DNA of 64,000 nt from Verrucomicrobium spinosum DSM 4136 = JCM 18804. GTDB lineage: Bacteria; Verrucomicrobiota; Verrucomicrobiia; Verrucomicrobiales; Verrucomicrobiaceae. The notes beneath the pieces are model-generated. The model was given only the letters and a program-made list of their open reading frames with translations, made no database searches and had not been told where the DNA came from. Each line of letters opens with the position of its first letter. Positions within the stretch are counted from its first letter, which is position 1. Shown here piece after piece: positions 1-64,000 of the stretch. The position numbers and the translations under genes are program-made. Location: the NCBI RefSeq assembly GCF_000172155.1, contig NZ_ABIZ01000001.1, positions 930,001 through 994,000 of the forward strand. The letters are read 5' to 3'.

Positions 1-2
1 CG

Positions 3-743
3 GTGGAGGTGCACTTTGCCGGATTCATGTCCGAGGAGTCGTCCCAATATGGCTCCCGTCATTTCGCGAAGCATCATGGCCAGGACTACGCCTTTGCCTT
101 CATTGCAGAGCCCACCAGCCTGCAGACGGTCTTCAAACACAAAGGCAGCTTGTGGGCGGACATTGAGACCTTTGGCGTGGCGGTGCATGGCTCCCGGCCT
201 GAACTGGGGGAAAATGCGATCTTGAAGATGGCCCGGCTCATCAAGCTGCTGGATGGCGACTTCCGCCAGCAGTTGAAGGATGCCTCGGGTCAGGACGAAT
301 GGCTGGGACAGAGCACGATCAGCTTGGGCATGATTCAGGGGGGGGCACGGCCCAACATCACGGCCGACCACTGCTGCCTCACGGTGGACATCCGCTACAC
401 ACCCGGTGTGGCCCGGCTGGGAGGCCCGATGCTGCTGCTGGAGGAGTTTGTGAAGCAGCACGATGCCTCGGCAGTAGTGAATCCGCGGGGGCGTGAAGCC
501 GCCTCACCGTGCCTCGACACGTCGGCGGAAGATCCCTTTGTGCAGGCGCTGGTGCGCCATGGCGCGACGCTGACGGGGGCACCCTGGTTCTGTGATGCGG
601 CCTATCTCGCCGAGGTGGGCGTGCCCGCAGTGGCCGTGGGACCAGGTTCCATTGCCCAGGCGCATACGAAGGATGAGTGGATCGATCTGGCCGAGCTGGA
701 ACGGGGAGCGAAGTTCTGGATGGACTATCTCCGGGGTTTGTAG
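3..743 (+). CDS. M20 family metallopeptidase/deacylase (5' truncated by window)
   Basis: This is the C-terminal 246 codons of an M20-family zinc hydrolase (ArgE/DapE/carboxypeptidase G2 group), which removes acyl or amino-acid groups from amide substrates in the cytoplasm. The visible part starts just before the SEE sequence that corresponds to the family's catalytic Glu and metal ligand. It continues through an AEPTSL segment typical of ArgE/DapE-like members, the lid/dimerisation domain beginning near KHKGSLWADI, a GGARPNITAD segment, and the late metal-binding His in GSIAQAHTKDEW. The HxD metal motif lies outside the window, so the true start cannot be seen. The substrate is not predictable. 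The next gene starts 48 bases downstream on the same strand, so they may be cotranscribed. Confidence 0.88.
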   Translation: MEVHFAGFMSEESSQYGSRHFAKHHGQDYAFAFIAEPTSLQTVFKHKGSLWADIETFGVAVHGSRPELGENAILKMARLIKLLDGDFRQQLKDASGQDEWLGQSTISLGMIQGGARPNITADHCCLTVDIRYTPGVARLGGPMLLLEEFVKQHDASAVVNPRGREAASPCLDTSAEDPFVQALVRHGATLTGAPWFCDAAYLAEVGVPAVAVGPGSIAQAHTKDEWIDLAELERGAKFWMDYLRGL

Positions 744-791
744 TTCCATCGTCGGGCGTGTGCCCGCCATGAGATTCGAACTTGCCCTTCC

Positions 792-1562
792 ATGTTGAAT
801 CAGATTCTTGGGTGGCTTCGGCATGGCATGAACATTTGCACCTCTGCGCTGCTCACTGCGCAGCTGCTGAGGCGTGCGGAGCCAGTTCTCTCAGTGAGCC
901 TTGTGCCGGTGGTGGTGGTGGCCCCGCACGAAGATGATGAGACCTTTGGCTGTGGTGGGCTCATTGCTCTGAAGCGCCAGTTGGGTGTTCCGGTGACGGT
1001 TGTCTTCGTCTCGGACGGAGGTGGCGGGTATCAAGAAGGAACAACAGCTCCTCCAGACATTGTGGTCACTCGCGAAAAAGAGGCGCTGAAGGCTACGGGC
1101 ATCCTCGGCGTGCCGGCGGAGCAGGTCATGTTTCTCCGGTTTCCTGATACGCGCTTGAGCAAGCTCGATGCCTCCGAATGGCAACAGCTGGTATCCACGT
1201 TGGCGGAGTGCTTCAACCAGCAGGCGGAACTTGAGGTGTACGTGACGCATCAGCGGGACCTGCATCCTGATCATGAGGCGACCTATCGCGCTGTCGCGGA
1301 AGCCGTAGCACGCTCCTCTTCGCAAGTGCGGCTCTTCGAGTATCCCATCTGGATAAGGTGGATGGGGAAGTTCCACCGCAATCTACAGTGGTCGGACTTT
1401 CCCGGCCTGATCAAGGTTTCGATCGCCTCTGAGCATGCGACAAAGCTGCGGGCCATGCAGGTCTACGCCAGTCAGATCGGTTTGCTTGGGCGTGCGCATC
1501 TGCGTTGTTATGAGCAGGTGTGGGAGATCTTTGTGGAGCGCCCGCGTCCCAATCATCCATGA
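792..1562 (+). CDS. PIG-L/LmbE family N-acetylglucosaminyl deacetylase-like protein
   Basis: This 256-residue protein belongs to the PIG-L/LmbE family of zinc-dependent deacetylases that act on N-acetylglucosamine-type groups of lipids, thiols or glycans. The metal motif reads PHEDDE (about residues 45-50; family form AHPDDE), followed by the TFGCGG segment and a distal HPDH motif in a THQRDLHPDH context. The N-terminal 40 residues are moderately hydrophobic and may be a membrane-proximal or extra segment. The stop overlaps the start of the following methyltransferase as ATGA, so the two are translationally coupled. Such pairs are common in cell-surface glycan or glycolipid loci, which is an inference; the substrate is unknown. 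Confidence 0.9.
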   Translation: MLNQILGWLRHGMNICTSALLTAQLLRRAEPVLSVSLVPVVVVAPHEDDETFGCGGLIALKRQLGVPVTVVFVSDGGGGYQEGTTAPPDIVVTREKEALKATGILGVPAEQVMFLRFPDTRLSKLDASEWQQLVSTLAECFNQQAELEVYVTHQRDLHPDHEATYRAVAEAVARSSSQVRLFEYPIWIRWMGKFHRNLQWSDFPGLIKVSIASEHATKLRAMQVYASQIGLLGRAHLRCYEQVWEIFVERPRPNHP

Positions 1563-2179
1563 GCCCTCCACCCAAGCCATCCTGGTGGATGCGTGCACGG
1601 CATGTGCCCGGACGTCTGCGCACTCGTCTCTGGCTGCTGCTGGGGCGGCCCATGCCCATCACCTCGCAGGATCGCAAAGTGCTGGAGACGATCATCCTTG
1701 CCAAGGTGGCGGCAGAACGTCACCGCGTGCTCTTCGTGGGGTGTGAAATCTACACTGCGCACTATCGCACTTTCTTCCGGCGGAATGACTATCACACGCT
1801 CGACTATGATCCCGCGAAACAGCGCTACGGGGCGCGACAGCACAAGGTGGGCTCCGCCACCGAGCTGGACCGCTATTATCCTGAAGGGTGGTTTGATGCG
1901 GTGATCTTTAACGGCGTGCTTGGCTACGGGATTGATGAGCTCGCAGGCGCAGAGGCCGCTATCGCTGCGTGCCGTACGGTTTTAAAGCCGGGTGGTCTTT
2001 TAGTGGTGGGGTGGAATGACCGGCCCGAAGTGCGTGCGCTGGTGGAGGCCAGCCAGGAACTCAAGCGGGGATTGAACCCCGTGGTGTTTGAGCCACTCGG
2101 GGTGGTGCAGACCGAGCCCATCGATGTGGTGAAACACGTGTATAGTTTTTTTGTGAAGGAAGAAGCGGGGAGGCGATAG
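1559..2179 (+). CDS. Class I SAM-dependent methyltransferase
   Basis: This 206-residue protein has a class I methyltransferase core: an HRVLFVGCEIYT segment replaces the usual glycine-rich motif I, a DYD acid follows strand 2, and FDAVIFNGVLGYG and LKPGGLLVVGW match motifs IV and VI. The start at 1559 was chosen because its ATG overlaps the stop of the deacetylase gene (ATGA); an in-frame start 13 codons earlier would lie inside that gene. The first 35 residues are basic and rich in Pro, Arg and Trp. The coupling suggests that deacetylation and methylation act in the same pathway, perhaps on a surface sugar. The acceptor is not predictable from sequence. Confidence 0.82.
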   Translation: MSPPPKPSWWMRARHVPGRLRTRLWLLLGRPMPITSQDRKVLETIILAKVAAERHRVLFVGCEIYTAHYRTFFRRNDYHTLDYDPAKQRYGARQHKVGSATELDRYYPEGWFDAVIFNGVLGYGIDELAGAEAAIAACRTVLKPGGLLVVGWNDRPEVRALVEASQELKRGLNPVVFEPLGVVQTEPIDVVKHVYSFFVKEEAGRR

Positions 2180-2396
2180 GAAAGCGCGGCCTGGATTGTC
2201 TATTGCTTCGCGCAAGCGATCTCCGTATTGCTCATGACGTCCTTGGCGTCAGAGCATGCGTGTTTGGGCAACTCCGCGTGATGCCCGCGCACCAGACCGC
2301 TGCAACTCCTTCGGGGTAGAGCTTCATTGAGTCTTCCTCGTACTCCACGCCAATAGCACGGTTGGCTGGCCAGCCTCGCTGTCCCCCACACCTCAG

Positions 2397-2420
2397 GTCT
2401 TCTGTCTTTCGTCTTCTGTC
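2397..2420. repeat. Two direct copies of GTCTTCTGTC separated by TTTC
   Basis: The 10-mer occurs at 2397-2406 and again at 2411-2420, followed by a small GCGGC-GTA-GCCGC stem just beyond the corA stop. The rest of the 254-base convergent gap (2180-2433) shows no gene. The stem could help end corA transcription, but it has no T tract. Confidence 0.6.
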
Positions 2421-2433
2421 TGCGGCGTAGCCG

Positions 2434-3411
2434 CTAGAGCAACTTCTTCTTCTTGAAGTACCAGACGGGGAGGATGGCAGACATGACCACCGTGATCATC
2501 ACCAGCAGGAAGGCGAGAGGGCTCTCTGCGACAGGGAGTTTTACGTTCATGCCATAGATGCTGGCGATGAGCGTGGGTGGCATGAAGAGCACACTGGCGA
2601 CGGTGAAGATCTTGATGATCTGGTTCTGCTGGATGCTGATGAGCCCCAGGGTGGAGTCCAGCAGGAAGGCCATCTCCTGCGTCTGCTGGTTGGTGTAGTC
2701 GTCCAGGCTCTTCACGTCGCGTGCCACACTGCGGAACTGGGCGGCGAGTTCACCCTTCATCCAAGGGGCGGCATTGTTCAGGAAGTATTGGAGCATGCGG
2801 GCGATGCTCACTAGACACTCGCGCAGGTTTGCGACGAGGGCATTGCGCCGGCCGAGCAGCTTGATCACCTCGTTGAGGTCGCAGTTGGCTTTGCCGCCAT
2901 CGGCGCGGTTCGGATCTACCACAAAGATGTCGCGGGACACGCCGCGCAGATCCGTCTCGATGTTCTGCAGGGTGTCCGCAATGCGGGCCACGATCATTTC
3001 CACCAGCAGGAGGAATACGGCATCACTGCTCACCGGTGTGCTGCACTGGCGGCGCACTTGATCGGCCAGTACGCGAAAGGCGAGCGGATCTGAGTAGCGC
3101 ACGGTGGTGAGCGTGTCCGGGCTGACGACGAAGGTGATGGCAGACGTGTCGGGCTCAGGAGTCTCCAGTCCTACTGGCACCCATGCCGTCATGTAGAGAG
3201 CGCCTTTTTCAGAATACAACCGGCTGGACTCTTCGATCTCCTGCATCTCCTCGCGGGTGGGCAGGGTGTACTCCAGCCATTGTTCTGCTTCCACCTCCTC
3301 AGACCGGCTCGGATTGAGGAGGTCGAGAAAAACCAGGTTCTCCGGAAGCGGATGGGGTTTTTCATCGGTCCAGTCAATCAACTGGGCGTGCTCTGTGATG
3401 AGGCGGATCAT
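2434..3411 (-). CDS. corA: CorA family magnesium/divalent-cation transporter
   Basis: This 325-residue protein has the CorA layout: a large cytoplasmic domain, a long helix, and two C-terminal membrane segments. The signature GMN, in the form YGMN, sits at residues 287-289 at the end of TM1 and is the ion-selective loop of this pentameric channel. After TM2 comes a short basic tail ending KKKKLL. A DYTNQQTQEMAFLLD region before TM1 matches the stalk helix. It carries Mg2+ (possibly Co2+ or Ni2+) across the inner membrane. It lies 114 bases downstream of mutS on the same strand and probably has its own promoter in that gap. Confidence 0.95.
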   Translation of the reverse strand: MIRLITEHAQLIDWTDEKPHPLPENLVFLDLLNPSRSEEVEAEQWLEYTLPTREEMQEIEESSRLYSEKGALYMTAWVPVGLETPEPDTSAITFVVSPDTLTTVRYSDPLAFRVLADQVRRQCSTPVSSDAVFLLLVEMIVARIADTLQNIETDLRGVSRDIFVVDPNRADGGKANCDLNEVIKLLGRRNALVANLRECLVSIARMLQYFLNNAAPWMKGELAAQFRSVARDVKSLDDYTNQQTQEMAFLLDSTLGLISIQQNQIIKIFTVASVLFMPPTLIASIYGMNVKLPVAESPLAFLLVMITVVMSAILPVWYFKKKKLL

Positions 3412-3525
3412 GGGTGCGGGGTGCTGCCTCAGGCTTTATCGCTGCCGCCAAGGAGTGCAAGCCGGACATTGTGTCCTTTCTTGGAAGACAGGCATCAGCC
3501 TAATCCAAGACCTGATGATGTGCGA

Positions 3526-6039
3526 TCACGAGAAGAGGTTTAATTCCGGTCCCGCGTTGGGGTTTTCGCGTGGCGTGCGCCGGGGAGCGGGTTTCTCGCG
3601 AACGAGAAGCGGCTCGTCCAATGCGGCGGCGTCCTCGTTGGGAGGGTGTCCCGCCTCAAGGCGTTCCAGGATATGGCGCGCACGGTGCAGCACCTTTTCC
3701 GGCAACCCCGCCAGACGGGCGACCTGGATGCCATAGCTCTTCTCCGCGCTGCCTGCGATGATCTTGCGCAGGAAAATGATCTGGTGATTCCATTCCTTCA
3801 CGGCCACATTGTAGTTCTTCACCCCGCTGCAGGTGTGCGCGAGGACGGTGAGCTCGTGGTAGTGTGTCGCGAAGAGCGTGCGAGAGCCGATGTCGTTGTG
3901 CAAATGCTCGGCCACGCTCCATGCGATGCTCAGGCCATCGAAGGTGCTCGTGCCGCGACCGATCTCATCCAGGATGACGAGACTCTGGTCTGTAGCATTG
4001 TTTAAGATGAGCGCAGTTTCATTCATCTCCACCATGAAGGTGCTCTGGCCGCGGGAGAGGTCATCGCTGGCACCGATGCGGGTGAAGATGCGGTCCACCA
4101 GTCCCACTTCTGCACTGGCCACCGGCAGGTAGCTGCCAATCTGGGCCATGAGCGTTAGCAGCGCCACCTGGCGGATGTAAGTGCTCTTCCCGGCCATGTT
4201 GGGACCGGTGATGATGAGCACGCGGTTCTCCGCAGGTTCGAGTGTCGTGTCATTGGGTACGAATTTTTCCCCGGCAAGATTCTGGTCCAGCACAGGATGA
4301 CGTCCATCGCGGAAGAAGAGATTGCGCGTCTCATTGAGCACCGGCCGCGTGTAGTTGAAGAGTCGCGCGGTTTCTGCCAGGGAGGCCAGCACATCCAGGG
4401 TGGCGATCGCTTCCGCTGTTTCCTGGATCGCTTCCAGATGCGCCATTGCGGCGCTGCGCAGCTTTACGAATTCCTCGTACTCCAGCGCCTTTGCCTTTTC
4501 ATCCGCGCCGAGGATCTTGTCCTCCATGCGCTTCAGTTCATCCGTGATGAAGCGTTCGCCATTGGCGGTGGTCTGCTTGCGCACATAGTCCTTCGGCACG
4601 GCATCGAGGTTCGACTTCGTGATCTCGATGAAGTAGCCGAAGACCGCGTTGTATTTGATCTTGAGAGATTTGATTCCGGTGCGTTCGATCTCGTCGTTCT
4701 GCAGTCTGGCCATCCACTCGCGCCCCTGGGTGGAGGCACTGCGGAGTTCATCGAGCAGAGGGGAGAAGCCTTCGCGGAAGATGCCGCCTTCTTTGATCGT
4801 GGCGGGAGGTTCTTCCGTGATGACCTTCTCCATCTCCGCGGCCATCTGGGTGAGGTCGCGCATCTGCCCCATCAGGTCTTCCGCCAGCGGGGTGCGGGGC
4901 AGTTCTTCCAGGAGCACCTTGATGGCGGGCACGGCGAGCAGCGCTTGAGCGAGCGCAAGGAGATCGCGACCGTTGCCACTGCCCTGGCTGAGACGTCCGG
5001 CGGTGCGTTCCAGATCACGGATGTCTTTGAAGAGATCACGCGACTGCGAAAGCAGCATGGGCTCCTGAAGCAGTGCGGCGATGAGATCCTGCCGGGCGAT
5101 GAGCTGCTGTAGATTCCGCAGAGGATGCAGCACCCAGCGGCGCAACTTGCGTGCGCCCATGGGAGTGCAGGTGCGGTTGAGAGAATGCAGCAGGGTGTGT
5201 TCCGTGCCGCCGCGACTGTTCACCAGTTCCAAGTGGCTCTGGCTTGCGGCATCAATCCAGACGCCTTCATAGGGCACGGCCACGCGCAGACGCTTGATGT
5301 GCGAGACGTCCTTGCGCAGTTGGAACTGCAGGTACTGCATGATGGCCCCGGCAGCGCTGATGGCCGCAGTGAGATGAGTGCAGCCATAACCATCCAGAGA
5401 CTGCACCTTGAAGTGCTGCACGAGCGAGTGCACTGCCTGGTCGTGCAGGAAGAGGTAGCCTTCGCAGACCTGCGCGCCCTTTGAGCCGCCCACCTCGGCA
5501 AGCAACTCTGACTGCTCCTCCGCATACAACAGCTCCGATGGCATGATGCGGGTGAGTTCATCCGAGAGCGCGTTGGCCGAGTCGAACTCTGCGACCTCAA
5601 ACTCACCGGTGGTGTGATCCACATACGCCAGGCCGAACTTCTTCCCCTCACGCCAGATGGCGGCGAGGTAGTGCGCCCGGCTTGCATCCAGATAGCGTCC
5701 ATCTGTCACCGTGCCGGCGCTGATGATCTCGGAGACCTCGCGTGGTACGAGCTTGCCAGGCACCGGATCTGCCGTCTGCTCGCCTATGGCCACGCGTCTG
5801 CCAGCGCGGATGAGTCTGGCGATGTATCCCTGCGCGGCGTGATGCGGCACGCCGCACATCGGGATGCCATTGCGCTTGGTGAGTGCGACGTTGAGGATGC
5901 CTGCTGCTGTCTTCGCGTCCTCGAAGAACATCTCGTAGAAGTCGCCAAGACGAAACAACAACAGCACATCCGCTGGCAGTTCCCGCCGCATGGCGAGGTA
6001 CTGCTTCATCATCGGGGTGGCTGCGGCATCGGTGGACAT
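3526..6039 (-). CDS. mutS: DNA mismatch repair protein MutS
   Basis: This 837-residue MutS recognises mismatches and, with ATP, starts methyl-independent or MutL-dependent repair. The N-terminal mismatch-binding domain contains the expected Phe-x-Glu region (GDFYEMFFEDAK). The C-terminal ATPase has Walker A GPNMAGKST, the ST-rich DDLSRGQSTFMVEM segment and Walker B VILDEIGRGTSTFDG. The start at 6039 was chosen because conserved homology begins at MSTDAAATPMMKQY; an upstream in-frame ATG would add 18 unrelated residues. No clear Shine-Dalgarno is seen. The length is normal for the family. It is divergent from the histone-like gene across a long non-coding stretch. Confidence 0.98.
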   Translation of the reverse strand: MSTDAAATPMMKQYLAMRRELPADVLLLFRLGDFYEMFFEDAKTAAGILNVALTKRNGIPMCGVPHHAAQGYIARLIRAGRRVAIGEQTADPVPGKLVPREVSEIISAGTVTDGRYLDASRAHYLAAIWREGKKFGLAYVDHTTGEFEVAEFDSANALSDELTRIMPSELLYAEEQSELLAEVGGSKGAQVCEGYLFLHDQAVHSLVQHFKVQSLDGYGCTHLTAAISAAGAIMQYLQFQLRKDVSHIKRLRVAVPYEGVWIDAASQSHLELVNSRGGTEHTLLHSLNRTCTPMGARKLRRWVLHPLRNLQQLIARQDLIAALLQEPMLLSQSRDLFKDIRDLERTAGRLSQGSGNGRDLLALAQALLAVPAIKVLLEELPRTPLAEDLMGQMRDLTQMAAEMEKVITEEPPATIKEGGIFREGFSPLLDELRSASTQGREWMARLQNDEIERTGIKSLKIKYNAVFGYFIEITKSNLDAVPKDYVRKQTTANGERFITDELKRMEDKILGADEKAKALEYEEFVKLRSAAMAHLEAIQETAEAIATLDVLASLAETARLFNYTRPVLNETRNLFFRDGRHPVLDQNLAGEKFVPNDTTLEPAENRVLIITGPNMAGKSTYIRQVALLTLMAQIGSYLPVASAEVGLVDRIFTRIGASDDLSRGQSTFMVEMNETALILNNATDQSLVILDEIGRGTSTFDGLSIAWSVAEHLHNDIGSRTLFATHYHELTVLAHTCSGVKNYNVAVKEWNHQIIFLRKIIAGSAEKSYGIQVARLAGLPEKVLHRARHILERLEAGHPPNEDAAALDEPLLVREKPAPRRTPRENPNAGPELNLFS

Positions 6040-6403
6040 GGGACCCGCATCATGAGCGGGAATGTGCGAATTGCAAAAGGGGAAAAAGCGCAACGAAGCC
6101 TCGGGTCAGTGTCACTGAGCACGCGTGATTCATGACGTTGCGCAGCGATCATCAGGCATTGCAAACATGTTCACTGGCGGGCTCTCCAAGGTGCATGCAG
6201 GCCACTTCGACCCCGTCGAATGGGCCTTCAAGCATGCCCGGTGAAAAAAATTTATCGTTTTTTTGACGGCTCTTCATCCTCGCGCAAGAGCACAACATGT
6301 GGTGTGGCGAGGTCATGAATCAGCATCCACATGACCACGTGTTGTGCATGGATGTCATTCATGTGTGTCTGCATGAGTTCGTGGATGATGATGGGCGATG
6401 CAA

Positions 6404-6436
6404 CGCTGCAAGCCTTGTCACACAAGGCTTGCAGCG
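6404..6436. repeat. Perfect 15-bp inverted repeat with 3-base loop
   Basis: The arms at 6404-6418 and 6422-6436 are exact reverse complements (CGCTGCAAGCCTTGT) around a CAC loop. No T tract follows on either strand, so an intrinsic terminator is unlikely. It could be a structured RNA element or a protein-binding palindrome upstream of the histone-like gene. Confidence 0.75.
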
Positions 6437-6603
6437 CGCATGTGATGCTCAACACCCTTGCTTGGGTGTAAAAAGTTGCTCCGGACGTTTGTTAAGAAGC
6501 AACGGGTGCATGAAGGTTCGCGGAGGCATCATTCATCCCTGCACGACGCTTGAGCCGGGCATCATCACGCTCATCCACAACGGTGCGGTGATGATTTTCA
6601 TGT

Positions 6604-6631
6604 TTGTTGTTCAAGAACTTTCGTGTTAAAA
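6604..6631 (+). promoter_or_regulatory. Possible promoter of the histone H1-like gene
   Basis: TTGTTG at 6604-6609 and TTAAAA at 6626-6631 are separated by 16 bases and lie about 50 bases before the start codon. Both hexamers deviate from consensus, so this is only a candidate. Confidence 0.25.
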
Positions 6632-6682
6632 CTCCATCGTCAGTAACCAATAACGATAATCGGAACGAAAGGAACACAAACC

Positions 6683-6844
6683 ATGGCAACCAAGAAAGCA
6701 TCCAAGAAAGCCGCCAAAAAGGCCGCACCTGCAAAGAAAGCCGCCAAGAAGGTGGCCGCCAAGCCGGCGAAAAAAGCTGCCAAGAAGGCCGCTGTGAAGA
6801 AGGTGGCGAAGAAGGCTGCCAAAAAAGCCGCCAAGAAAAAATAA
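6683..6844 (+). CDS. Histone H1-like Lys/Ala-rich DNA-binding protein
   Basis: This 53-residue protein consists almost only of Lys, Ala, Val and Pro. After MATKKASKKAAK it runs through repeated KKAAKK and AAKKVA units with one PAKK and one KPAKK break, and ends in KKK. Such sequences match the C-terminal domain of eukaryotic histone H1 and the Hc1/Hc2-like nucleoid proteins of chlamydiae and related bacteria. It should bind and compact DNA without base specificity, but this is inferred from composition only. A good Shine-Dalgarno (AAAGGA at 6668-6673) precedes the ATG by nine bases. It is monocistronic, with a long structured upstream stretch. The nearest downstream gene is convergent, with a hairpin between them. 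Confidence 0.85.
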   Translation: MATKKASKKAAKKAAPAKKAAKKVAAKPAKKAAKKAAVKKVAKKAAKKAAKKK

Positions 6845-6965
6845 GCACCTGCGACGCGGGCGGGCTGATGGCATCAAGTCTCAGCAAAAGCCAGCGCCGC
6901 TTTGAGACGAGGAGGCAGGTTCAATACAAAGCCTGAACGCTCCCCGCTCTCATCCCAACCTCGAT

Positions 6966-6992
6966 TGTCCGGGCAGGTGTCCTGCCCGGACA
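6966..6992. terminator. 12-bp GC-rich hairpin between convergent genes
   Basis: The arms TGTCCGGGCAGG (6966-6977) and CCTGCCCGGACA (6981-6992) pair perfectly around a TGT loop. It sits between the histone-like gene (plus) and the end of the lipid operon (minus), where a bidirectional terminator is expected, but no T tract is present on either side. Confidence 0.5.
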
Positions 6993-7009
6993 TGACAGGG
7001 GCTCAAAAC

Positions 7010-7780
7010 TCAAGAGTCGAGTTTTCTGAGCGTGTACCGGCCCCGTTCCTTGGTATCGGGATCATCTTTCTCCCGGTCGGGCATGGCCAGCCCTTTGGTG
7101 ATCAGCCTCCGCGCCTCATCGTTGCGGCGCATCTGGGCATAGGTCCTCCCCAGTTCAATCTGGTGCATGAGCCGCTCAGGATTGAGCGCGAGCGCCTTCT
7201 CCAGACAGCGGGCGGACTCCTCATTCGAGGCGGCAGGCAGGCTGCCATAGATGAACTGTGCCAGCGCGAGCTTGGTGCCGCCGATGTTGGCCAGCTCCTG
7301 ATGCCAGCGCCCCAGCATGTGCCAGGCGAGATCGTTGCCTGGCTCCAGTGCGACGGCTTTCTCCGCAGAGGCTTTGATGACACGGGACCCTTCCAGTTTC
7401 TGGCGTGTGTCGAGTAGCGGCAGCAGCTTGCCCTGGCATACGGCCAGTGCCAGATGTGCATCGCAGAGGTTGGGATCTGCCGCCACCGCACGACGAGCGT
7501 ATGCCAGTGCATTCTCTCCTTGTCGGGACTTCTCCTCAGGAGACGTGGCATCCGTCATCAGGTAGCTGTACTGTTTGGCGATGCATACCAGAAGCTTCGC
7601 GTTGCGGGGTTCCATCCCCTCCACCTGAAGGTAGAGGGGGAGGGCGGACTTCGGTTTTTGCTGCCGGTCAAATGCACTTGCCTGCGCCATGAGTTCCGCA
7701 GCGGTGGGCGCGGCCTGGAGCAGTGATGCAAGAGACAGGAGCGTAGCGGTGATGGCGATGACAGGGGCGGGCGTTTTCAT
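7010..7780 (-). CDS. Exported TPR protein, RMDN-like
   Basis: This 256-residue protein begins with a signal peptide (MKTPAPVIAITATLLSLASL, ending in LQAAPTAAE). The start at 7780 was chosen so that the signal peptide is N-terminal. The mature part is a run of tetratricopeptide helices. Its LGRWHQELANIGG, FIYGSLPAAS and IELGRTYAQMRRNDEAR segments resemble the regulator-of-microtubule-dynamics (RMDN) type of TPR protein found in many bacteria, where the function is unknown. It probably acts as a periplasmic scaffold. It is the last gene of the minus-strand lipid operon, 38 bases after the second CFA-type methyltransferase, so a role in envelope lipids is possible but only inferred from context. 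Confidence 0.82.
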   Translation of the reverse strand: MKTPAPVIAITATLLSLASLLQAAPTAAELMAQASAFDRQQKPKSALPLYLQVEGMEPRNAKLLVCIAKQYSYLMTDATSPEEKSRQGENALAYARRAVAADPNLCDAHLALAVCQGKLLPLLDTRQKLEGSRVIKASAEKAVALEPGNDLAWHMLGRWHQELANIGGTKLALAQFIYGSLPAASNEESARCLEKALALNPERLMHQIELGRTYAQMRRNDEARRLITKGLAMPDREKDDPDTKERGRYTLRKLDS

Positions 7781-7818
7781 GGCAGGGCGGTGGTGAAGCG
7801 AATCAAGAATCGGGCCAA

Positions 7819-8862
7819 TCAAGCGAGTGGCTTCACAAAGCGGTAGTGGGACACAATCCATTCATTGCCGTGGTGGAAGCCCCACAGCTCTGCACAGGCC
7901 ATATAGAAGACGCGCCAGTACACCCACCAGCGGGTGCGCTGTTCGCGGCCATACGTGTTCTCCAGCAGAGGCAGGATTTCCTCGCGATGGCGGTCCATGT
8001 TTGCCAGCCAGGCGTTGGCCGTCTTCTCATAGTGCTGACCGTTCACGGCCCACTGTTCCTGGATCTGGAGGTGCTCCTGGAAGTGCAGCAGCAGATCATG
8101 GGAGGGCATCTGGCCGCCGGTGAAGAAGTAACGCGCCATCCAGTCGTTCTCATGACGCACCTCATAGTGGTAGGCGATGTCGCGATGCGTGAAGATGTGC
8201 ACGAAGAGTTTGCCGCCCGGCTTTAGCCAGCTCGCGACGCGGCGGAGCAGTTCGCGATAGTTCTTCATATGCTCGAACATCTCCACCGACACCACGCGAT
8301 CAAACACGCCTTCTCCTTCGCCCGGGTAGTGGATCATGTTGGCCGTGCGCACGGTGAGGTTGGTGAGACCACGTCGCGCGGCTTCGGCATCGATGTACTG
8401 CTTCTGGGTGCGGGAGTTGGAGACGCTGGTGATGCGGGCGTGCGGATAGTGCTCCGCCATCCACAGGGAGAGTGAGCCCCAGCCGCAGCCAAGTTCCAGG
8501 ATGTGCTGACCATCGATCAGTTGAGCCCGCTCGCACGTGCGGGCCAGCATGGCGGCCTCTGCATCATCCAGCGTCTGGCAATCCATGTCCCACCAGCCGG
8601 AGCTGTACTTGAGGTGCTTGCCCAGACAGAGCTGGAAGAAGCGTGTGGGCAGCTCGTAGTGTTGGTCATTGGCCGCATCCGTCTCCACCGCCACGGGGCT
8701 GGCCAGCAGGCTTTGAAGATGTTCGTTGAGGAGGACCTGACGGTACTCCACGTTTTCTGGACGGCGCTCATCCAGCGTGGCCTGTAGCCGTTGGCGGATG
8801 CCGAAGCGGATGAGGGCATCGGGCAACAGGTTCTTCTCAAGAAGGGTGTCAGTCAGGCTCAT
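7819..8862 (-). CDS. CFA-synthase-family SAM-dependent methyltransferase (divergent paralogue)
   Basis: This 347-residue protein belongs to the cyclopropane-fatty-acyl-phospholipid synthase superfamily. Motif I reads LELGCGWGSLS, and the family's acyl-binding region appears as HYELPTRFFQLCLG and KYSSGWWD. SVEMFEHMKNY and LKPGGKLFVHIF follow in the expected order. It is shorter and more divergent than the second copy at 9999-11285 and lacks that protein's N-terminal domain. It may therefore methylate a different lipid position or a different acceptor. The ATG at 8862 overlaps the stop of the DUF1295 gene (ATGA), showing tight coupling. An upstream in-frame ORF extension runs into that gene and was discarded. 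Confidence 0.88.
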   Translation of the reverse strand: MSLTDTLLEKNLLPDALIRFGIRQRLQATLDERRPENVEYRQVLLNEHLQSLLASPVAVETDAANDQHYELPTRFFQLCLGKHLKYSSGWWDMDCQTLDDAEAAMLARTCERAQLIDGQHILELGCGWGSLSLWMAEHYPHARITSVSNSRTQKQYIDAEAARRGLTNLTVRTANMIHYPGEGEGVFDRVVSVEMFEHMKNYRELLRRVASWLKPGGKLFVHIFTHRDIAYHYEVRHENDWMARYFFTGGQMPSHDLLLHFQEHLQIQEQWAVNGQHYEKTANAWLANMDRHREEILPLLENTYGREQRTRWWVYWRVFYMACAELWGFHHGNEWIVSHYRFVKPLA

Positions 8863-9659
8863 GAAGATTTTTTTGGGAACCAGGGCACGAAGGCGCTCGT
8901 GGTGCGTTGATACTCGCGGTAGGCTTCGCCTTTGGACTCCACGGCACACTTCTCGGTGAGAGGGATGCCCGTGACGCGCAACAGGAAGTGGAGGATGAGC
9001 AGCGGTGCGTAGAGTGTGAGCCATCCCCATGGCGAGCCGCAGGCAAAGAGCCAGAAGCCCCACCAGACGAGGGACTCAAAGAAGTAGTTTGGGTGACGTG
9101 AGTAGCGCCAGAGGCCCACCGTGCAGACCTTGCCACGATTCCCTGGGTCGGCCTTGAACTGCCTCATCTGCCGGTCTGCCACGCCTTCTCCTGTAAGGGC
9201 GATGAGCCAGAGGATTGCACCGGCAATCTCCCAAAGACTCAAGGGAGATGCCGGGTTGAGAAACGCCAGCAGCACAGGAATGGAAAGCAGCACAATCAAC
9301 ACTGCCTGCGCTTGGAAGAAGGCGAAGAAGCGGCTGCCCAGATGTCCCTGCCACTTTTTGCGCAGCACCTGGTAGCGCTCGTCCTCATGCGGATGGTGGC
9401 TCTTGATGCGGAGCAGCAGATACGTTCCCAGCCGCAGGCTCCAGCCCACGGCCATCACCAGGGCGAGCACATGGCGGGGTGCATATCCCGTGCCCCACGT
9501 GCAGACGGCGTAGAGGGGGGCCAGCACGCCGAGCGCGTAGGACCAAGTGATGTCCACAAAGCTGTAGTTGTCCAGCTTGCGGCTGAGCAGCCAAGTGAGG
9601 GTGAAGAGCACAAAGGCCACTGCGGCCCCGAGCAACAACAGCTGAGGGAAGGAGTTCAT
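8859..9659 (-). CDS. DUF1295 membrane protein (steroid 5-alpha-reductase-like)
   Basis: This 266-residue polytopic membrane protein belongs to the DUF1295/steroid-5-alpha-reductase C-terminal-like family. The diagnostic C-terminal region RYSRHPNYFFESLVWWG is present, followed by the last membrane segments and a Glu/Arg-rich tail. Related enzymes reduce double bonds or methylate isoprenoid thiols at the membrane. DUF1295 genes recur in bacterial clusters with CFA-type methyltransferases and FAD oxidoreductases. The start at 9659 gives a natural N-terminal membrane helix and overlaps the upstream stop as ATGA. It probably reduces a modified fatty acyl chain, using electrons supplied by an unidentified donor; this is inferred from family and context. 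Confidence 0.88.
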   Translation of the reverse strand: MNSFPQLLLLGAAVAFVLFTLTWLLSRKLDNYSFVDITWSYALGVLAPLYAVCTWGTGYAPRHVLALVMAVGWSLRLGTYLLLRIKSHHPHEDERYQVLRKKWQGHLGSRFFAFFQAQAVLIVLLSIPVLLAFLNPASPLSLWEIAGAILWLIALTGEGVADRQMRQFKADPGNRGKVCTVGLWRYSRHPNYFFESLVWWGFWLFACGSPWGWLTLYAPLLILHFLLRVTGIPLTEKCAVESKGEAYREYQRTTSAFVPWFPKKSS

Positions 9660-9994
9660 ACGCGCTTTGTCAGCAGGGTTTCCAACGTCGCATCGGCCGG
9701 CAGGCGAATGAGCCGGATCAGTGCATACACGGCCATGGCGATGTTCCCCAGCAGGAGGATGGCAACCAGCCAGAGGACTCTGGCGAGGATGCGGCGCTCC
9801 AGATAGAACACCCAAATGTAGAAGGTGAGAAAGCCCCAGTACGCATCAAACAAGGTCGCAATGAACCACGGATGAGTGGCCACCTCACGCGGCACCTTCC
9901 ACAGGGCACATTGCGTGCTGGCCCAGATGGTGACGCTGAGCATGGAGACCAGCACCACGATGAAAAAGACGCGGAGAAAGGGGACTGCTTTCAT
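9656..9994 (-). CDS. DUF1475 small membrane protein
   Basis: This 112-residue protein has three predicted membrane segments. It matches the bacterial DUF1475 pattern: an N-terminal helix ending in SVTIWAS, then PWFIATLFDAYWGF and FYIWVFYLE. The family has no known biochemical activity. It lies between a CFA-type methyltransferase, whose stop is only four bases upstream, and the DUF1295 gene, which it overlaps by ATGA. It is therefore almost certainly translated with the lipid-modifying enzymes and may be an accessory subunit. The start at 9994 was chosen because upstream in-frame sequence lies within the preceding gene and shows no membrane character. Confidence 0.83.
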   Translation of the reverse strand: MKAVPFLRVFFIVVLVSMLSVTIWASTQCALWKVPREVATHPWFIATLFDAYWGFLTFYIWVFYLERRILARVLWLVAILLLGNIAMAVYALIRLIRLPADATLETLLTKRV

Positions 9995-9998
9995 CTTC

Positions 9999-11285
9999 TT
10001 ACCAGACCTCCCGGAGGGTGGGGTTGTTGGGGCGGGTGTAGCAGGCTTGCACCACGCTGATGTTGCGCTGGTCGAAAGCGGCCTCACAGTACTTGAGATA
10101 GTAGGTCCACTTCCGGATGAAGCGCTCATCAAACCCAAGGGCGAGGATCTCCTTGAGGCGTGCCTGGAACCGGTCATGCCAGAGGGCAAGCGTGCGAGCA
10201 TAGCCCGCACCCAGATCCTCCAGCTCATGCATGAAGAGCGTGCTGGTCTGGTTGAGAGCTTTGTTCACCCGGCCTACGCTGAGCAGCAGGGAGCCGGGGA
10301 AGATGTGTTTCTGAATCCAGTCCACCCCTTTGCGCAATTGTGCATGGTTGCAGTCTGGCACTGTGATCATTTGCACGGCCAGGAGGCCTTCGGGTTTGAG
10401 CAGCTCCGCGCATTTGGCGAAGTAGGTTTCCAGATAGGCATCGCCCACCGCCTCCAGCATCTCGATGGAGGCGATCTTGTCGTACGTGCCCGTGATGTGG
10501 CGGTAGTCCTGGAGGCGGATCTCCACCCGGTCTGAGAGACCTTCGCGCGCCATGCGCTCCGTGGCGTAGCGATGCTGCTCTTCAGAGATGGTCACGGCGG
10601 TGACCCGGCAGCCATGCACCCGGGCGGCGTGGCTGCTGAAGCCCCCCCAGCCGCAGCCGATCTCCAGCACATGGTCTGTAGGCTGCAGGCGCAGCTTGCG
10701 GCACAGCGCCTCATACTTCTCCGTCTGTGCCTCTTCCAGGCTTTGACCCGGGCGGGTGAAGCGGGCGGCGGAGTAGGTCATGGTGGCGTCCAGCCACAGG
10801 GAGTAGAAGGTGTTCCCCAGGTCGTAGTGTTCCGCGATGTTGCGGCGGGACACCGTCACACTGTTGGGGCGCAGCCAGTGCTGCACACGGTTTACGAGCT
10901 TCAGCAGATTGAGGAGCGGCAGGCGCTGGGAGGAGCCTCTGGCCACGGGGTCGCGATGGAGATTTTCCACGAACCACTTCACCACCGCTCCGACATCCGG
11001 GGTTTCCCAGTCTCCCTCCACATACCCTTCGCCAAAGCCCACGTTGCCATAGAGCGCACACCTCTGGAAAAAGGCTTCGCGTTGGCGGATCCGGATTTCC
11101 GCCGTCACTTCAGCTTCTGCGTCTCCCAGCAGCCGGCTGGTACCATCGGGCCAGGTGAGGCGGAGCGTTCCGTGGCTGAAGCGGGAGAGTACCCGCATCA
11201 CGAGTCCTTCGTAAAGGGTCCACGGCTGAAAGGTGGCGATGGAGGCCGGGTTACCTGCGCTTTCCAGTGTCAGAGTGTCGTTCAT
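9999..11285 (-). CDS. Cyclopropane-fatty-acyl-phospholipid synthase family protein
   Basis: This 428-residue protein has the full CFA synthase layout. The N-terminal lipid-binding domain runs to about residue 130 (NVGFGEGYVEGDWETPD). The SAM-methyltransferase domain follows, with HYDLGNTFYSLWLD, motif I VLEIGCGWGGFS, the catalytic-region sequence IASIEMLEAVGD and a C-terminal FIRKWTYYLKYCEAAF segment. These enzymes add a methylene or methyl group from SAM to a double bond of a membrane acyl chain. The desaturase upstream in the same operon would supply that double bond. The ATG at 11285 overlaps the DUF1365 stop as ATGA. The product (cyclopropane, methyl-branched or methylated unsaturated chain) cannot be settled from sequence. 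Confidence 0.94.
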   Translation of the reverse strand: MNDTLTLESAGNPASIATFQPWTLYEGLVMRVLSRFSHGTLRLTWPDGTSRLLGDAEAEVTAEIRIRQREAFFQRCALYGNVGFGEGYVEGDWETPDVGAVVKWFVENLHRDPVARGSSQRLPLLNLLKLVNRVQHWLRPNSVTVSRRNIAEHYDLGNTFYSLWLDATMTYSAARFTRPGQSLEEAQTEKYEALCRKLRLQPTDHVLEIGCGWGGFSSHAARVHGCRVTAVTISEEQHRYATERMAREGLSDRVEIRLQDYRHITGTYDKIASIEMLEAVGDAYLETYFAKCAELLKPEGLLAVQMITVPDCNHAQLRKGVDWIQKHIFPGSLLLSVGRVNKALNQTSTLFMHELEDLGAGYARTLALWHDRFQARLKEILALGFDERFIRKWTYYLKYCEAAFDQRNISVVQACYTRPNNPTLREVW

Positions 11286-12097
11286 GATTTCGACGGGGTG
11301 TTGGCAGCGAGCGTGGCATGGGGGCGCAGCACCTGCTGCTGTAGATCGGGTCGGGAGGCTTTGCGGTGCACGGGCAACCGCTTCATCCACAATCGCAGCG
11401 CCTCCCAGTGAATGAGGAAGATGACCTTGAGCGTGAGCAGGGGGTACTTCACGGTGCACCAGAGCAGTCGCGTATCCGTCAGTGCCGTACGGGTGCCGGT
11501 CAGAGCGCTCAGCAGGACGCGCTCGTCCCCCTTCCGGTCATCCACGTGAATCTCCAGCCTCTCCCCGGGAACCCGGAGCTTGAAGTCGAAGCAGAGCTCG
11601 AGATCCATGAAAGGGGACACATAGAAATGTTTGGGCACGATGCGGCGGAAGCGCCCGTCAACTTCCTGGTCCTGCACCAGATAGAGCTTCTGCTCGTTGA
11701 AGGTGTTCGTCACCTGGGCCACTGCGCAGAGGGGTGCGCCTTCTGCATCGTGGCAGTAGAAGAAGCAGACGGGATTGAAGACGTAACCCAGCACGCGGGG
11801 GAAGCACAGCAGGTGCACGGTCGCGACGCGGGTTGTGTCCACACCTTCCTGGGCAAGCCAGGCCAGCAGGCGCTCTTTCACCGGCCCGGGCTGTGAGCCC
11901 AGATGATCGGCATCGAGAAACGAAAACACCTTGGGGCGATTGTGGCCCAGGAGGCGCAGCCGTTTGTCCAATGTGGGCAGTTCATCCAGATCCAGCCAGA
12001 GGTAAAACACCCGGTAGCGGAACTGGTGCACAGTGGGCGTGAGGCGGCGGTGCATCACCTCACATTCATAGATCGCGCTGGAGAGTGGCTTCACCAT
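11282..12097 (-). CDS. DUF1365 domain-containing protein
   Basis: This 271-residue protein belongs to DUF1365, recognised by the N-terminal YECEVMHRRLTPTVHQFRYR segment, the FYLWLDLDEL strand, and NPVCFFYC with the following FNEQ. DUF1365 genes are found across bacteria next to an FAD-dependent oxidoreductase and a CFA-type methyltransferase, including in stress-induced lipid loci. The biochemical role is unproven. It overlaps the upstream oxidoreductase gene by seven bases and the downstream CFA gene by ATGA, so the three are translated as a unit. It carries no signal peptide and probably works at the cytoplasmic face of the inner membrane. Confidence 0.93.
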   Translation of the reverse strand: MVKPLSSAIYECEVMHRRLTPTVHQFRYRVFYLWLDLDELPTLDKRLRLLGHNRPKVFSFLDADHLGSQPGPVKERLLAWLAQEGVDTTRVATVHLLCFPRVLGYVFNPVCFFYCHDAEGAPLCAVAQVTNTFNEQKLYLVQDQEVDGRFRRIVPKHFYVSPFMDLELCFDFKLRVPGERLEIHVDDRKGDERVLLSALTGTRTALTDTRLLWCTVKYPLLTLKVIFLIHWEALRLWMKRLPVHRKASRPDLQQQVLRPHATLAANTPSKS

Positions 12098-13368
12098 GGC
12101 TCCTCCCCCAGCAGATCCCGGCAGAGGCTCACCGCAGAGCCCAGGGCGTCCTCATGGAAACCATAGCGGAAATAACTGCCGCAATAGTAGGTGGTCTGGT
12201 CTGGCGACTGCCGGTTCAGCTCCGGCAGCTTCGTCTGTGCGCGTATGGCCTTCAGGTCAAAGAGGGGATGCTCATAGCGGATCGTTTTGAGCACGCGGTC
12301 CGGGGCGATGTCCTGCTCTCCGTTGATGGCGACGAAGTAGTTGGTGCGGTCTGACACCTTCTGCAGATTGTTCATCCAGTAGTGCGTACTGGTCTGCACC
12401 CCGCCGCCCGGCACCGGTTTCACATGGTAGTTCCAGGAGGCCCAGCAACGCCGGGTGCGCGGCATAAAGCGTTCATCTGTGTGCAGCGTGGCAATGTTGG
12501 GCTGGTACTGGAAGCACGGCAGCAGTTCCTCCTCCAGCGCTGTGGGGGCATCCAGGAGCGCAAAGGATTGGTCAGCATGGGCGGCCAGGATGACTTTGTC
12601 GAAAATCTCGCTGCTGCCGTCTGCCAGATGCACCCGCACCTGCCCGGGCAACTTCTCCACACGCACGGCGGCGCGGCGAAGGTGCACCCTGTCCCCAAAG
12701 GGGGCGGTGAGTTTTTTCACATAAGACCGTGCTCCATTGGTGACGGTCCACCAGGGGTGGCGCGTCTTCATCCCCAGGAAGCCGTGGTTGTGCCAGAACC
12801 GCATCAGCGTCACTGCCGGGAACTCGAGCATTCGTTCCGGGGGCGTGCTCCAGACGGCGGAGCCCATGGGGACGACGTAGAGATCGAGGAAATCCTGCCC
12901 ATAGCCGCGGGTGCGCGCGTATTCCCGCAGGGTCATCTCCGCAAACCTTGGGTCGTCCAGAGCGGCCACCGTCTCCTGGTTGAAGCGGTGGATCTTCGTT
13001 ACAAAATTCCAGAAGCGGGGGCGCAGCAGATTCCGCCGCTGCCCAAAGACCGTCTTCAGGTTGCGGCCATTGTACTCGATGCCCGTGGGATCATGCCGCA
13101 CGCTGAAGGACATGTCCGTGCGCTGGGTGGGCACGTCCAGCTCACGAAAGAGCCGGGTCAGATGCGGGTAGGTGACGTGGTTGAACACCATGAACCCCGT
13201 GTCCACCGGGAGTTCCCGCCCCTCCTCCTGCACGGTCACCGTGTTGGTGTGACCGCCCGCGTAGTCATTCTTTTCAAAGAGGGTGATGTCATGCCGTCTG
13301 AAAAGAAAATGGGCACAGCCGAGTCCGGCTATGCCCGTTCCTAGGATGGCGATGCGCTTGCGACTCAT
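12091..13368 (-). CDS. FAD-dependent oxidoreductase (amine-oxidase-like fold)
   Basis: This 425-residue flavoprotein starts with a Rossmann dinucleotide-binding motif (IAILGTGIAGLGCAHFL), followed by an acidic residue at the end of strand 2 (FEKNDYAGGHTNTV), typical of the NAD(P)-binding/amine-oxidase-like FAD family. The C-terminal end carries the second FAD-contact region and a GSYFRYGFHEDAL segment typical of this lipid-cluster subfamily. It lies between the desaturase (59 bases upstream) and DUF1365 (7-base overlap). In related loci this protein is presumed to reduce or oxidise a modified acyl chain. The reaction remains undetermined. Confidence 0.92.
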   Translation of the reverse strand: MSRKRIAILGTGIAGLGCAHFLFRRHDITLFEKNDYAGGHTNTVTVQEEGRELPVDTGFMVFNHVTYPHLTRLFRELDVPTQRTDMSFSVRHDPTGIEYNGRNLKTVFGQRRNLLRPRFWNFVTKIHRFNQETVAALDDPRFAEMTLREYARTRGYGQDFLDLYVVPMGSAVWSTPPERMLEFPAVTLMRFWHNHGFLGMKTRHPWWTVTNGARSYVKKLTAPFGDRVHLRRAAVRVEKLPGQVRVHLADGSSEIFDKVILAAHADQSFALLDAPTALEEELLPCFQYQPNIATLHTDERFMPRTRRCWASWNYHVKPVPGGGVQTSTHYWMNNLQKVSDRTNYFVAINGEQDIAPDRVLKTIRYEHPLFDLKAIRAQTKLPELNRQSPDQTTYYCGSYFRYGFHEDALGSAVSLCRDLLGEEPW

Positions 13369-13427
13369 GAGGTGTGTGTCCGGCTTGATTTCTCAAACAC
13401 CTCACCTCACGAGAACTGCGAGGGGTG

Positions 13428-14429
13428 TCAGCCGGGTGATGCGCCAGCCCGCTCTTTTTGGATGCGGGCCTCTTCATAAATATGTGCGGGCACCGGCTTG
13501 AGCTCCCAGATGATGCCGCACCAGGAGAGCATCTTCAGCACATAGTAGCTGATATCAATCTCCCACCAGTAGAAGCCCTGACGGGCAGAGTGCATGTAGC
13601 GGTGGTGGTTGTTGTGCCAGCCTTCACCGAGCGTGAGCAGGGCGAGGATGAGGCTGTTGCGGGAGGTGTCCTCTGTGATGAAGCGGCGCTTGCCGAACAC
13701 GTGGGCCAGAGAGTTGATGAAGAAGGTGCCGTGAAGCAGGGCCACGGTACTGATGAAGAAGCCCCAGATGAAGAGCTGGCCACCGTTGGTGCCAAGACCG
13801 GGGGCGAACTTCTCCAGGAGCCAGCCGACGAGCCAGAGGGAGGCGCCGTAGGCCAGGGGCACCACCATGTCGTGACGGTTCAGGAAGACGAGCTCCTTGT
13901 GCTTGGCAAGATCCTTCACACGGCTGTAGTCCGTGGGGAAGTTCCGGGGGCTGGTGATCCAGCCAATGTGGGACCAGAGGAAGCCGCGGATGGTGGGGGA
14001 GTGCACATCTGGATCTTCGTCCGAGTGCTGGTGATGGTGCCGATGGTGAGCCGCCCACCAGAGGGCACCGCGCTGCATGGCGGTGTTGCCAATGACGGCG
14101 AACATGAACTGCGCAAAACGCGAGGTGCGGAAGGTGCGGTGCGAGAAGTACCGGTGGTAGAAAGCGGTGATCGCGAACATGCGGATCACGTAGAGAGCGA
14201 TGGCGGCCGCCAGAGCGAACCAGCTAAAGCCCACCCAGATGACGGCGAGACAGCCCCCGTGCAGGAGGATGAAGGGCACGCAGCGTTTGATATCGACAGT
14301 GTCCGCAGCGTTGCGGAGCTTGTCCTGGCCTTCAGGATGGTAGTCCGTGTCCCACCATTGGCGGAGCATGTCGGATAGATGCGCCCAGAGGGTGCGCTTT
14401 TTTGCGATACTTGGTGATTGGGATGTCAT
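13428..14429 (-). CDS. Acyl-CoA/fatty-acid desaturase (delta-9 type)
   Basis: This 333-residue membrane di-iron desaturase has all three histidine boxes: HRYFSH, HRHHH in the context HRHHHQHSDEDPD, and HNNHH in GEGWHNNHHRYM. The order and spacing match stearoyl-CoA-type desaturases, with paired hydrophobic segments between boxes one and two and between two and three. It introduces a cis double bond in a saturated acyl chain using O2 and electrons. That product is the natural substrate of the CFA-type enzymes encoded downstream, so it is probably the first gene of the operon. A strong 10-bp hairpin lies 20 bases before its start and may control it. Confidence 0.95.
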   Translation of the reverse strand: MTSQSPSIAKKRTLWAHLSDMLRQWWDTDYHPEGQDKLRNAADTVDIKRCVPFILLHGGCLAVIWVGFSWFALAAAIALYVIRMFAITAFYHRYFSHRTFRTSRFAQFMFAVIGNTAMQRGALWWAAHHRHHHQHSDEDPDVHSPTIRGFLWSHIGWITSPRNFPTDYSRVKDLAKHKELVFLNRHDMVVPLAYGASLWLVGWLLEKFAPGLGTNGGQLFIWGFFISTVALLHGTFFINSLAHVFGKRRFITEDTSRNSLILALLTLGEGWHNNHHRYMHSARQGFYWWEIDISYYVLKMLSWCGIIWELKPVPAHIYEEARIQKERAGASPG

Positions 14430-14779
14430 TCGAATTTTGTATTCTGGGTCCGCCCGTTAAAAACGGGCGGATTCGGAGTTGAAGGTGAATTGCCCGTGGC
14501 GTCAGGATCAGAAATGAGTGAACCTGTCGCCCCAGACGGTTGGGAGGGTTCAGAAAACGCCCCCCGACCAATCCTCATGCAGAAAGGGATTCCGAGGCTC
14601 CGCTGGTGAACCCGTTTCAACTGCGGCAGTTGCCAAAACTGCACTTAGAAACGGGGGCAAAATCGGGTCACGGGCCTTTGGCGGCGTGAAAATCAATCTC
14701 ATTTACGCCATTCCTTGGAATTTAGCAATGGAGCAAAATGGTGCAAGATTGCCCATCACCGAGCAAATCCTGTTCTGGA
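14430..14779. other. 350-base non-coding stretch, desaturase leader
   Basis: This gap must hold the promoter of the lipid operon. Apart from the hairpin at 14449-14471 it shows no gene; the plus-strand ORFs here have no recognisable features. The part near 14690-14770 is relatively AT-rich. Confidence 0.5.
14449..14471. promoter_or_regulatory. Hairpin/palindrome in the desaturase leader
   Basis: TCCGCCCGTT (14449-14458) pairs perfectly with AACGGGCGGA (14462-14471) around an AAA loop, 20 bases before the desaturase ATG at 14429. It could be an operator, an mRNA stem affecting translation, or a terminator of an upstream transcript; no T tract favours the last. Confidence 0.45.
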
Positions 14780-16240
14780 TCAGCGTGAGCCGGGGCGTTT
14801 GCCCGGCTGGAGAGCCCTTCGGTAGTTCATTACCGCCTGGGCGATGGTGGTGGCCAGTTCGCTGCGAAAATTGTCGGCAGCGATGAGGCGGGCATCGGTG
14901 GCATTGGTGACAAACCCACCTTCGAACAAGACGCCGGGACGCTCCAGCCCGCGCAGGACATGCCAGCGGGCGCGCTTCACACCCCGGTCCACCAATTTGA
15001 AATGACTGACGACAGAGGCATGGATGGCGGTTGCCAGGGCGATGTTTTCTGAGTCACGCTGGTTGCCACGGAAGGCGTAGCCGTCGCTGGAGTTGGAGCC
15101 ATAGACGGAGGCGCTGCCCTGTGGTGAGAGGGCGAAGGTCTCGATGCCAGTGGCGCTGCTGCCGCCGGAATTGAAATGGAGGCTCACGTAGATGCTGTTG
15201 GGCACCTTGTTGGCGTAGGCCACCCGACCACCGAGGGAGATAAAGGTGTCATTCGTGCGGGTGAGCATGACGCGCAGGCCCTGCTTTTCCAGAATACCCT
15301 TGAGCGTGTAGGCGAGCTTCAGGGCGTAATCTTTTTCATACCCGTAGATGCCCTTTGCCCCGGAGTCGTGGCCACCGTGTCCGGGGTCGATGATGACGGT
15401 GTCAAAGGTGCTGCCTTTGCCAATGTAACTGGGGCGCAGCACGGGATCGATCAGTTTGCAGAGGTCCAGGCGGGAGATGCAGGACTTCCCATTGAGCTCC
15501 ACCATGGGGTAGCTCATGACGAACTTGATGTTGTTGATGAGCAGTTCGTGGCTGCCCTTCGTGCCCTTCATGATGAGCACGGGAGAGGTGAACCAGACCG
15601 AGTTCCCGTTCTCCTTCAACTCGTTGAACCGGTAAAAGCGGTGGATGCTGGCCGCAGAGACGTAGTCCCGCTCCTGGTAGCGGATGAGCTCCCAGCCAGC
15701 CATGTCCCTGGAGGTGGTCGTGCTGGTGGCGGCCTTTGCCCGGGCTGCTGAGGCGGCCTTTTCAGCGGCCTCCTCTTCCGGATCGGGGCCGTGCATTTCA
15801 CTGTCGTTGTGGCCGTCGGAACTCGCCTTGGAAGATGAGGTCACGTCCTTGGGCGCGGCGTCCTTGGTGTCTGTACTGGCGGAGCCGCCCATGTCAGCTG
15901 TCGGGGGCTTGCCACCTTCTGCCGGCTTCTCTCCAGACTTTTCTACAGGTTTCTCCTCCGCCTTGGGTTTGGCAGGGGCTGGGGTCGTCTTCTTGGCTGG
16001 GGCCGGAGTGGTTTTCTTGGCCGGTGCAGTGGTTTTTGCGGGTGCCTTGGCAGGCGGCTTCACCGGCACGGATATCTTTTCCGTCTGCTTGGACTCGGTC
16101 TTGGATTTTTCCTTTTCGTCTTCAGTGGATTTTTTGACGGCCCCTTGGGCCGAGCCGAGCCAGCCCGCCAGTGCACAGGCGAGCCCCACGCTCAAGGCTT
16201 TGCCGAGCGGTCTGGTGACGAAGGTGGACGTTGCCTTCAT
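14780..16240 (-). CDS. N-acetylmuramoyl-L-alanine amidase (Amidase_3)
   Basis: This 486-residue exported protein cleaves the amide bond between MurNAc and the stem peptide of peptidoglycan. After a signal peptide comes a Lys/Pro/Ala/Glu-rich linker of roughly 130 residues with repeated PAKKTTPAP units. A beta-rich middle domain (about residues 180-280) follows. The C-terminal Amidase_3 domain has IIDPGHGGHDSGA, GYEKDYALKLA, SLHFN, and the catalytic Glu in LFEGGFVTN. The start at 16240 gives a clean signal peptide (MKATSTFVTRPLGKALSVG); an earlier in-frame ATG at 16258 would overlap the likely -10 element. It is divergent from the ABC exporter. The long linker may let the domain reach through the cell wall. 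Confidence 0.93.
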   Translation of the reverse strand: MKATSTFVTRPLGKALSVGLACALAGWLGSAQGAVKKSTEDEKEKSKTESKQTEKISVPVKPPAKAPAKTTAPAKKTTPAPAKKTTPAPAKPKAEEKPVEKSGEKPAEGGKPPTADMGGSASTDTKDAAPKDVTSSSKASSDGHNDSEMHGPDPEEEAAEKAASAARAKAATSTTTSRDMAGWELIRYQERDYVSAASIHRFYRFNELKENGNSVWFTSPVLIMKGTKGSHELLINNIKFVMSYPMVELNGKSCISRLDLCKLIDPVLRPSYIGKGSTFDTVIIDPGHGGHDSGAKGIYGYEKDYALKLAYTLKGILEKQGLRVMLTRTNDTFISLGGRVAYANKVPNSIYVSLHFNSGGSSATGIETFALSPQGSASVYGSNSSDGYAFRGNQRDSENIALATAIHASVVSHFKLVDRGVKRARWHVLRGLERPGVLFEGGFVTNATDARLIAADNFRSELATTIAQAVMNYRRALQPGKRPGSR

Positions 16241-16253
16241 GGGGGGAGGTTCC

Positions 16254-16281
16254 ATCATACACTTATGTTAGTCCTTTGCAA
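16254..16281 (-). promoter_or_regulatory. Candidate promoter of the amidase gene
   Basis: On the minus strand TTGCAA (16276-16281) and TATGAT (16254-16259) are separated by 16 bases. Transcription would begin only a few bases before the ATG at 16240, giving a nearly leaderless mRNA, consistent with the absence of a Shine-Dalgarno. Confidence 0.35.
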
Positions 16282-16433
16282 TAATTGCGCACCTCTGAGG
16301 AGAGTTGGACCTCATGAGGCACCGTAAAGTGACAGTTCGATACGATGGACGTTGATCGAAAGTCGATTTTCCGTTGAATGACCGGTTCCTGCCACGATCC
16401 GATTGTTCCACTTTATACTGACTCTGACCGTTC

Positions 16434-18212
16434 ATGATGCGCCATCCTTCCTCCATGCGGTTGATCTTGCGGTTCATGTCGAGGTACCCCTGGCGGGTGA
16501 CGGCGGGTCTGGCCATGGGGGTCACTGGTACGCTGCTGGCGTACGTTTTTCCTGCGCTGACCCAGTGGTTTCTGGATGACATCATCCCCAATCGGGACAC
16601 CTCCCGCATTGTCCAGCTCTCTGCCATCGGGCTGGGAGCCATGTTTCTGAAGCAGCTTTTCTTCAGCCTGCGCACGCTGGCGAACAACGCTTTTGAGCTG
16701 CGCATGACCTATGACCTGCGGAGTCGCCTGCATGAGAAAATCCAGCATCTGCCGCTCAAGTGGTTCGACCGGCAGAGCACGGGGGACATCATCACCCGCA
16801 TGGCTGATGACGTGCCGGCCACCCAAAGGGTCATTCTTGACGGGATCGATCAGGGGGTGCCGGCGGTGCTCCAACTGGTGCTGACGGCGGGCGTGATGTT
16901 CTGGCTGGACTCAAAACTGGCCATGGTGGTGCTCATCCCGGTGCCCTTCATTGCGGCTGGCGGCTGGATCTACGCACGGTGGGTCTCCCCGCGGGCGCTG
17001 GAGGCGCGGAAAGCGGCTGGGGGGCTGAATTCCCTGCTGCATGACAACATTGCGGGCATCCGCCAGATCAAGAGCTACACGCTGGAGGAGGAGAAGCAGC
17101 GCGGTTTCAACGCATCCAGCAGTGAGTACCGTCGCCAGCAGACACGGTTGCAGCGGGCGTGGTCTGTCTATGGGCCGGGCATGGGTTTTCTGGGAGATAC
17201 GGGCGTGATTCTCCTCATGGGGTTCGGTGCCTGGTGGTGCATCCAGGACGCCGTGGCAGTGCCTCCCCCTCCCGCGGCGGAGACGCTCACCATCGGGAAG
17301 CTCGCGCAGTTCCTGCTGCTCATGGGCATGTTCTATGAGCCGGTGGGTCGGCTGCATGGCATCAACCAGACGGTGGTCACGGGACTGGCGGCCGCCCAGC
17401 GGGTGTTCGAGATTCTGGAACTGGAGGGGACGGAAGACCTGAAGAAAGGGGAGCGTCTTGGCGAGGTGAGAGGAGAGATCGAGTTCAAGAACGTGTCCTT
17501 CCGGTATGATGAGAACCGCCCGATCGTCACCGACATCAATGTGGTGGTGCGGGCCAGGCAGACAGTGGCGTTTGTGGGAGCCACCGGGGCGGGGAAGAGC
17601 ACGCTCTTCCAGCTGCTGACCCGCTTCTACGAGGCGAATGAGGGGGGGATCACCCTGGATGGACACCTCATCCAGGACGTGAACAAGGCGGACCTGCGTG
17701 ACGCCATCGGCTACGTGACGCAGGAGAGCTACCTCTTCAACCAGAGCATCCGGGAGAATCTGCTGCTGGGGCGGCCCACGGCGACGGATGAAGAGTTGTG
17801 GGAAGCCCTCCGTCAGGCCTGTGCGTCAGAGTTTGTGGAACGCATGGATGGCGGGCTGGATGCCATGGTGGGTGAGCGTGGCTCCCGCCTCAGCGGCGGG
17901 GAGAAACAGCGCATCTCCATAGCCCGGGCCTTTTTGAAGAACGCCCCCATCCTGCTGCTGGATGAGGCCACCAGCGCCGTGGATACCCGCAGTGAGAAGC
18001 TGATCCAGCGCGCCATCGACGGGTTGCGGACCAACCGCACGTGTCTGGTCATCGCCCATCGCTTGAGCACCATCCTGCACGCGGACCGGATCTATGCCAT
18101 GCGCAACGGCCAGATCCTGGCCCACGGCACGCATGCGGAACTGCTCCAGACGAGCGAGTACTATGCCGAGCTGGTGAAGCTCAGTTTTCAGGAGGAGAAG
18201 ATGCAGGGTTGA
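16434..18212 (+). CDS. ABC exporter, permease-ATPase fusion (MsbA-like)
   Basis: This 592-residue half-transporter has an N-terminal six-helix type I exporter domain (to about residue 330) and a C-terminal nucleotide-binding domain. Walker A is GATGAGKST, the signature is LSGGEKQR, Walker B with the catalytic Glu is ILLLDEATSA, and the switch His is in IAHRLS. A QESYLFNQSIRENLLLG Q-loop region is intact. Homologues export lipids such as lipid A precursors, drugs or peptides as homodimers. The first ATG is used, but MRLILRF eight codons in is equally plausible. It stands alone and is divergent from the amidase, so its cargo is not indicated by context. Confidence 0.93.
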   Translation: MMRHPSSMRLILRFMSRYPWRVTAGLAMGVTGTLLAYVFPALTQWFLDDIIPNRDTSRIVQLSAIGLGAMFLKQLFFSLRTLANNAFELRMTYDLRSRLHEKIQHLPLKWFDRQSTGDIITRMADDVPATQRVILDGIDQGVPAVLQLVLTAGVMFWLDSKLAMVVLIPVPFIAAGGWIYARWVSPRALEARKAAGGLNSLLHDNIAGIRQIKSYTLEEEKQRGFNASSSEYRRQQTRLQRAWSVYGPGMGFLGDTGVILLMGFGAWWCIQDAVAVPPPPAAETLTIGKLAQFLLLMGMFYEPVGRLHGINQTVVTGLAAAQRVFEILELEGTEDLKKGERLGEVRGEIEFKNVSFRYDENRPIVTDINVVVRARQTVAFVGATGAGKSTLFQLLTRFYEANEGGITLDGHLIQDVNKADLRDAIGYVTQESYLFNQSIRENLLLGRPTATDEELWEALRQACASEFVERMDGGLDAMVGERGSRLSGGEKQRISIARAFLKNAPILLLDEATSAVDTRSEKLIQRAIDGLRTNRTCLVIAHRLSTILHADRIYAMRNGQILAHGTHAELLQTSEYYAELVKLSFQEEKMQG

Positions 18213-18280
18213 GGCGGCGGGCGAATCTGCCTAAACTTGGGGTCCCCCAGCTACGTTTTGTTTGTTGATATCTCCTGCGG

Positions 18281-18312
18281 ACTCCCGTCCAGGCGGGAGT
18301 TCCTCCCTTTTT
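18281..18312 (+). terminator. Weak terminator-like stem after the ABC exporter
   Basis: ACTCCCG (18281-18287) and CGGGAGT (18294-18300) form a 7-bp stem followed by TTCCTCCCTTTTT. It lies only 15 bases before the next start codon, so it could instead be a leader structure of the DUF255 gene. Confidence 0.4.
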
Positions 18313-18326
18313 CACGAATTTGACGC

Positions 18327-20498
<2,172 letters not shown>

Positions 20499-20612
20499 AC
20501 ACTGATTTTGGATTTGGTCCAATCCAGCGGTCACAAGTCATTCTAAAGTGTCATCCATCGCCAACGGCGATCTCCATTTAGCATCTCAAATTCTCAATTC
20601 ATCATCTCCCCA

Positions 20613-21287
20613 ATGCCTCGCGCTCTGATCTTCGACTTCGACGGTCTCATTCTGGATACTGAAACGGCCGTTTACGAAGGGTGGCGTGAGTTGTACGCCG
20701 AGCATGGGCATCCGCTCCCACTGGAGACTTGGGCCCAGTGTGTGGGGAGTGATTTCGGAGTCTATGATCCTGCGGCAGCTCTGGAGAAGCTGGTGGGTAC
20801 CGGTGCCTTGCTGGACTGGCCGTCTCTCACCACCCGGCGCCGGCAGAGGGTGTCAGAGATTCTGGTTGGCAAGGACACGCTCCCCGGAGTGCGCCAACTC
20901 CTGCGGGAGGCTGGTGATCACAACATCCCCTGTGCCGTGGCCAGCAGCTCCCCCCATGAGTGGGTGGACCGCTGGCTGAAGCAACTGGGACTTTGGGACT
21001 ATTTCTTCAACGTCACATGCCTGGAGGATACGGGCGGGAAGGTAAAGCCTGACCCCAGCCTGTTCCTCCACGCCGCGAACAAGCTGGAGGTGGACCCGAC
21101 GCAAGCGGTCGTATTTGAGGACTCGCTCAACGGGCTTCGCGCTGCCACCGCTGCAGGTATGCGGTGTGTGGTGGTGCCATGCGCCATCACCAGCCACCTG
21201 GACTTTCAGGGGGCTTGGCGGCAGTTGCGGTCCCTGGAGGAGGTGACGGTGCCGGAGCTTTTTCAATTGTTCCGCGCCAGCCTCTAA
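20613..21287 (+). CDS. HAD-superfamily hydrolase, beta-phosphoglucomutase-like
   Basis: This 224-residue cytoplasmic phosphatase/phosphomutase has HAD motif I FDFDGLILDTE (nucleophile Asp first, then the second Asp), a cap domain typical of subfamily IA, motif II in AVASSSPH, the motif III Lys in GKVKPDPSLF and motif IV VVFEDSLNGLRAA. These features match the beta-phosphoglucomutase/PGP-like group that acts on small phosphorylated sugars or glycolate. The substrate cannot be chosen from sequence. The following permease gene begins about 100 bases downstream on the same strand and may be cotranscribed. Confidence 0.93.
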   Translation: MPRALIFDFDGLILDTETAVYEGWRELYAEHGHPLPLETWAQCVGSDFGVYDPAAALEKLVGTGALLDWPSLTTRRRQRVSEILVGKDTLPGVRQLLREAGDHNIPCAVASSSPHEWVDRWLKQLGLWDYFFNVTCLEDTGGKVKPDPSLFLHAANKLEVDPTQAVVFEDSLNGLRAATAAGMRCVVVPCAITSHLDFQGAWRQLRSLEEVTVPELFQLFRASL

Positions 21288-21382
21288 CGGCAGCCCCCCT
21301 GATGGCTGCCGACCGCACGGCGGATGGCTTCGTGCCGCCCTTGTGCCTTGCATTCTCCACGCCCCCACCCACACTGCGCGCC

Positions 21383-22729
21383 GTGACCAAAAACTTCAGC
21401 CTCTACCTCGCCCTGCGCTACCTTCGTCCCAAACGGACGTTCGTGAGCGTGATCACCCTCATCTCCATCCTGGGGGTGACTCTGGGGGTGAGCGTGCTGA
21501 TCGTGGTCATCGCCGTGATGGCGGGCTTCCACGCCCAGATGAAGGAGCTCGCCGTGGGTTACGAGGCCCACATTGAGGCCCGGGATGCCTGGGGCACCTC
21601 CATGTTTGGCGAGAATCATCGCCCGCCAGATGCCGCCGACAAGCCCTGGCGGGAGGTCATCAAGGATCTGCGCAACACTCCTGGGGTGGTCTCTGCTTCG
21701 CCCATGGTGCGTGGGTTGTTGTTGATCGAGGCGGAGGGCAACATGGCACCAGCCTGGATGTGGGGTATTCAGCAGGAAGATGGCAACCGGCTCGCGGAAA
21801 AGCAGAAGGAAATGGTGGAATCCGGTGAGCTCGACCTCTCTGGAGACAACATCGTGCTGGATGGCGGTGTGGCTCGCGCCTTCGGTCTGAAGGTGGGTGA
21901 CACGGTGACCGTGTATGCCCCGTCGAATCTGAATGGCATCGTCCAGACCATCCGGGAGATTGATGACAAACCCGAGGCGGAAAAACAGGCCGCGTTCAAG
22001 CAGCTCAAGGAACTGGTCCTCCCGCTGGATCTGAAGGTGACAGGAATCATCAACCCGCCCCAGTTTCAGGACTCAGACAAGATGGCCATTGGCGTGGTGC
22101 CATTGCATGTGGCGCAGGAGCTTCGGGGCATCGATGACGGCATCTCCAGCATCGGGATCGAGCTTCAGGAGCCCTACATGGCCGGGCCGATCAAAGAGCA
22201 GCTTTTGAAAGACAAGGTGCTCCCGGAATCCTGGGAGGCCTTCACCTGGATGGAGGCTCACGCCCGCCTCTTCGGCGCGGTGCAGAATGAGATGATGATG
22301 ATGTACATCATCCTCTTCATCATCGTGCTCGTGGCGGCCTTCTGCGTGATGAACACCATGATCACCGTCACTGTGCAAAAGCGTCGTGAGATCGGCATCA
22401 TCGCCGCGCTCGGCACCCGCATCGGCCAGATCATGTGGGTCTTCCTCTGGCAGGGCATGATGGTAGGGGCTTTTGGAGCCATCTGCGGTCTCGCGGTGGG
22501 TTTGTCCGTGGCGTACAATCTGAACTCGATCCGCGACTTCCTGAACGACAGGTTGAAGCTCCAGCTCTTCGACCCTGCCATCTACGGCCTTGTGGAACTG
22601 CCCGCCAAGGTCCTGCCGAAGGACGTCGCCATCATCTGCGGCGGTGCCTTTGTGCTCTGCTCCGTCGCGGCACTGGTGCCCGCGTTCCTGGCGGCCCGGA
22701 CCGAGCCGGCGGTGGCGCTGCGGGATTAA
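21383..22729 (+). CDS. LolC/LolE-type ABC transporter permease (FtsX-like)
   Basis: This 448-residue protein has one N-terminal and three C-terminal membrane segments with a large periplasmic domain between, the MacB/LolC/LolE arrangement. The N-terminus reads LYLALRYLRPKR then SVITLISILGVTLGVSVLI, closely matching LolC/E, and the C-terminal FtsX domain ends in TEPAVALRD. With a LolD ATPase, which is not in this window, it would release lipoproteins from the inner membrane. I used the GTG at 21383 because family homology starts there; an ATG at 21302 would add 27 unrelated residues. The periplasmic domain contains an Asp/Lys-rich insertion (about residues 195-215). Confidence 0.9.
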   Translation: MTKNFSLYLALRYLRPKRTFVSVITLISILGVTLGVSVLIVVIAVMAGFHAQMKELAVGYEAHIEARDAWGTSMFGENHRPPDAADKPWREVIKDLRNTPGVVSASPMVRGLLLIEAEGNMAPAWMWGIQQEDGNRLAEKQKEMVESGELDLSGDNIVLDGGVARAFGLKVGDTVTVYAPSNLNGIVQTIREIDDKPEAEKQAAFKQLKELVLPLDLKVTGIINPPQFQDSDKMAIGVVPLHVAQELRGIDDGISSIGIELQEPYMAGPIKEQLLKDKVLPESWEAFTWMEAHARLFGAVQNEMMMMYIILFIIVLVAAFCVMNTMITVTVQKRREIGIIAALGTRIGQIMWVFLWQGMMVGAFGAICGLAVGLSVAYNLNSIRDFLNDRLKLQLFDPAIYGLVELPAKVLPKDVAIICGGAFVLCSVAALVPAFLAARTEPAVALRD

Positions 22730-23079
22730 GTGCAGGGCAGTCGATGCAGAAGAGCCGTCCCGGCTCTTGTGGGCCTCGCAGCCCACGACACCCAAGAGTG
22801 GTTCGATGTAACCGCTGATCTTCGCTTCATCCGTGAGGTTTTCCGGTGGCAAGCTGAGATGTTTGTCACCTCCGGCGAGGGTGCGAGGTAATGATCATCA
22901 TGCAGCGTGCAGGTTCACGATGAGAGAGTGTGTCGGATTAAAAGAAAACCAGTAGTGAGTGCAGGCCTATCTCGCGGTTTGCGGTTTGGAGCTTCGTTGC
23001 GAATCACGGTGGAGGCTGCAAGAAGTCCATTTTTTCAAAAAAGCGGATGCGCCGGGACGCTTGAAGTGGAAATAACCCC
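22730..23079. other. 350-base stretch without a gene
   Basis: Holds the two hairpins at 22750-22786 directly after the permease stop. The rest, up to the DUF4915 gene, has no supported ORF or known element; it presumably contains that gene's promoter. Confidence 0.5.
22750..22786. repeat. Two adjacent hairpins after the permease gene
   Basis: AAGAGCCG (22750-22757) pairs with CGGCTCTT (22761-22768) around a TCC loop, and GTGGGC (22769-22774) pairs with GCCCAC (22781-22786). They may end transcription, but they also resemble the hairpin arrays elsewhere in the window. Confidence 0.55.
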
Positions 23080-24474
23080 ATGGTCAGCCCTCAGGGATTG
23101 GTACAGCCTGTTCTGGTGAACGGAATCGAGCACGTGCTGGTGGCATCGTGTCTTGGGGAGTTGACTGGCGGGGGGCTGTGTATGGGGGGCATCGGCGGGA
23201 TGCAGGTGGTGGACCGTCTGTCCAGCACAGGGCTGTTTGTCAAAGATGGGCTGGTGGCCCGAGCGCTCTGGACGCCCTCGCAGATGGCGGAGATGGCGGA
23301 GTTGCTGATCTATGATCACAAGGGGGTGCTGGGATATCAGCGTCTGGATGCCACAGCGGATGTGCATGACGTCCTGCTGCTGGATGATGGGGGCTGCGTG
23401 GTCGTGTCCACCGGTACCAATGAGTTGATCTGGTACTCGGAAGGGGGGCAGGTGGTGAAGCGCTGGAGAGCGGAGGGAGAGGGCGATTCCTGGCACCTCA
23501 ACAGTCTGTTGCAGCACGCGGGAGAGCTGTATGCATGCGCTTTCGGGAAGTTTCAGAAGCACCGCGAATGGGCCCAGGCAAAGGACTCTGGCTCGGGATG
23601 CGTTATCAAGATCTCCACCGGGGAAGTGGTGCTTACTGGCCTGATGTGCCCGCACAATCCCCGACTCTCAGGGGACTCCTGGATTCTCTGCAACTCTGCC
23701 AGAGGGGAACTGGTGGAGGTGGATGCCGCATCCCAGGTTATCACGCGAAGCCAATCCTTGGGCGGGTGGACACGGGGGCTTGCCTTCGCAGATGAGCACG
23801 TCTTTGTGGGTGTGAGTGCCAATCGGCAATATCGTGACCCGGGTGTGAGCGCTTCGATCGCCGTGCTGGACAGGCAGTCGTGGCAGGTGACGGGGCGGAT
23901 CGAGTTGCCGTTTGAGGAGGTGTATGATCTGGTCCTGCTGCCGCCGGAACAGGTTCTTGGATTGCAGCGTGGCTTTGCCACGAGTCCCTCTCGCACGGCT
24001 GAGCAGGAGCGGTATGCGCTCTTCCGCCAGGCGGGGGTGGAACCGACCCGCCTCTGGCCCTCCGGTGATCCGCTGGCATCGGAAAGCTGCCGGATCCAGG
24101 TCACCGCGCAAGTCCCTGAGGTCATGACAATCGGAACCCGGGTGCAGATACCCTGCGAGGTGCGGAATGCAGGGAACGCGATTCTCGCCACGATGCCACC
24201 CTGCCCTGTGCACATCTCCTACAAATGGCTGGACCCTGCGACAGGGAAACGTCTGGCAGATACGGAAGGGCTGCGAACCCGGCTCTCCCGATCCCTCCTG
24301 CCGGGGGAGGCGCTGACCTGCCAGCTCGTCGTACAGGCTCCTGCGCTGGAGGGGGAGTGGATTGTGGCGGTCACGCTGGTGCAGGAGCAGGTGGCGTGGT
24401 TTGATGATCTGGATCCCGGTAGCTCTTTCCGCAAAAAGGTGTCGGTCTGCCTCGATAGCTCGCGCGTGGATTAG
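23080..24474 (+). CDS. DUF4915/TIGR03032 family protein with C-terminal Ig-like domain
   Basis: This 464-residue protein has a beta-propeller-like N-terminal part of the DUF4915/TIGR03032 type, marked by SWHLNSLLQ, the MCPHNPRLSG segment, a CNSARGELVEVD strand and TRGLAFAD. From about residue 345 a second beta-sandwich domain follows (YKWLDPATGKRL, LSRSLLPGEALTCQL, LVQEQVAWFDD). That pattern resembles the Ig-like domain found attached to glycosyltransferases and methyltransferases in surface-glycan loci. No signal peptide is seen. Members of DUF4915 occur near glycan biosynthesis genes, but the function is unknown. The next gene, also beta-rich, begins 116 bases downstream. Confidence 0.82.
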   Translation: MVSPQGLVQPVLVNGIEHVLVASCLGELTGGGLCMGGIGGMQVVDRLSSTGLFVKDGLVARALWTPSQMAEMAELLIYDHKGVLGYQRLDATADVHDVLLLDDGGCVVVSTGTNELIWYSEGGQVVKRWRAEGEGDSWHLNSLLQHAGELYACAFGKFQKHREWAQAKDSGSGCVIKISTGEVVLTGLMCPHNPRLSGDSWILCNSARGELVEVDAASQVITRSQSLGGWTRGLAFADEHVFVGVSANRQYRDPGVSASIAVLDRQSWQVTGRIELPFEEVYDLVLLPPEQVLGLQRGFATSPSRTAEQERYALFRQAGVEPTRLWPSGDPLASESCRIQVTAQVPEVMTIGTRVQIPCEVRNAGNAILATMPPCPVHISYKWLDPATGKRLADTEGLRTRLSRSLLPGEALTCQLVVQAPALEGEWIVAVTLVQEQVAWFDDLDPGSSFRKKVSVCLDSSRVD

Positions 24475-24589
24475 TGACTTGCCTGCGGTTCAAAGGGCAG
24501 GGTGTCCCTTGGCGTGTGGCAGGGGAAATTGAATCCAGTGATCGGAAAGATCCGGTCGCTGGGGGTGTTTTTGGGTTCACGCCTCACCC

Positions 24590-25732
24590 ATGAAGTCCGT
24601 TCGTCCCAACAGTTCGCCTGCGGCTCGCGCAGACTCTTACTATCGCAAACGCGCAGACTGGTCTGGCAGTACGGGCAATCTCAACATCTCTGTCTTTGTT
24701 TTTCGGGACACAAATCGGAGCGGCCGCTATGACCTGGGGGGCCGACCGCTGGCCTCGGTGGCGGTGGAGATGCGAAGTGCAAGGGAGGAAGTGGTGGTCA
24801 AGCACTCCAACATTGCGGGTTTCTCGAACTTTGAGATGTCCACCACCGATGGCGCGAGCCTGATCCAGAAGCCGGGTCGGCGGACGTTTGAAGTCATTGC
24901 GCCCCCTGGGTGGGTGGTGACTACGGGCAATGCGGTGCAGGAGGTGGAGTTTGTGGCTCTGGCCGGCTCTGTGGCGGGCTTGGTCTGCCTGCAACCGCCA
25001 AAGCTGGTGGGGCTGGCGCCCATGCTCTCCGTGAGGGCCACGCTGCACCCGGCATCCATAGGAGGCGATGACCTCCACCTGAGACGGGTTCAAGGCAACA
25101 CGAGTCCGGGGAACGACGCGCCGTTCCTCTGGCAGCGTCAGCGGCAGGGGGGCGGCCATGAATTCAGCGTTCGCTGCGGGGAAGGGCACTTCGAACTGGC
25201 GCATGGTCGCCTGGCCCGTCCGGTCACGGTGGGTCCGTTTCCAGCACATGTGGGTAATCTCAATGTGGACCGCGAATACGCCCCTGACGCTGGTGGTGAC
25301 TGGAAGACCATCGATTTCGAGTCAGCGGTGCAGGCGGGCATTGGCAAGATCCCCCATGGTTATGCGGGCATGGACTGGGACAACTTTGTGGCGGTGGACA
25401 ACGCCTTTTACCAGGGGGAGGGCTATGTAAACGGCACCATCTCAGGTCGCATGGTGACTTATAACGGTTCCGGCCATCCCGCGGAGGTCCTCTACGAGAA
25501 CGGATTTGATCTGCTCGGCTGCCATCTGACCTTGGGATGGATTCGCGCTGAGGGCGAGGTGGTCATCATCGAGGCCTTTCAGGGCGACACGTTGATTGCG
25601 GTGGACAAGGTGGAGCTCTCTGCGCTGGGCCCTGTGTGGTATGAGCCGAGATTCCGCAACGTGACCCGGGTGCGCTTTGCCACGGAGCACTACTGGCAGT
25701 TCATCATGGACGGGCTGGTGGTTCGGATTTAG
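24590..25732 (+). CDS. Hypothetical beta-rich protein with GYxGxxWxNF-type C-terminal domain
   Basis: This 380-residue protein is not assigned to a characterised family. Its N-terminal third has an SdrD-B/carboxypeptidase-regulatory-like strand pattern (VFVFRDTNRSGRYDLGGRPL). The C-terminal third contains IPHGYAGMDWDNF, a motif form common in exported PEP-CTERM-type beta-sandwich proteins, followed by strands ending FIMDGLVVRI. No signal peptide or sorting motif is present, which is odd for an exported protein. Together with the DUF4915 gene just upstream it may form a small operon for a surface or secreted assembly; that is an inference from shared strand and domain style only. Confidence 0.7.
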   Translation: MKSVRPNSSPAARADSYYRKRADWSGSTGNLNISVFVFRDTNRSGRYDLGGRPLASVAVEMRSAREEVVVKHSNIAGFSNFEMSTTDGASLIQKPGRRTFEVIAPPGWVVTTGNAVQEVEFVALAGSVAGLVCLQPPKLVGLAPMLSVRATLHPASIGGDDLHLRRVQGNTSPGNDAPFLWQRQRQGGGHEFSVRCGEGHFELAHGRLARPVTVGPFPAHVGNLNVDREYAPDAGGDWKTIDFESAVQAGIGKIPHGYAGMDWDNFVAVDNAFYQGEGYVNGTISGRMVTYNGSGHPAEVLYENGFDLLGCHLTLGWIRAEGEVVIIEAFQGDTLIAVDKVELSALGPVWYEPRFRNVTRVRFATEHYWQFIMDGLVVRI

Positions 25733-26314
25733 TCAGTGCGTCAGTGAGGGCTCGATCATCGGCCTCGCCAGCTTTTCCCTGATGGCATTGGCCTTCACAC
25801 GGAATCAGTTGTCCGGGCGGAAAAGGGGTGAATTCTCGTGCCGCCGACCTTCTCCGTACCAGCATGCTGGGGGCGAGGGAGAGGGCTCCCGGGGGGCATC
25901 GGCGTTCAGCACCAGCCCTCCAGAGGGGCGGCAGCAGATCGACCAAGGCCTGAATCCGGCTCCCCGTAGGGCCGCTCAGCAGGGGCTCCACCGTGACCGC
26001 CGCGCAGGTGGGTCACCAGCAAGCCAGCGGGCCGGGAATGGAGGAACTGGGGGTTTAGATCTCCCCCCCGGAAAGATCCTTTTTCAGGGAATTTAGCCCG
26101 TGGAGCCCCCGTCCGACCGGGTTTTGAGTGCCTTTTCAGCGGTGCCGGGGGCGAAAAAAACTTGCTTTCGCCCCAAAACCCCCGAACGTCCCGGCCCGCT
26201 TCATTCCGGCCTTTAACTTCACGTTCGCTGCGGGGCCTCAAGGCAGGACGAACAGCGCCCCAGGCAGCCCCGCGGCGTTTCAGTGGCAACATCACAAACC
26301 CAAGAATAATACAC
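25733..26314. other. 582-base rpsA upstream region
   Basis: No convincing gene is seen; a minus-strand ORF of 150 codons overlapping the rpsA start looks like a shadow of GC-rich leader. The stretch is very C/G-rich, contains the strong hairpin at 26148-26174, and lies in the position of the long structured leader that many bacteria use to autoregulate rpsA. No recognisable riboswitch, tmRNA, RNase P or SRP RNA motif was found. Confidence 0.5.
26148..26174 (+). promoter_or_regulatory. rpsA: 9-bp hairpin in the rpsA leader
   Basis: GGGGCGAAA (26148-26156) pairs perfectly with TTTCGCCCC (26166-26174) around a 9-base loop, about 140 bases before the start codon. It may be part of a leader structure bound by S1, as described for rpsA in proteobacteria, or simply part of the promoter region. 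Confidence 0.45.
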
Positions 26315-27988
26315 ATGAGCGCAACGCTCGCGGAGTTGATCGCAGGATCCTTCCGCACTCTTCACGAAGGATCCATCGTCAAAGGCCGGATCCTTGAAAT
26401 CAAGCCCCAAGTTGTCCTTGTGGACATCGGCTACAAGTCCGAGGGCGCGATCCCCCACTCCGAGTTTGAAGACGAGGACATCCAGGTGGGTGACGAAATC
26501 GAAGTGCTTCTGGAGCGCCTCGAAAACGACGAAGGCATGGTCGTTCTCTCCAAGGAGAAGGCCGCCCACAAGCAGAACTGGGACAAGATTTACCGCGTCT
26601 TCCTCGACGGCGGTCTCGTCAAAGGCAAGGTCAAGAGCGTCGTCAAAGGCGGTCTCATGGTCAACGTGGGCGTCGAAGCCTTCCTGCCCGGCTCCCAGAT
26701 CGACATCATTCCCCCCCGCGACCTCAACGAGTACGTCGGCAAGGTGTACGAGTTCAAGATCGTCAAGGTCAACGACGAGCGCAAAAACATCGTGCTCAGC
26801 CGCCGCGAAGTTATCGAGGCAGAGCGCGCCGAACAGCGCCAGAAGTTCCTCGAGAGCGTCAAGCCCGGCGACAAAGTCGAAGGGATTGTCAAGAACATCA
26901 CCGACTTCGGTGTGTTCGTGGACCTCAATGGCATGGACGGCCTGCTTCACATCACCGACATGACGTGGGGCCGCTTGAACCATCCTTCCGAACTCGTGGC
27001 GATCGGCCAGAAGCTGAACGTCCAGATCTTGGAAGTGAACCGCGAGAAAGAGCGCGTCAGCCTCGGTCTCAAGCAGATGCAGTCCAATCCTTGGGAAAGC
27101 ATCGAAAACCGCTACCCTGTGGGTCAGCGCGTGCACGGCACCGTCACCAAGCTCGTCGCTTACGGCGCGTTTGTGGAAGTGGAAGAAGGCGTCGAAGGCC
27201 TCATCCACGTGTCCGAGCTCTCCTGGACCAAGCGTATCGCCCGTCCTTCCGACGTGCTTACCGTTGGTCAGAAGGTGGACGCCCAGGTTCTTGGAATCAA
27301 CAAGGAAGAGCGCAAGATCTCCCTTGGCGTGCGTCAGCTTGACACCAATCCTTGGGACAACATTGATGAGCGTTTCCCGATTGGCACCAAGATGAAGGGC
27401 AAGGTGCGCAACCTCACCGCTTACGGCGCGTTCGTGGAGCTTGAGGAAGGCATCGACGGGATGATCCACGTTTCCGACCTCAGTTGGACCCGCAAGATCA
27501 ACCACCCCTCCGAAGTCCTCAAGAAGGGCCAGGAAGTGGAAGCCACGATCCTTGAGATCGACAAGGCCAACCAGCGCATCAGCCTGGGCATCAAGCAGCT
27601 CGAAGGTGATCCTTGGAGCGAAATCGACACCCGCTTCAAAGTGGGCGATCTCGTCAAGGGCCGCGTGGCCAAGATCGCCAGCTTCGGCGCGTTTGTGGAA
27701 CTCGAGGACGACATCGACGGCCTCGTGCACATCAGCCAGCTCAGCGAAGACCACGTCAACCGCGTCAAGGACGTGCTCAACGTCGGCGACGAAGTGGAAG
27801 CCCGCGTCATCAAGGTGGACAAAGTCGAGCGCCGCATCGGCCTGTCCGTCAAGGCGGTCAACTACGACGAGGAGTCCCTCAAGAAGGAAAGCCAGGCCTT
27901 CGAAAGCCTCCGCCCCAGCACCGACCTCGTCGGCCTGGAGCAGGCCTTCAAGTTCGCGACGGAAGAATACCGTCCGGGCCAGGGCTAA
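26315..27988 (+). CDS. rpsA: 30S ribosomal protein S1
   Basis: This 557-residue protein has six S1/OB-fold repeats, each with the GxxVxGxVxxxxxxGxFV/MV pattern. Examples are SVVKGGLMVNVGVEAFLPGS in repeat two, NITDFGVFVDLNGMDGLLH in repeat three, and the closely spaced repeats four and five (AYGAFVEVEEGVEGLIHVSE and AYGAFVELEEGIDGMIHVSD). S1 brings mRNAs with weak Shine-Dalgarno sequences to the 30S subunit. The ATG at 26315 was chosen because conserved sequence starts at MSATLAELIAGSF; an earlier in-frame start would lie in the leader. The length and domain number match the usual long form. No good Shine-Dalgarno precedes it, which is typical for rpsA. A clear terminator follows the stop. 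Confidence 0.98.
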   Translation: MSATLAELIAGSFRTLHEGSIVKGRILEIKPQVVLVDIGYKSEGAIPHSEFEDEDIQVGDEIEVLLERLENDEGMVVLSKEKAAHKQNWDKIYRVFLDGGLVKGKVKSVVKGGLMVNVGVEAFLPGSQIDIIPPRDLNEYVGKVYEFKIVKVNDERKNIVLSRREVIEAERAEQRQKFLESVKPGDKVEGIVKNITDFGVFVDLNGMDGLLHITDMTWGRLNHPSELVAIGQKLNVQILEVNREKERVSLGLKQMQSNPWESIENRYPVGQRVHGTVTKLVAYGAFVEVEEGVEGLIHVSELSWTKRIARPSDVLTVGQKVDAQVLGINKEERKISLGVRQLDTNPWDNIDERFPIGTKMKGKVRNLTAYGAFVELEEGIDGMIHVSDLSWTRKINHPSEVLKKGQEVEATILEIDKANQRISLGIKQLEGDPWSEIDTRFKVGDLVKGRVAKIASFGAFVELEDDIDGLVHISQLSEDHVNRVKDVLNVGDEVEARVIKVDKVERRIGLSVKAVNYDEESLKKESQAFESLRPSTDLVGLEQAFKFATEEYRPGQG

Positions 27989-28038
27989 GCCTGAGTTCGA
28001 GGAGAGTTCATTCTCCATACATTCCATACAGATCTGCG

Positions 28039-28068
28039 GAGGAGCCTCGAAAGAGGCTCCTCTTTTTT
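28039..28068 (+). terminator. Intrinsic terminator of rpsA
   Basis: GAGGAGCCTC (28039-28048) and GAGGCTCCTC (28053-28062) form a perfect 10-bp stem with a GAAA tetraloop followed by six T (28063-28068), a textbook rho-independent terminator. Confidence 0.95.
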
Positions 28069-28189
28069 ACAGCCGTTCTGGCAATTTTTTGCGAACCGTC
28101 GATGCCGCTTGGTGAATTTCCCTAGGTGACCCTCACAGGGTTATTTTATGGTTTCCTCAGGCAGCATTCAGCGCTAGCCTTTAACCCAC

Positions 28190-28765
28190 ATGTTGAGAAA
28201 TTATTCCAGAAAAGCGTGCATGATCATCGCGACCACGGTCGTGATGACGGGTGCGTCCATCATGCTGAATGACTATCGCAAAGATGAGTTCGTTGAAATT
28301 ACACCTGAAGAGTCCGGTGCCGATGCGGCCGTGGATGCGGAGCATGATGTGCAGGACGCGCAGCGCATCCAGGCGGCAGTGCGCGGCCTCATGGTGAAGG
28401 CCCAGGCTTCGTTGGACACCCGCAAGCAGCTGCGTCCGGCGGGCAAGGTTGAAAAGGGGATCGCCTCCAGCTATGGCAATGGATTTAACGGCCGCAAGAC
28501 GGCCAACGGAGAGATCTACAACCAGAACACTTATACGGCAGCGCACAAGAAGCTCCCCTTTGGCACCAAGGTGCTGGTGAAGAATCTGCGCAACGGGCGT
28601 GAGGTGGTGGTGCGGATCAACAACCGCGGTCCGTATGTGCGGGGGCGCATCATTGACGTGTCCCTGAAGGCCGCCAAGGATCTGGGCATGCTCAAGGCTG
28701 GCGTGGTGCCTGTGGAGGTGACCGTCCTCGCTGAGGAAAAGCCTGTGCTGGCCTCTGCGGAATAG
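28190..28765 (+). CDS. rlpA: RlpA-like DPBB protein (septal ring lytic transglycosylase family)
   Basis: This 191-residue protein has an N-terminal membrane/signal segment (MLRNYSRKACMIIATTVVMT), an acidic linker and a C-terminal double-psi beta-barrel. The family signature is present: IASSYGNGFNGRKTANGE, then TAAHKKLPFGTKV, then NLRNGREVVVRINNRGP and RGRIIDVSLKAA. In active RlpA the sequence is RINDRGP, with an Asp thought to act in glycan-strand cleavage. Here residue 145 is Asn, so the protein may be a binding-only or altered enzyme. No SPOR domain follows. It lies alone between the rpsA terminator and a large PVC haem-protein gene. Confidence 0.9.
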   Translation: MLRNYSRKACMIIATTVVMTGASIMLNDYRKDEFVEITPEESGADAAVDAEHDVQDAQRIQAAVRGLMVKAQASLDTRKQLRPAGKVEKGIASSYGNGFNGRKTANGEIYNQNTYTAAHKKLPFGTKVLVKNLRNGREVVVRINNRGPYVRGRIIDVSLKAAKDLGMLKAGVVPVEVTVLAEEKPVLASAE

Positions 28766-28858
28766 GGCCACCTGTCACAATAATACCGAAACGCGGCACA
28801 AGGGGCGTTCAGTTGGCGCGGCGCATGGCGTAGGTTTCATGCGCTGCTTTGCGCTCTT

Positions 28859-31800
28859 ATGAAACTGCTGCGTTGCCCCTTGCTGTCAGGTACGATTGTG
28901 TTGTTCATGGCTGGTGTGGTGGTGCCGGTTCATCCCTCAGCGGCGGCCGAGCCGGCGGGCGGCATCAAATCGGTGACGACGCATCGGGAAGCCTATGGGG
29001 CGACCAGGGGCGCTGTGGCGGTGGATCCGGCCCGGGACCTGCCGCGCCTGCCACCGGTGGAGCCGCAGAATGCCCCGGCCACCTGGCAGGTGAAGGAGGG
29101 CTTCAAGCTGGAAATTGCCGCGCATGAGCCGCTGGTGCGGAGCCCCATTGCTGTCAGCTTTGATGAGCGGGGGCGTATGTTCGTGTGCGAGATGATCGAC
29201 TACTCGGAGCGTCGTGATGAAACCCCTCACCTGGGGCGCATCTCCATGCTGGAGGACAAGGACGGCGACGGCCGCTATGAGTCGAGCATAGTGTTCGCGG
29301 AGAATCTGGCCTGGCCCACAGGGCTGATATGGGCCAAAGGCGGTCTCTATGTGATCGCGACGCCGGACATCATCCGGTTCGAGGACAAAGACGACGATGG
29401 CCGGGCGGAGCTGCGGGAGGTGGTGTACACGGGATTTGGCATGGGGTTGAAAATCCTGAACGTGCAGGGCATGGCCAACTGCCCACAGTGGGGCATGGAC
29501 AGCCGCATCCACCTCCAGGCAGGCGGGGGGAACCGTGGCAAGGTGAAGTGCCTGAAGCGGCCGGACCTGCCGGAGCTGGAACTGGGCGGGCGGGACTTCT
29601 GGTTCGATCCGCTAACGCATGAGTTCGGCCTGGAGGCCGGTGGCGGCCAGTATGGCATGAGCTATGACACGTACGGAAGGAAGTTCGTGTGCAGCAACAG
29701 CGACCACCTGCAGTTCTTTGTGTGTGATGACGCCTATGCCCGGCGGAATGCGTACTTCAACTTTCCTCAGGTGCGTCAGAGCATCGCCGTGGATGGCGGG
29801 GCGGCCGAGGTGTTTCGCATCAGCCCGGATGAGCCCTGGCGCATCATCCGTACCCGCTGGCGCATCGCCGGGGTGGTGAAAGGCGCGGTGGAAGGAGGAG
29901 GGCGTGTCTCAGGTTATTTCACCGGAGCCACGGGGACCACGGTGTACAGGGGTGATGCCTACGGGCCCGAGTTCGTGAACAACACCTTCACCGGAGACGC
30001 GGGCGGACAGTTGATCCACCGCAAGGTGCTCCGGCAGAAGGGGGCCAGTCTGGAGGGGGAACGCCCGGCGGATGAGCGGGGGCGGGAGTTTGCCGCCTCG
30101 AAGGACACCTGGTGCCGCATGGTGAACTTCGCCAATGCGCCGGATGGCTGTCTCTATGCCATGGACATGTATCGGGAGACCATCGAGCACCCTTGGGCCA
30201 TCCCGGACGAGATCAAACAGCACCTGGATCTGAACAGCGGCAATGACCGGGGGCGCATCTACCGCATCACCCCGGCTGGGGGCCTGCCGGCCGGGCAGCA
30301 CCAGCGCGCGAATTTTTCCGGCATGGACCTTGCCGGTCTGGTGAAGACCCTGGAGCATGCCAACGGCTGGCACCGCGAGACGGCGGCCCGGCTGATCTAT
30401 GAACGCCAGGACAAGGCGGTGACTTCCTTGATGTTGAAGTTGTTGGTTGAAACTCAGAGCCCGCTGGCCAAGTTCCATGCCCTCTGGTTGCTGGAGGCGT
30501 ATCATGCCGCGGGGGAGCCGCAGGTGCTGGCGGCCATTCAGGACAAAGATGAGCATGTGCGGGAGCTGGGCATCCGCCTCAGCGAGGGACTGCCTGTGGA
30601 GGTCCGGGTGGGCAAGGCATTGCGCCAGCAACTGGCGGCGTGTGCGGAGGATCCGGCACCCCGGGTGCGCATGCAGCTGGCGTTCACAGTCGGGAGTTAC
30701 TTTAAACCTGAGATGTTGGCAGGGCAGGGGCGTGAGGTGAGTCGTACACTGCTGGCCACGGCGACCCGCTTGCTGGCGGAGGATCAGGACGACTGGATCT
30801 ATAGCGCGCTGGTTTCCGGACCACCGGCGCTGGCGCGGGAGCTGTTTGAGAATGTGCGTGCGTTCACTCCCAATGGTATTCCTGAGTCCCGCATTGCCGA
30901 ACTGGTGCAGGTCATCGCTGCCCGTCAGGATCCTGAGGATTTGGAATGGCTCATGGAGAACCTCTCGAAAGGGGCTGGCAGCAGCACGCAGCGTCTGCGG
31001 GCTCTGGACAAAGGGTTGCGTCAGCGCGGCAGCTCGCTCGCGAAGCAGGATGCAGCGGGTGTTTTCAAACCTGTCTTTGATCTGGCTGCCAAAGAGGCGG
31101 CGAACGCTGGAGCGGAGAGTTCGAGACGTCACGAGGCAGTGACTTTGCTGGAGATGGCTCCCTATGCCCAGGCGCGTCCGGCCCTGGCGGCGCTGCTGCA
31201 AAAGGATCAGCCGGCTGATTTGCAGCAGTCCGCGGTGCAATCGCTGGTCCGCTTCAATGAGCCCACTGTGGCGGAGGTGTTGCTGGAGGTCTGGCCGGCG
31301 CTTCAGTCTGCGGCTCGTGCAGCGGCACTGGAAGGACTGCTTTCGCGCCCCGAGCGCATTCTGGCACTGTATCAGAATATGGGCGGTACACAGCCAGTAC
31401 TGAAGCCGGAGGACCTCTCCAGCGCGCAGGTGCAGGCGCTCATCAAACACACGAATCCCAAGGTGGCGGCGCTGACCAAACAAGTGCTGGCTGCAGTGAT
31501 TCCCAAACCGCGGGAAACGGTCATTGCGGAGTTTCAATCCGCCTCATCGCTCAAGGGGGATGCCGCGCGGGGGCAGTTGGTGTTCATGCAGCGCTGTTTC
31601 ACCTGTCACCGGGCAGCGGGGCAGGGATTCCAGGTGGGGCCGGATCTGATCACTGTGAAGACCAAGGGGCGTGAGGCACTCCTCAGCGCCATTCTGGATC
31701 CCAACAAGGAAGTGGCACCGCAGTTCATCGCCTACACGGTGGAGACTCAGGATGGCCAGACCTTGGGCGGGCTGCTCTCCAAGGATGACACCTCCGGTGT

Positions 31801-31960
31801 GACCGTGCGGATGACCGCCGGGGCCGAGGTAAACATTGCCCGCGCCCAGGTGAAGAAAATGTCTGCCGGTGGTTTGTCGCTCATGCCGGAAGGACTGGAG
31901 GCGGGGATGGATGCTCAGGGAATGGCGGATTTGCTGGAGTTTGTGGAAACGCTGAAATAA
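28859..31960 (+). CDS. PVC-type membrane-bound dehydrogenase/haem-binding CxxCH protein
   Basis: This 1033-residue exported protein belongs to the very large PVC-type haem protein family. After a signal peptide comes a glucose-dehydrogenase-like beta-propeller (about residues 65-490, with FDERGRMFVCEM, MLEDKDGDGRYE and the YSERRDETPH segment). HEAT-like helical repeats follow (about residues 500-870). A C-terminal cytochrome c domain has the CFTCH haem site at residues 913-917 and a QVGPDLI segment. Such proteins are periplasmic and thought to oxidise sugars or alcohols and pass electrons to the haem. Substrates are mostly unknown. No partner sulfatase or DUF1501 gene is adjacent. Confidence 0.93.
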   Translation: MKLLRCPLLSGTIVLFMAGVVVPVHPSAAAEPAGGIKSVTTHREAYGATRGAVAVDPARDLPRLPPVEPQNAPATWQVKEGFKLEIAAHEPLVRSPIAVSFDERGRMFVCEMIDYSERRDETPHLGRISMLEDKDGDGRYESSIVFAENLAWPTGLIWAKGGLYVIATPDIIRFEDKDDDGRAELREVVYTGFGMGLKILNVQGMANCPQWGMDSRIHLQAGGGNRGKVKCLKRPDLPELELGGRDFWFDPLTHEFGLEAGGGQYGMSYDTYGRKFVCSNSDHLQFFVCDDAYARRNAYFNFPQVRQSIAVDGGAAEVFRISPDEPWRIIRTRWRIAGVVKGAVEGGGRVSGYFTGATGTTVYRGDAYGPEFVNNTFTGDAGGQLIHRKVLRQKGASLEGERPADERGREFAASKDTWCRMVNFANAPDGCLYAMDMYRETIEHPWAIPDEIKQHLDLNSGNDRGRIYRITPAGGLPAGQHQRANFSGMDLAGLVKTLEHANGWHRETAARLIYERQDKAVTSLMLKLLVETQSPLAKFHALWLLEAYHAAGEPQVLAAIQDKDEHVRELGIRLSEGLPVEVRVGKALRQQLAACAEDPAPRVRMQLAFTVGSYFKPEMLAGQGREVSRTLLATATRLLAEDQDDWIYSALVSGPPALARELFENVRAFTPNGIPESRIAELVQVIAARQDPEDLEWLMENLSKGAGSSTQRLRALDKGLRQRGSSLAKQDAAGVFKPVFDLAAKEAANAGAESSRRHEAVTLLEMAPYAQARPALAALLQKDQPADLQQSAVQSLVRFNEPTVAEVLLEVWPALQSAARAAALEGLLSRPERILALYQNMGGTQPVLKPEDLSSAQVQALIKHTNPKVAALTKQVLAAVIPKPRETVIAEFQSASSLKGDAARGQLVFMQRCFTCHRAAGQGFQVGPDLITVKTKGREALLSAILDPNKEVAPQFIAYTVETQDGQTLGGLLSKDDTSGVTVRMTAGAEVNIARAQVKKMSAGGLSLMPEGLEAGMDAQGMADLLEFVETLK

Positions 31961-31962
31961 AA

Positions 31963-31992
31963 ATTAGGAATGATGAATTAGGAATTAGGAAT
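31963..31992. repeat. Three ATTAGGAAT units after a stop codon
   Basis: ATTAGGAAT occurs at 31963-31971 and twice more in 31977-31992, directly after the PVC haem-protein stop. The same unit recurs in both orientations at 33053-33155. Confidence 0.7.
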
Positions 31993-32026
31993 GGGGTTTT
32001 TGGTTCTTTTGGCGCGAGTTGTCTCA

Positions 32027-32294
32027 TGAACCCGGAGGGTTCGCCATGCGTAGCCATGGGGCGGCTGAGTGGAGCGAGGACTACCCATGGAAGTTTGAAC
32101 CGGGAATTCTACCGCGGAGCGGTAGGCCGATCGGGTCCAAATGACGGACGGGGTGTATCGCGGGAAGGGTGTCCGGGTTTTGCAATGCGATGGGCCTACC
32201 GCTCCGCGGTAGCATGTGGTTGGACGGCATCCCCGGGTAGTCCTCGCTTCACTCGGTCGACCCGGGGCTATTCATGGTGAACCCTCCGGGTTCG
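32027..32294. repeat. Long imperfect inverted repeat (64-base arms) with nested 20-bp perfect repeat
   Basis: The outer arms 32027-32090 and 32231-32294 are reverse complements over 64 bases without gaps, with about 12 mismatches by hand alignment. Inside them 32109-32128 and 32193-32212 are a perfect 20-bp inverted repeat (CTACCGCGGAGCGGTAGGCC), and each inner arm is itself near-palindromic. The whole could fold into a long branched hairpin of about 270 bases. It has no gene and looks like a small mobile or REP-type element. The remaining intergenic DNA to 32546 shows no other feature. Confidence 0.8.
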
Positions 32295-32546
32295 GGATGG
32301 GTTGGCAATGGTTGCCCGATCCGGGACCCGGGGTGTGGCGGAAAGAGGAGTGAGGTGCGTGTGCTCAAGCGAATTGCACTTGCTGTCAATACTCGATCCG
32401 GGTTCCGGGAAATGCGGAATGGGTGGGGCCAAGAGGGAGCCTTGCCATACCTGTGAACGGGCGGAAAACGGCACCATCGGCACCTCGCATGAAAAATGCT
32501 GCCCCCCTCTGAAAGGCCCGCACAACCCCGGCGTCTTTGTCACTCT

Positions 32547-33038
32547 ATGAAATCCATCACTCTGCTCGCCACCGCCATTTTGCTCTCCCTCGGGCTGTCC
32601 GCCCAGGCGGAATCCACCCTCACGCTCAACGGCATTCACAACTGCTGCAAAGGATGTGAAAACGGCATCACCAAGGCCATCACGAAAGTAGATGGTGCCA
32701 CCGCAGCCGTCACCAAGACCAGCGTGACCATCACGGCCAAGTCCAAGAGTGATCTGGACAAGGCGGTGGACTCCCTCCTGGACGCCGGCTACTACGGGGA
32801 AGGGGCCACGGTGAAAGCCGTGGCCGACAAGCAGGTGAAAACCGCCACCGTGAGCCACACGCATCTCTGCTGCGGCAAGTGCGTGAAAGGTGTGGATGAA
32901 GCCATCAAGAACGTCAATGGCGCGACCAAGCACAACGCCACCAAAGGTGAAGACAGCTTCACCGTGGAAGGCGACTTCAATCTGACAGACCTGCAAACCG
33001 CGCTGAACAAGGCGGGCTACAACGGCAAGATTGAATAG
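32547..33038 (+). CDS. Exported protein with two heavy-metal-associated (HMA-like) domains
   Basis: This 163-residue protein has a signal peptide ending SLGLSAQA and two tandem ferredoxin-like HMA-type domains. Each carries a CxxC metal site preceded by an extra Cys: CCKGC at residues 33-37 and CCGKC at 108-112. Each is followed by helix-strand elements (ITKAITKVDGATAAVTKTSV; VDEAIKNVNGATKHNATKGE). HMA domains bind soft metals such as Cu+ or Zn2+. Export to the periplasm and absence of an ATPase or transporter nearby suggest a metal-binding, buffering or sensing role. The start at 32547 puts the signal peptide at the N-terminus. Function beyond metal binding is unknown. Confidence 0.88.
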   Translation: MKSITLLATAILLSLGLSAQAESTLTLNGIHNCCKGCENGITKAITKVDGATAAVTKTSVTITAKSKSDLDKAVDSLLDAGYYGEGATVKAVADKQVKTATVSHTHLCCGKCVKGVDEAIKNVNGATKHNATKGEDSFTVEGDFNLTDLQTALNKAGYNGKIE

Positions 33039-33050
33039 GGAGCCTTCCAG

Positions 33051-33157
33051 AAATTAGGAATTAGGAATGCTGAATGATGAATGGGTGTTCTGAGATGAGT
33101 GGTGTTCCGCCCCGCTTGGCCACTCATTCATAATTCATAATTCAGAATTCCTAATTT
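33051..33157. repeat. Imperfect 37-base inverted repeat built on ATTAGGAAT
   Basis: Arms 33051-33087 and 33121-33157 are reverse complements with about six mismatches, sharing a perfect AAATTAGGAATT/AATTCCTAATTT core. The 33-base loop is unrelated. It fills most of the gap between the HMA gene and the next gene and may end transcription or be a dispersed element. Confidence 0.75.
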
Positions 33158-33188
33158 TGAATTATGAGGATTCTCGCTTGAGTGCGGC

Positions 33189-34223
33189 ATGGCCGCTGAC
33201 CTCACCTCTGTCCCTCAAAGTGATCCGCTTCGTGTTTACCGCTATCGCGATGGCTTGTATGCCGCTGACCTCCTGACGGCGGCGGTGGTGTATCTGGACT
33301 TCTTCACCTGGCTGGGCGCAAACCCCTCCACCAAGGAGGAAATCTGTGCACGGTTTGAGTTCGCGGAGCGACCCACGGATGTGATGCTCACGCTGCTCGC
33401 TGCGAATGGCTTTGTGGAGCGCCTGGCGGATGGGAAGTTTCACACCACGCTCACGGCCAAAGAGCACCTCACCGCCGGTTCGCCGTGGTGCCTTTCCCCT
33501 TACTACGCCTCCCTCAAGGACCGACCGATCACGCAGGACTACCTGAAGGTGCTGAGCACGGGCAGGCCCGCCAACTGGGGTGGGGATAAAGCGGCGCAGG
33601 ACTGGCACAAGGCGATGGAGACAGACGCGTTCTCCCGCAGCTTCACTGCGGCCATGGACTGCCGCGGATTCTATCTTGGTCAGGCCTTGGCCAAGAAGGT
33701 GGATCTGGGCGGTCGCAAACACCTCCTGGACATCGGAGGTGGCAGTGGGATCTACTCCTGCTCGCTGGTGGCCCATCATGCGGAACTGAAGGCCACGGTG
33801 TTCGAGCAGGCACCGGTGGACCGTATCACGCAGCGCTGCATCGTGGAGCGGGGTTATCCGGACCGTGTTTTCGTGGCCACGGGGGATATGTTCAACGACC
33901 CTCTGCCGACCGATGCGGACGTGCATCTGTTTTCCAATGTGCTGCATGATTGGGACTACCCGGAGGTGCGTGAGTTGCTGGCCATCTCCCACAAAGCGCT
34001 GGCTCCTGGTGGCCTGTTGATCATTCACGATGCGTTTATCAATGAGGCGAAAAATGGCCCGCTGCCTGTGGCGGAATACTCCGCGCTGCTGATGCACTCC
34101 ACCCAGGGCAAGTGCTATGGCGTGGGAGAGTATGCTGAACTCTTGCGTGAAGCCGGGTTCGAGCCGGGCGCGTATCACGACACGGCGGCGGATCGCGGGT
34201 TTATGACGGCGATTCGTCGGTAG
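33189..34223 (+). CDS. Family 2 O-methyltransferase (plant COMT-like fold)
   Basis: This 344-residue protein has an N-terminal winged-helix/dimerisation region (about residues 15-90) and a C-terminal Methyltransf_2 domain: motif I LLDIGGGSGIYS, strand-2 acid in TVFEQAPV, catalytic-region FSNVLHDWDYPE, and LAPGGLLIIHDAF. The His in HDW corresponds to the general base of small-molecule O-methyltransferases. Bacterial members methylate hydroxyl groups of natural products, quinone-like compounds or tetrapyrroles. The substrate cannot be given. It is followed by a convergent Gfo/Idh/MocA gene, with a hairpin between. Confidence 0.9.
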   Translation: MAADLTSVPQSDPLRVYRYRDGLYAADLLTAAVVYLDFFTWLGANPSTKEEICARFEFAERPTDVMLTLLAANGFVERLADGKFHTTLTAKEHLTAGSPWCLSPYYASLKDRPITQDYLKVLSTGRPANWGGDKAAQDWHKAMETDAFSRSFTAAMDCRGFYLGQALAKKVDLGGRKHLLDIGGGSGIYSCSLVAHHAELKATVFEQAPVDRITQRCIVERGYPDRVFVATGDMFNDPLPTDADVHLFSNVLHDWDYPEVRELLAISHKALAPGGLLIIHDAFINEAKNGPLPVAEYSALLMHSTQGKCYGVGEYAELLREAGFEPGAYHDTAADRGFMTAIRR

Positions 34224-34227
34224 TCCG

Positions 34228-34239
34228 GTGATTCGGTAA
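34228..34239. repeat. GTGATTCGGTAA word just after a stop codon
   Basis: This 12-mer lies in a CGGTAGTCCGGTGATTCGGT-type tract beginning at the methyltransferase stop. The same 12-mer occurs at 41494-41505, also just after a stop. Confidence 0.6.
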
Positions 34240-34277
34240 GACAGTAGTCCAGTAAAACGGTGAGGCAGGAGGAGGCT

Positions 34278-34292
34278 GCTCCGTTGCGGAGC
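34278..34292. terminator. GCTCCG-TTG-CGGAGC hairpin between convergent genes
   Basis: A 6-bp GC stem with a 3-base loop, extended by imperfect GAGG/CCTC flanks, in the gap between the methyltransferase (plus) and the Gfo/Idh/MocA gene (minus). No T tract; a terminator is plausible from position. Confidence 0.4.
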
Positions 34293-34371
34293 GCTTCCTC
34301 AGTCGCGGCAGCGTTTTGGAGTACGGTCGTTGTAGGAGGTTGTTTCCTGTGACCTGGGAGTTGCAAGCCGG

Positions 34372-35403
34372 CTACGCCACCCTCACCAGATCCCCGGCAT
34401 CCATGCTCTCGGCGGCGGCCTGGACCACGCGCATGTATTTGATGCCCTCAAGGAAGTCCGGTTTGGGCCGGGGCGCGGAGGGATTGAGCACGGCGTTGAT
34501 GAAGTCGCACTCGACGGTCCACTCCTTCGCTTCGGTGTCGGGGATCGGCACTGCCTCCAGTGCGCCGCCGACCCTGCCCAGACGGATCTCGTCGGTCACG
34601 AAATTGTAGGTGAGGGTGCCCTCGCTGCCATAGATCTGAATGGCATCCTGCGGGGGGTGGGAGGCCACGCCGCTGAAGATGAGGCTGCCTTGGGCACCGT
34701 TGCGGAAGCCGCAGAGCACGTGGAGGTAGTCGGGGATCTCCACCTCATACCCCTGGCGATCCGGGATGACGACGGACCCGTTGGCCTGGACCGCCACGAT
34801 GTCGCCCAGCCAGCGCTGGATGACCTCCACATAGATGCCAAAGCTTAGGACCTGAAGGCCGCTGATTTCCACCCGCTGCCGCCAGTGGGCCGGTGCCGCA
34901 GGATCCAGCCAGCCGCCATTCATGCTGTGCAGGACGGCGTGGTAGGGCTTGCCAATGGCTCCCTCGGCCAGGAGACGACGCATGGTGGCGTCGCCCTTCA
35001 TCCCATACGGGGGCGGGCAAAGGGCGGCCACCAGTTCCGGGTTGCTCATGCTGGCTTCCCACATGAGCTGGGCTTCCTGCAGGCTCATGGCCATGCGCGC
35101 CTGGCAGAAGACGTGCTTGCCAGCGCGGAGGGCGTAGCAGGTGATCTCGCTGTGGAGCATGGGCGGGGTGCCGATCCAGACCACGTCAATGTCCCCACGG
35201 GAGACGAGTTCTGGCCAGTGCTGCATGGGCTCCGCCGTGGGGGCCAGCTCGGCGCAGAACCGTTGGCTGCTTTCCAGGGTGGCATTGCTCACCGCCACGA
35301 TTTCCACCTCGGGCATGGCCTGAAGGGCGGGGAGGTGCCGGGACTTCACTATGCCGCCGGCACCGACGATGCCGATGCGGATCCGCTTGGGGTCAGAACT
35401 CAT
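34372..35403 (-). CDS. Gfo/Idh/MocA family oxidoreductase
   Basis: This 343-residue protein has an N-terminal Rossmann domain starting IRIGIVGAGGIVKSRHLPAL (residues about 7-26). A VSNATLES end of strand 2, a VWIGTPPMLH segment and an EKPMA-type region replaced by CQARMAMSLQEAQ follow. The C-terminal domain is alpha/beta. The usual catalytic EKP lysine motif appears absent here (CQARM), so catalysis may differ. Members use NAD(P) to oxidise or reduce sugars and cyclitols. The start at 35403 fits the Rossmann start; an upstream ATG would add 26 unlikely residues. It is divergent from rpmB. Confidence 0.87.
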   Translation of the reverse strand: MSSDPKRIRIGIVGAGGIVKSRHLPALQAMPEVEIVAVSNATLESSQRFCAELAPTAEPMQHWPELVSRGDIDVVWIGTPPMLHSEITCYALRAGKHVFCQARMAMSLQEAQLMWEASMSNPELVAALCPPPYGMKGDATMRRLLAEGAIGKPYHAVLHSMNGGWLDPAAPAHWRQRVEISGLQVLSFGIYVEVIQRWLGDIVAVQANGSVVIPDRQGYEVEIPDYLHVLCGFRNGAQGSLIFSGVASHPPQDAIQIYGSEGTLTYNFVTDEIRLGRVGGALEAVPIPDTEAKEWTVECDFINAVLNPSAPRPKPDFLEGIKYMRVVQAAAESMDAGDLVRVA

Positions 35404-35599
35404 GGGAGACAGGGGTGGGAAAAGGGGAAAATGAGATTCTTGCTGTTGGGAAGGGATTGTCCAGAGGCGGATACGGTCCAAAATGACACTCTGACAGGAA
35501 CACAGGCTTTTCTGACGGCGATGTCAAAAATAGTTGACGGGTTGGATTCTGCGATTAACCTCCCGACCCTTCTTTTCAACCCTAACCCTTTTCACAGTC

Positions 35600-35863
35600 A
35601 TGGCCAGAGTTTGTCAAATCAGCGGCGCCCGTGTTACCTCGGGACACAAAATCCATCGCAGCGGTAAGGCCAAGAAAGAAGGCGGTATCGGTAAGCACAT
35701 CACCAAGCGTGTGAAGCGCAAGATCTACCCGAACCTGCGCGACAAGCGCATCTTCGTTGCTGAGCTCGGTCGCTGGGTCAAGGTCCGTGTGACTGCCCGT
35801 ATCTTGAAGACCATCAACAAGGTCGGTGCTTTCAAGGTGCTCAAGGAAGCTGGTCTCGTCTAA
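35600..35863 (+). CDS. rpmB: 50S ribosomal protein L28
   Basis: This 87-residue protein is ribosomal L28. It starts MARVCQISGARVTSGHKI and continues with the basic GKAKKEGGIGKHITKRVKR region and the RWVKVRVTARILKT segment, ending at VLKEAGLV. Only the first of the usual zinc-type cysteines is present, which is normal for the zinc-free form. The ATG at 35600 was chosen because conserved sequence begins there; an earlier in-frame start is in the leader. A TTGACG hexamer at 35534 could be a -35 element but no convincing -10 follows. The following small gene starts 16 bases after the stop. Confidence 0.97.
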   Translation: MARVCQISGARVTSGHKIHRSGKAKKEGGIGKHITKRVKRKIYPNLRDKRIFVAELGRWVKVRVTARILKTINKVGAFKVLKEAGLV

Positions 35864-35879
35864 GACGAAGGGCCCTTCC

Positions 35880-36236
35880 ATGGCGGTTGACGCCATATTC
35901 AATCTTTTTGAAGCCGCGCTGTGGTTCGCCATCAGCGCGGTTTTCTTTTTCCGCGGCGTATTCCGCGCTGGCGGCAGATCGCCCGAGTCCCGGACGCGTC
36001 GGCGGGAGATGTTCCTGCTCGCGGCGGCGTTCGCAGCCTTTGGGGTGAGCGATGTCATAGAATCCCGCACTGGCGCTTGGTGGGAGCCGTGGTGGCTGCT
36101 GGCTCTGAAGGCTGCGTGTGTGCTGGTGTTCCTGCGCGCGTTCTTGCGGTACCGGGCCGGGCATCGCAGCCGGAGGGGGGCGGGAGAGATGAGCCCGACC
36201 GGGGAGGACGCAAAAGACGAGAGCGCTCCCCAGTGA
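35880..36236 (+). CDS. Small predicted membrane protein, unknown function
   Basis: This 118-residue protein is mainly hydrophobic: segments near residues 5-27, 44-58 and 70-87 look membrane-spanning, followed by a polar Arg/Gly/Glu tail. No named family is recognised. It starts 16 bases after rpmB, so it is probably cotranscribed with it, and lysA begins about 45 bases after its stop. Codon use looks like that of its neighbours. I cannot suggest a function; a housekeeping-linked membrane role is only a guess from position. Confidence 0.72.
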   Translation: MAVDAIFNLFEAALWFAISAVFFFRGVFRAGGRSPESRTRRREMFLLAAAFAAFGVSDVIESRTGAWWEPWWLLALKAACVLVFLRAFLRYRAGHRSRRGAGEMSPTGEDAKDESAPQ

Positions 36237-36281
36237 CGCACAGCTTGCACGCAGCGCATTTTGGCTTACATCACGCGCCCT

Positions 36282-37583
36282 ATGCATTCTTTCCGCTACA
36301 TTCAGGGTCGCCTGCACTGTGAGAACGTTGATCTGGAATCCCTCTCCGCCAAACATGGCACACCGCTGTATGTGTACAGCAAGGAGACCATCACGGATCA
36401 CTACAAGCGGCTGGATGGAGCGCTCGATCGCCTGGACCATCTCATCTGCTATGCGGTAAAGGCCAACTCCAACCTCGCGATCCTGCAGACCATTGCGGAT
36501 CTGGGCGGTGGTTTTGACATCGTCTCCGGTGGTGAGCTCTACCGGGTGATTCAGGCCGGGGGCCGTGCCTCCCAGTGCACCTTTGCCGGGGTGGGCAAAA
36601 CCCGTGCGGAGATCGAGTACGCCCTGCAGCAGGGAATCTACAGCTTTAACGCTGAGAGCGAGGCCGAGCTGCGGCAGATCAATGAGGTGGCTGGTACCTT
36701 GGGCAAAAAGGCCCCGGTGGCCCTGCGGGTGAACCCGAACGTGGATGCGAAGACCCACAAGTACATCTCCACAGGCAAGAGCGAGAACAAGTTCGGCGTG
36801 GACTTTGACCGCATCCTTGACGCGTATGCCGCGATCGCGACGGAGTGTGAACACCTGGACATTCGTGGTCTGCAGATGCACATCGGCTCCCAGCTCACGA
36901 GCATCGACCCCTTCGTCGAAGCTGCCAAGAAGGTGGCCCCTCTAGTGGAGAAGCTCAAGGAGCGCCACCACATCAAGTTCTTCAGCATCGGTGGTGGCCT
37001 GGGCATCGTGTATCGCGAGAGCCTGGACAGCGGTGACCAGACCTGGTGGGGCGAGAAGGAGGAGGCCGAGCGACCCCTCACCATCCAGAGCTATGCGGAT
37101 GCCCTGGTGCCCATCCTAGAGCCCCTGAAGCTGCGCATCCTCCTGGAGCCCGGCCGTTTCATGGTGGGCAATGCAGGGGCCCTGCTCTCCAAGGTGCTCT
37201 ACCTCAAGAAGGGCAATGCCAAGAAGTTCGTCATCGTGGACGCGGGCATGAACGACCTCATCCGCCCCGCCCTGTATGAAGGCTGGCACCAGATAACCCC
37301 CCTGCACAAGGCGGAAGGGGCCGAGCTGGAGAAGGTGGATGTGGTGGGGCCGATCTGTGAGACGGGCGACTTCCTGGCCCAAGATCGCGAGCTGCCCCCG
37401 GTGCAGGCGGGCGACACCCTGGCGGTGCTCAGCGCTGGGGCCTATGGGTTCACCATGGCGTCCAACTACAACTCCCGCCCGCTGGCGGCAGAGATCCTGG
37501 TGGACGGGGCGGAGGCGCATCTGGTGCGCGAGCGCCAGACGCTGGACGACCTGGTCCGCGGCGAGCATCTGGTACAGAAGTAG
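36282..37583 (+). CDS. lysA: Diaminopimelate decarboxylase
   Basis: This 433-residue PLP enzyme makes L-lysine and CO2 from meso-diaminopimelate, the last step of lysine synthesis. The PLP lysine is in CYAVKANSN, the glycine-rich phosphate loop in FFSIGGGLGI, the LEPGRFMVG strand and the catalytic Cys of the second subunit in GPICETGDF are present, as is the AGAYGFTMASNYN segment. The ATG at 36282 was chosen because an upstream TTG would add seven unlikely residues. The length is normal. A good terminator follows. The enzyme should act as a homodimer in the cytoplasm. Confidence 0.97.
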   Translation: MHSFRYIQGRLHCENVDLESLSAKHGTPLYVYSKETITDHYKRLDGALDRLDHLICYAVKANSNLAILQTIADLGGGFDIVSGGELYRVIQAGGRASQCTFAGVGKTRAEIEYALQQGIYSFNAESEAELRQINEVAGTLGKKAPVALRVNPNVDAKTHKYISTGKSENKFGVDFDRILDAYAAIATECEHLDIRGLQMHIGSQLTSIDPFVEAAKKVAPLVEKLKERHHIKFFSIGGGLGIVYRESLDSGDQTWWGEKEEAERPLTIQSYADALVPILEPLKLRILLEPGRFMVGNAGALLSKVLYLKKGNAKKFVIVDAGMNDLIRPALYEGWHQITPLHKAEGAELEKVDVVGPICETGDFLAQDRELPPVQAGDTLAVLSAGAYGFTMASNYNSRPLAAEILVDGAEAHLVRERQTLDDLVRGEHLVQK

Positions 37584-37615
37584 GCCGTGCAGCCATGGGA
37601 TTTTGATGAAATCTG

Positions 37616-37651
37616 ACAAAAGAGGGGGTGCTGCGGTGCCTCCTCTTTTGT
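37616..37651 (+). terminator. Intrinsic terminator of lysA
   Basis: ACAAAAGAGGGGG (37616-37628) pairs with CCTCCTCTTTTGT (37639-37651) with one G-T wobble, the 3' arm ending in TTTT. This suits a rho-independent terminator. Confidence 0.82.
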
Positions 37652-37761
37652 ATCTGTGAAAGATCGCGGTGGAGTTTCCCGTGGCAGAGATTATGAAGAC
37701 TGGACCTGTGGGGACAGTTCAGAACCCCAGTCCAATCCCTGACCGACCGACGAAGCGAAGC

Positions 37762-38481
37762 ATGAACCTCTCCCGTCCTATTCACACCTGTCTGCTGTTG
37801 CTGGGCCTTGTGACCAGTCTTGGATTTGCGAGCGCTGCGTCTGCCCAGAGTCAGGAGTACATCATTGTGAGCGGTGGCCCGGCTTTGAGAAAATGGGAGG
37901 ATCTGCGTGCGCCTGGCACTCAGCATGATCGCTGGTGGGGCAACTTCATCCGCCCGGCGCGTGTCCGCATCGAGGAGATCAAGAAGCAGGACCCCAATGC
38001 GATGATCACCTGGCTGGTGTATCGCACCGCTTTTGTCACCCGGAGCACGGAGGACAATCGTGCGCTCACTCCGCTCGTGGAAAGTGTGCGGGACAAGTAC
38101 GGCGTGCGCCTGATGTGGTTCGACAACGGCACCCAGTTGATCAACTACCTCAACGAAGGCCAGCCTCGTGGGCGGGTGAAGATTTGCAATTTCGAGTACT
38201 ACGGCCACAGCAACAAGTACTGCTTCATGTTCGACTACAGCAATCTGGTCTATGGCGTGTCCAAGTCCTGGCTGCATGAGAAGGATCTGCCCCGCATCCG
38301 CAGTGGGATCTTCACGAAGAACGCGTATTGCAAAAGCTGGGGCTGCCACACGGGTGAAAGCATGAGCCGCGCCTGGCGCAACGCCACTGGCATCCCCATG
38401 ATCGGTGCCTACGGCAAGACGGACTACTCCAACCCGGTCCAGATCGAGTTGTCCTTCGGCGGTCACTGGACCAACGGCTGA
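37762..38481 (+). CDS. Exported protein of unknown function, possible caspase-like cysteine-peptidase fold
   Basis: This 239-residue protein starts with a signal peptide (MNLSRPIHTCLLLLGLVTSL then FASAASAQS). The mature part contains EYYGHSNKYCFMF, with His149, and SWGCHTGESMSRAW, with Cys195, about 45 residues apart and each after a hydrophobic strand. A late segment reads GIPMIGAYGKTDY. This His...Cys order and spacing resembles clan CD peptidases (caspase, gingipain, CHAT-like), but no specific family is recognised and the match is only by eye. Several other Cys (CNFEYY, YCKSW) could form disulfides in the periplasm. A membrane-protein gene starts 33 bases downstream with a good GAGG Shine-Dalgarno. 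Confidence 0.72.
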   Translation: MNLSRPIHTCLLLLGLVTSLGFASAASAQSQEYIIVSGGPALRKWEDLRAPGTQHDRWWGNFIRPARVRIEEIKKQDPNAMITWLVYRTAFVTRSTEDNRALTPLVESVRDKYGVRLMWFDNGTQLINYLNEGQPRGRVKICNFEYYGHSNKYCFMFDYSNLVYGVSKSWLHEKDLPRIRSGIFTKNAYCKSWGCHTGESMSRAWRNATGIPMIGAYGKTDYSNPVQIELSFGGHWTNG

Positions 38482-38514
38482 GGTGGTGGAAGGGGAGCCT
38501 GGTGAGGAATCCGC

Positions 38515-39228
38515 ATGCCGCCTGCAGTTGAGCAGACCTTTCGAGCCTATGGCCCCAGCCATCTGGCAGCTCTGCTGGCGACGGTGCTGGTGGCGGCGGT
38601 GATGATCTGGGTGGCCCGGCGCGGGCTCGGGCGCACTCAACGTGCCCTGGAGTGGCTCATGGCCGCGGCCCTGGTGGTGCAGTGGCCGGTGAGCTACGCC
38701 TACTATGTGCACGCGGGCACGCTCACAGTGGACAACCAGTACCCCTGCCACCTGTGCGATCTTTCCGCACTCCTGGGAGTGGTGGTGTTGCTCACCCGGA
38801 GGCAGTTTTTTTGTGAGTTGCTCTTCTTCTGGGGGCTGGCGGGCACCATGCAGGGCATGCTGACTCCGGCGCTTACCACGGATTTTCCCAGCCCACGGTA
38901 CTTCGCCTTCTTCCTGGCGCATGGCGGTGTGGTCGCCACCGCACTCTATGGGGTGCTGGGGCTGCGGCGTACCCCCCGGGCCCAGGCCAAGTGGGTGGCC
39001 TGGGGCTTGATCAATCTCTATGCCCTGATCATCAGTGGGTTCAACGCCCTCACGGGGGCCAACTACGGCTTCCTCTGCCGGAAGCCCGCCACGGCCTCGC
39101 TGTATGATCTGCTGGGTCCCTGGCCCTGGTATATTGGCGCGGCGTCGTTGATGGCGCTGGTCATCTTCATACTGCTGGATCTGCCCTTTGTGCGAGGCAG
39201 AAGCCGGGCCGCCCGGGGTGGTAAGTGA
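38515..39228 (+). CDS. TIGR02206/YwaF family membrane protein
   Basis: This 237-residue polytopic protein matches the TIGR02206 (YwaF) family: HLAALLATVL near the start, a QYPCHLCDLSALLG segment in the third hydrophobic region, PSPRYFAFFLAHGG and the NALTGANYGFLCRKP motif before the last helices. About six membrane segments are visible. The family is of unknown function, though some members sit near cell-envelope genes. A GTGAGG Shine-Dalgarno ends eight bases before the start. It follows the exported unknown closely, so the two may be one operon, ahead of pyrH. Confidence 0.87.
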   Translation: MPPAVEQTFRAYGPSHLAALLATVLVAAVMIWVARRGLGRTQRALEWLMAAALVVQWPVSYAYYVHAGTLTVDNQYPCHLCDLSALLGVVVLLTRRQFFCELLFFWGLAGTMQGMLTPALTTDFPSPRYFAFFLAHGGVVATALYGVLGLRRTPRAQAKWVAWGLINLYALIISGFNALTGANYGFLCRKPATASLYDLLGPWPWYIGAASLMALVIFILLDLPFVRGRSRAARGGK

Positions 39229-39290
39229 GAATCAAATGCAGCAACGGGAATCCATCGCCACAAACTCGTCCCACGGTGATTTGTCTTTGC

Positions 39291-39304
39291 AAGCGTGCAC
39301 GCTT
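39291..39304. promoter_or_regulatory. pyrH: 14-bp perfect palindrome before pyrH
   Basis: AAGCGTGCACGCTT is its own reverse complement and ends 20 bases before the pyrH start. It is a candidate operator or mRNA stem; nothing else supports a regulator. Confidence 0.4.
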
Positions 39305-39324
39305 CATGTAATTACGACCCGAAG

Positions 39325-40059
39325 ATGCCAGACGAAGACACACGAAAGTTCAAGAGGGTCCTCATCAAACTTAGCGGCGAAGCCCTTCGTGAAGTCGGCA
39401 GTCATGACAACATCTCCCCGCCGATCGTTGAGAACATCGCCTCGCAGATCAAGGCGGCGCACCAGTCCGGTCTTGAGATTGCGGTGGTCGTGGGCGGCGG
39501 CAATTTCTGGCGCGGCATCAGTGCCAGCAATCGCGGCATGGAGCGCGCCACGGCCGATTACATGGGCATGCTAGCCACGGTGATGAACTCCCTGGCCGTC
39601 CAATCCATGCTGGAAGGCATGGATGTGCCCACCCGGGTGCAGAGCGCCATCAAGATGGACAATGTGGCGGAACCCTTCATCCGACGCAAGGCCATGCGCC
39701 ACCTCGAGCTCGGTCGGGTGGTCATCTTCGCCGCCGGCACCGGCAACCCCTTCTTCTCCACGGACACCACGGCCGCCCTGCGCGCCAGTGAGATCAATGC
39801 CGACGTCGTGCTCAAGGCCACCAAGGTGGACGGCATCTACGACAGCGATCCCAACAAGAATCCGAACGCCGTTCGGTATGAGCGCCTTAGCTATCAGGAA
39901 GCTCTCACGCGGCAGCTCAAGGTGATGGATGCCACCGCCTTCAGCCTGTGTCAGGAGAACAACATGCCCATCGTGGTGTTTGATATGAACGGGCCGGACA
40001 ACATCCGGCGGGCTCTCACTGGAGAATCCATTGGCACGATCGTCAGCAACGACGCGTGA
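39325..40059 (+). CDS. pyrH: UMP kinase
   Basis: This 244-residue amino-acid-kinase-fold enzyme phosphorylates UMP to UDP. The phosphate-binding [14 protein letters not shown] start, the GGGNFWRGI loop, the [14 protein letters not shown] helix and the [12 protein letters not shown] segment are all characteristic. The start at 39325 was chosen because an earlier in-frame ATG would add ten residues outside the family. It is followed 90 bases later by frr, the usual pyrH-frr order; rpsB and tsf, often upstream in other bacteria, are not here. Confidence 0.97.
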
Positions 40060-40149
40060 CAATCCGGCCGGAGCGTGCTTTGCTGTCGGCCCGCTGGTGG
40101 CAGACTGTCGCCATGTCGGGCCCGATCAACTCGAACCTTACTGCATCCC

Positions 40150-40716
40150 ATGCCCCTTGATACCGCCCTCCTCACTTCTGAGGAAAACATGACCAAAGCG
40201 GTGGAATACGCCATCCACGAGTTCGCTGCCGTCCGCACCGGCAAGGCCTCCCCGGCCCTTGTGGAGAATACGGACATCTGGGTGAACAGCTATGGCAGCA
40301 ACATGAAGCTGAAGCAGCTGGCCATGATCTCCACCCCGGAGCCCCGGCTCATTCGCATCGAGCCGTTTGACCCGTCTACGCTGAAGGACATCGAGCGCGG
40401 CATCAATGCCTCCAATCTGGGCCTCAACCCCAGTGTCGAAGGCAAGGTTATCCGCCTGCCTGTGCCAGAACTCTCCACCGAGCGCCGCCAGCAGATGGTC
40501 AAGCAGGTCAAGGGCATGGCCGAAGACGCCCGCGTCCGCGTGCGCGCTGTGCGCCGTGAGTCCATGGAAGAGCTCAAGAAGCTCGAGAAGGCTGGCACCA
40601 TCACCGAAGATGATCTGCATCGCGGTGAGAAGGAAGTGCAGGCTTTCACGGACAAAAAGATCGCAGAGATTGACCAGCACGTCGTTTCGAAGGAAAAGGA
40701 AATCCTCACCGTGTGA
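40150..40716 (+). CDS. frr: Ribosome recycling factor
   Basis: This 188-residue protein splits post-termination ribosomes with EF-G. It contains the conserved VRTGKASPALVE N-terminal helix, the YGSNMKLKQLAMISTPE segment, DIERGINASNLGLNP, the C-terminal ERRQQMVKQVKGMAEDA helix and VRAVRRESMEEL. The ATG at 40150 was chosen since homology starts at MPLDTALLTSEENM; an upstream in-frame start would extend into the pyrH-frr gap. The length is normal. Confidence 0.97.
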   Translation: MPLDTALLTSEENMTKAVEYAIHEFAAVRTGKASPALVENTDIWVNSYGSNMKLKQLAMISTPEPRLIRIEPFDPSTLKDIERGINASNLGLNPSVEGKVIRLPVPELSTERRQQMVKQVKGMAEDARVRVRAVRRESMEELKKLEKAGTITEDDLHRGEKEVQAFTDKKIAEIDQHVVSKEKEILTV

Positions 40717-40788
40717 GGCCCTTCCTGGTCTGAGGCGGGGGAAGGGGCTGGCGGGTTGACGTCGGCATCGGCCTGCCCTGCCCGTTGC

Positions 40789-41481
40789 ATGTCCGCCTGC
40801 TTTCACATGTTCTCCGCTGGCAACTACCTGGACCTTTCCCGCACCATTCACGGGCTGCTCTTTGATGACGAGCAGCCGGTCTGGAGCGCTCTCACCCGTA
40901 TCGAGGGGTACCTACAGTTCAAGCTCAAGCCTGAGATCTTGGGTAATGTCTCGCCCAAGGCCACCCTCGGGGACCAGGTCTTTATTGATGAAGGCAGCGT
41001 GGTCGAGGCCGGAGCCGTGATCAAAGGCCCTGCTTGGATCGGCAAGAACTGCCACATCCGCTCCGGCGCGTACATCCGGGAAAACGTCATCGTGGGCGAT
41101 GGGTGTGTGCTTGGGAACTCATGCGAGTTCAAGAACTGCATCCTGTTCGACAACTGCGAGGTGCCCCATTTCAACTACGTGGGAGATGCCGTCCTTGGCT
41201 ACAAGGCCCACCTCGGAGCGGGCGTCATCCTCTCCAACGTCCGTCTCGACCGTGCCCCGGTCGTGGTCCACCACGGTAGCGAACGCATCGCCACCGGTTT
41301 GAGGAAATTCAGCGCCGTCGTCGGCGACCACGCGGAAGTGGGCTGCAACAGCGTCCTCAGCCCTGGCACGCTGATCGGGCGTCGCAGCATCGTCTATCCC
41401 TGTGCCAACTTTGCCGGCGTCCTGCCGGAGTCGTCGATTCTGAAAGTGCGCCAGCAGCACGAAGTGGCGGAACGACGGTAG
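40789..41481 (+). CDS. Left-handed beta-helix acyl/nucleotidyltransferase-like protein
   Basis: This 230-residue protein is built of hexapeptide repeats forming a left-handed beta-helix: ILGNVSPKATLGDQVFI, AGAVIKGPAWIGKNCHI and IVGDGCVLGNSCEFKNCILF are typical turns. The C-terminal half has NYVGDAVLGYKAHLGAGV, like the GlmU C-terminal domain and sugar-nucleotide acyltransferases. No nucleotidyltransferase domain precedes it, so it may acetylate or bind a sugar phosphate. The start is uncertain: ATG at 40789 or at 40807 (MFSAGNYLDLSR) are both reasonable. It follows frr by about 70 bases and probably belongs to the pyrH-frr transcript. Confidence 0.87.
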   Translation: MSACFHMFSAGNYLDLSRTIHGLLFDDEQPVWSALTRIEGYLQFKLKPEILGNVSPKATLGDQVFIDEGSVVEAGAVIKGPAWIGKNCHIRSGAYIRENVIVGDGCVLGNSCEFKNCILFDNCEVPHFNYVGDAVLGYKAHLGAGVILSNVRLDRAPVVVHHGSERIATGLRKFSAVVGDHAEVGCNSVLSPGTLIGRRSIVYPCANFAGVLPESSILKVRQQHEVAERR

Positions 41482-41493
41482 CTCGGTGGTTCA

Positions 41494-41505
41494 GTGATTC
41501 GGTAA
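41494..41505. repeat. Second copy of GTGATTCGGTAA after a stop codon
   Basis: Identical to 34228-34239 and in the same position relative to the upstream stop. The surrounding bases (CGGTAGCTCGGTGGTTCAGT before it, AATCCGGTAAG after) resemble those at the first copy. Confidence 0.6.
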
Positions 41506-41711
41506 TCCGGTAAGTTAGGGGTCGGTATTGAGGTGAGCCAAGGGATCCATGTCATCAGGGAAAAGGCGTCGTATCGCATCCCGGAGTGGATGCCAGCGAC
41601 GTTGCCTCGGGCATCCAACTTCCCCGCCACACTGTTCCGATTTCAATAGATTGTTGACGCTGTAGGCCCGGTTCATTTCGGGGTGTTATCGTGGGCAGAC
41701 TTGATAAGGTC

Positions 41712-41853
41712 GGGCCTTCAGCCCTCCATGAGGTCTTTGATCTGTAAACCTTGGGCGTTGCCCAAGGCTGCAATGAAGCCGGACCTTTGGTCCTGTTGAG
41801 GCTGTCCATCGAGCGAAGCTCTTCCTTGCAGAGGATGGGGCTGCCAGCCCCAT
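41712..41853. repeat. Array of five short hairpins
   Basis: Successive stems with 3- or 5-base loops: GGGC/GCCC (41712-41724), CCTTGGGC/GCCCAAGG (41749-41767), GGACC/GGTCC (41781-41793), GAGC/GCTC (41811-41821) and ATGGGGCT/AGCCCCAT (41835-41853). The even spacing and tiny loops suggest a REP-type element or a structured RNA rather than chance. Confidence 0.65.
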
Positions 41854-42008
41854 GTTGACGAGCTTCCAGCGGGTTTACGTTGGGCAGGGGAGTTTGGGGG
41901 GAGGATTCCCTGAAAGAGTTGTGGCGGTCAGAGCTGGTTTTGTGGGAGCTTGTGGATCAAATAAGCGTGTGCCGGTCACCAAGCCGTGCTTGAAAATGAG
42001 GTGATCCA

Positions 42009-42251
42009 ATGAAATCAACGAACCGCCCGCAGGACATGTCACCACCGGAGTTGCGCGAATGGGCGGTCGCGTTGGCTCGAAGCGTCTGCGCTGAGAGCGG
42101 ATGGACTTTCCTTGGGAGTGTGGATGTTCGCCGTTCCCTTTTTGGAAGGCAATTCACCATTAGAACCAACGGTGACAAATTGGGGGCAAACGTGGTCATC
42201 GTTACCGACAAGGTGGGGAATGTTGTCTCAGCGAGGTTTTTACCCCGGTAG
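42009..42251 (+). CDS. Small hypothetical protein
   Basis: This 80-residue soluble protein is not recognised. It is supported by a strong GAGGTGA Shine-Dalgarno at 41998-42004 and a complete ORF. The sequence has an amphipathic N-terminal helix (PPELREWAVALARSVC) and a short beta-like C-terminal half (FGRQFTIRTNGDKLGANVVI). Together with the two following small ORFs it forms a patch of unknown genes between conserved blocks. Such patches are often acquired, but no mobility gene is present. Confidence 0.6.
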   Translation: MKSTNRPQDMSPPELREWAVALARSVCAESGWTFLGSVDVRRSLFGRQFTIRTNGDKLGANVVIVTDKVGNVVSARFLPR

Positions 42252-42284
42252 TGCAACGCATTCCATCACAGAACTTGAGTGAAG

Positions 42285-42425
42285 ATGCTCTTCCATGATG
42301 AGTACGATGACATCCCGCTGCACGGCATGATGCAGTGGGAGGGTGCGCGATATGCGCTTTTGGCCGAAGTGGCTCAGGATGCAGGGAAGGTGTCTGAGGA
42401 CGGGCTAATCCGAAGGGCTTGCTGA
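42285..42425 (+). CDS. Very small hypothetical ORF (46 codons)
   Basis: The ORF starts with ATG 33 bases after the previous gene, with a GAGTGA-like sequence before it, and encodes an acidic peptide (MLFHDEYDDIPLHGMM then AEVAQDAGKVSED). It is complete but too short to recognise, and could be a remnant of a longer gene. Confidence is low. Confidence 0.35.
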   Translation: MLFHDEYDDIPLHGMMQWEGARYALLAEVAQDAGKVSEDGLIRRAC

Positions 42426-42499
42426 CAGAGTTGCAAATCTGGTTCCCGGGTTGATTCAATCCTGTACCTTTGAGACAAATCTGTTAATCAAGTATTTGA

Positions 42500-42823
42500 A
42501 TGGTGTTCCCCTTCGCAGTACTGGCAGCATTATGCGTCAATACTTGTGCGACGATTTTCATGCACAAGCTGGCCGGGGCGTGGCGGATGTTGACCCACAT
42601 AGCAGTTTGGTGCACTTTTTTGTTTATTGCATACACTGTCGATTATGCGCATAGCGCGGGCGCTGAGGTTCGCTTTACCGCCATTTATCGCAATTTTACT
42701 TCCGCCTTTGCCGGAGGAGGGGTGCTCTTTGTGGTCATGCATGATGGAATTGTTTCTCTGGTTGTATCTTTTGTTCGGTGGTCATTTCTGAAAATACGGC
42801 GGATGCGGCGGCGTGACGCGTGA
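42500..42823 (+). CDS. Small predicted membrane protein, unknown function
   Basis: This 107-residue protein has hydrophobic segments near residues 1-22, 30-47 and 70-88, followed by a basic tail RRMRRRDA, consistent with three membrane helices with the C-terminus in the cytoplasm. No family is recognised. Base composition here is visibly more AT-rich than neighbouring genes, and no clear Shine-Dalgarno is seen, so recent transfer is possible. It lies in the small-ORF patch at 42.0-42.8 kb. Confidence 0.55.
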   Translation: MVFPFAVLAALCVNTCATIFMHKLAGAWRMLTHIAVWCTFLFIAYTVDYAHSAGAEVRFTAIYRNFTSAFAGGGVLFVVMHDGIVSLVVSFVRWSFLKIRRMRRRDA

Positions 42824-43010
42824 TAATATCAACCGGTGCGGTCCACCTCAGAGTTCTGATAGGAACTGGCTTCGGATCGCTTGAGGGCAGTCATCAGGGC
42901 TTTGGAAAGATGCTTTGACGTCGGGCAAGCGCTTCCGGGAGAGTTTCGACTCTTCATCGTGACAAAAACGCCGGGCTGCCTTCGTAGTCTGTGCGCTCGC
43001 TTTCCTTTCC

Positions 43011-45692
43011 ATGAACCTTCGTCTCTCCCCGCCGGCTGATGTCCGTTGCCTCCTTGCGTGGGCCGCGGCTTGTTTGATTCCCGCGTCCTTGCACTCGCAG
43101 TCTGCCAGGGGAGAACTCTCCCTGTGGAGCGCTGGCAAGACGGACTATCAGATTGTGCTGCCAGATTCCGGTTCGCAGCCTGCCACGACCCTCACGGGTT
43201 CCCTGCAGCAGACGGCGAGGATGTTGCAGACGGCGTTTGAAGCCAATGGCGTAAAGGTGCCGGTGGTGCAGGAGTCGCAGCGCGTGCTGTCCAAGCCGGG
43301 AATCTACCTCGGGCAGACGAAGTATGCCGCCCAGCAGGTGCCTGACGCCCTTCGACTGGAAGGCTGGGGCTATGTGCAGCAGGTCGTCGGGGAGAATGTC
43401 ATCATTGCCGGGCATGACGTGCCCTCGCGGCTGCCGCCCGGGTCCAAGGACCGTCGGCAGCCGGGGTGGGACTTTGTCGGCACCGCCAAAGGAGCGGCAG
43501 ACTTTGCTCGCGAGCATCTGGGAGTACGTTTCCTTTATCCCGACCTGCCTTCGTACAGTCAGGTGGCGGATGCTGCCAAGGTGGACCTGCTCAACTCGCC
43601 AGCGATTGAATTCCTCAAACGGCCGGCGACCACCGTCCCGCGGGACCTCAAGGTGCGCCACACCCCGCTGTTGAAGGTCAACACCTCGCATCCAGCAAGT
43701 GCGGGCTTCTATGATCTTTCCTTGAACCGGTTTCCCCGGGTGGATTCCCTCTTTGGCGGGCATACCTGGGCGCGGGCCATTCCGCCGGAGCAATACTCCA
43801 AAAGTCACCCCGAGTATTTTGCGCTGGTCAATGGCGAGCGGCAGAGTGTCCCCGCAGGCAATGCCCAGTATTGCCTTTCCAACCCCGAGGTGCAGGAGCT
43901 GATCTACCAGGATCTGGTGCGGCAGTTGGAGAACGGATACACCTCGGTGGATCTCGGCCAGCCGGATGGGTATCAGGAGTGCCAGTGCAAGGAATGCCGT
44001 GCACTCTATGGCACGGGGAACGACTGGGGGGAAAAGATCTGGATCTTCAACCGGCAGGTGGCAGAGCGGCTTCTGAAATCGCAACCGCAGGGGCGGATCA
44101 CCATGATGTCCTACATTCTCACCGCCCGCCCGCCCCAGACTTTCAAGGCGTTTCCGGCGAACGTGAACATCATGCTCACCGGCACGAATGAGACCGACAT
44201 CGCTCCCTGGCGGGACTACGAGGTGCCGGGTGGCTTCAGCGGATACGTTTACAACTGGTGCCCGAATCTGGTGACTCGCTATACACCCATGCGCACGCCC
44301 GGCTTTGTGGAGACCCAGGTGAAGAGGCTGGCTGAAAACAAGACACAATCCCTGCTGCGCGACGGGCCGGGCCAGCTCTTCGGGCTGGAGGGGCCAGTGT
44401 ACTACACCATGGGCCGGATGTTTGATGATCCCGTCGGCAACTCGGCTGCCAAGCTGGTGCCCGAGTTCTGCGAGGCTGCCTTCGGGAGCTCGGCTCCCGC
44501 CATGCTTTCATTCTATGACCGGCTCTATCATGCCATCAATCTCTACTCAGACCACATCGGCACCCGGGGTGATGCGTGGAGCTACCAGACCTATGACGGG
44601 CGGCGGCGCAAGACGGTGACGGATCCCTTTCCTCTCATCGCTTTCCTCTATCCTCCCCAGATCCTCGCCGCGTTGGAGAACGATCTCGCGCTGGCGGAGT
44701 CGCTGGCTGCGACACCCAAGGTGAAGACGCGTCTGGCACTGGTGCGGACCGAGTTCGAGTATCTTCGCCACCTCGCCAAGGTGGTGCATCTCTACCAGGC
44801 CTTCGTTCTGCTGGCAGACGCTCCATCCCGCGACCAATTGCTGAATGCGATCGATGCCCGCAATGAGGCGATTGACGCGCTTTACAAGAAAGGCCCACGC
44901 ACCAAATCAGCAGGAGACTGGGCGCAGGTCTTTTTCCCTTTCTCCGGCCATTCGGCCGAGCACTTGAGGCTCGCTTATGACGGCTATCAGGAGCCGTTCG
45001 CAAACACCTGTTTTAACTGGGATACCAAGAGCATGCGTGGCGCTCCTCTGCCGGGCAAAAAACGCCTGCCCGTGGCGGCGGTCTCTTCGGCTGTGACGCT
45101 TGAGCCAAGTGTTTGGGCAAAGGTGGAGGAAGCGGACTTCACGCGTGTTCCCCCTTTCAACAAGGTTCCTCGCAAATCGTCCGTGCGGGCGCTTTATGAC
45201 AAGACGAACTTGTACCTGTTGCTGACCAGCGAGCAGGAGCCTGATGCGAAGCCGCCCTTGCCCGGTGCGCGGCGCGAGCAGCCTCTGGGGGACAAGGAAT
45301 CCGTGGACATCTACCTGGCTCCTCAAGCGGGCCAGGAGCTGGCCTATCGCTTCATGACGGGCATTCATCCCACGGCCCGGTACGACGCGCTGAATGGAGC
45401 GGTGACAGACGTCATGGATCCACGCCATGGCAAGGACGATCCCGCCTTCAAAGGAGAGTGGGAGGTGCAGTCCCGCACTGATGTGGCAACTCGAACCTGG
45501 CAGGCGCTGGTGACCATTCCGTTTAAAACTCTGGGTGCTGCCGCCCCCGCCGCTGGCACCATCTGGAGGGCCAACTTTGCCCGTAACCATCCCGTCATGC
45601 GCGATCAAATCGACCGCTACATCTGGTCTTCAGCCATCGGCAATGGCAACATGAATGACCGGAGCTTGTTCGGGGATCTGGAGTTTAGGTAG
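43011..45692 (+). CDS. DUF4838 exported protein with C-terminal carbohydrate-binding-like domain
   Basis: This 893-residue protein is recognised as DUF4838, a glycoside-hydrolase-20-like family common in Bacteroidetes and Verrucomicrobiota. A signal peptide is followed by the GH20-like N-domain with AADFAREHLGVRFLYPD. The DUF4838 barrel region contains GGHTWARAIPPEQYS, DLGQPDGYQECQCKECR and the NIMLTGTNETDIAPWRDYE segment. A C-terminal beta-sandwich (from about residue 690) resembles family-9 carbohydrate-binding modules (VRALYDKTNLYLLLTSE; KESVDIYLAP). It probably acts on or binds a polysaccharide outside the cell or in the periplasm. No adjacent sugar transporter or sulfatase identifies the substrate. 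Confidence 0.92.
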   Translation: MNLRLSPPADVRCLLAWAAACLIPASLHSQSARGELSLWSAGKTDYQIVLPDSGSQPATTLTGSLQQTARMLQTAFEANGVKVPVVQESQRVLSKPGIYLGQTKYAAQQVPDALRLEGWGYVQQVVGENVIIAGHDVPSRLPPGSKDRRQPGWDFVGTAKGAADFAREHLGVRFLYPDLPSYSQVADAAKVDLLNSPAIEFLKRPATTVPRDLKVRHTPLLKVNTSHPASAGFYDLSLNRFPRVDSLFGGHTWARAIPPEQYSKSHPEYFALVNGERQSVPAGNAQYCLSNPEVQELIYQDLVRQLENGYTSVDLGQPDGYQECQCKECRALYGTGNDWGEKIWIFNRQVAERLLKSQPQGRITMMSYILTARPPQTFKAFPANVNIMLTGTNETDIAPWRDYEVPGGFSGYVYNWCPNLVTRYTPMRTPGFVETQVKRLAENKTQSLLRDGPGQLFGLEGPVYYTMGRMFDDPVGNSAAKLVPEFCEAAFGSSAPAMLSFYDRLYHAINLYSDHIGTRGDAWSYQTYDGRRRKTVTDPFPLIAFLYPPQILAALENDLALAESLAATPKVKTRLALVRTEFEYLRHLAKVVHLYQAFVLLADAPSRDQLLNAIDARNEAIDALYKKGPRTKSAGDWAQVFFPFSGHSAEHLRLAYDGYQEPFANTCFNWDTKSMRGAPLPGKKRLPVAAVSSAVTLEPSVWAKVEEADFTRVPPFNKVPRKSSVRALYDKTNLYLLLTSEQEPDAKPPLPGARREQPLGDKESVDIYLAPQAGQELAYRFMTGIHPTARYDALNGAVTDVMDPRHGKDDPAFKGEWEVQSRTDVATRTWQALVTIPFKTLGAAAPAAGTIWRANFARNHPVMRDQIDRYIWSSAIGNGNMNDRSLFGDLEFR

Positions 45693-46176
45693 TCTGAGGC
45701 CCTTTGAGCGGTACACAAGCGGGTGGGTGAGTTTTGGGTGCCGATTGCATTCGAGCGAGCCTTCCCTGTGAAGGTTGATTGCAGGATGGTCGGGATTGTT
45801 GTAACCGAAGAACCGCCAAATTCGTGAGTAAACGAAAGGCGGGGCCACAGGGAAGGCCCGCACTGGTTCATCAGTGGATTGGGGGAGTCCGGTTCGATCT
45901 GTTTTCTCCGCATTGATGGCACTAAGCGGCCGGTATCGAAAATGAATTTGTGGAGCCCGGGCATGCAGGAGTAATGGGGAGCGATCCCGGGACGTGGGCG
46001 CTTGGGTCTGGAACCCCGTGGAGATAGGTCAACGCTGCCCTGTGCCTGACTTTCGGGCAAATATGGCGTCGTGTGACCAGTTGGACGCATCCAGGCGGCT
46101 TTCGCCGATTTCAGTACCGGGGCGCAAAACGGGTTGTTTCGGGAGGAATTCAACTCATAGTCGCCCGCCCAAACAA
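45693..46176. other. 484-base stretch without a convincing gene
   Basis: Contains the 12-bp inverted repeat at 45759-45857. A minus-strand ORF of 178 codons covers much of it, overlapping the DUF4838 end, but has no supported family and resembles translations of dispersed repeats, so it was not called. Confidence 0.45.
45759..45857. repeat. 12-bp inverted repeat 75 bases apart
   Basis: GCCTTCCCTGTG (45759-45770) is the exact reverse complement of CACAGGGAAGGC (45846-45857). It may mark the ends of a small dispersed element or a hairpin. Confidence 0.5.
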
Positions 46177-46665
46177 ATGGACGCTAAGAACCCGAATCTT
46201 TTCTATCTCTACGGACCTCCTGCCTCGGGGAAAAGCACGCTTCTGGTCTATTTGGCCCTGAACTGCCCAGACTGCACAACGATTGATCTGGAAGCGCTTC
46301 ATGATGGGGCAGACCGGGCGGCGTTCCCCCAATTGCTCCCATCTTATAGACACCAAAATCTAGTCTTCGTCGGAGCGGCGGACGTGAGCCCTGACTCTCT
46401 GCCTGCGGGCAGCAAGGTTATCGCGCTCATCCATTCAGACGTGGATGGGTATCTCAATCGAGTGTCACGCCGCGATGCGAAGAAAGCGAGGAACCGCAAT
46501 CAGAATGCTGCGGAACATTTTCTAGGCATCAAGGAGTACCTGAAGTATCATCCACCGTTCCTGACCATCGATCCCCTCGAGTATGAGGGACGTTTTGATG
46601 AGTTGGCCCTCGCTGTGCTGGCGAAGGCACGGGAAGCCTCCGTCAAGGACCCAGAAAACGCCTGA
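46177..46665 (+). CDS. Small P-loop NTPase/kinase-like protein
   Basis: This 162-residue protein begins with a hydrophobic strand and a P-loop, YLYGPPASGKST (Walker A at residues 13-21), followed by a possible Walker B/strand (NLVFVGAAD). A basic Arg/Lys-rich segment (RVSRRDAKKARNRNQ) may be a nucleotide lid or RNA contact. It fits small AAA/adenylate-kinase-like NTPases, but the family is unresolved. The ATG at 46177 was chosen so the P-loop is near the N-terminus; the longer ORF adds 61 unlikely residues. It is immediately before the large fusion gene, with 52 bases between. Confidence 0.72.
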   Translation: MDAKNPNLFYLYGPPASGKSTLLVYLALNCPDCTTIDLEALHDGADRAAFPQLLPSYRHQNLVFVGAADVSPDSLPAGSKVIALIHSDVDGYLNRVSRRDAKKARNRNQNAAEHFLGIKEYLKYHPPFLTIDPLEYEGRFDELALAVLAKAREASVKDPENA

Positions 46666-46717
46666 CGGCGTGATATGACGTCCCGCGACGTGCCTTCGTC
46701 CTGAAGTTTGTTCTCTG

Positions 46718-49700
46718 ATGAAAAGTCTATTAAATCGGCTCAAAATGTCTCGCAAGCGGAGCATGGAGGGCGTTCAGTGTCGATTCTTCGGCACCTCAAC
46801 CATCTATTTGCAAGGCGGCGTGTATGATCCACGGGACCCAACCCGAAGCTTCAATGTTGAGCTCCTTGATGCGGATACGGGTGAAGTGGTGGGGAAGTCG
46901 AGGGCGGACGGGAGATCTGCCAAGTCCGATGTTCCTCACGGGCACGGCTTTTCGCTTCCCATCCCGGAATCTTGGTTGAGCTCAGGGGAGGCGATCAGGC
47001 AGTTTCAATTCAGAGTTGTGGAGTCGGGGCAGCTCTTCCCGAAGGTGCGACGCGAGCTCCCGCTGGCCAGGATGCTCAAAGACTTCGAGCGTAGTTGTGG
47101 GCGGTCCGCACCGCTGGTGGCCGGGTTGCGAGATGCGGCTGTCAGGCTGGATGCGATCAAAGGCCCGGACCTGCTCGTCGTCATGACGCATGAGCTCACC
47201 CGGACGGGAGCTCCCATGATTGCGCTCAGCACGATACGTCATCTAGTGAGCAAGGATGGAGCGAGGGTCGTGCTGTTGACTCTGGGCACGGCTGGTAAGT
47301 TGTACCAGGAGTTCAGCGAGGTGAGCGAACTCATCGTGGAGAATCTGGGTGAGTGCCTTAAGCATGCGCTGCCAGAGACGCGCAAGTTTTTCAAGGTTCT
47401 TGCCACGGCCGCAGAGCAGCGAGTTGCCCTCAGCAACTCACTGTGTTGCGGTCAGCTGGCAGTCTTTTGCAAAGAGGCCGGATTCAAGGTGATATCCCTG
47501 GTGCATGAGTATCCTTATGCGTTCTCTCCAGACTGGGTTCAGAATCACTTCTCGGCAGTTGAGTCGGTGGTGTTTCCGTGCCGGCATGTGCATCAGAGCT
47601 TCTTGAAGCATGGTCCGGGACTCTTAACGGAGCCACACAGGTCTGAGCCTCTTAAAGTCTCCATCTTGCCCCAAGGGTGTTATCAACTAGAGCGCCCTCC
47701 CTTGGATACGAATGAGGCGGTGGACTTCGAAAAGCGATTTCGTGAGGAAAACTGCCTGGGTGCCGACAGCCGCCTGGTTGTTTCCTGCGGAACGCTGGAT
47801 TCGAGAAAGGGGTTTGACTGGTTTGCCAGTCTCATACGGCACTATGGGAGAACTTCGCCCAAGACTGGAACCACCCACTTCCTCTGGATCGGTGGGGGAG
47901 GGAGTCCGGAGTTGTTTGAGCACGCCCTTCATGACATGCGGGGTGATGGAGTGATCGGTCAATTCCACCATATCAGTGACATGGAGGACGTGCGCCTTGC
48001 CATGAGGTTGGCCGATGTCTTCCTGCTCTGTTCGCGCATTGATCCTTTCCCTAGCGTGGTGCTGGAGTCCTTTGCAATGGGGGTGCCCGTGGTCGGTTTT
48101 GACAGGGATCAAGGGTGCGCTGAGATGATCATGGAGACCCGATTCGGGAGGGTGGTGCCGTATCAGGATCTGACGGCTGCCACGACGGCCATTGACCACC
48201 TGCTGGATGGCGCGACAGAAGCCATGGACGTGCGTAAAAACGGACATGCTTTCGTCAGTGAGAACTTCTCCTGTCAGCAATACGCCGAAGGCATTGCCGC
48301 GCTGTTGCGTGGCGAAGCGCTGCCGCCAGCAAAGCCTTTCACGCTTGGGGGAGGCTCCGCCGTGAGAAGTCAATTGCCTGCCACGGCTGCTGGCGACGGG
48401 GCGAACGTGTCGCCTGCGGATGCGATCTCACGGGGATTGGACTTTCTTGCCGCTACCCAGTTTGCGGATGGAGAGTTCCCCACACTGATCTCCTCCCGGG
48501 AGTCCTTGGATGACGGCGAGCTGGACAGCTCACCATTCGTGACGGCGCTCATGGTGCACTCCCTCCGTTCCTGCCTTCCGCGTTCGCGGGCCATGGTGGA
48601 GCGCGCCCTGGCTTTCCTTGAGGGGCAGATGGAACCGGGTGGCGTCTGGCGCTACTACACCCCCAAGCAGTTCAAGCACTCCAGAATTCCTCCCGATCTG
48701 GATGACACGGCTTGCGTCGCCTTTGTGATGAAGGACAACGGTCGCAGTCTGCCAGACAACACGTGGGTTTTTGGAGCCAACCGTTCGCCGGAAGGCCTCT
48801 ATTACACTTGGCTCCAGCCGGGTGCGGCAAGTGGCGGGGGCGTGACGGCCTATCTCTCTACGCTAGAGGCTCTGGCCACTGTTCGCAGCCCCGCGAAGCC
48901 TCCCCGGCATACCGGGAATCCCCGATTCGCCCTGCCCAGAGACGTTGTGCCCGCCCGGGAGATTGACCCGGTGGTCAACGCAAATGTGGTGCTGTATCTC
49001 GGAGAGAGTGCGGACACCCAGCCGGCCATCTCTTACCTCAAGAATCTCGTGCTGGGGAACAGTGGTGAAATCAAAAGCGACTACTATGTTGATGACCTTG
49101 CGTTCTGCTACATGGTCGCGCGAGCGTGCGAGTGCAGTGCGCCGGGGCTGCGCGAAGTGGCAGGCGCTATGCGTTTCAGGATCGAGTCGCGTCTGGAGAA
49201 GTCGCTGGGAGAAGAGAAGCCTCTTGCTCTGGCGCTGGCTGGATGCAGCTTGTTGATCCTCTGTCCTGAGTCGGTCTGGGTGGACAGGGTGGCGGAGAGG
49301 ATCCTCGGGCTACAGTGCGAGAACGGCTCCTGGCCTCGTGAGGCCTTCTACCGTGGCCCCGCCGAGTTCTGGGGTTCTGAGGAGCTGACCACGGCATTCT
49401 GCCTTGAGGCGTTGGAGCGACACGCCATCGCACGGGGTGGGGTGACGTCCGGTGACGGTAGGGGATGCTGTCCACGCTTGAAGGAAACAATCTGGCTTGA
49501 TCCCGGTGCAGAAGCGTTCAGAAGGAACCCTTATCCCACCTACGCAGAGTTGCGCCAGCGTGAGCAGATCGTCTTCAACGAGTTTACGCAGACATGGCTT
49601 GTGAGCAGCCATGACCAGTGTCTCGAAGTGTTGAAGGATCCGGGCACCTTCACCACCCGGGGCACGTCTTTTGAAGAGACGCTGGTCGGGGCCGAAGGCG

Positions 49701-50668
49701 GGTCCCATGCAAGAGTCAGGGAGGTGGTGCGTGAGCTCTTTACGGCCAGGCGGCTACAGGAGCTGGAGCTCCTCGTGGGCGAGTGGGTGCCAAAGCTTTT
49801 TGCCGGGGCCAAGGGGCGGAGAACCTTCGATTTTTTGCACGAAGTGGCGGAACCGCTCCCCCTTAGGGTGATGATGTACCTGCTGGGGTTGGGGCAGGAA
49901 ATGGCGGATCAGTCGAGGGAGTGGACCCGCGCGATCCTTATGGCCAGCCCTGAACGGCATGATACCCTCTCCCAGTGCAGGGCCTACTTCCTGAAGCACA
50001 TTGAAAGCCTGCGCACCAAGCCAAACAACGTTCCATTGACGGCGATCATCTCCCCGGTGGATGACGGTGGCAGACTGACGGATGAGGAGATCGTGGATGT
50101 GTGCATGATCATCATGGCGGCCGCAGTTGTCACCACCACGGGATTCATCACGAATGCGACGGCCATCCTCGCGGACGATCCGGGGCTGGCCCAGCGGTTG
50201 CGGGAATGCCCCCAGGAAATCACGGTATTTGTGGAGGAAGTGCTCCGGTATGAGAGTCCCGTGCAGAACGTCTTCCGCTATGCCACGCGTGCCACGACTT
50301 TGGGCGGCCAGACCATAGCGCAAGGAGCCAGGGTGCAACTGCTTGTGGGATCAGCCAACCGCGATGAGGATAAAATGCCGGCGGCCGGGGCCTTGGATGC
50401 GTGCCGTCGTCCCAATCCGCATCTTGCATTTGGTCGTGGTGCACACCAATGTCTCGGCATGCAGCTCGCGAGGCTTGAGGCCAGGATCGTCATCCAGGAA
50501 CTGCTGAAACAACTGCCGGAATTCTCGGGCGACTGGCCCCGGTCCGTGCCTCCGTTGTCCAACCACTCCTTTATGCGTCTTGCGGACCGGATGGTCCTGG
50601 TCTTGGGCAGCGGTCTGCCAGCGAGTGCAGAGGAACAGCACGCAGCCTCACCCATGTGCCCCTCCTGA
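46718..50668 (+). CDS. Multidomain fusion: GT4 glycosyltransferase - terpene-cyclase-like toroid - cytochrome P450
   Basis: This 1316-residue single ORF carries four regions. (1) A beta-rich N-domain (about 22-115), like those at the start of large glycosyltransferases. (2) A GT-B/GT4 region (about 140-550) with HELTRTGAP at 158 and DPFPSVVLE, whose last residue is Glu450. (3) An alpha/alpha toroid (about 565-905) with DLDDTA at 660-665, matching the DxDD acid of class II terpene/squalene-hopene cyclases, and QW-like repeats QFADGEF (581) and QCENGSW (866). (4) A cytochrome P450 (about 920-1300) with ExxR at 1174-1177 and haem-ligand Cys1245 in FGRGAHQC. The I-helix has VT where most P450s have an acid-Thr pair. 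No frameshift or stop interrupts it. Cyclisation, oxidation and glycosylation of an isoprenoid are inferred. Confidence 0.9.
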   Translation: MKSLLNRLKMSRKRSMEGVQCRFFGTSTIYLQGGVYDPRDPTRSFNVELLDADTGEVVGKSRADGRSAKSDVPHGHGFSLPIPESWLSSGEAIRQFQFRVVESGQLFPKVRRELPLARMLKDFERSCGRSAPLVAGLRDAAVRLDAIKGPDLLVVMTHELTRTGAPMIALSTIRHLVSKDGARVVLLTLGTAGKLYQEFSEVSELIVENLGECLKHALPETRKFFKVLATAAEQRVALSNSLCCGQLAVFCKEAGFKVISLVHEYPYAFSPDWVQNHFSAVESVVFPCRHVHQSFLKHGPGLLTEPHRSEPLKVSILPQGCYQLERPPLDTNEAVDFEKRFREENCLGADSRLVVSCGTLDSRKGFDWFASLIRHYGRTSPKTGTTHFLWIGGGGSPELFEHALHDMRGDGVIGQFHHISDMEDVRLAMRLADVFLLCSRIDPFPSVVLESFAMGVPVVGFDRDQGCAEMIMETRFGRVVPYQDLTAATTAIDHLLDGATEAMDVRKNGHAFVSENFSCQQYAEGIAALLRGEALPPAKPFTLGGGSAVRSQLPATAAGDGANVSPADAISRGLDFLAATQFADGEFPTLISSRESLDDGELDSSPFVTALMVHSLRSCLPRSRAMVERALAFLEGQMEPGGVWRYYTPKQFKHSRIPPDLDDTACVAFVMKDNGRSLPDNTWVFGANRSPEGLYYTWLQPGAASGGGVTAYLSTLEALATVRSPAKPPRHTGNPRFALPRDVVPAREIDPVVNANVVLYLGESADTQPAISYLKNLVLGNSGEIKSDYYVDDLAFCYMVARACECSAPGLREVAGAMRFRIESRLEKSLGEEKPLALALAGCSLLILCPESVWVDRVAERILGLQCENGSWPREAFYRGPAEFWGSEELTTAFCLEALERHAIARGGVTSGDGRGCCPRLKETIWLDPGAEAFRRNPYPTYAELRQREQIVFNEFTQTWLVSSHDQCLEVLKDPGTFTTRGTSFEETLVGAEGGSHARVREVVRELFTARRLQELELLVGEWVPKLFAGAKGRRTFDFLHEVAEPLPLRVMMYLLGLGQEMADQSREWTRAILMASPERHDTLSQCRAYFLKHIESLRTKPNNVPLTAIISPVDDGGRLTDEEIVDVCMIIMAAAVVTTTGFITNATAILADDPGLAQRLRECPQEITVFVEEVLRYESPVQNVFRYATRATTLGGQTIAQGARVQLLVGSANRDEDKMPAAGALDACRRPNPHLAFGRGAHQCLGMQLARLEARIVIQELLKQLPEFSGDWPRSVPPLSNHSFMRLADRMVLVLGSGLPASAEEQHAASPMCPS

Positions 50669-50737
50669 CGTAGAGTGCCGCTGCGGATGGCTTCGGCAAT
50701 GCCGACCATCCCGCCGGGATGCGAAGTGATCTCACCC

Positions 50738-52102
50738 ATGATGACCTCCCAGTTTGCCAGTCAGATCAGGGCCTTTGGCCGGTTCGGAGAATGGTGGCGG
50801 TACAAAATCAGTTATTTGTTCGTACCATTCTATTTCCTGCTGCCGGGGAGCGGGGCTGATGTCAGCTTGGCATTGAAATCATTCGTTTTGCTCTTGGGTT
50901 ACTTCACCGCTGCGGCGGCATTCGGACACGTTATCAACGATTTGGGGGATGTTGAGGCCGACGAGAAAGCGGCCAAGGTGAACTCCTGCTCACAAGGGGG
51001 CAGGGTGCCGGCGTTGGTCACAGCTGTTTGTTTTGGGGTGCTGTCGATCATGCTCCTTTGGCTTGGCGGGGCTCCTTGGGCGGTGTTCGTGATGGCGTTT
51101 TTGGAGCTGGTCCTGTTTCTGGTTTACTCCTTCAAACCCCTGCGGTTGAAGGAATCAGTGACCGGGCTGTTGATTGACGCCGCCTATGCCCACGTGGTTC
51201 CTTTTGCGATCGCCACCTGGCTCACTTTTGAAGGGCCGGTGACGGCTCTTTACGCGGCGCTGTTCGCCTCTGCCATCGCCTGGCAGGGGATGGCAGGCTT
51301 GAGGGGGATCATCGGGCACCAACTGGAGGACTTGCTGGGGGACAAGGAGGCGGGGCTTCGCACGGCTGTGATTCAGATCGGGGCGGATAGGGCCAGGAGA
51401 TGGCTGCGTTATTGCATCATACCCGCTGAGGGGCTCTTTCTGCTGGCCACCCTGCTGTGGGCCCTGGTCCTGTCACCACTGCCGGTTCTGGCGTTGCTTG
51501 TTTACAGTGTGATCTGGGAGGTGAAGCGGCGGCGCCAGACACGGTCATCCCAGGGAGGGGTGGATCAGGCATGGGCAGGCTTCCTGGACCGTTTCTACAG
51601 GGAGTGGTTGCCGCTGGCGACCTTGGCGGCCGTGATCATCGCGGCTCCCAAGTTCTGGCCGCTGTTGGTCTTGCATTTGGTCCTCTTTCACATCTCCTGG
51701 GGCAGCAGGGCTCCCGGGAGCCGCCGGGCCATTCCGCCTGCAGTGGTTGATCATCTCTTTACCAGGGTCGAAAAGAAGGGGGGCATTTTCGAGGTGGAGG
51801 GCTGCTACCTCACCTCGCAGCTGACCACACGCACAGACATCAACATCATCCTCAGCGCATGGATCGATGGGGCGCAGGCGTCAGCAGAGCTGGCCTACGC
51901 GCCCAATCGATTCTCAGACTTTTACCGCAAGTATCACATAGAGGAGACACCTGTGAGCTTCACCATGAGAATAAAGATCCCGGAGGCCAAGGTGAAGGTC
52001 GGCAAGGTTGAGTTGACTCTGGTGGCGGCCTGGGTGAATCCGAAGGAGCGGGTGGAGCTTTTTTCAAAGATGTTGCGGTTTGACCGTGGGCAGCTTGTTT
52101 GA
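50738..52102 (+). CDS. UbiA-family membrane prenyltransferase with C-terminal extension
   Basis: This 454-residue protein has a UbiA-type membrane domain with several helices and both Asp-rich motifs: NDLGDVEAD (residues 67-75, the NDxxDxxxD Mg-diphosphate site) and DLLGDKEAG (198-206, the second DxxxD). These bind an isoprenoid diphosphate and transfer the prenyl group to an acceptor, or cyclise it. From about residue 335 a soluble, strand-rich extension follows (VEGCYLTSQLTTRTDINIIL), which is unusual for UbiA proteins. The start is uncertain: ATG at 50738 was used, with ATG at 50687 and GTG at 50675 also possible. It begins 69 bases after the fusion gene and is probably cotranscribed. Confidence 0.88.
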   Translation: MMTSQFASQIRAFGRFGEWWRYKISYLFVPFYFLLPGSGADVSLALKSFVLLLGYFTAAAAFGHVINDLGDVEADEKAAKVNSCSQGGRVPALVTAVCFGVLSIMLLWLGGAPWAVFVMAFLELVLFLVYSFKPLRLKESVTGLLIDAAYAHVVPFAIATWLTFEGPVTALYAALFASAIAWQGMAGLRGIIGHQLEDLLGDKEAGLRTAVIQIGADRARRWLRYCIIPAEGLFLLATLLWALVLSPLPVLALLVYSVIWEVKRRRQTRSSQGGVDQAWAGFLDRFYREWLPLATLAAVIIAAPKFWPLLVLHLVLFHISWGSRAPGSRRAIPPAVVDHLFTRVEKKGGIFEVEGCYLTSQLTTRTDINIILSAWIDGAQASAELAYAPNRFSDFYRKYHIEETPVSFTMRIKIPEAKVKVGKVELTLVAAWVNPKERVELFSKMLRFDRGQLV

Positions 52103-52135
52103 AGATTGCTGCTCGAAGGTTTGGATGGTTTCCTC

Positions 52136-52732
52136 TCACCGCGCCTTCACTGCCAGGAACTCCCCTTTGCCCACGGGCACCAGCGCGGCGGTGAAGGTTT
52201 CGTCGGCATTCACTGCTGCCACGAAATCCGCGACTTCCTCGGGGTGGGAGGTGGCGTTGTCCACCACCAGGGTGCCGCCGGGGCGGAGGATTCGTTTCAG
52301 ATGGGGCCACCAGGCCAGGTAGTCGGCCCGGTTGGAGTCGAGGAAAATCAGGTCGATGCTGTCCCTGCTGGCGTTGCTGAGGAAGTCGCTGGCGTCTCCT
52401 TCCACCAGGGTGATCAGTCCCTGCAACCCGGCCCGCTCGTAGTTCTCCCGTGCCATGGCCACCTTGACGGCGGAGCGTTCCAGCGTGGTGATGTGACCGC
52501 CGAGCGGCTGGGTGGCAAAGGCCAGCCACAGGGTGGAGTAGCCGTTGGAGGCACCCACCTCAAGGATGTGACGGGCCCCGGTTGCGCGGATGAGCGCTGC
52601 CAGAAACTCCCCGGTGTCGCGGGTGATGTTGAGCATCTTCGACTCCCGCTTCGTGTTGCCGAGGTCATTGTCTTCTCCAAAACGTTCCAGTTCAGAGAGC
52701 AGACTGTTGAGGGAGTCGGGGAGTTTTGACAT
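52136..52732 (-). CDS. Class I SAM-dependent O-methyltransferase (COMT/CCoAOMT-like)
   Basis: This 198-residue protein has the small O-methyltransferase layout: an N-terminal helical cap, motif I HILEVGASNGYST, TTLERSAVKVAMA, EGDASDFL, and the metal-site segment IDLIFLDSNRADY with DNATSH. The DxxxxxxN/D pattern is that of Mg-dependent catechol or CoA-ester O-methyltransferases. It is convergent with the UbiA gene, only 33 bases between the stops, and could modify the same product, though co-regulation is not shown. It precedes a clear terminator from the SDR side. Confidence 0.9.
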   Translation of the reverse strand: MSKLPDSLNSLLSELERFGEDNDLGNTKRESKMLNITRDTGEFLAALIRATGARHILEVGASNGYSTLWLAFATQPLGGHITTLERSAVKVAMARENYERAGLQGLITLVEGDASDFLSNASRDSIDLIFLDSNRADYLAWWPHLKRILRPGGTLVVDNATSHPEEVADFVAAVNADETFTAALVPVGKGEFLAVKAR

Positions 52733-52761
52733 GGGGGAGTCAGATGGGGCGAAGCAGAGCC

Positions 52762-52798
52762 AAAAGAAAAACGCACCTCAACGGCGGTTGAGATGCGT
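52762..52798 (-). terminator. Intrinsic terminator after the SDR gene
   Basis: On the minus strand ACGCATCTCAAC (52798-52787) pairs with GTTGAGGTGCGT (52782-52771), with one T-G wobble, around a 4-base loop and is followed by TTTTCTTTT. It ends the SDR/ADH transcription unit before the O-methyltransferase. Confidence 0.87.
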
Positions 52799-52834
52799 GG
52801 GCTTGTGCGGGCAAGGGGCTTGGCTGCGGCTTGC

Positions 52835-53623
52835 TTACGCGATCGCTTTCACGAGACCACCTTCCACGCGCACGGATGAGCCGTTGATGCCGGAGGCGAG
52901 GGGGCTGCAGACGAAGGCCACCACATTGGCGATCTCGTCCACGGTCTCGAACCGCTTGAGCAGGGAGGTGGGGCGCACTTTTTCAAAGAACTCCTGCTCA
53001 AAGGTCTCGAAGGGCTGTCCTCCGCTGAGTTTGTCCACGAACTCTTCCACGCCCTCGGACCGAGTGGGGCCGGGCAGGACGCTGTTCACGGTCACCGCCG
53101 TCCCGGCGCTCAGTTCTGCGAGACCGCGGGCCACGGCGAGCTGGGCGGTCTTGGTCATGCCGTAGTGGATCATCTCCGACGGGATGTGCAGCGCACTCTC
53201 GCTGGAGATAAAGATGATGCGACCGCGGTTGCGCTTGATCATGCCGTCAAAGTAGAGGCGGCTGAGCCGTACCCCGCTGAGCACATTGACGTCAAAGAAA
53301 CGCAGCCATTCCGCATCGGGGATCTCGGAGAAAGGTTTGGGATCAAAGATGCCCAGGTTGTTCACGAGGATGTCCACCTCCGGGTGGGCAGCCGCGAGAT
53401 TCTCCGCCGTGGCCGCATCGGAGAGATCGCCGGGGAATTTTTCAAGCTGGGCGTTCGGCACCGCCTCAAGGATGCGAGCCACGGCTTCATCGACTGAGGC
53501 CGCACTGCGACCGTTGATGATGACGCGGGCGCCCTCACGGGCCAGTGCTCTGGCGATGGCCAGACCGATGCCCTTGGTGGAGGCGGAGACCAGAGCGAGT
53601 TGATTTTCGATTTGCAGATTCAT
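52835..53623 (-). CDS. Short-chain dehydrogenase/reductase (SDR)
   Basis: This 262-residue NAD(P)H enzyme has the classical SDR motifs: ASTKGIGLAIARAL (TGxxxGxG variant), IINGRSAASV, the VNNLGIF cofactor segment, active-site Ser in ISSESALH, and Tyr/Lys in YGMTKTA (YxxxK). The Tyr and Lys are both present, so it should be active on a carbonyl or alcohol of a small substrate. It may be cotranscribed with the following oxidoreductase upstream (42-base gap). It ends in a strong terminator. Confidence 0.93.
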   Translation of the reverse strand: MNLQIENQLALVSASTKGIGLAIARALAREGARVIINGRSAASVDEAVARILEAVPNAQLEKFPGDLSDAATAENLAAAHPEVDILVNNLGIFDPKPFSEIPDAEWLRFFDVNVLSGVRLSRLYFDGMIKRNRGRIIFISSESALHIPSEMIHYGMTKTAQLAVARGLAELSAGTAVTVNSVLPGPTRSEGVEEFVDKLSGGQPFETFEQEFFEKVRPTSLLKRFETVDEIANVVAFVCSPLASGINGSSVRVEGGLVKAIA

Positions 53624-53665
53624 GGGGGTGATTCGGGTGAGGAGTTAGTAGTTAAGGGTTAGAAG

Positions 53666-54700
53666 TTATGCGTTAAGAGGTTCGCTCCAGCCTGTCAGCA
53701 CGGTTTTGCCGATGCTACGTTTGCTCTCCAGCAGCGCGTGGGCCTGCCGCAGATTCGTGGCATTGATCGGTGTGAGGACATCGCGATGGATGGGTTTGAA
53801 TTCCCCTGCATCAATCAAGCGCGCCACCTCAGTGAGGATGTGGCCCTGCTCTGCCATGTCGGGCGTCTGGAACTTCGAGCGGGTGAACATGAACTCCCAC
53901 ACGAATGTGGCGCTCTTCGCCTTCAGTTCATCAATGTCCACCGGTTGGTCGTTCTCCACGATGCCCACGATCTTGCCCTGGGGCCGGATGAGCTCCGCCA
54001 TGGCGGACCAGTAGATGTCGGTGTTGAAAAAGTTGGCGATGCAGTCCACCTCGGCGAACCCAAGTTCCTTGAGCTGCGGACCCAGAGGCTCGCGATGGTC
54101 CACGATGTGATCCGCGCCCAGCTCCTGCACCCATGAGGTGGTTTCCGGGCGGGAGGCGGTCACGATTACCACCAGGCCGGCACGTTTGGCGAGCTGGATG
54201 GCGATGGAGCCCACCCCGCCGGCTCCACCGATGATGAGCAGGGTTTTTCCTGCATCCTTCTTCCCCGTCGGGTCGATGCCCAGACGCTCAAACAGGGCCT
54301 CCCAGGCGGTCAGCGTCACCAGCGGGAATGCGGAGGCCCCGGCGAAGCCGAGGGACGAGGGCTTCTGCCCCACGATCCGCTCATCCACCAGTTGATACTC
54401 CGCATTCGAACCGGGGCGGGTGATGTCACCTGCGTAGTACACCTCATCGCCGGGTTTAAATGCCGTGACTTCTGGGCCCACGGCTTCCACAATCCCGGCC
54501 GCATCCCACCCGAGTACCTTGGGGGTGGTTTCCACCGCAGGCTTCGGGGAGCGCACCTTGGTGTCCACCGGATTCACGGAGACGGCCAGCACCTTTACCA
54601 GCAGGTCGCGGCCGGTTGGGTGGGGCATAGGAAGGTCGGTGTCGAAGAGGGACTTCTCGTCGGCGATGGGCAGATAGTGAGTGAGGGCAATCGCTTTCAT
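53666..54700 (-). CDS. Zinc-type alcohol dehydrogenase-like/NADPH quinone reductase
   Basis: This 344-residue medium-chain reductase starts MKAIALTHYLPI with the GroES-like domain (VSVNPVDTKVR). The Rossmann domain has LLIIGGAGGVGSIAIQLAK and the VIVTASRPET end of strand 2. Zinc-binding Cys residues are absent, as in quinone-reductase/zeta-crystallin-type members. It reduces quinones, enones or similar compounds with NADPH. It probably forms one unit with the SDR gene and is preceded by an AraC regulator gene on the same strand. Confidence 0.93.
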   Translation of the reverse strand: MKAIALTHYLPIADEKSLFDTDLPMPHPTGRDLLVKVLAVSVNPVDTKVRSPKPAVETTPKVLGWDAAGIVEAVGPEVTAFKPGDEVYYAGDITRPGSNAEYQLVDERIVGQKPSSLGFAGASAFPLVTLTAWEALFERLGIDPTGKKDAGKTLLIIGGAGGVGSIAIQLAKRAGLVVIVTASRPETTSWVQELGADHIVDHREPLGPQLKELGFAEVDCIANFFNTDIYWSAMAELIRPQGKIVGIVENDQPVDIDELKAKSATFVWEFMFTRSKFQTPDMAEQGHILTEVARLIDAGEFKPIHRDVLTPINATNLRQAHALLESKRSIGKTVLTGWSEPLNA

Positions 54701-54807
54701 GGCTGGTGGGAGCATCTCTCACTACGCCCATCCGCACAATTCTGGATCCCAGCACAATCCGCGGACCGACCAGTACTTTTTGAGGATCGGGTTCCGATCT
54801 GGGGGCC

Positions 54808-55746
54808 TCACCCTTCACGCCCCACGCCGGCCCGACAAGTCTCACGGATGGCGGCACGAAAATCCGCCGGGGCCTGGCCGGTGCTCTTGCGAAACACCCG
54901 GGCAAAGTAGGAGGGGTCCTTGTATCCCAATCGATAGGCAATCTCCGAGACACTGAGCTCCGTGTGCATGAGCAGCCGCCGTGCCTCCAGGAGCTCCCGG
55001 GCATGGATCAGTTCACCGGCGGTGCCAGCAGTGAACTGCCTTACCACATCGTTCAAATGCCCTGCTGTCACACCCAGCTGCCTGGCGTAGGAGGCCACCG
55101 ACATCGGCTGGCGGAAGCTGTTCTCCACCTCGGCCTGGAAGCGTTGTAGCAGTTCCCGTGAGCGTCCTGCCTCCCTGGGCTCCGGTTTCTGCCGCAGCCA
55201 GGCACGGCTGGCGAGCAGCAGGATCAGCCGTATGCTGTGTCGGCACACCTCCATCCAGCCCTCTCCGCGGGTGGCATATTCCTGCTCGCACCGGGCTATG
55301 AGCGGGGTGACATCCTCCTCAAGGGTCGTGTCCGCCGTGAGGACAGGTGGGTAGCACATGCGATTCACGAAGCCCAGTTGCATGAGGCGGCTGGGCGGAG
55401 GCTCTCTGCCATCGAAGAACGCGGTGGTGAAGGAGATCAGCGTGCCGCGGATGTCATCGGCACCCTCCCACCGGTGCAGTTGACCGGGGCTCACCAGGAT
55501 GAAGGACGGGTGCTCCGCCGGGAGCTTGAAGTGCTCAAAGTCATTGAAGTGCTCCGCAGGACCATGCAGCCAGAAGAGCTCGAAGTGCCCATGGCGATGC
55601 ATGCCGGGCGGGCGGTCCATCTGGGTGTTGAGCACCTCGAAACGCCCCACGTACAGACCCAGCTCGGCGATCTCCGGCTGCACGTAGTCAGTGAGCGGAT
55701 AGTCAGGGATGTCGCGCGTCTCGGCCATGGTGCACGGGACATGCAT
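54808..55746 (-). CDS. AraC family transcriptional regulator
   Basis: This 312-residue regulator has an N-terminal cupin-like ligand domain (PPGMHRHGHFELFWL, SPGQLHRWEG) and a C-terminal AraC DNA-binding domain with two helix-turn-helices. The first, VASYARQLGVTAGHLNDV, is followed by the LSVSEIAYRLGYKDPSYFAR motif and FRKSTGQAPADFR. It lies upstream of the reductase pair on the same strand and may control it. Start at 55746; an ATG at 55728 (MAETRD) is equally plausible. Confidence 0.9.
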   Translation of the reverse strand: MHVPCTMAETRDIPDYPLTDYVQPEIAELGLYVGRFEVLNTQMDRPPGMHRHGHFELFWLHGPAEHFNDFEHFKLPAEHPSFILVSPGQLHRWEGADDIRGTLISFTTAFFDGREPPPSRLMQLGFVNRMCYPPVLTADTTLEEDVTPLIARCEQEYATRGEGWMEVCRHSIRLILLLASRAWLRQKPEPREAGRSRELLQRFQAEVENSFRQPMSVASYARQLGVTAGHLNDVVRQFTAGTAGELIHARELLEARRLLMHTELSVSEIAYRLGYKDPSYFARVFRKSTGQAPADFRAAIRETCRAGVGREG

Positions 55747-55783
55747 ACATCAGCCTGGAGGGCGGTTCACGCTATTTAGGAGG

Positions 55784-56716
55784 TCATGGCCGCACCACGT
55801 CGTTTGCGTGACGGGCGATCCAGTCCCGGGACCATTCCACCGCCTCCAGTTTCATCCCGCAGAGAGGCGTGCAGTGGAAGATGAGCCCTTCGATCTGGCC
55901 CTGCTTCAGCCATTCCAGCCCGAGACGGCACTGATGTTCCATCAGGGAAACGGGGATCGTCTTCTTCTCACCAAAGTCCCACATGTAAATGCCCAGCAGC
56001 GTGGGCTTGGTGGGGGCAATCTTGCGGTACGCGGCGAAGTTTGCCTCCAGATTGGCCAGCTCCCGCGCCTTCCAGGTCCAGAGGTACACTTGATCCACCG
56101 CATCCACATGGGGCTGGATCACGGGGTGAAGCTGGTTCGTGTAAATCACCATGCAGAGATCCAGCGGCCGGGGCAGGGCGTGCAGGTCCTTCCTGATCTG
56201 GGCGACCTGGGCCACGGTCAGGTGTGCGGCTGCCTCTGTCGCACCGTTCTTGGGCAGGGCATCTCCCAGGAAGAAGTCATCCATGTCCAGCCCCGTCAGA
56301 TGAGGGGTCTTTTTCGCGAGGTCCAGCGCCTGCTCGAGCTTCTGCGCGGTGGTGAAGTTCTTTCCTCCATCCACGAAACTCCAGGTGAGTCGGCGGGTCT
56401 TGGCGAACTGCTTGACGTAGTCGTCGAAAGGGGGCGGGGGCGTGCCCGTGAACCGCACCATGCAGCAGTTCGGGATGCCCATGTATTCCAGCGCCGCCGC
56501 GGGCTCGATGTCGCTGTCTTTGCCACCGATGCCATAGCCCTGAGTCAGCGAGCCAGCATCATGCCCCCACATCCAGAGGCGATCCCGCAGGGTGCGCTCA
56601 TACGGCGGCTGGAGGGCTGCAGCCTGGTGACCAGCGGGCAGCAGGCATGCTCCGGCAGTGAGCGCGCTGTGGGTGAGGAACTGGCGACGACTTGGAGAAG
56701 GCAATGAGGAATGCAT
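55784..56716 (-). CDS. Tat-exported protein of unknown function, TIM-barrel-like
   Basis: This 310-residue protein has a Tat-type signal (PSPSRRQFLTHSALTAG) and an alternating strand/helix pattern (TGLDMDDFFLGD, LCMVIYTNQLHP, PTLLGIYMWDFG, GLIFHCTPLCG) that suggests a TIM barrel. No family is recognised. Such proteins are common in PVC genomes near sugar or lipid hydrolases. It sits between the AraC regulator (37 bases) and the DUF1080 gene (128 bases), so it may belong to a catabolic unit, but substrate and reaction cannot be given. Confidence 0.78.
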   Translation of the reverse strand: MHSSLPSPSRRQFLTHSALTAGACLLPAGHQAAALQPPYERTLRDRLWMWGHDAGSLTQGYGIGGKDSDIEPAAALEYMGIPNCCMVRFTGTPPPPFDDYVKQFAKTRRLTWSFVDGGKNFTTAQKLEQALDLAKKTPHLTGLDMDDFFLGDALPKNGATEAAAHLTVAQVAQIRKDLHALPRPLDLCMVIYTNQLHPVIQPHVDAVDQVYLWTWKARELANLEANFAAYRKIAPTKPTLLGIYMWDFGEKKTIPVSLMEHQCRLGLEWLKQGQIEGLIFHCTPLCGMKLEAVEWSRDWIARHANDVVRP

Positions 56717-56844
56717 GGGTGGGGTATCCGGCGACGGGCGTATGGGAAATAACGAGCGGGTGAGCCGCTCTCTGCGGAGCCAGTGTGAGGGGCAGGAAAT
56801 TGCGCGTCATCCGTGGCACGCGCTCATCCTGTACTGGGGCTGGG

Positions 56845-57714
56845 CTATTTGCCGGGGGCCATTGCCGCGGGCTTGGACACCTTGACGGTGCCCAGGGGAT
56901 GCAGCTCGAATTGACGCACGATCATTTCTGCACCTTCAGTCTGGAGGAGGATCTTGCCCTGGCTGGGCTTGCACTCGTATGCCTCGTTCACCTTCACGCC
57001 ATTGACGAAGTATTGCAGGGTGTCGCCCTTGGCGATGACCTCCAGGCGCGTCCATTCACCGAAGGGGGACTCCACGTCCTCCTTGCCTCGGAAATTCGCT
57101 ACATCGGTCCAGTCCACATCGCGTTTCTCCCAGTTGATGCGGCCTGCGGTCACTGTCTGGCGGGGAGCGCCGGGTTTCCAGATTTTTTCCTTGTCCCGGT
57201 CCAGTGCGAACTCGGCGCTGAGGGAGGTGGTGAGTGTCGTGCCATCGGGCATCTTGGGGGAGAGGACCAGAATGTCACCCACTCCGCCTTCGATGATCTG
57301 CGCCTCGATGCTGGCCATCCAGGTGTCCCTGTAGGCACCGTGAGGTCCGTGGGAATGGAGGAGGAGTCCGTTGTCGCGTGCCTTGTTCTCGCGTTTGCCC
57401 CAGGTCTTCGCACCCCACTTGAACTCCAGCACCAGGTGGTAGTCCCGGTAGTCCTGCTTCGTGGCCACATAGCCGTAGCCGCGCCCGCTCACGTGGAGGT
57501 TTTTGTCCGGCTGGATGGTCCAGATGTCCTTTGGATCATCGTGGAAGTCCGCCTTGGGGTTCACGTAGTAGTCCACATCACCGGTTTTGATGCTCTCCAG
57601 CAGGTCGATCTTGGATTTGACTGGGTCTGCGGCGCTGACAGGCAGCAGGGAGGCCATGGGGAGCAGCAGGACACTGAGGGCCGTGGCTGCGGATTTTTTT
57701 GAGGGGATAATCAT
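56845..57714 (-). CDS. DUF1080 (3-keto-disaccharide hydrolase-like) exported protein
   Basis: This 289-residue protein has a signal peptide and the DUF1080 concanavalin-like fold, marked by LHVSGRGYGYVATKQDYRDY, HLVLEFKWG, NGLLLHSHG and EAQIIEGGVGD with WTRLEVIAKG at the C-terminal end. Some DUF1080 members hydrolyse 3-keto-glycosides in the periplasm. A signal peptide and neighbours with Tat or regulator genes fit a sugar-acting unit. It starts 59 bases after the next regulator gene on the same strand. Confidence 0.92.
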   Translation of the reverse strand: MIIPSKKSAATALSVLLLPMASLLPVSAADPVKSKIDLLESIKTGDVDYYVNPKADFHDDPKDIWTIQPDKNLHVSGRGYGYVATKQDYRDYHLVLEFKWGAKTWGKRENKARDNGLLLHSHGPHGAYRDTWMASIEAQIIEGGVGDILVLSPKMPDGTTLTTSLSAEFALDRDKEKIWKPGAPRQTVTAGRINWEKRDVDWTDVANFRGKEDVESPFGEWTRLEVIAKGDTLQYFVNGVKVNEAYECKPSQGKILLQTEGAEMIVRQFELHPLGTVKVSKPAAMAPGK

Positions 57715-57798
57715 GGCCGATACTTACGCAAAGCCACGGCCGACGCTGTGTCGTCATTTCCGGCGAAGAAATCTCCTTTTCCGGCGTGGATGAAGTTG

Positions 57799-58740
57799 TC
57801 ATCCGCGGGCTCTCACCGCAGCGCGGTAAGCGAGCGGAGAGCGCTGTTGATGCCGATGAAACTGCCGCTGAAAGTTTGCCGGGGAGGGGTAGCCGCAGGC
57901 GGTGGCGATGCGGGCCACCGTGTCGTCTGTCTCGGCGAGGAGACGGCAGGCGCGGCCGATGCGCAGTTCATTGAGGTACTGTGGCACGGAGCGCCCCGTG
58001 CTCTTCTTGAACAGACGACTGAAGGCGCTCTCACTCAGTCCCGCCATGAGGGCCAGGTCGCGCACGTGGAGGGGCGTGGCCAGATGGGACTCTATGTGGG
58101 CAATGATGGGCGCAACGCGGTCGGTCGGGCCATGGGCTGCCGGTGCGTGGAAACCGGGTGAGGCGATCTCCACCAGTTCCCTGGACACCGCCAGGTCTTC
58201 CAGGATCTCCAGCAGCAGCACCACGCGACGCAGCCCGGTGGCACGGGACAGTTGTTTCATTCTCAAGGCAGCCCGCCTGCGGGTGGGCCCCCGGACCTCC
58301 AGTCCAAGTCGAGAACGATGAAACAACTGCCGGACACGTTGCATGGAGGCATGCTGCAGCCAGCCCTTCCCCAGCAGGTCCGGCATGAACTGCACCACGA
58401 TCGCCTGCACCCGCTGCCCCCGGCCCGTGGCAGGATGTTCATTGCGATAGTCGTGCGGCAGGTCCGGGCCGAGCAGTGTCAGATCCCCTGGACGCAGACG
58501 GGTCAGCTTGTCGCCCACCATGCGTTCCGTGCCGCCGCGCAGCACCAGGGTGATCTCGCACTCCGGGTGGTGGTGCCATACGCAGCCAAAGTCGTCTCCC
58601 CGCACGACCTCACACGCCACCAGTTCCGAGGCGGCCAGGGGCGAGGGTTTTTCAACGACGAGGTGCACGGCTGGAAATGTCCGCCCAGAACAGACTGTGA
58701 CAAGCTTTGCGCCGAAGGAAATGCAGATGCCTTGTCGCAT
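57799..58740 (-). CDS. AraC family transcriptional regulator
   Basis: This 313-residue protein has a cupin-like sensor half (VWHHHPECEITLVLRG, LRPGDLTLLGPDLPHDY) and a C-terminal AraC DNA-binding domain (VRDLALMAGLSESAFSRLFK; IATACGYPSPANFQRQF). The start at 58740 (MRQGICI) was preferred to an earlier ATG at 58767. It is upstream of the DUF1080 gene on the same strand and divergent from the ceramidase-like gene, so it may control either or both. Confidence 0.9.
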   Translation of the reverse strand: MRQGICISFGAKLVTVCSGRTFPAVHLVVEKPSPLAASELVACEVVRGDDFGCVWHHHPECEITLVLRGGTERMVGDKLTRLRPGDLTLLGPDLPHDYRNEHPATGRGQRVQAIVVQFMPDLLGKGWLQHASMQRVRQLFHRSRLGLEVRGPTRRRAALRMKQLSRATGLRRVVLLLEILEDLAVSRELVEIASPGFHAPAAHGPTDRVAPIIAHIESHLATPLHVRDLALMAGLSESAFSRLFKKSTGRSVPQYLNELRIGRACRLLAETDDTVARIATACGYPSPANFQRQFHRHQQRSPLAYRAAVRARG

Positions 58741-58821
58741 GATACGAATGTGCCCGTGACTGGTCATCCCGGTACGGGACGTGCAAGCTTGGCGGTGGTG
58801 GGACGTAGTGGCAGGATGCCT

Positions 58822-60258
58822 ATGAAATCGTGGATTTCTGCTTTCCTCGTGATGTGCCTCTCCGCTGGCCTGGTGGCTGCGGAGCCGACCTCATCGGCCC
58901 CGCTGCGTGCCGGGGCCGCCACGAGCAACATCACGCCGGAACTGGGGGCGAAGATCATCGGTGGCTTTGTGCCCTTCCCGGCCACCGGGGTGCATGATGA
59001 ATTGCATGCCCGCTGTCTGGTGCTGGATGACGGAAAGACCAGGCTGGCGCTGGTGGTGTGTGACCTCCTCGGGCTGCACCGGAGCGTGAGCATCGAGGCG
59101 CGGCGTTTGATTGAGGAGTCAACCGGCATCCCGCCTGCGCAGGTGATGATCTCCGGCACGCACACCCACTCTGCCACCAGTGCCCTGGGGGACAGCCGCT
59201 ATGTCTCTGAGCAGCCTCTGGATGCCTACCAGCAGTTTTTGGCCCGCCGGATTGCCGACGGTGTGCGGCGGGCGGTGAATGCTTTGCGTCCGGCACAGGT
59301 CGGCTTTGTCACCGCTGAAGCTCCTGAACATGTCTTCAACCGGCGGTGGGTGATGAAAGAGGGGACGGCACCGGTGAACCCGTTTGGCAAGGTGGACAAA
59401 GTGAAGATGAATCCGCCGGGAGGCAGTCCGAATCTGGTGGAGCCCGCTGGGCCCACTGATCCCACGGTGTCCATCCTGGCTCTCCGGGAGCCTGAGGGAC
59501 GGCTGATCTCCGTGTTTGCCGCCTACTCGCTGCACTACGTGGGTGGCGTGGGCAATGGGGAGATTTCTGCGGATTACTACGGCATGTTCTGCTCCGCCCT
59601 GGCACGGCTCAATGGGGCCAAGGAGGATGAGTCCCTGCCGTTCGTGCCCATTCTGGCCAACGGCACCAGTGGTGATATCAACAACGTCAACTTCCGCACG
59701 CCGCGCCCCTCCTCGCCACCCTATGCCCAGATGAGAAAGGTGGCCGAGGATGTGGCGGGCAAGGTGCAGGCCGCACTGGCCGGCGTGGAGTGGAAGGATC
59801 GGGCAGACCTGCAGGCGCGTTTCCGCGAACTCGAGCTGTCCTGGCGGGTGCTGAGCCCAGAAACTCTGGCTTGGGCAAAGGAGAAACTGCCGAATGCCGA
59901 CGTGCCGTCTGTGAAAGCCGATCTGCCCGCGATCTATGCCCGGCGGGTGCAACAGCTCAGCGAGGCGAAAAATCCCGCACGCATCCCCCTGCAGGTGTTC
60001 CGGATCGGAGACGTCTGCATCGGGACCTTTCCCTGCGAGACGTTTGCGGAGACAGGGCTGGAGTTCAAAAAGCGCAGCCCGCTCAAGCACTCATTCATGG
60101 TGGAGCTGAACCACGGGTACTTCGGCTACCTGCCCACCCCGCGCCACTTTGAGCTAGGTGGGTATGAGACCTGGCCGGGAACGAACTCACTGGAGCCGCA
60201 AGCGGCGGTGAAGATGCTGGATGCCCTGCTGGAGATGGCGGGGGATTTGAAGCGATGA
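58822..60258 (+). CDS. Neutral/alkaline ceramidase-like exported protein
   Basis: This 478-residue protein resembles the N-terminal catalytic part of neutral/alkaline non-lysosomal ceramidases, which hydrolyse amide-linked lipids. After a signal peptide it has AATSNITPELG, a GVHDELHARCLVLDD segment, MISGTHTHSATS (metal-binding His region), and YSLHYVGGVGNGEISADYYGMF with NGTSGDINNVNF. The start at 58822 was chosen because an AGGA Shine-Dalgarno precedes it by five bases. In Verrucomicrobiota such proteins are often present in several copies with unknown true substrates. It is divergent from the AraC gene. Confidence 0.88.
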   Translation: MKSWISAFLVMCLSAGLVAAEPTSSAPLRAGAATSNITPELGAKIIGGFVPFPATGVHDELHARCLVLDDGKTRLALVVCDLLGLHRSVSIEARRLIEESTGIPPAQVMISGTHTHSATSALGDSRYVSEQPLDAYQQFLARRIADGVRRAVNALRPAQVGFVTAEAPEHVFNRRWVMKEGTAPVNPFGKVDKVKMNPPGGSPNLVEPAGPTDPTVSILALREPEGRLISVFAAYSLHYVGGVGNGEISADYYGMFCSALARLNGAKEDESLPFVPILANGTSGDINNVNFRTPRPSSPPYAQMRKVAEDVAGKVQAALAGVEWKDRADLQARFRELELSWRVLSPETLAWAKEKLPNADVPSVKADLPAIYARRVQQLSEAKNPARIPLQVFRIGDVCIGTFPCETFAETGLEFKKRSPLKHSFMVELNHGYFGYLPTPRHFELGGYETWPGTNSLEPQAAVKMLDALLEMAGDLKR

Positions 60259-60368
60259 CTCCTCGTCTCCGTACGTCCAGACGGTTTGTCCTTCCAGGTT
60301 GAGGGGCGTCGCCGCAACGCTTCCGCGTTGTGCTTGCACTTTGCTTCAGCGTCCCTACCATCGGGCGC

Positions 60369-61325
60369 GTGAGCATTGCCCCTGACTCTCCGTCCGCTGC
60401 TGTCCCCGGCTCAGTGCCCGTCATCGTGGCTCGGGCCGTGGCCAAAAAGTTTGGTGACTTCGCCGCACTGCAGGGGCTGGATCTGGAAGTGCGTCGTGGC
60501 GAATGCGTCGGGCTCTTGGGCCCCAACGGCGCGGGCAAGTCCACCTTCATCGGCTGTCTCTATGGGGCGGTCCTCCGCACTGGTGGCGATCTCACCGTCT
60601 TCGGTCACGATCCCGCGCAGAATCCGCGGAAGATCAAAGAGCGTCTTGGGGTTGTCCCTCAGGAGAACGCCCTGGATGAAGGCCTGACGGTGATGGAGAA
60701 CATGCGTCTGTATGCGCGGTTTGAGGGGGTGGACAAAAAGACCGCCCTGTTGCGAATCGACGAGTTGTTGACCCACATGTCCCTGGACCACAAGAAACAG
60801 GCACCGATCAAGACCCTCTCTGGCGGCATGAAGCGCCGGCTCGCCTTTGTGCGGGCACTTCTGTCTGACCCGGAACTCCTCATCCTGGACGAGCCCACCA
60901 CCGGCCTGGATCCCGCCGTGAGGCATCTCATCTGGGAGAAGGTAATTTCCTATCGCCAGGCGGGCAAGACCGTCATGGTCACCACCCACTACATGCACGA
61001 GGCGGAGATCCTGTGCGACCGCATCATCATCCTGAACCGCGGCGCGGTGGTCGGTGCAGGGGCGCCCCGTGCACTCATCGACAAAGAGACGCCCGGGTTT
61101 GTGGCCACCTTTGCGCACGACTTTGACGCCCGGATCAAGTCGGAGCTCCGGTCCGGATGGGAGCTCTTCCACCAGGGTCGGCAGTGCTGCGTGCGCGCGC
61201 CCAAGATCGATGACCTCCTCTCCCTCCAGCAGACGCTGGGCACCACGGCGCTCCAGTTGCGCCCGTCCAATCTGGAAGACGTTTACCTGAAACTCACCGG
61301 CCGCGAGCTCGACGACAATGACTGA
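60369..61325 (+). CDS. ABC transporter ATP-binding protein (NodI/DrrA-like)
   Basis: This 318-residue cytoplasmic ATPase has Walker A GPNGAGKST, Q-loop QENALDEG, signature LSGGMKRRL and Walker B LLILDEPTTGLDP with the switch His in TTHYMHEAE. It matches the ATPases paired with ABC-2 permeases (NodI, DrrA) for export of polysaccharides, lipids or drugs. The GTG at 60369 was used because sequence before it is non-conserved. It overlaps the permease gene by eight bases. Confidence 0.94.
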   Translation: MSIAPDSPSAAVPGSVPVIVARAVAKKFGDFAALQGLDLEVRRGECVGLLGPNGAGKSTFIGCLYGAVLRTGGDLTVFGHDPAQNPRKIKERLGVVPQENALDEGLTVMENMRLYARFEGVDKKTALLRIDELLTHMSLDHKKQAPIKTLSGGMKRRLAFVRALLSDPELLILDEPTTGLDPAVRHLIWEKVISYRQAGKTVMVTTHYMHEAEILCDRIIILNRGAVVGAGAPRALIDKETPGFVATFAHDFDARIKSELRSGWELFHQGRQCCVRAPKIDDLLSLQQTLGTTALQLRPSNLEDVYLKLTGRELDDND

Positions 61326-62097
61326 CGAATTCCGCACCTCCTTTCAGCTCGCATGGCATGTGGTCGTCCGCAACTGGGTGGTCTATCGCAAGGACTTCCT
61401 GGCGAACATTTCACCCACCCTGGCGGATCCCGCGCTCATGCTCACTGCGCTGGGCATGGGGCTCTCGCCGTTCATCGGGCAGATCGGCGGACTGTCGTAT
61501 GCCCAGTATCTGGCTCCAGGCATGGTCGCCACCACGGCGCTCTTCACCGCCTTCTTTGAGAGCAGCTATGGGTTCTATGTAAAAATGACCTTTGAGTCTG
61601 TCTTCAAGGCCATGCTCACCACGCCCATCGGCGTGCGGGAGGTGGTCATGGGGGAGTTCCTCTGGGGCTTCATCCGTGCGGCATTGATGGGCGGGACCGT
61701 GGGCGTCTTCCTGCTCCTCATGGGGCTGCTGAGCAATCCGTGGTCGGTGTTTCTCTTTCCGCTGATCGCAGGCCTGCTCGCCGTGCCCTGCGGTGCGATC
61801 GGCCTGCTGGCCTCCGCCATGGTGCGGAACATCAACCAGTTCCAGACCGTTTATTCGTTCCTCATCGCGCCCATCTTCTACCTGTCAGGCGTGTTCTTCC
61901 CGCTGGGAGACCGGCCGGTGCTGAGCGTGATCGTGCAGTTCTCTCCCTTCTACCACGGGGTGCGGCTGCTCCAGCTCAGTGCCTGGGGCCAGTGGCATCC
62001 TGGAGAGATCGCCTGGCATTTGGGCATGCTGTTGCTGTTCACCGCTGGGTTGTGTTATTGGGCGTATCGGAAGGTGGTGAAGATTCTCACGACGTAG
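61318..62097 (+). CDS. ABC-2 type permease (NodJ/DrrB-like)
   Basis: This 259-residue membrane protein has six predicted helices and the ABC-2 conserved YSFLIAPIFYLSGVFFP segment, followed by PFYHGVRLLQL, as in NodJ and related exporters. The 8-base overlap with the upstream ATPase shows a two-gene export system. The cargo is not indicated; a surface glycan, lipid or small natural product is possible. The hairpin array follows the stop. Confidence 0.94.
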   Translation: MTDEFRTSFQLAWHVVVRNWVVYRKDFLANISPTLADPALMLTALGMGLSPFIGQIGGLSYAQYLAPGMVATTALFTAFFESSYGFYVKMTFESVFKAMLTTPIGVREVVMGEFLWGFIRAALMGGTVGVFLLLMGLLSNPWSVFLFPLIAGLLAVPCGAIGLLASAMVRNINQFQTVYSFLIAPIFYLSGVFFPLGDRPVLSVIVQFSPFYHGVRLLQLSAWGQWHPGEIAWHLGMLLLFTAGLCYWAYRKVVKILTT

Positions 62098-62471
62098 GCG
62101 GGGTGGCCCGGGGAAGCATAGGGAAGGGGAAGTTGGATGCCGAAGGCATCCCAGCTATTAGCCGGGGTTGAGCGTAGCGATACCCCCGGTAATCAAGAAT
62201 TTGTCTTCACCCTGAAGGGGTGACAGCAGCGTGAGCCTGTCATTGGACGTCGCTGGCATCCGCTCCGGGATGCGATACCCCTTTCAAAATTCCGGAGGTA
62301 TCAGTCGCTACGCTCCTTCAACCTCCGTCTAATGGCTGTGATGCCTCCGGCATCGGGTGGCTACGCTAGAATGATCAGGTGGAAAGGCCCGTCGCCATCA
62401 ACGCTTCCACGTCATTCGAGCGCAACGTCGCCCGCAGACTGATGTTTTTCCGCGCCAGCCACACACCAGCC
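62098..62471. other. 374-base convergent gap
   Basis: Between the ABC permease (plus) and DUF1501 (minus). It contains the hairpin array at 62135-62354 and no supported gene; the array may end transcription from both sides. Confidence 0.55.
62135..62354. repeat. Array of five short hairpins (second copy of this type)
   Basis: Stems with short loops: GGATGCC/GGCATCC (62135-62151), CCGGGG/CCCCGG (62162-62189), TCACCC/GGGTGA (62207-62223), GCATCC/GGATGC (62256-62273) and GATGCC/GGCATC (62340-62354). Like the array at 41712-41853, small loops recur at fairly regular intervals. Confidence 0.65.
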
Positions 62472-63878
62472 TCACGCCAACACGCTTTTCACCACGTGCC
62501 CGTGCACATCAGTGAGACGGAAATCCCGCCCCTGAAACCGATAAGTGAGCTTCTCGTGATCGAAGCCGAGCTGGTGCAGCAAGGTTGCATTCAAGTCATG
62601 CACATGCACCGCATCACGCACCACGTTGAAACCCAGTTCGTCGGTCTCGCCGTGGATGTGCCCCTTCTTGAATCCTCCGCCTGCGACCCACATGGTGAAG
62701 CAGCGGTTGTGGTGGTCGCGCCCATCATTGCCTCCTTGAACCATGGGCGTCCTCCCAAACTCGCCGCCCCATACCACCAGGGTGTCATCCAGCAGCCCGC
62801 GTTGTTTTAAGTCTTTCACCAGTGCAGCGCTGGCCTGATCTGTGTTCTGGCAGTTCTCCTTGATGGCCTTCGTCAGATTGCCGTGCTGGTCCCAGGCTTC
62901 GTGAAAGAGCTGCACAAAGCGCACCCCCCGTTCAATCAACCGGCGGGCCAGCAGGCAGTTCCGGGCATAGGAGGCTTCCTTCACATCCTTGATGCCATAC
63001 ATCTCCAGGATGGGTTTCGGCTCCTGGCTGAGATCCATCAGCTCCGGCGCGCTGGTTTGCAACCGGTAGGCCATTTCATAGGCATCAATGCGTGCCGAGA
63101 TCTCCGGATCCCCGGCATCGCCCAGGGCCAGGCGGTTGAGTTCGTTGAGCGTGTCCAGCGAGGCCCGCTGGGCGGCGGCGTCGATGCCCCGTGGGTTCGA
63201 GAGGTATAACACTGGATCTCCCGCACTGCGAAACGGCACGCCGCCGTAGGAGGTGGGCAGGAAGCCGCACCCGTAGTTGCTGGCACCGCCGCTGGTGCCC
63301 TTGGCGCTGGTCAGCACCACATAGCCGGGCAGGTCCTCGCACTCGCTGCCCAGGCCGTAGAGCGTCCAGGCACCGAAGCTTGGCCTGCCGAACTGTTGCG
63401 ACCCGGTGTTCATCAGGATCTGGGCCGGCGCGTGGTTCACTGCATCCGTCTGCATCGAGCGGATCAGGCACAGGTCATCCGCGATGCTGGCGGTATGCGG
63501 CAGCAATTCACTGATCTCCATGCCGCTGGCACCATGCCGGGTAAACTTGTACTTCGCCCCCAGCAAGGCGGAGTTGGGCTTGATGAACGCGGCGCGATAC
63601 CCGTAGAGCAGCTCCGGGGGCGGCAGCTTGCCATCGCGTTTGGTCAGCTCTGGCTTGGGGTCGAAGAGCTCCAGATGACTGGGCGCTCCAGCCTGGAACA
63701 TATAGATGACCCTCTTCGCCTTGGCCGGGAAGTGCGATCTCGGGGTGCCGCCGGTGATTGCAGGAGACGCCGTTGCCGAAGCCTCCCGGGCCAGCAGAGA
63801 ATTGGCGGCAATCCCGGCCAGGCCGAGACCGCAGTCGCGGAGGAACCAGCGTCGCTTCAGATAATTGGGGGGAAACAT
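62472..63878 (-). CDS. DUF1501 exported sulfatase-like protein
   Basis: This 468-residue protein is a DUF1501 member, a sulfatase-related family abundant in Planctomycetes and Verrucomicrobiota. A Tat-like signal (KRRWFLRDCGLGLAG) is followed by FMQAGAPSH-type sequence (YMFQAGAPSHLELFDPKP), GYVVLTSAKGTSGG, EAWDQHGNL and GGEFGRTPMVQGGNDGRDHH. The family has alkaline-phosphatase-fold metal motifs but unproven activity; some are linked to sulfated-polysaccharide or planctomycete-type utilisation. It begins 25 bases after a DUF1553-type gene on the same strand, the usual PVC pair. Confidence 0.94.
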   Translation of the reverse strand: MFPPNYLKRRWFLRDCGLGLAGIAANSLLAREASATASPAITGGTPRSHFPAKAKRVIYMFQAGAPSHLELFDPKPELTKRDGKLPPPELLYGYRAAFIKPNSALLGAKYKFTRHGASGMEISELLPHTASIADDLCLIRSMQTDAVNHAPAQILMNTGSQQFGRPSFGAWTLYGLGSECEDLPGYVVLTSAKGTSGGASNYGCGFLPTSYGGVPFRSAGDPVLYLSNPRGIDAAAQRASLDTLNELNRLALGDAGDPEISARIDAYEMAYRLQTSAPELMDLSQEPKPILEMYGIKDVKEASYARNCLLARRLIERGVRFVQLFHEAWDQHGNLTKAIKENCQNTDQASAALVKDLKQRGLLDDTLVVWGGEFGRTPMVQGGNDGRDHHNRCFTMWVAGGGFKKGHIHGETDELGFNVVRDAVHVHDLNATLLHQLGFDHEKLTYRFQGRDFRLTDVHGHVVKSVLA

Positions 63879-63902
63879 GATGGAGCAGGTGGGCAGGGAG
63901 CT

Positions 63903-64000
63903 TCAGGACTTTGTCATGGTTTCGTCCAGATTCAGGAGGACACGGCTGACCACCGTCCAGGTGGCGATGTCCACCGGCGTGGCGTTGGGCGGGAGCAATT
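63903..64000 (-). CDS. DUF1553/PSD1-type protein, C-terminal end (truncated)
   Basis: Only the last 31 codons are inside the window. They read LLPPNATPVD, then TWTVVSRVLLNLDETMTKS before the stop, which matches the usual C-terminus of DUF1549/DUF1553 (PSD1 domain) proteins. These large exported proteins typically come with DUF1501 genes in PVC bacteria, as here. The rest lies beyond the window. Confidence 0.8.
   Translation of the reverse strand, partial: LLPPNATPVDIATWTVVSRVLLNLDETMTKS

Follow-up and report, generated by a model that had tools for sequence, protein, structure and literature searches.

A four-domain fusion gene and its conservation in Verrucomicrobiales

The window, meaning the whole 64,000-nucleotide stretch of the Verrucomicrobium spinosum DSM 4136 genome that was analyzed, contains a single ORF that joins an N-terminal beta domain, a GT4 glycosyltransferase, a toroid predicted to be of the class II terpene cyclase type, and a cytochrome P450, and that shows no internal stops on reading of the frame (Table 1). 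A sequence-only reading of this DNA had described a 1316-codon uninterrupted ORF with these four parts, which was borne out by the ORF itself, by Pfam, and by our own profiles. The motifs it had named are likewise present, with HELTRTGAP (aa 158-166) and DPFPSVVLE (aa 442-450) in the GT4 domain, ExxR (aa 1174-1177) in the P450, and DLDDTA and FGRGAHQC as listed in Table 1. The domain boundaries are those of profiles built from the same five orthologs that are compared below; the Pfam matches of the fusion protein are independent of these profiles (Glyco_trans_1_4, E 1.8e-16; Glycos_transf_1, 2e-14; p450, 3.6e-18). No Pfam model matched the toroid region or the N-terminal beta domain, none of the NCBIfam models shown scored above its cut-off against the fusion protein, and an Rfam scan of the whole window gave no match. 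The GT4 part is a GT-B domain with an E/D-x7-E motif, and DPFPSVVLE is unchanged across the five orthologs.

Table 1. Features of the fusion locus, with positions counted from the first nucleotide of the window
Feature	Position	Strand	Basis or remark
Small P-loop (GPPASGKST) protein, putative start	46180..46665	+	directly upstream of the fusion ORF
Fusion ORF (beta domain, GT4, class II terpene-cyclase-type toroid, cytochrome P450)	46718..50668	+	1316 aa, ATG
N-terminal beta domain, aa 18-141	46769..47140	+	own profile; without Pfam family
GT4 glycosyltransferase domain, aa 149-550	47162..48367	+	Pfam PF13692/PF00534 above cut-off; own profile
Class II terpene-cyclase-type alpha/alpha toroid, aa 565-902	48410..49423	+	AlphaFold2 model, Foldseek, profile match
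DLDDTA, aa 660-665, predicted catalytic acid D662	48695..48712	+	alignment to SHC and AsDMS
Tyr790, counterpart of AsDMS catalytic Y427	49085..49087	+	profile alignment
Cytochrome P450 domain, aa 916-1307	49463..50638	+	Pfam PF00067; PDB P450 matches
FGRGAHQC heme-thiolate motif, Cys1245, aa 1238-1245	50429..50452	+	alignment of five orthologs
UbiA-superfamily prenyltransferase with C-terminal extension	50675..52102	+	Pfam PF01040; NDxxDxxxD, YxxxPxRxK, DxxxD

A search of the V. spinosum genome found one full-length copy of the fusion. Among 190 genomes of Verrucomicrobiales, the toroid search returned four close relatives (G142, G047, G093, and G043; one other family) and two further, weak matches (E 4e-5 and 1e-3). 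The four orthologs lie on MAG contigs of Verrucomicrobiia/Verrucomicrobiales as single open frames of 1336-1470 codons, and they share 44-50% identity with the window protein in the alignment of five. The comparison of domain order across genomes proposed in the sequence-only reading gave the same result at each of these four loci, where the order of beta domain, GT4, toroid, and P450 is identical. Every domain is kept; the linkers at about aa 537-563 and aa 908-938 differ in length and sequence. The same reading had raised the possibility that a frame error joins separate genes. We consider a frame error or assembly artifact to be ruled out, its probability being practically negligible, given that four independently assembled genomes carry the identical single ORF without internal stops, that conserved domains alternate with variable linkers, and that the UbiA gene sits at the same place in those four genomes. 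In the G043 ortholog, the P-loop (GPPASGKST) domain continues in frame into the fusion protein.

The fusion is absent from two 99%-complete members of the genus of V. spinosum, and the distribution of the locus is therefore patchy. A phylum-wide profile search of sampled Verrucomicrobiota found no further full-length toroid of the same family; weak, partial matches in this sample were provisionally read as squalene-cyclase-like. The correlation of pairwise identities between domains of the five orthologs was too noisy for a co-evolution signal.

The toroid and its UbiA neighbor

The AlphaFold2 model of the toroid reached a pLDDT of 89.5 and a pTM of 0.91. When this model was compared with the PDB via Foldseek, drimenol synthase came first (E 1e-12, TM about 0.75), followed by 6ij1 (Prenylcyclase), the monodomain cyclases 8pak/8paj, and MstE (TM 0.70), with drimenyl diphosphate synthase, squalene-hopene cyclase (SHC), and lanosterol synthase among the further matches. 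The top 38 fold matches were terpene cyclases without exception (38/38), and the best match outside the cyclases was complement C4b (E 3.6e-4). A generic helical repeat that is not a cyclase, which the sequence-only reading had set against its own terpene-cyclase-like assignment, is thus ruled out by the fold search, and the assignment itself stands.

The profile of the toroid family matched drimenol synthase (E 4.9e-19) and SHC (4.5e-18), with MstE at about 0.4. In this alignment, the toroid DLDDT corresponds to DLDTT of the drimenol synthase AsDMS and to DVDDTA of SHC, and a toroid YY corresponds to AsDMS Y426-Y427, the AsDMS residue numbers being placed from the position of D333N. Residues D331, D333, and Y427 are essential in AsDMS, where the diphosphate is bound by R378, R380, R425, and R513 (PMC12365925). 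Across 13 aligned toroids, P94, D96-x-D98-D99-T100, T133-W134, N192, Y234, Q302, G306, and W308 are invariant (toroid numbering, to which 564 is added for the fusion protein); nine toroids whose loci are linked to UbiA or a P450 all have Y226 (Tyr790). By its fold and its DxDD/DxDT motif, the toroid would be of the class II terpene cyclase type, and cyclization is its predicted reaction. Alpha/alpha toroids also occur in glycan-active enzymes (weak matches 3ren and 7qsj), and glycan genes are abundant at the loci of several relatives, so that a glycan-processing or purely structural role with no cyclase activity has to be weighed. We consider such a role very unlikely, given that the top folds are all terpene cyclases, that the DxDD and Tyr positions are kept, and that the UbiA partner is constant.

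The aligned toroid positions offer no basic counterpart to AsDMS R380, R425, and R513, while R378 falls outside the aligned part; conserved basic positions of the toroid lie elsewhere, at 81, 89, and 238. A Pfam scan found no HAD domain in the fusion protein. The missing arginine counterparts suggest that the toroid acts on a substrate other than a free prenyl diphosphate, and the isoprenoid diphosphate that the sequence-only reading had proposed as the cyclase substrate is unsupported.

In each of the five genomes, the fusion gene is followed immediately downstream by the UbiA gene, a constant neighbor that was absent from the earlier reading. The profile of this UbiA subfamily matched in 5 of the 190 Verrucomicrobiales genomes, exactly the toroid-bearing five, which are related and do not count as five independent events. 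Its motifs (Table 1) are unchanged across eight UbiA relatives. In G142 and G047, the UbiA protein has an extra polyketide synthase (PKS)-like acyltransferase domain and a sulfotransferase gene adjoins. Toroid and UbiA form one polypeptide in Nostoc sp. C052, together with PhyH and TPR parts, and in Mangrovicella, and they are near neighbors in Novosphingobium. No UbiA gene was seen at the Acidobacteria toroid locus, in a stretch cut by the contig end, or near the more distant toroids of Chloroflexales and Methanoperedens. There is no acceptor-forming gene conserved beside the fusion locus; a type III PKS is nearby at the G047 locus only.

The constant UbiA neighbor suggests a prenylated acceptor as the substrate of the cyclase. 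A UbiA-type prenyltransferase encoded together with a monodomain class II cyclase is a feature of the MstE-type meroterpenoid pathway that is present here; MstE is a monodomain class II cyclase whose substrate is geranylgeranyl-dihydroxybenzoate (PMC9401909). Alternatively, the toroid could make a cyclic prenyl diphosphate that the UbiA protein, as an intramembrane class I terpene cyclase, ionizes to give a plain terpenoid. UbiA-type intramembrane terpene synthases are known (PMC9835599), and drimenol synthase, which the toroid matches best in both sequence and fold, uses farnesyl diphosphate. The diphosphate-binding R380, R425, and R513 of AsDMS (PMC12365925) have no basic counterpart in the toroid, however, and the UbiA protein has both Asp motifs and the YxxxPxRxK of prenyltransferases, a combination with which a cyclase is still compatible. 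On this evidence, we regard the two-cyclase alternative as unlikely.

The P450 domain

Cytochromes P450 in the PDB match aa 937-1270 of the fusion protein (E 4e-53), and Cys1245, ExxR, and Thr1139 are kept in 5/5 orthologs, so the domain should bind heme. In each of the five orthologs, V or A directly precedes Thr1139 in the I helix, whereas standalone P450 relatives in G131 and G099 keep an E (AGEETT/AGHETT). An acid-alcohol pair in the I helix, the acid being Asp or Glu, is usual in P450s and not universal. With the acid missing in five copies, ordinary hydroxylation is uncertain, and the chemistry of this P450 may be unusual.

These residues bear on whether the domain is a normal monooxygenase at all or instead a glycosyltransferase partner or activator, or a catalyst of another heme reaction. 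Its fusion to a GT and the loss of the I-helix acid, which the standalone relatives keep, are consistent with such a role, as is a weak score against the NCBIfam P450-derived glycosyltransferase activators (TIGR04515; 109 bits, cut-off 343). The heme Cys, ExxR, and the I-helix Thr are nevertheless kept in five orthologs, and we think a role other than monooxygenase quite improbable. EryCII/DesVIII-type activators no longer carry the heme Cys. The activator version in particular stays no more than a minor rival: a P450 fold is tied to a GT in both cases, but the fusion P450 has its Cys intact and scores far under the TIGR04515 cut-off.

Comparison with known systems and proposed pathway

MstE (merosterolic acid synthase, PDB 6sbb-6sbg) likewise has a monodomain class II terpene cyclase fold, and its substrate is a prenylated aromatic, the kind of product made by UbiA-type prenyltransferases such as the constant neighbor of the fusion gene. 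It has no GT or P450 fusion, and its sequence similarity to the toroid is weak. AsDMS (HAD-TCbeta, PDB 9m7d-f and 9mhs) is the best fold and sequence match, with the D-x-D-T/D motif and the catalytic Tyr aligned, but it has a HAD domain and diphosphate-binding arginines, whereas the toroid lacks the HAD domain, does not conserve three of the arginines, and has GT4, P450, and UbiA as partners. The fungal triterpene cyclase-glycosyltransferase fusions EfuA and FsoA combine cyclase and GT in one chain in pathways that include P450s; there, the P450s are separate genes, and the FsoA substrate is 2,3-oxidosqualene (PMC12667498). They are named cyclase-GT, whereas the V. spinosum fusion has the GT before the cyclase plus a P450; UbiA is not reported for them. 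Our literature searches, with most subscription papers outside their coverage, found no GT4-terpene cyclase-P450 chain and no UbiA-linked toroid family, in line with the earlier reading, to which no described protein of such a domain order was known. We regard the fusion as a genuinely new architecture assembled from known enzyme kinds.

We favor as probable the reading that the fusion protein acts as a (mero)terpenoid tailoring enzyme in concert with the membrane UbiA protein encoded next to it, because three catalytic domains have intact key motifs in five species and because the toroid fold, the catalytic DxDD/Tyr, the UbiA linkage, and the MstE and EfuA/FsoA precedents agree with it. The loci of Nostoc, Novosphingobium, and Acidobacteria, with their ABC exporters and sulfotransferases, and the sulfotransferase beside UbiA in G142 and G047 point the same way. 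The UbiA protein would move a linear prenyl chain onto an acceptor at the membrane, and the toroid would close the rings of that chain, as in MstE. The heme P450 would oxidize the ring system and the GT4 would attach a sugar from a nucleotide sugar, their enzyme classes following from sequence and their substrates and order being predicted; the product would be a cyclized, oxidized, glycosylated prenyl compound. Counted against the tailoring enzyme are the lack of a conserved acceptor-forming gene, the lack of an exporter or sulfotransferase around the window gene, and the missing I-helix acid.

The sequence-only reading had also proposed that intermediates are not released, which is unsupported: in the full-length AlphaFold2 model (1174 residues), the pTM is 0.40 and the linkers are disordered. 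The fungal fusions act in non-consecutive steps (PMC12667498), and a fusion therefore need not imply coupling. With the GT4-cyclase-P450 fusion, it can be tested directly whether ring closure, oxidation, and glycosylation are fused in nature; targeted gene deletion has been described for V. spinosum DSM 4136 (PMC12283558). Together with the UbiA protein, it points to an undescribed route for ring-closed, oxidized, sugar-bearing terpenoids, and the toroid/UbiA loci are a lead to new terpenoid glycoconjugates.

Related loci in other phyla

The toroid family is small and patchy, occurring in at least four bacterial phyla (Verrucomicrobiota, Pseudomonadota, Cyanobacteriota, and Acidobacteriota), with UbiA linkage in three. 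The toroid lies beside ABC transporters with Wzt_C in Nostoc and Acidobacteria and beside an ABC-2 permease and ATPase pair in Novosphingobium, and sulfotransferases are found at all three loci. Given this company of the cyclase/UbiA pair with Wzm/Wzt-type exporters and sulfotransferases, the probable products of the family as a whole are terpenoid glycoconjugates that are exported and often sulfated. No sulfotransferase was seen among the ORFs around the window gene.

These loci also bear on the final product. The GT4 could work on a growing cell-surface glycan, with the terpenoid as a polysaccharide cap or anchor in place of a small glycoside, an alternative that overlaps with the tailoring enzyme and differs from it in the end product. 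The Wzm/Wzt-type transporters (two with Wzt_C) and sulfotransferases argue for it, as do the close beta-GT4 relatives in G105 and G059, which have no toroid and end in a sulfotransferase-like tail (a weak Pfam match in G105, judged by eye in G059). Against it, no exporter adjoins the window ORF or its four orthologs in the stretches read, and we hold it to be possible though doubtful. More tentative, and rather unlikely in our estimate, is a single undescribed pathway across phyla, in which UbiA-derived, class II-cyclized, oxidized terpenoids would be attached to or built onto exported, often sulfated, surface glycans, the GT, cyclase, and P450 being fused into an assembly-line protein in Verrucomicrobiales. 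At the Acidobacteria locus, a P450 is fused to an acyltransferase-like part, and an APS kinase is encoded near the beta-GT4 gene of G059.

In all five fused copies, including that of the window, the I-helix threonine of the P450 domain lacks the usual preceding acid (AAVVTT, AGxVTT or AGxATT), whereas the two standalone P450 relatives that we compared retain it. The small P-loop protein encoded upstream of the window ORF is conserved, and in G043, another Verrucomicrobiales genome, its counterpart is in frame with the fused ortholog.

The UbiA chains of G142 and G047 carry an SLGE nucleophile-type motif within their acyltransferase part, a C-terminal domain that is absent from the window UbiA copy. 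A type III polyketide synthase gene (Chal_sti_synt) lies a few kilobases from the UbiA gene in G047, and its product might supply an aromatic acceptor there. Two beta-GT4 proteins related to the window glycosyltransferase, L065 (G105) and L066 (G059), each form a fusion with a sulfotransferase-like domain, and the L066 fusion has an APS kinase close by.

Beyond Verrucomicrobiales, repeats with a WYLxxYPD-type motif link the toroid to UbiA in Mangrovicella. The hydrophobic N-terminal stretch of the Ca. Methanoperedens toroid suggests that this protein is exported or membrane-anchored. In Chloroflexales (L029-L032), DLDDT toroids are separate proteins of ~310 aa, encoded in a conserved neighborhood with a SpoIIE-domain protein and an unassigned protein of ~328 aa.

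Coordinates of the features discussed
Feature	Location
P450 domain of the window ORF	window 49463-50638
Small P-loop protein	window 46180-46665
UbiA with C-terminal PKS-like acyltransferase domain, one chain	L015:4373-6862 (G142); L016:6558-8927 (G047)
Type III polyketide synthase	L016:3235-4437 (G047)
Beta-GT4 with sulfotransferase-like domain	L065:5589-8189 (G105); L066:6202-9465 (G059)
Toroid and UbiA, single chain (Mangrovicella)	L025:9866-12880
Archaeal toroid family member (Ca. Methanoperedens)	L027:9776-11041
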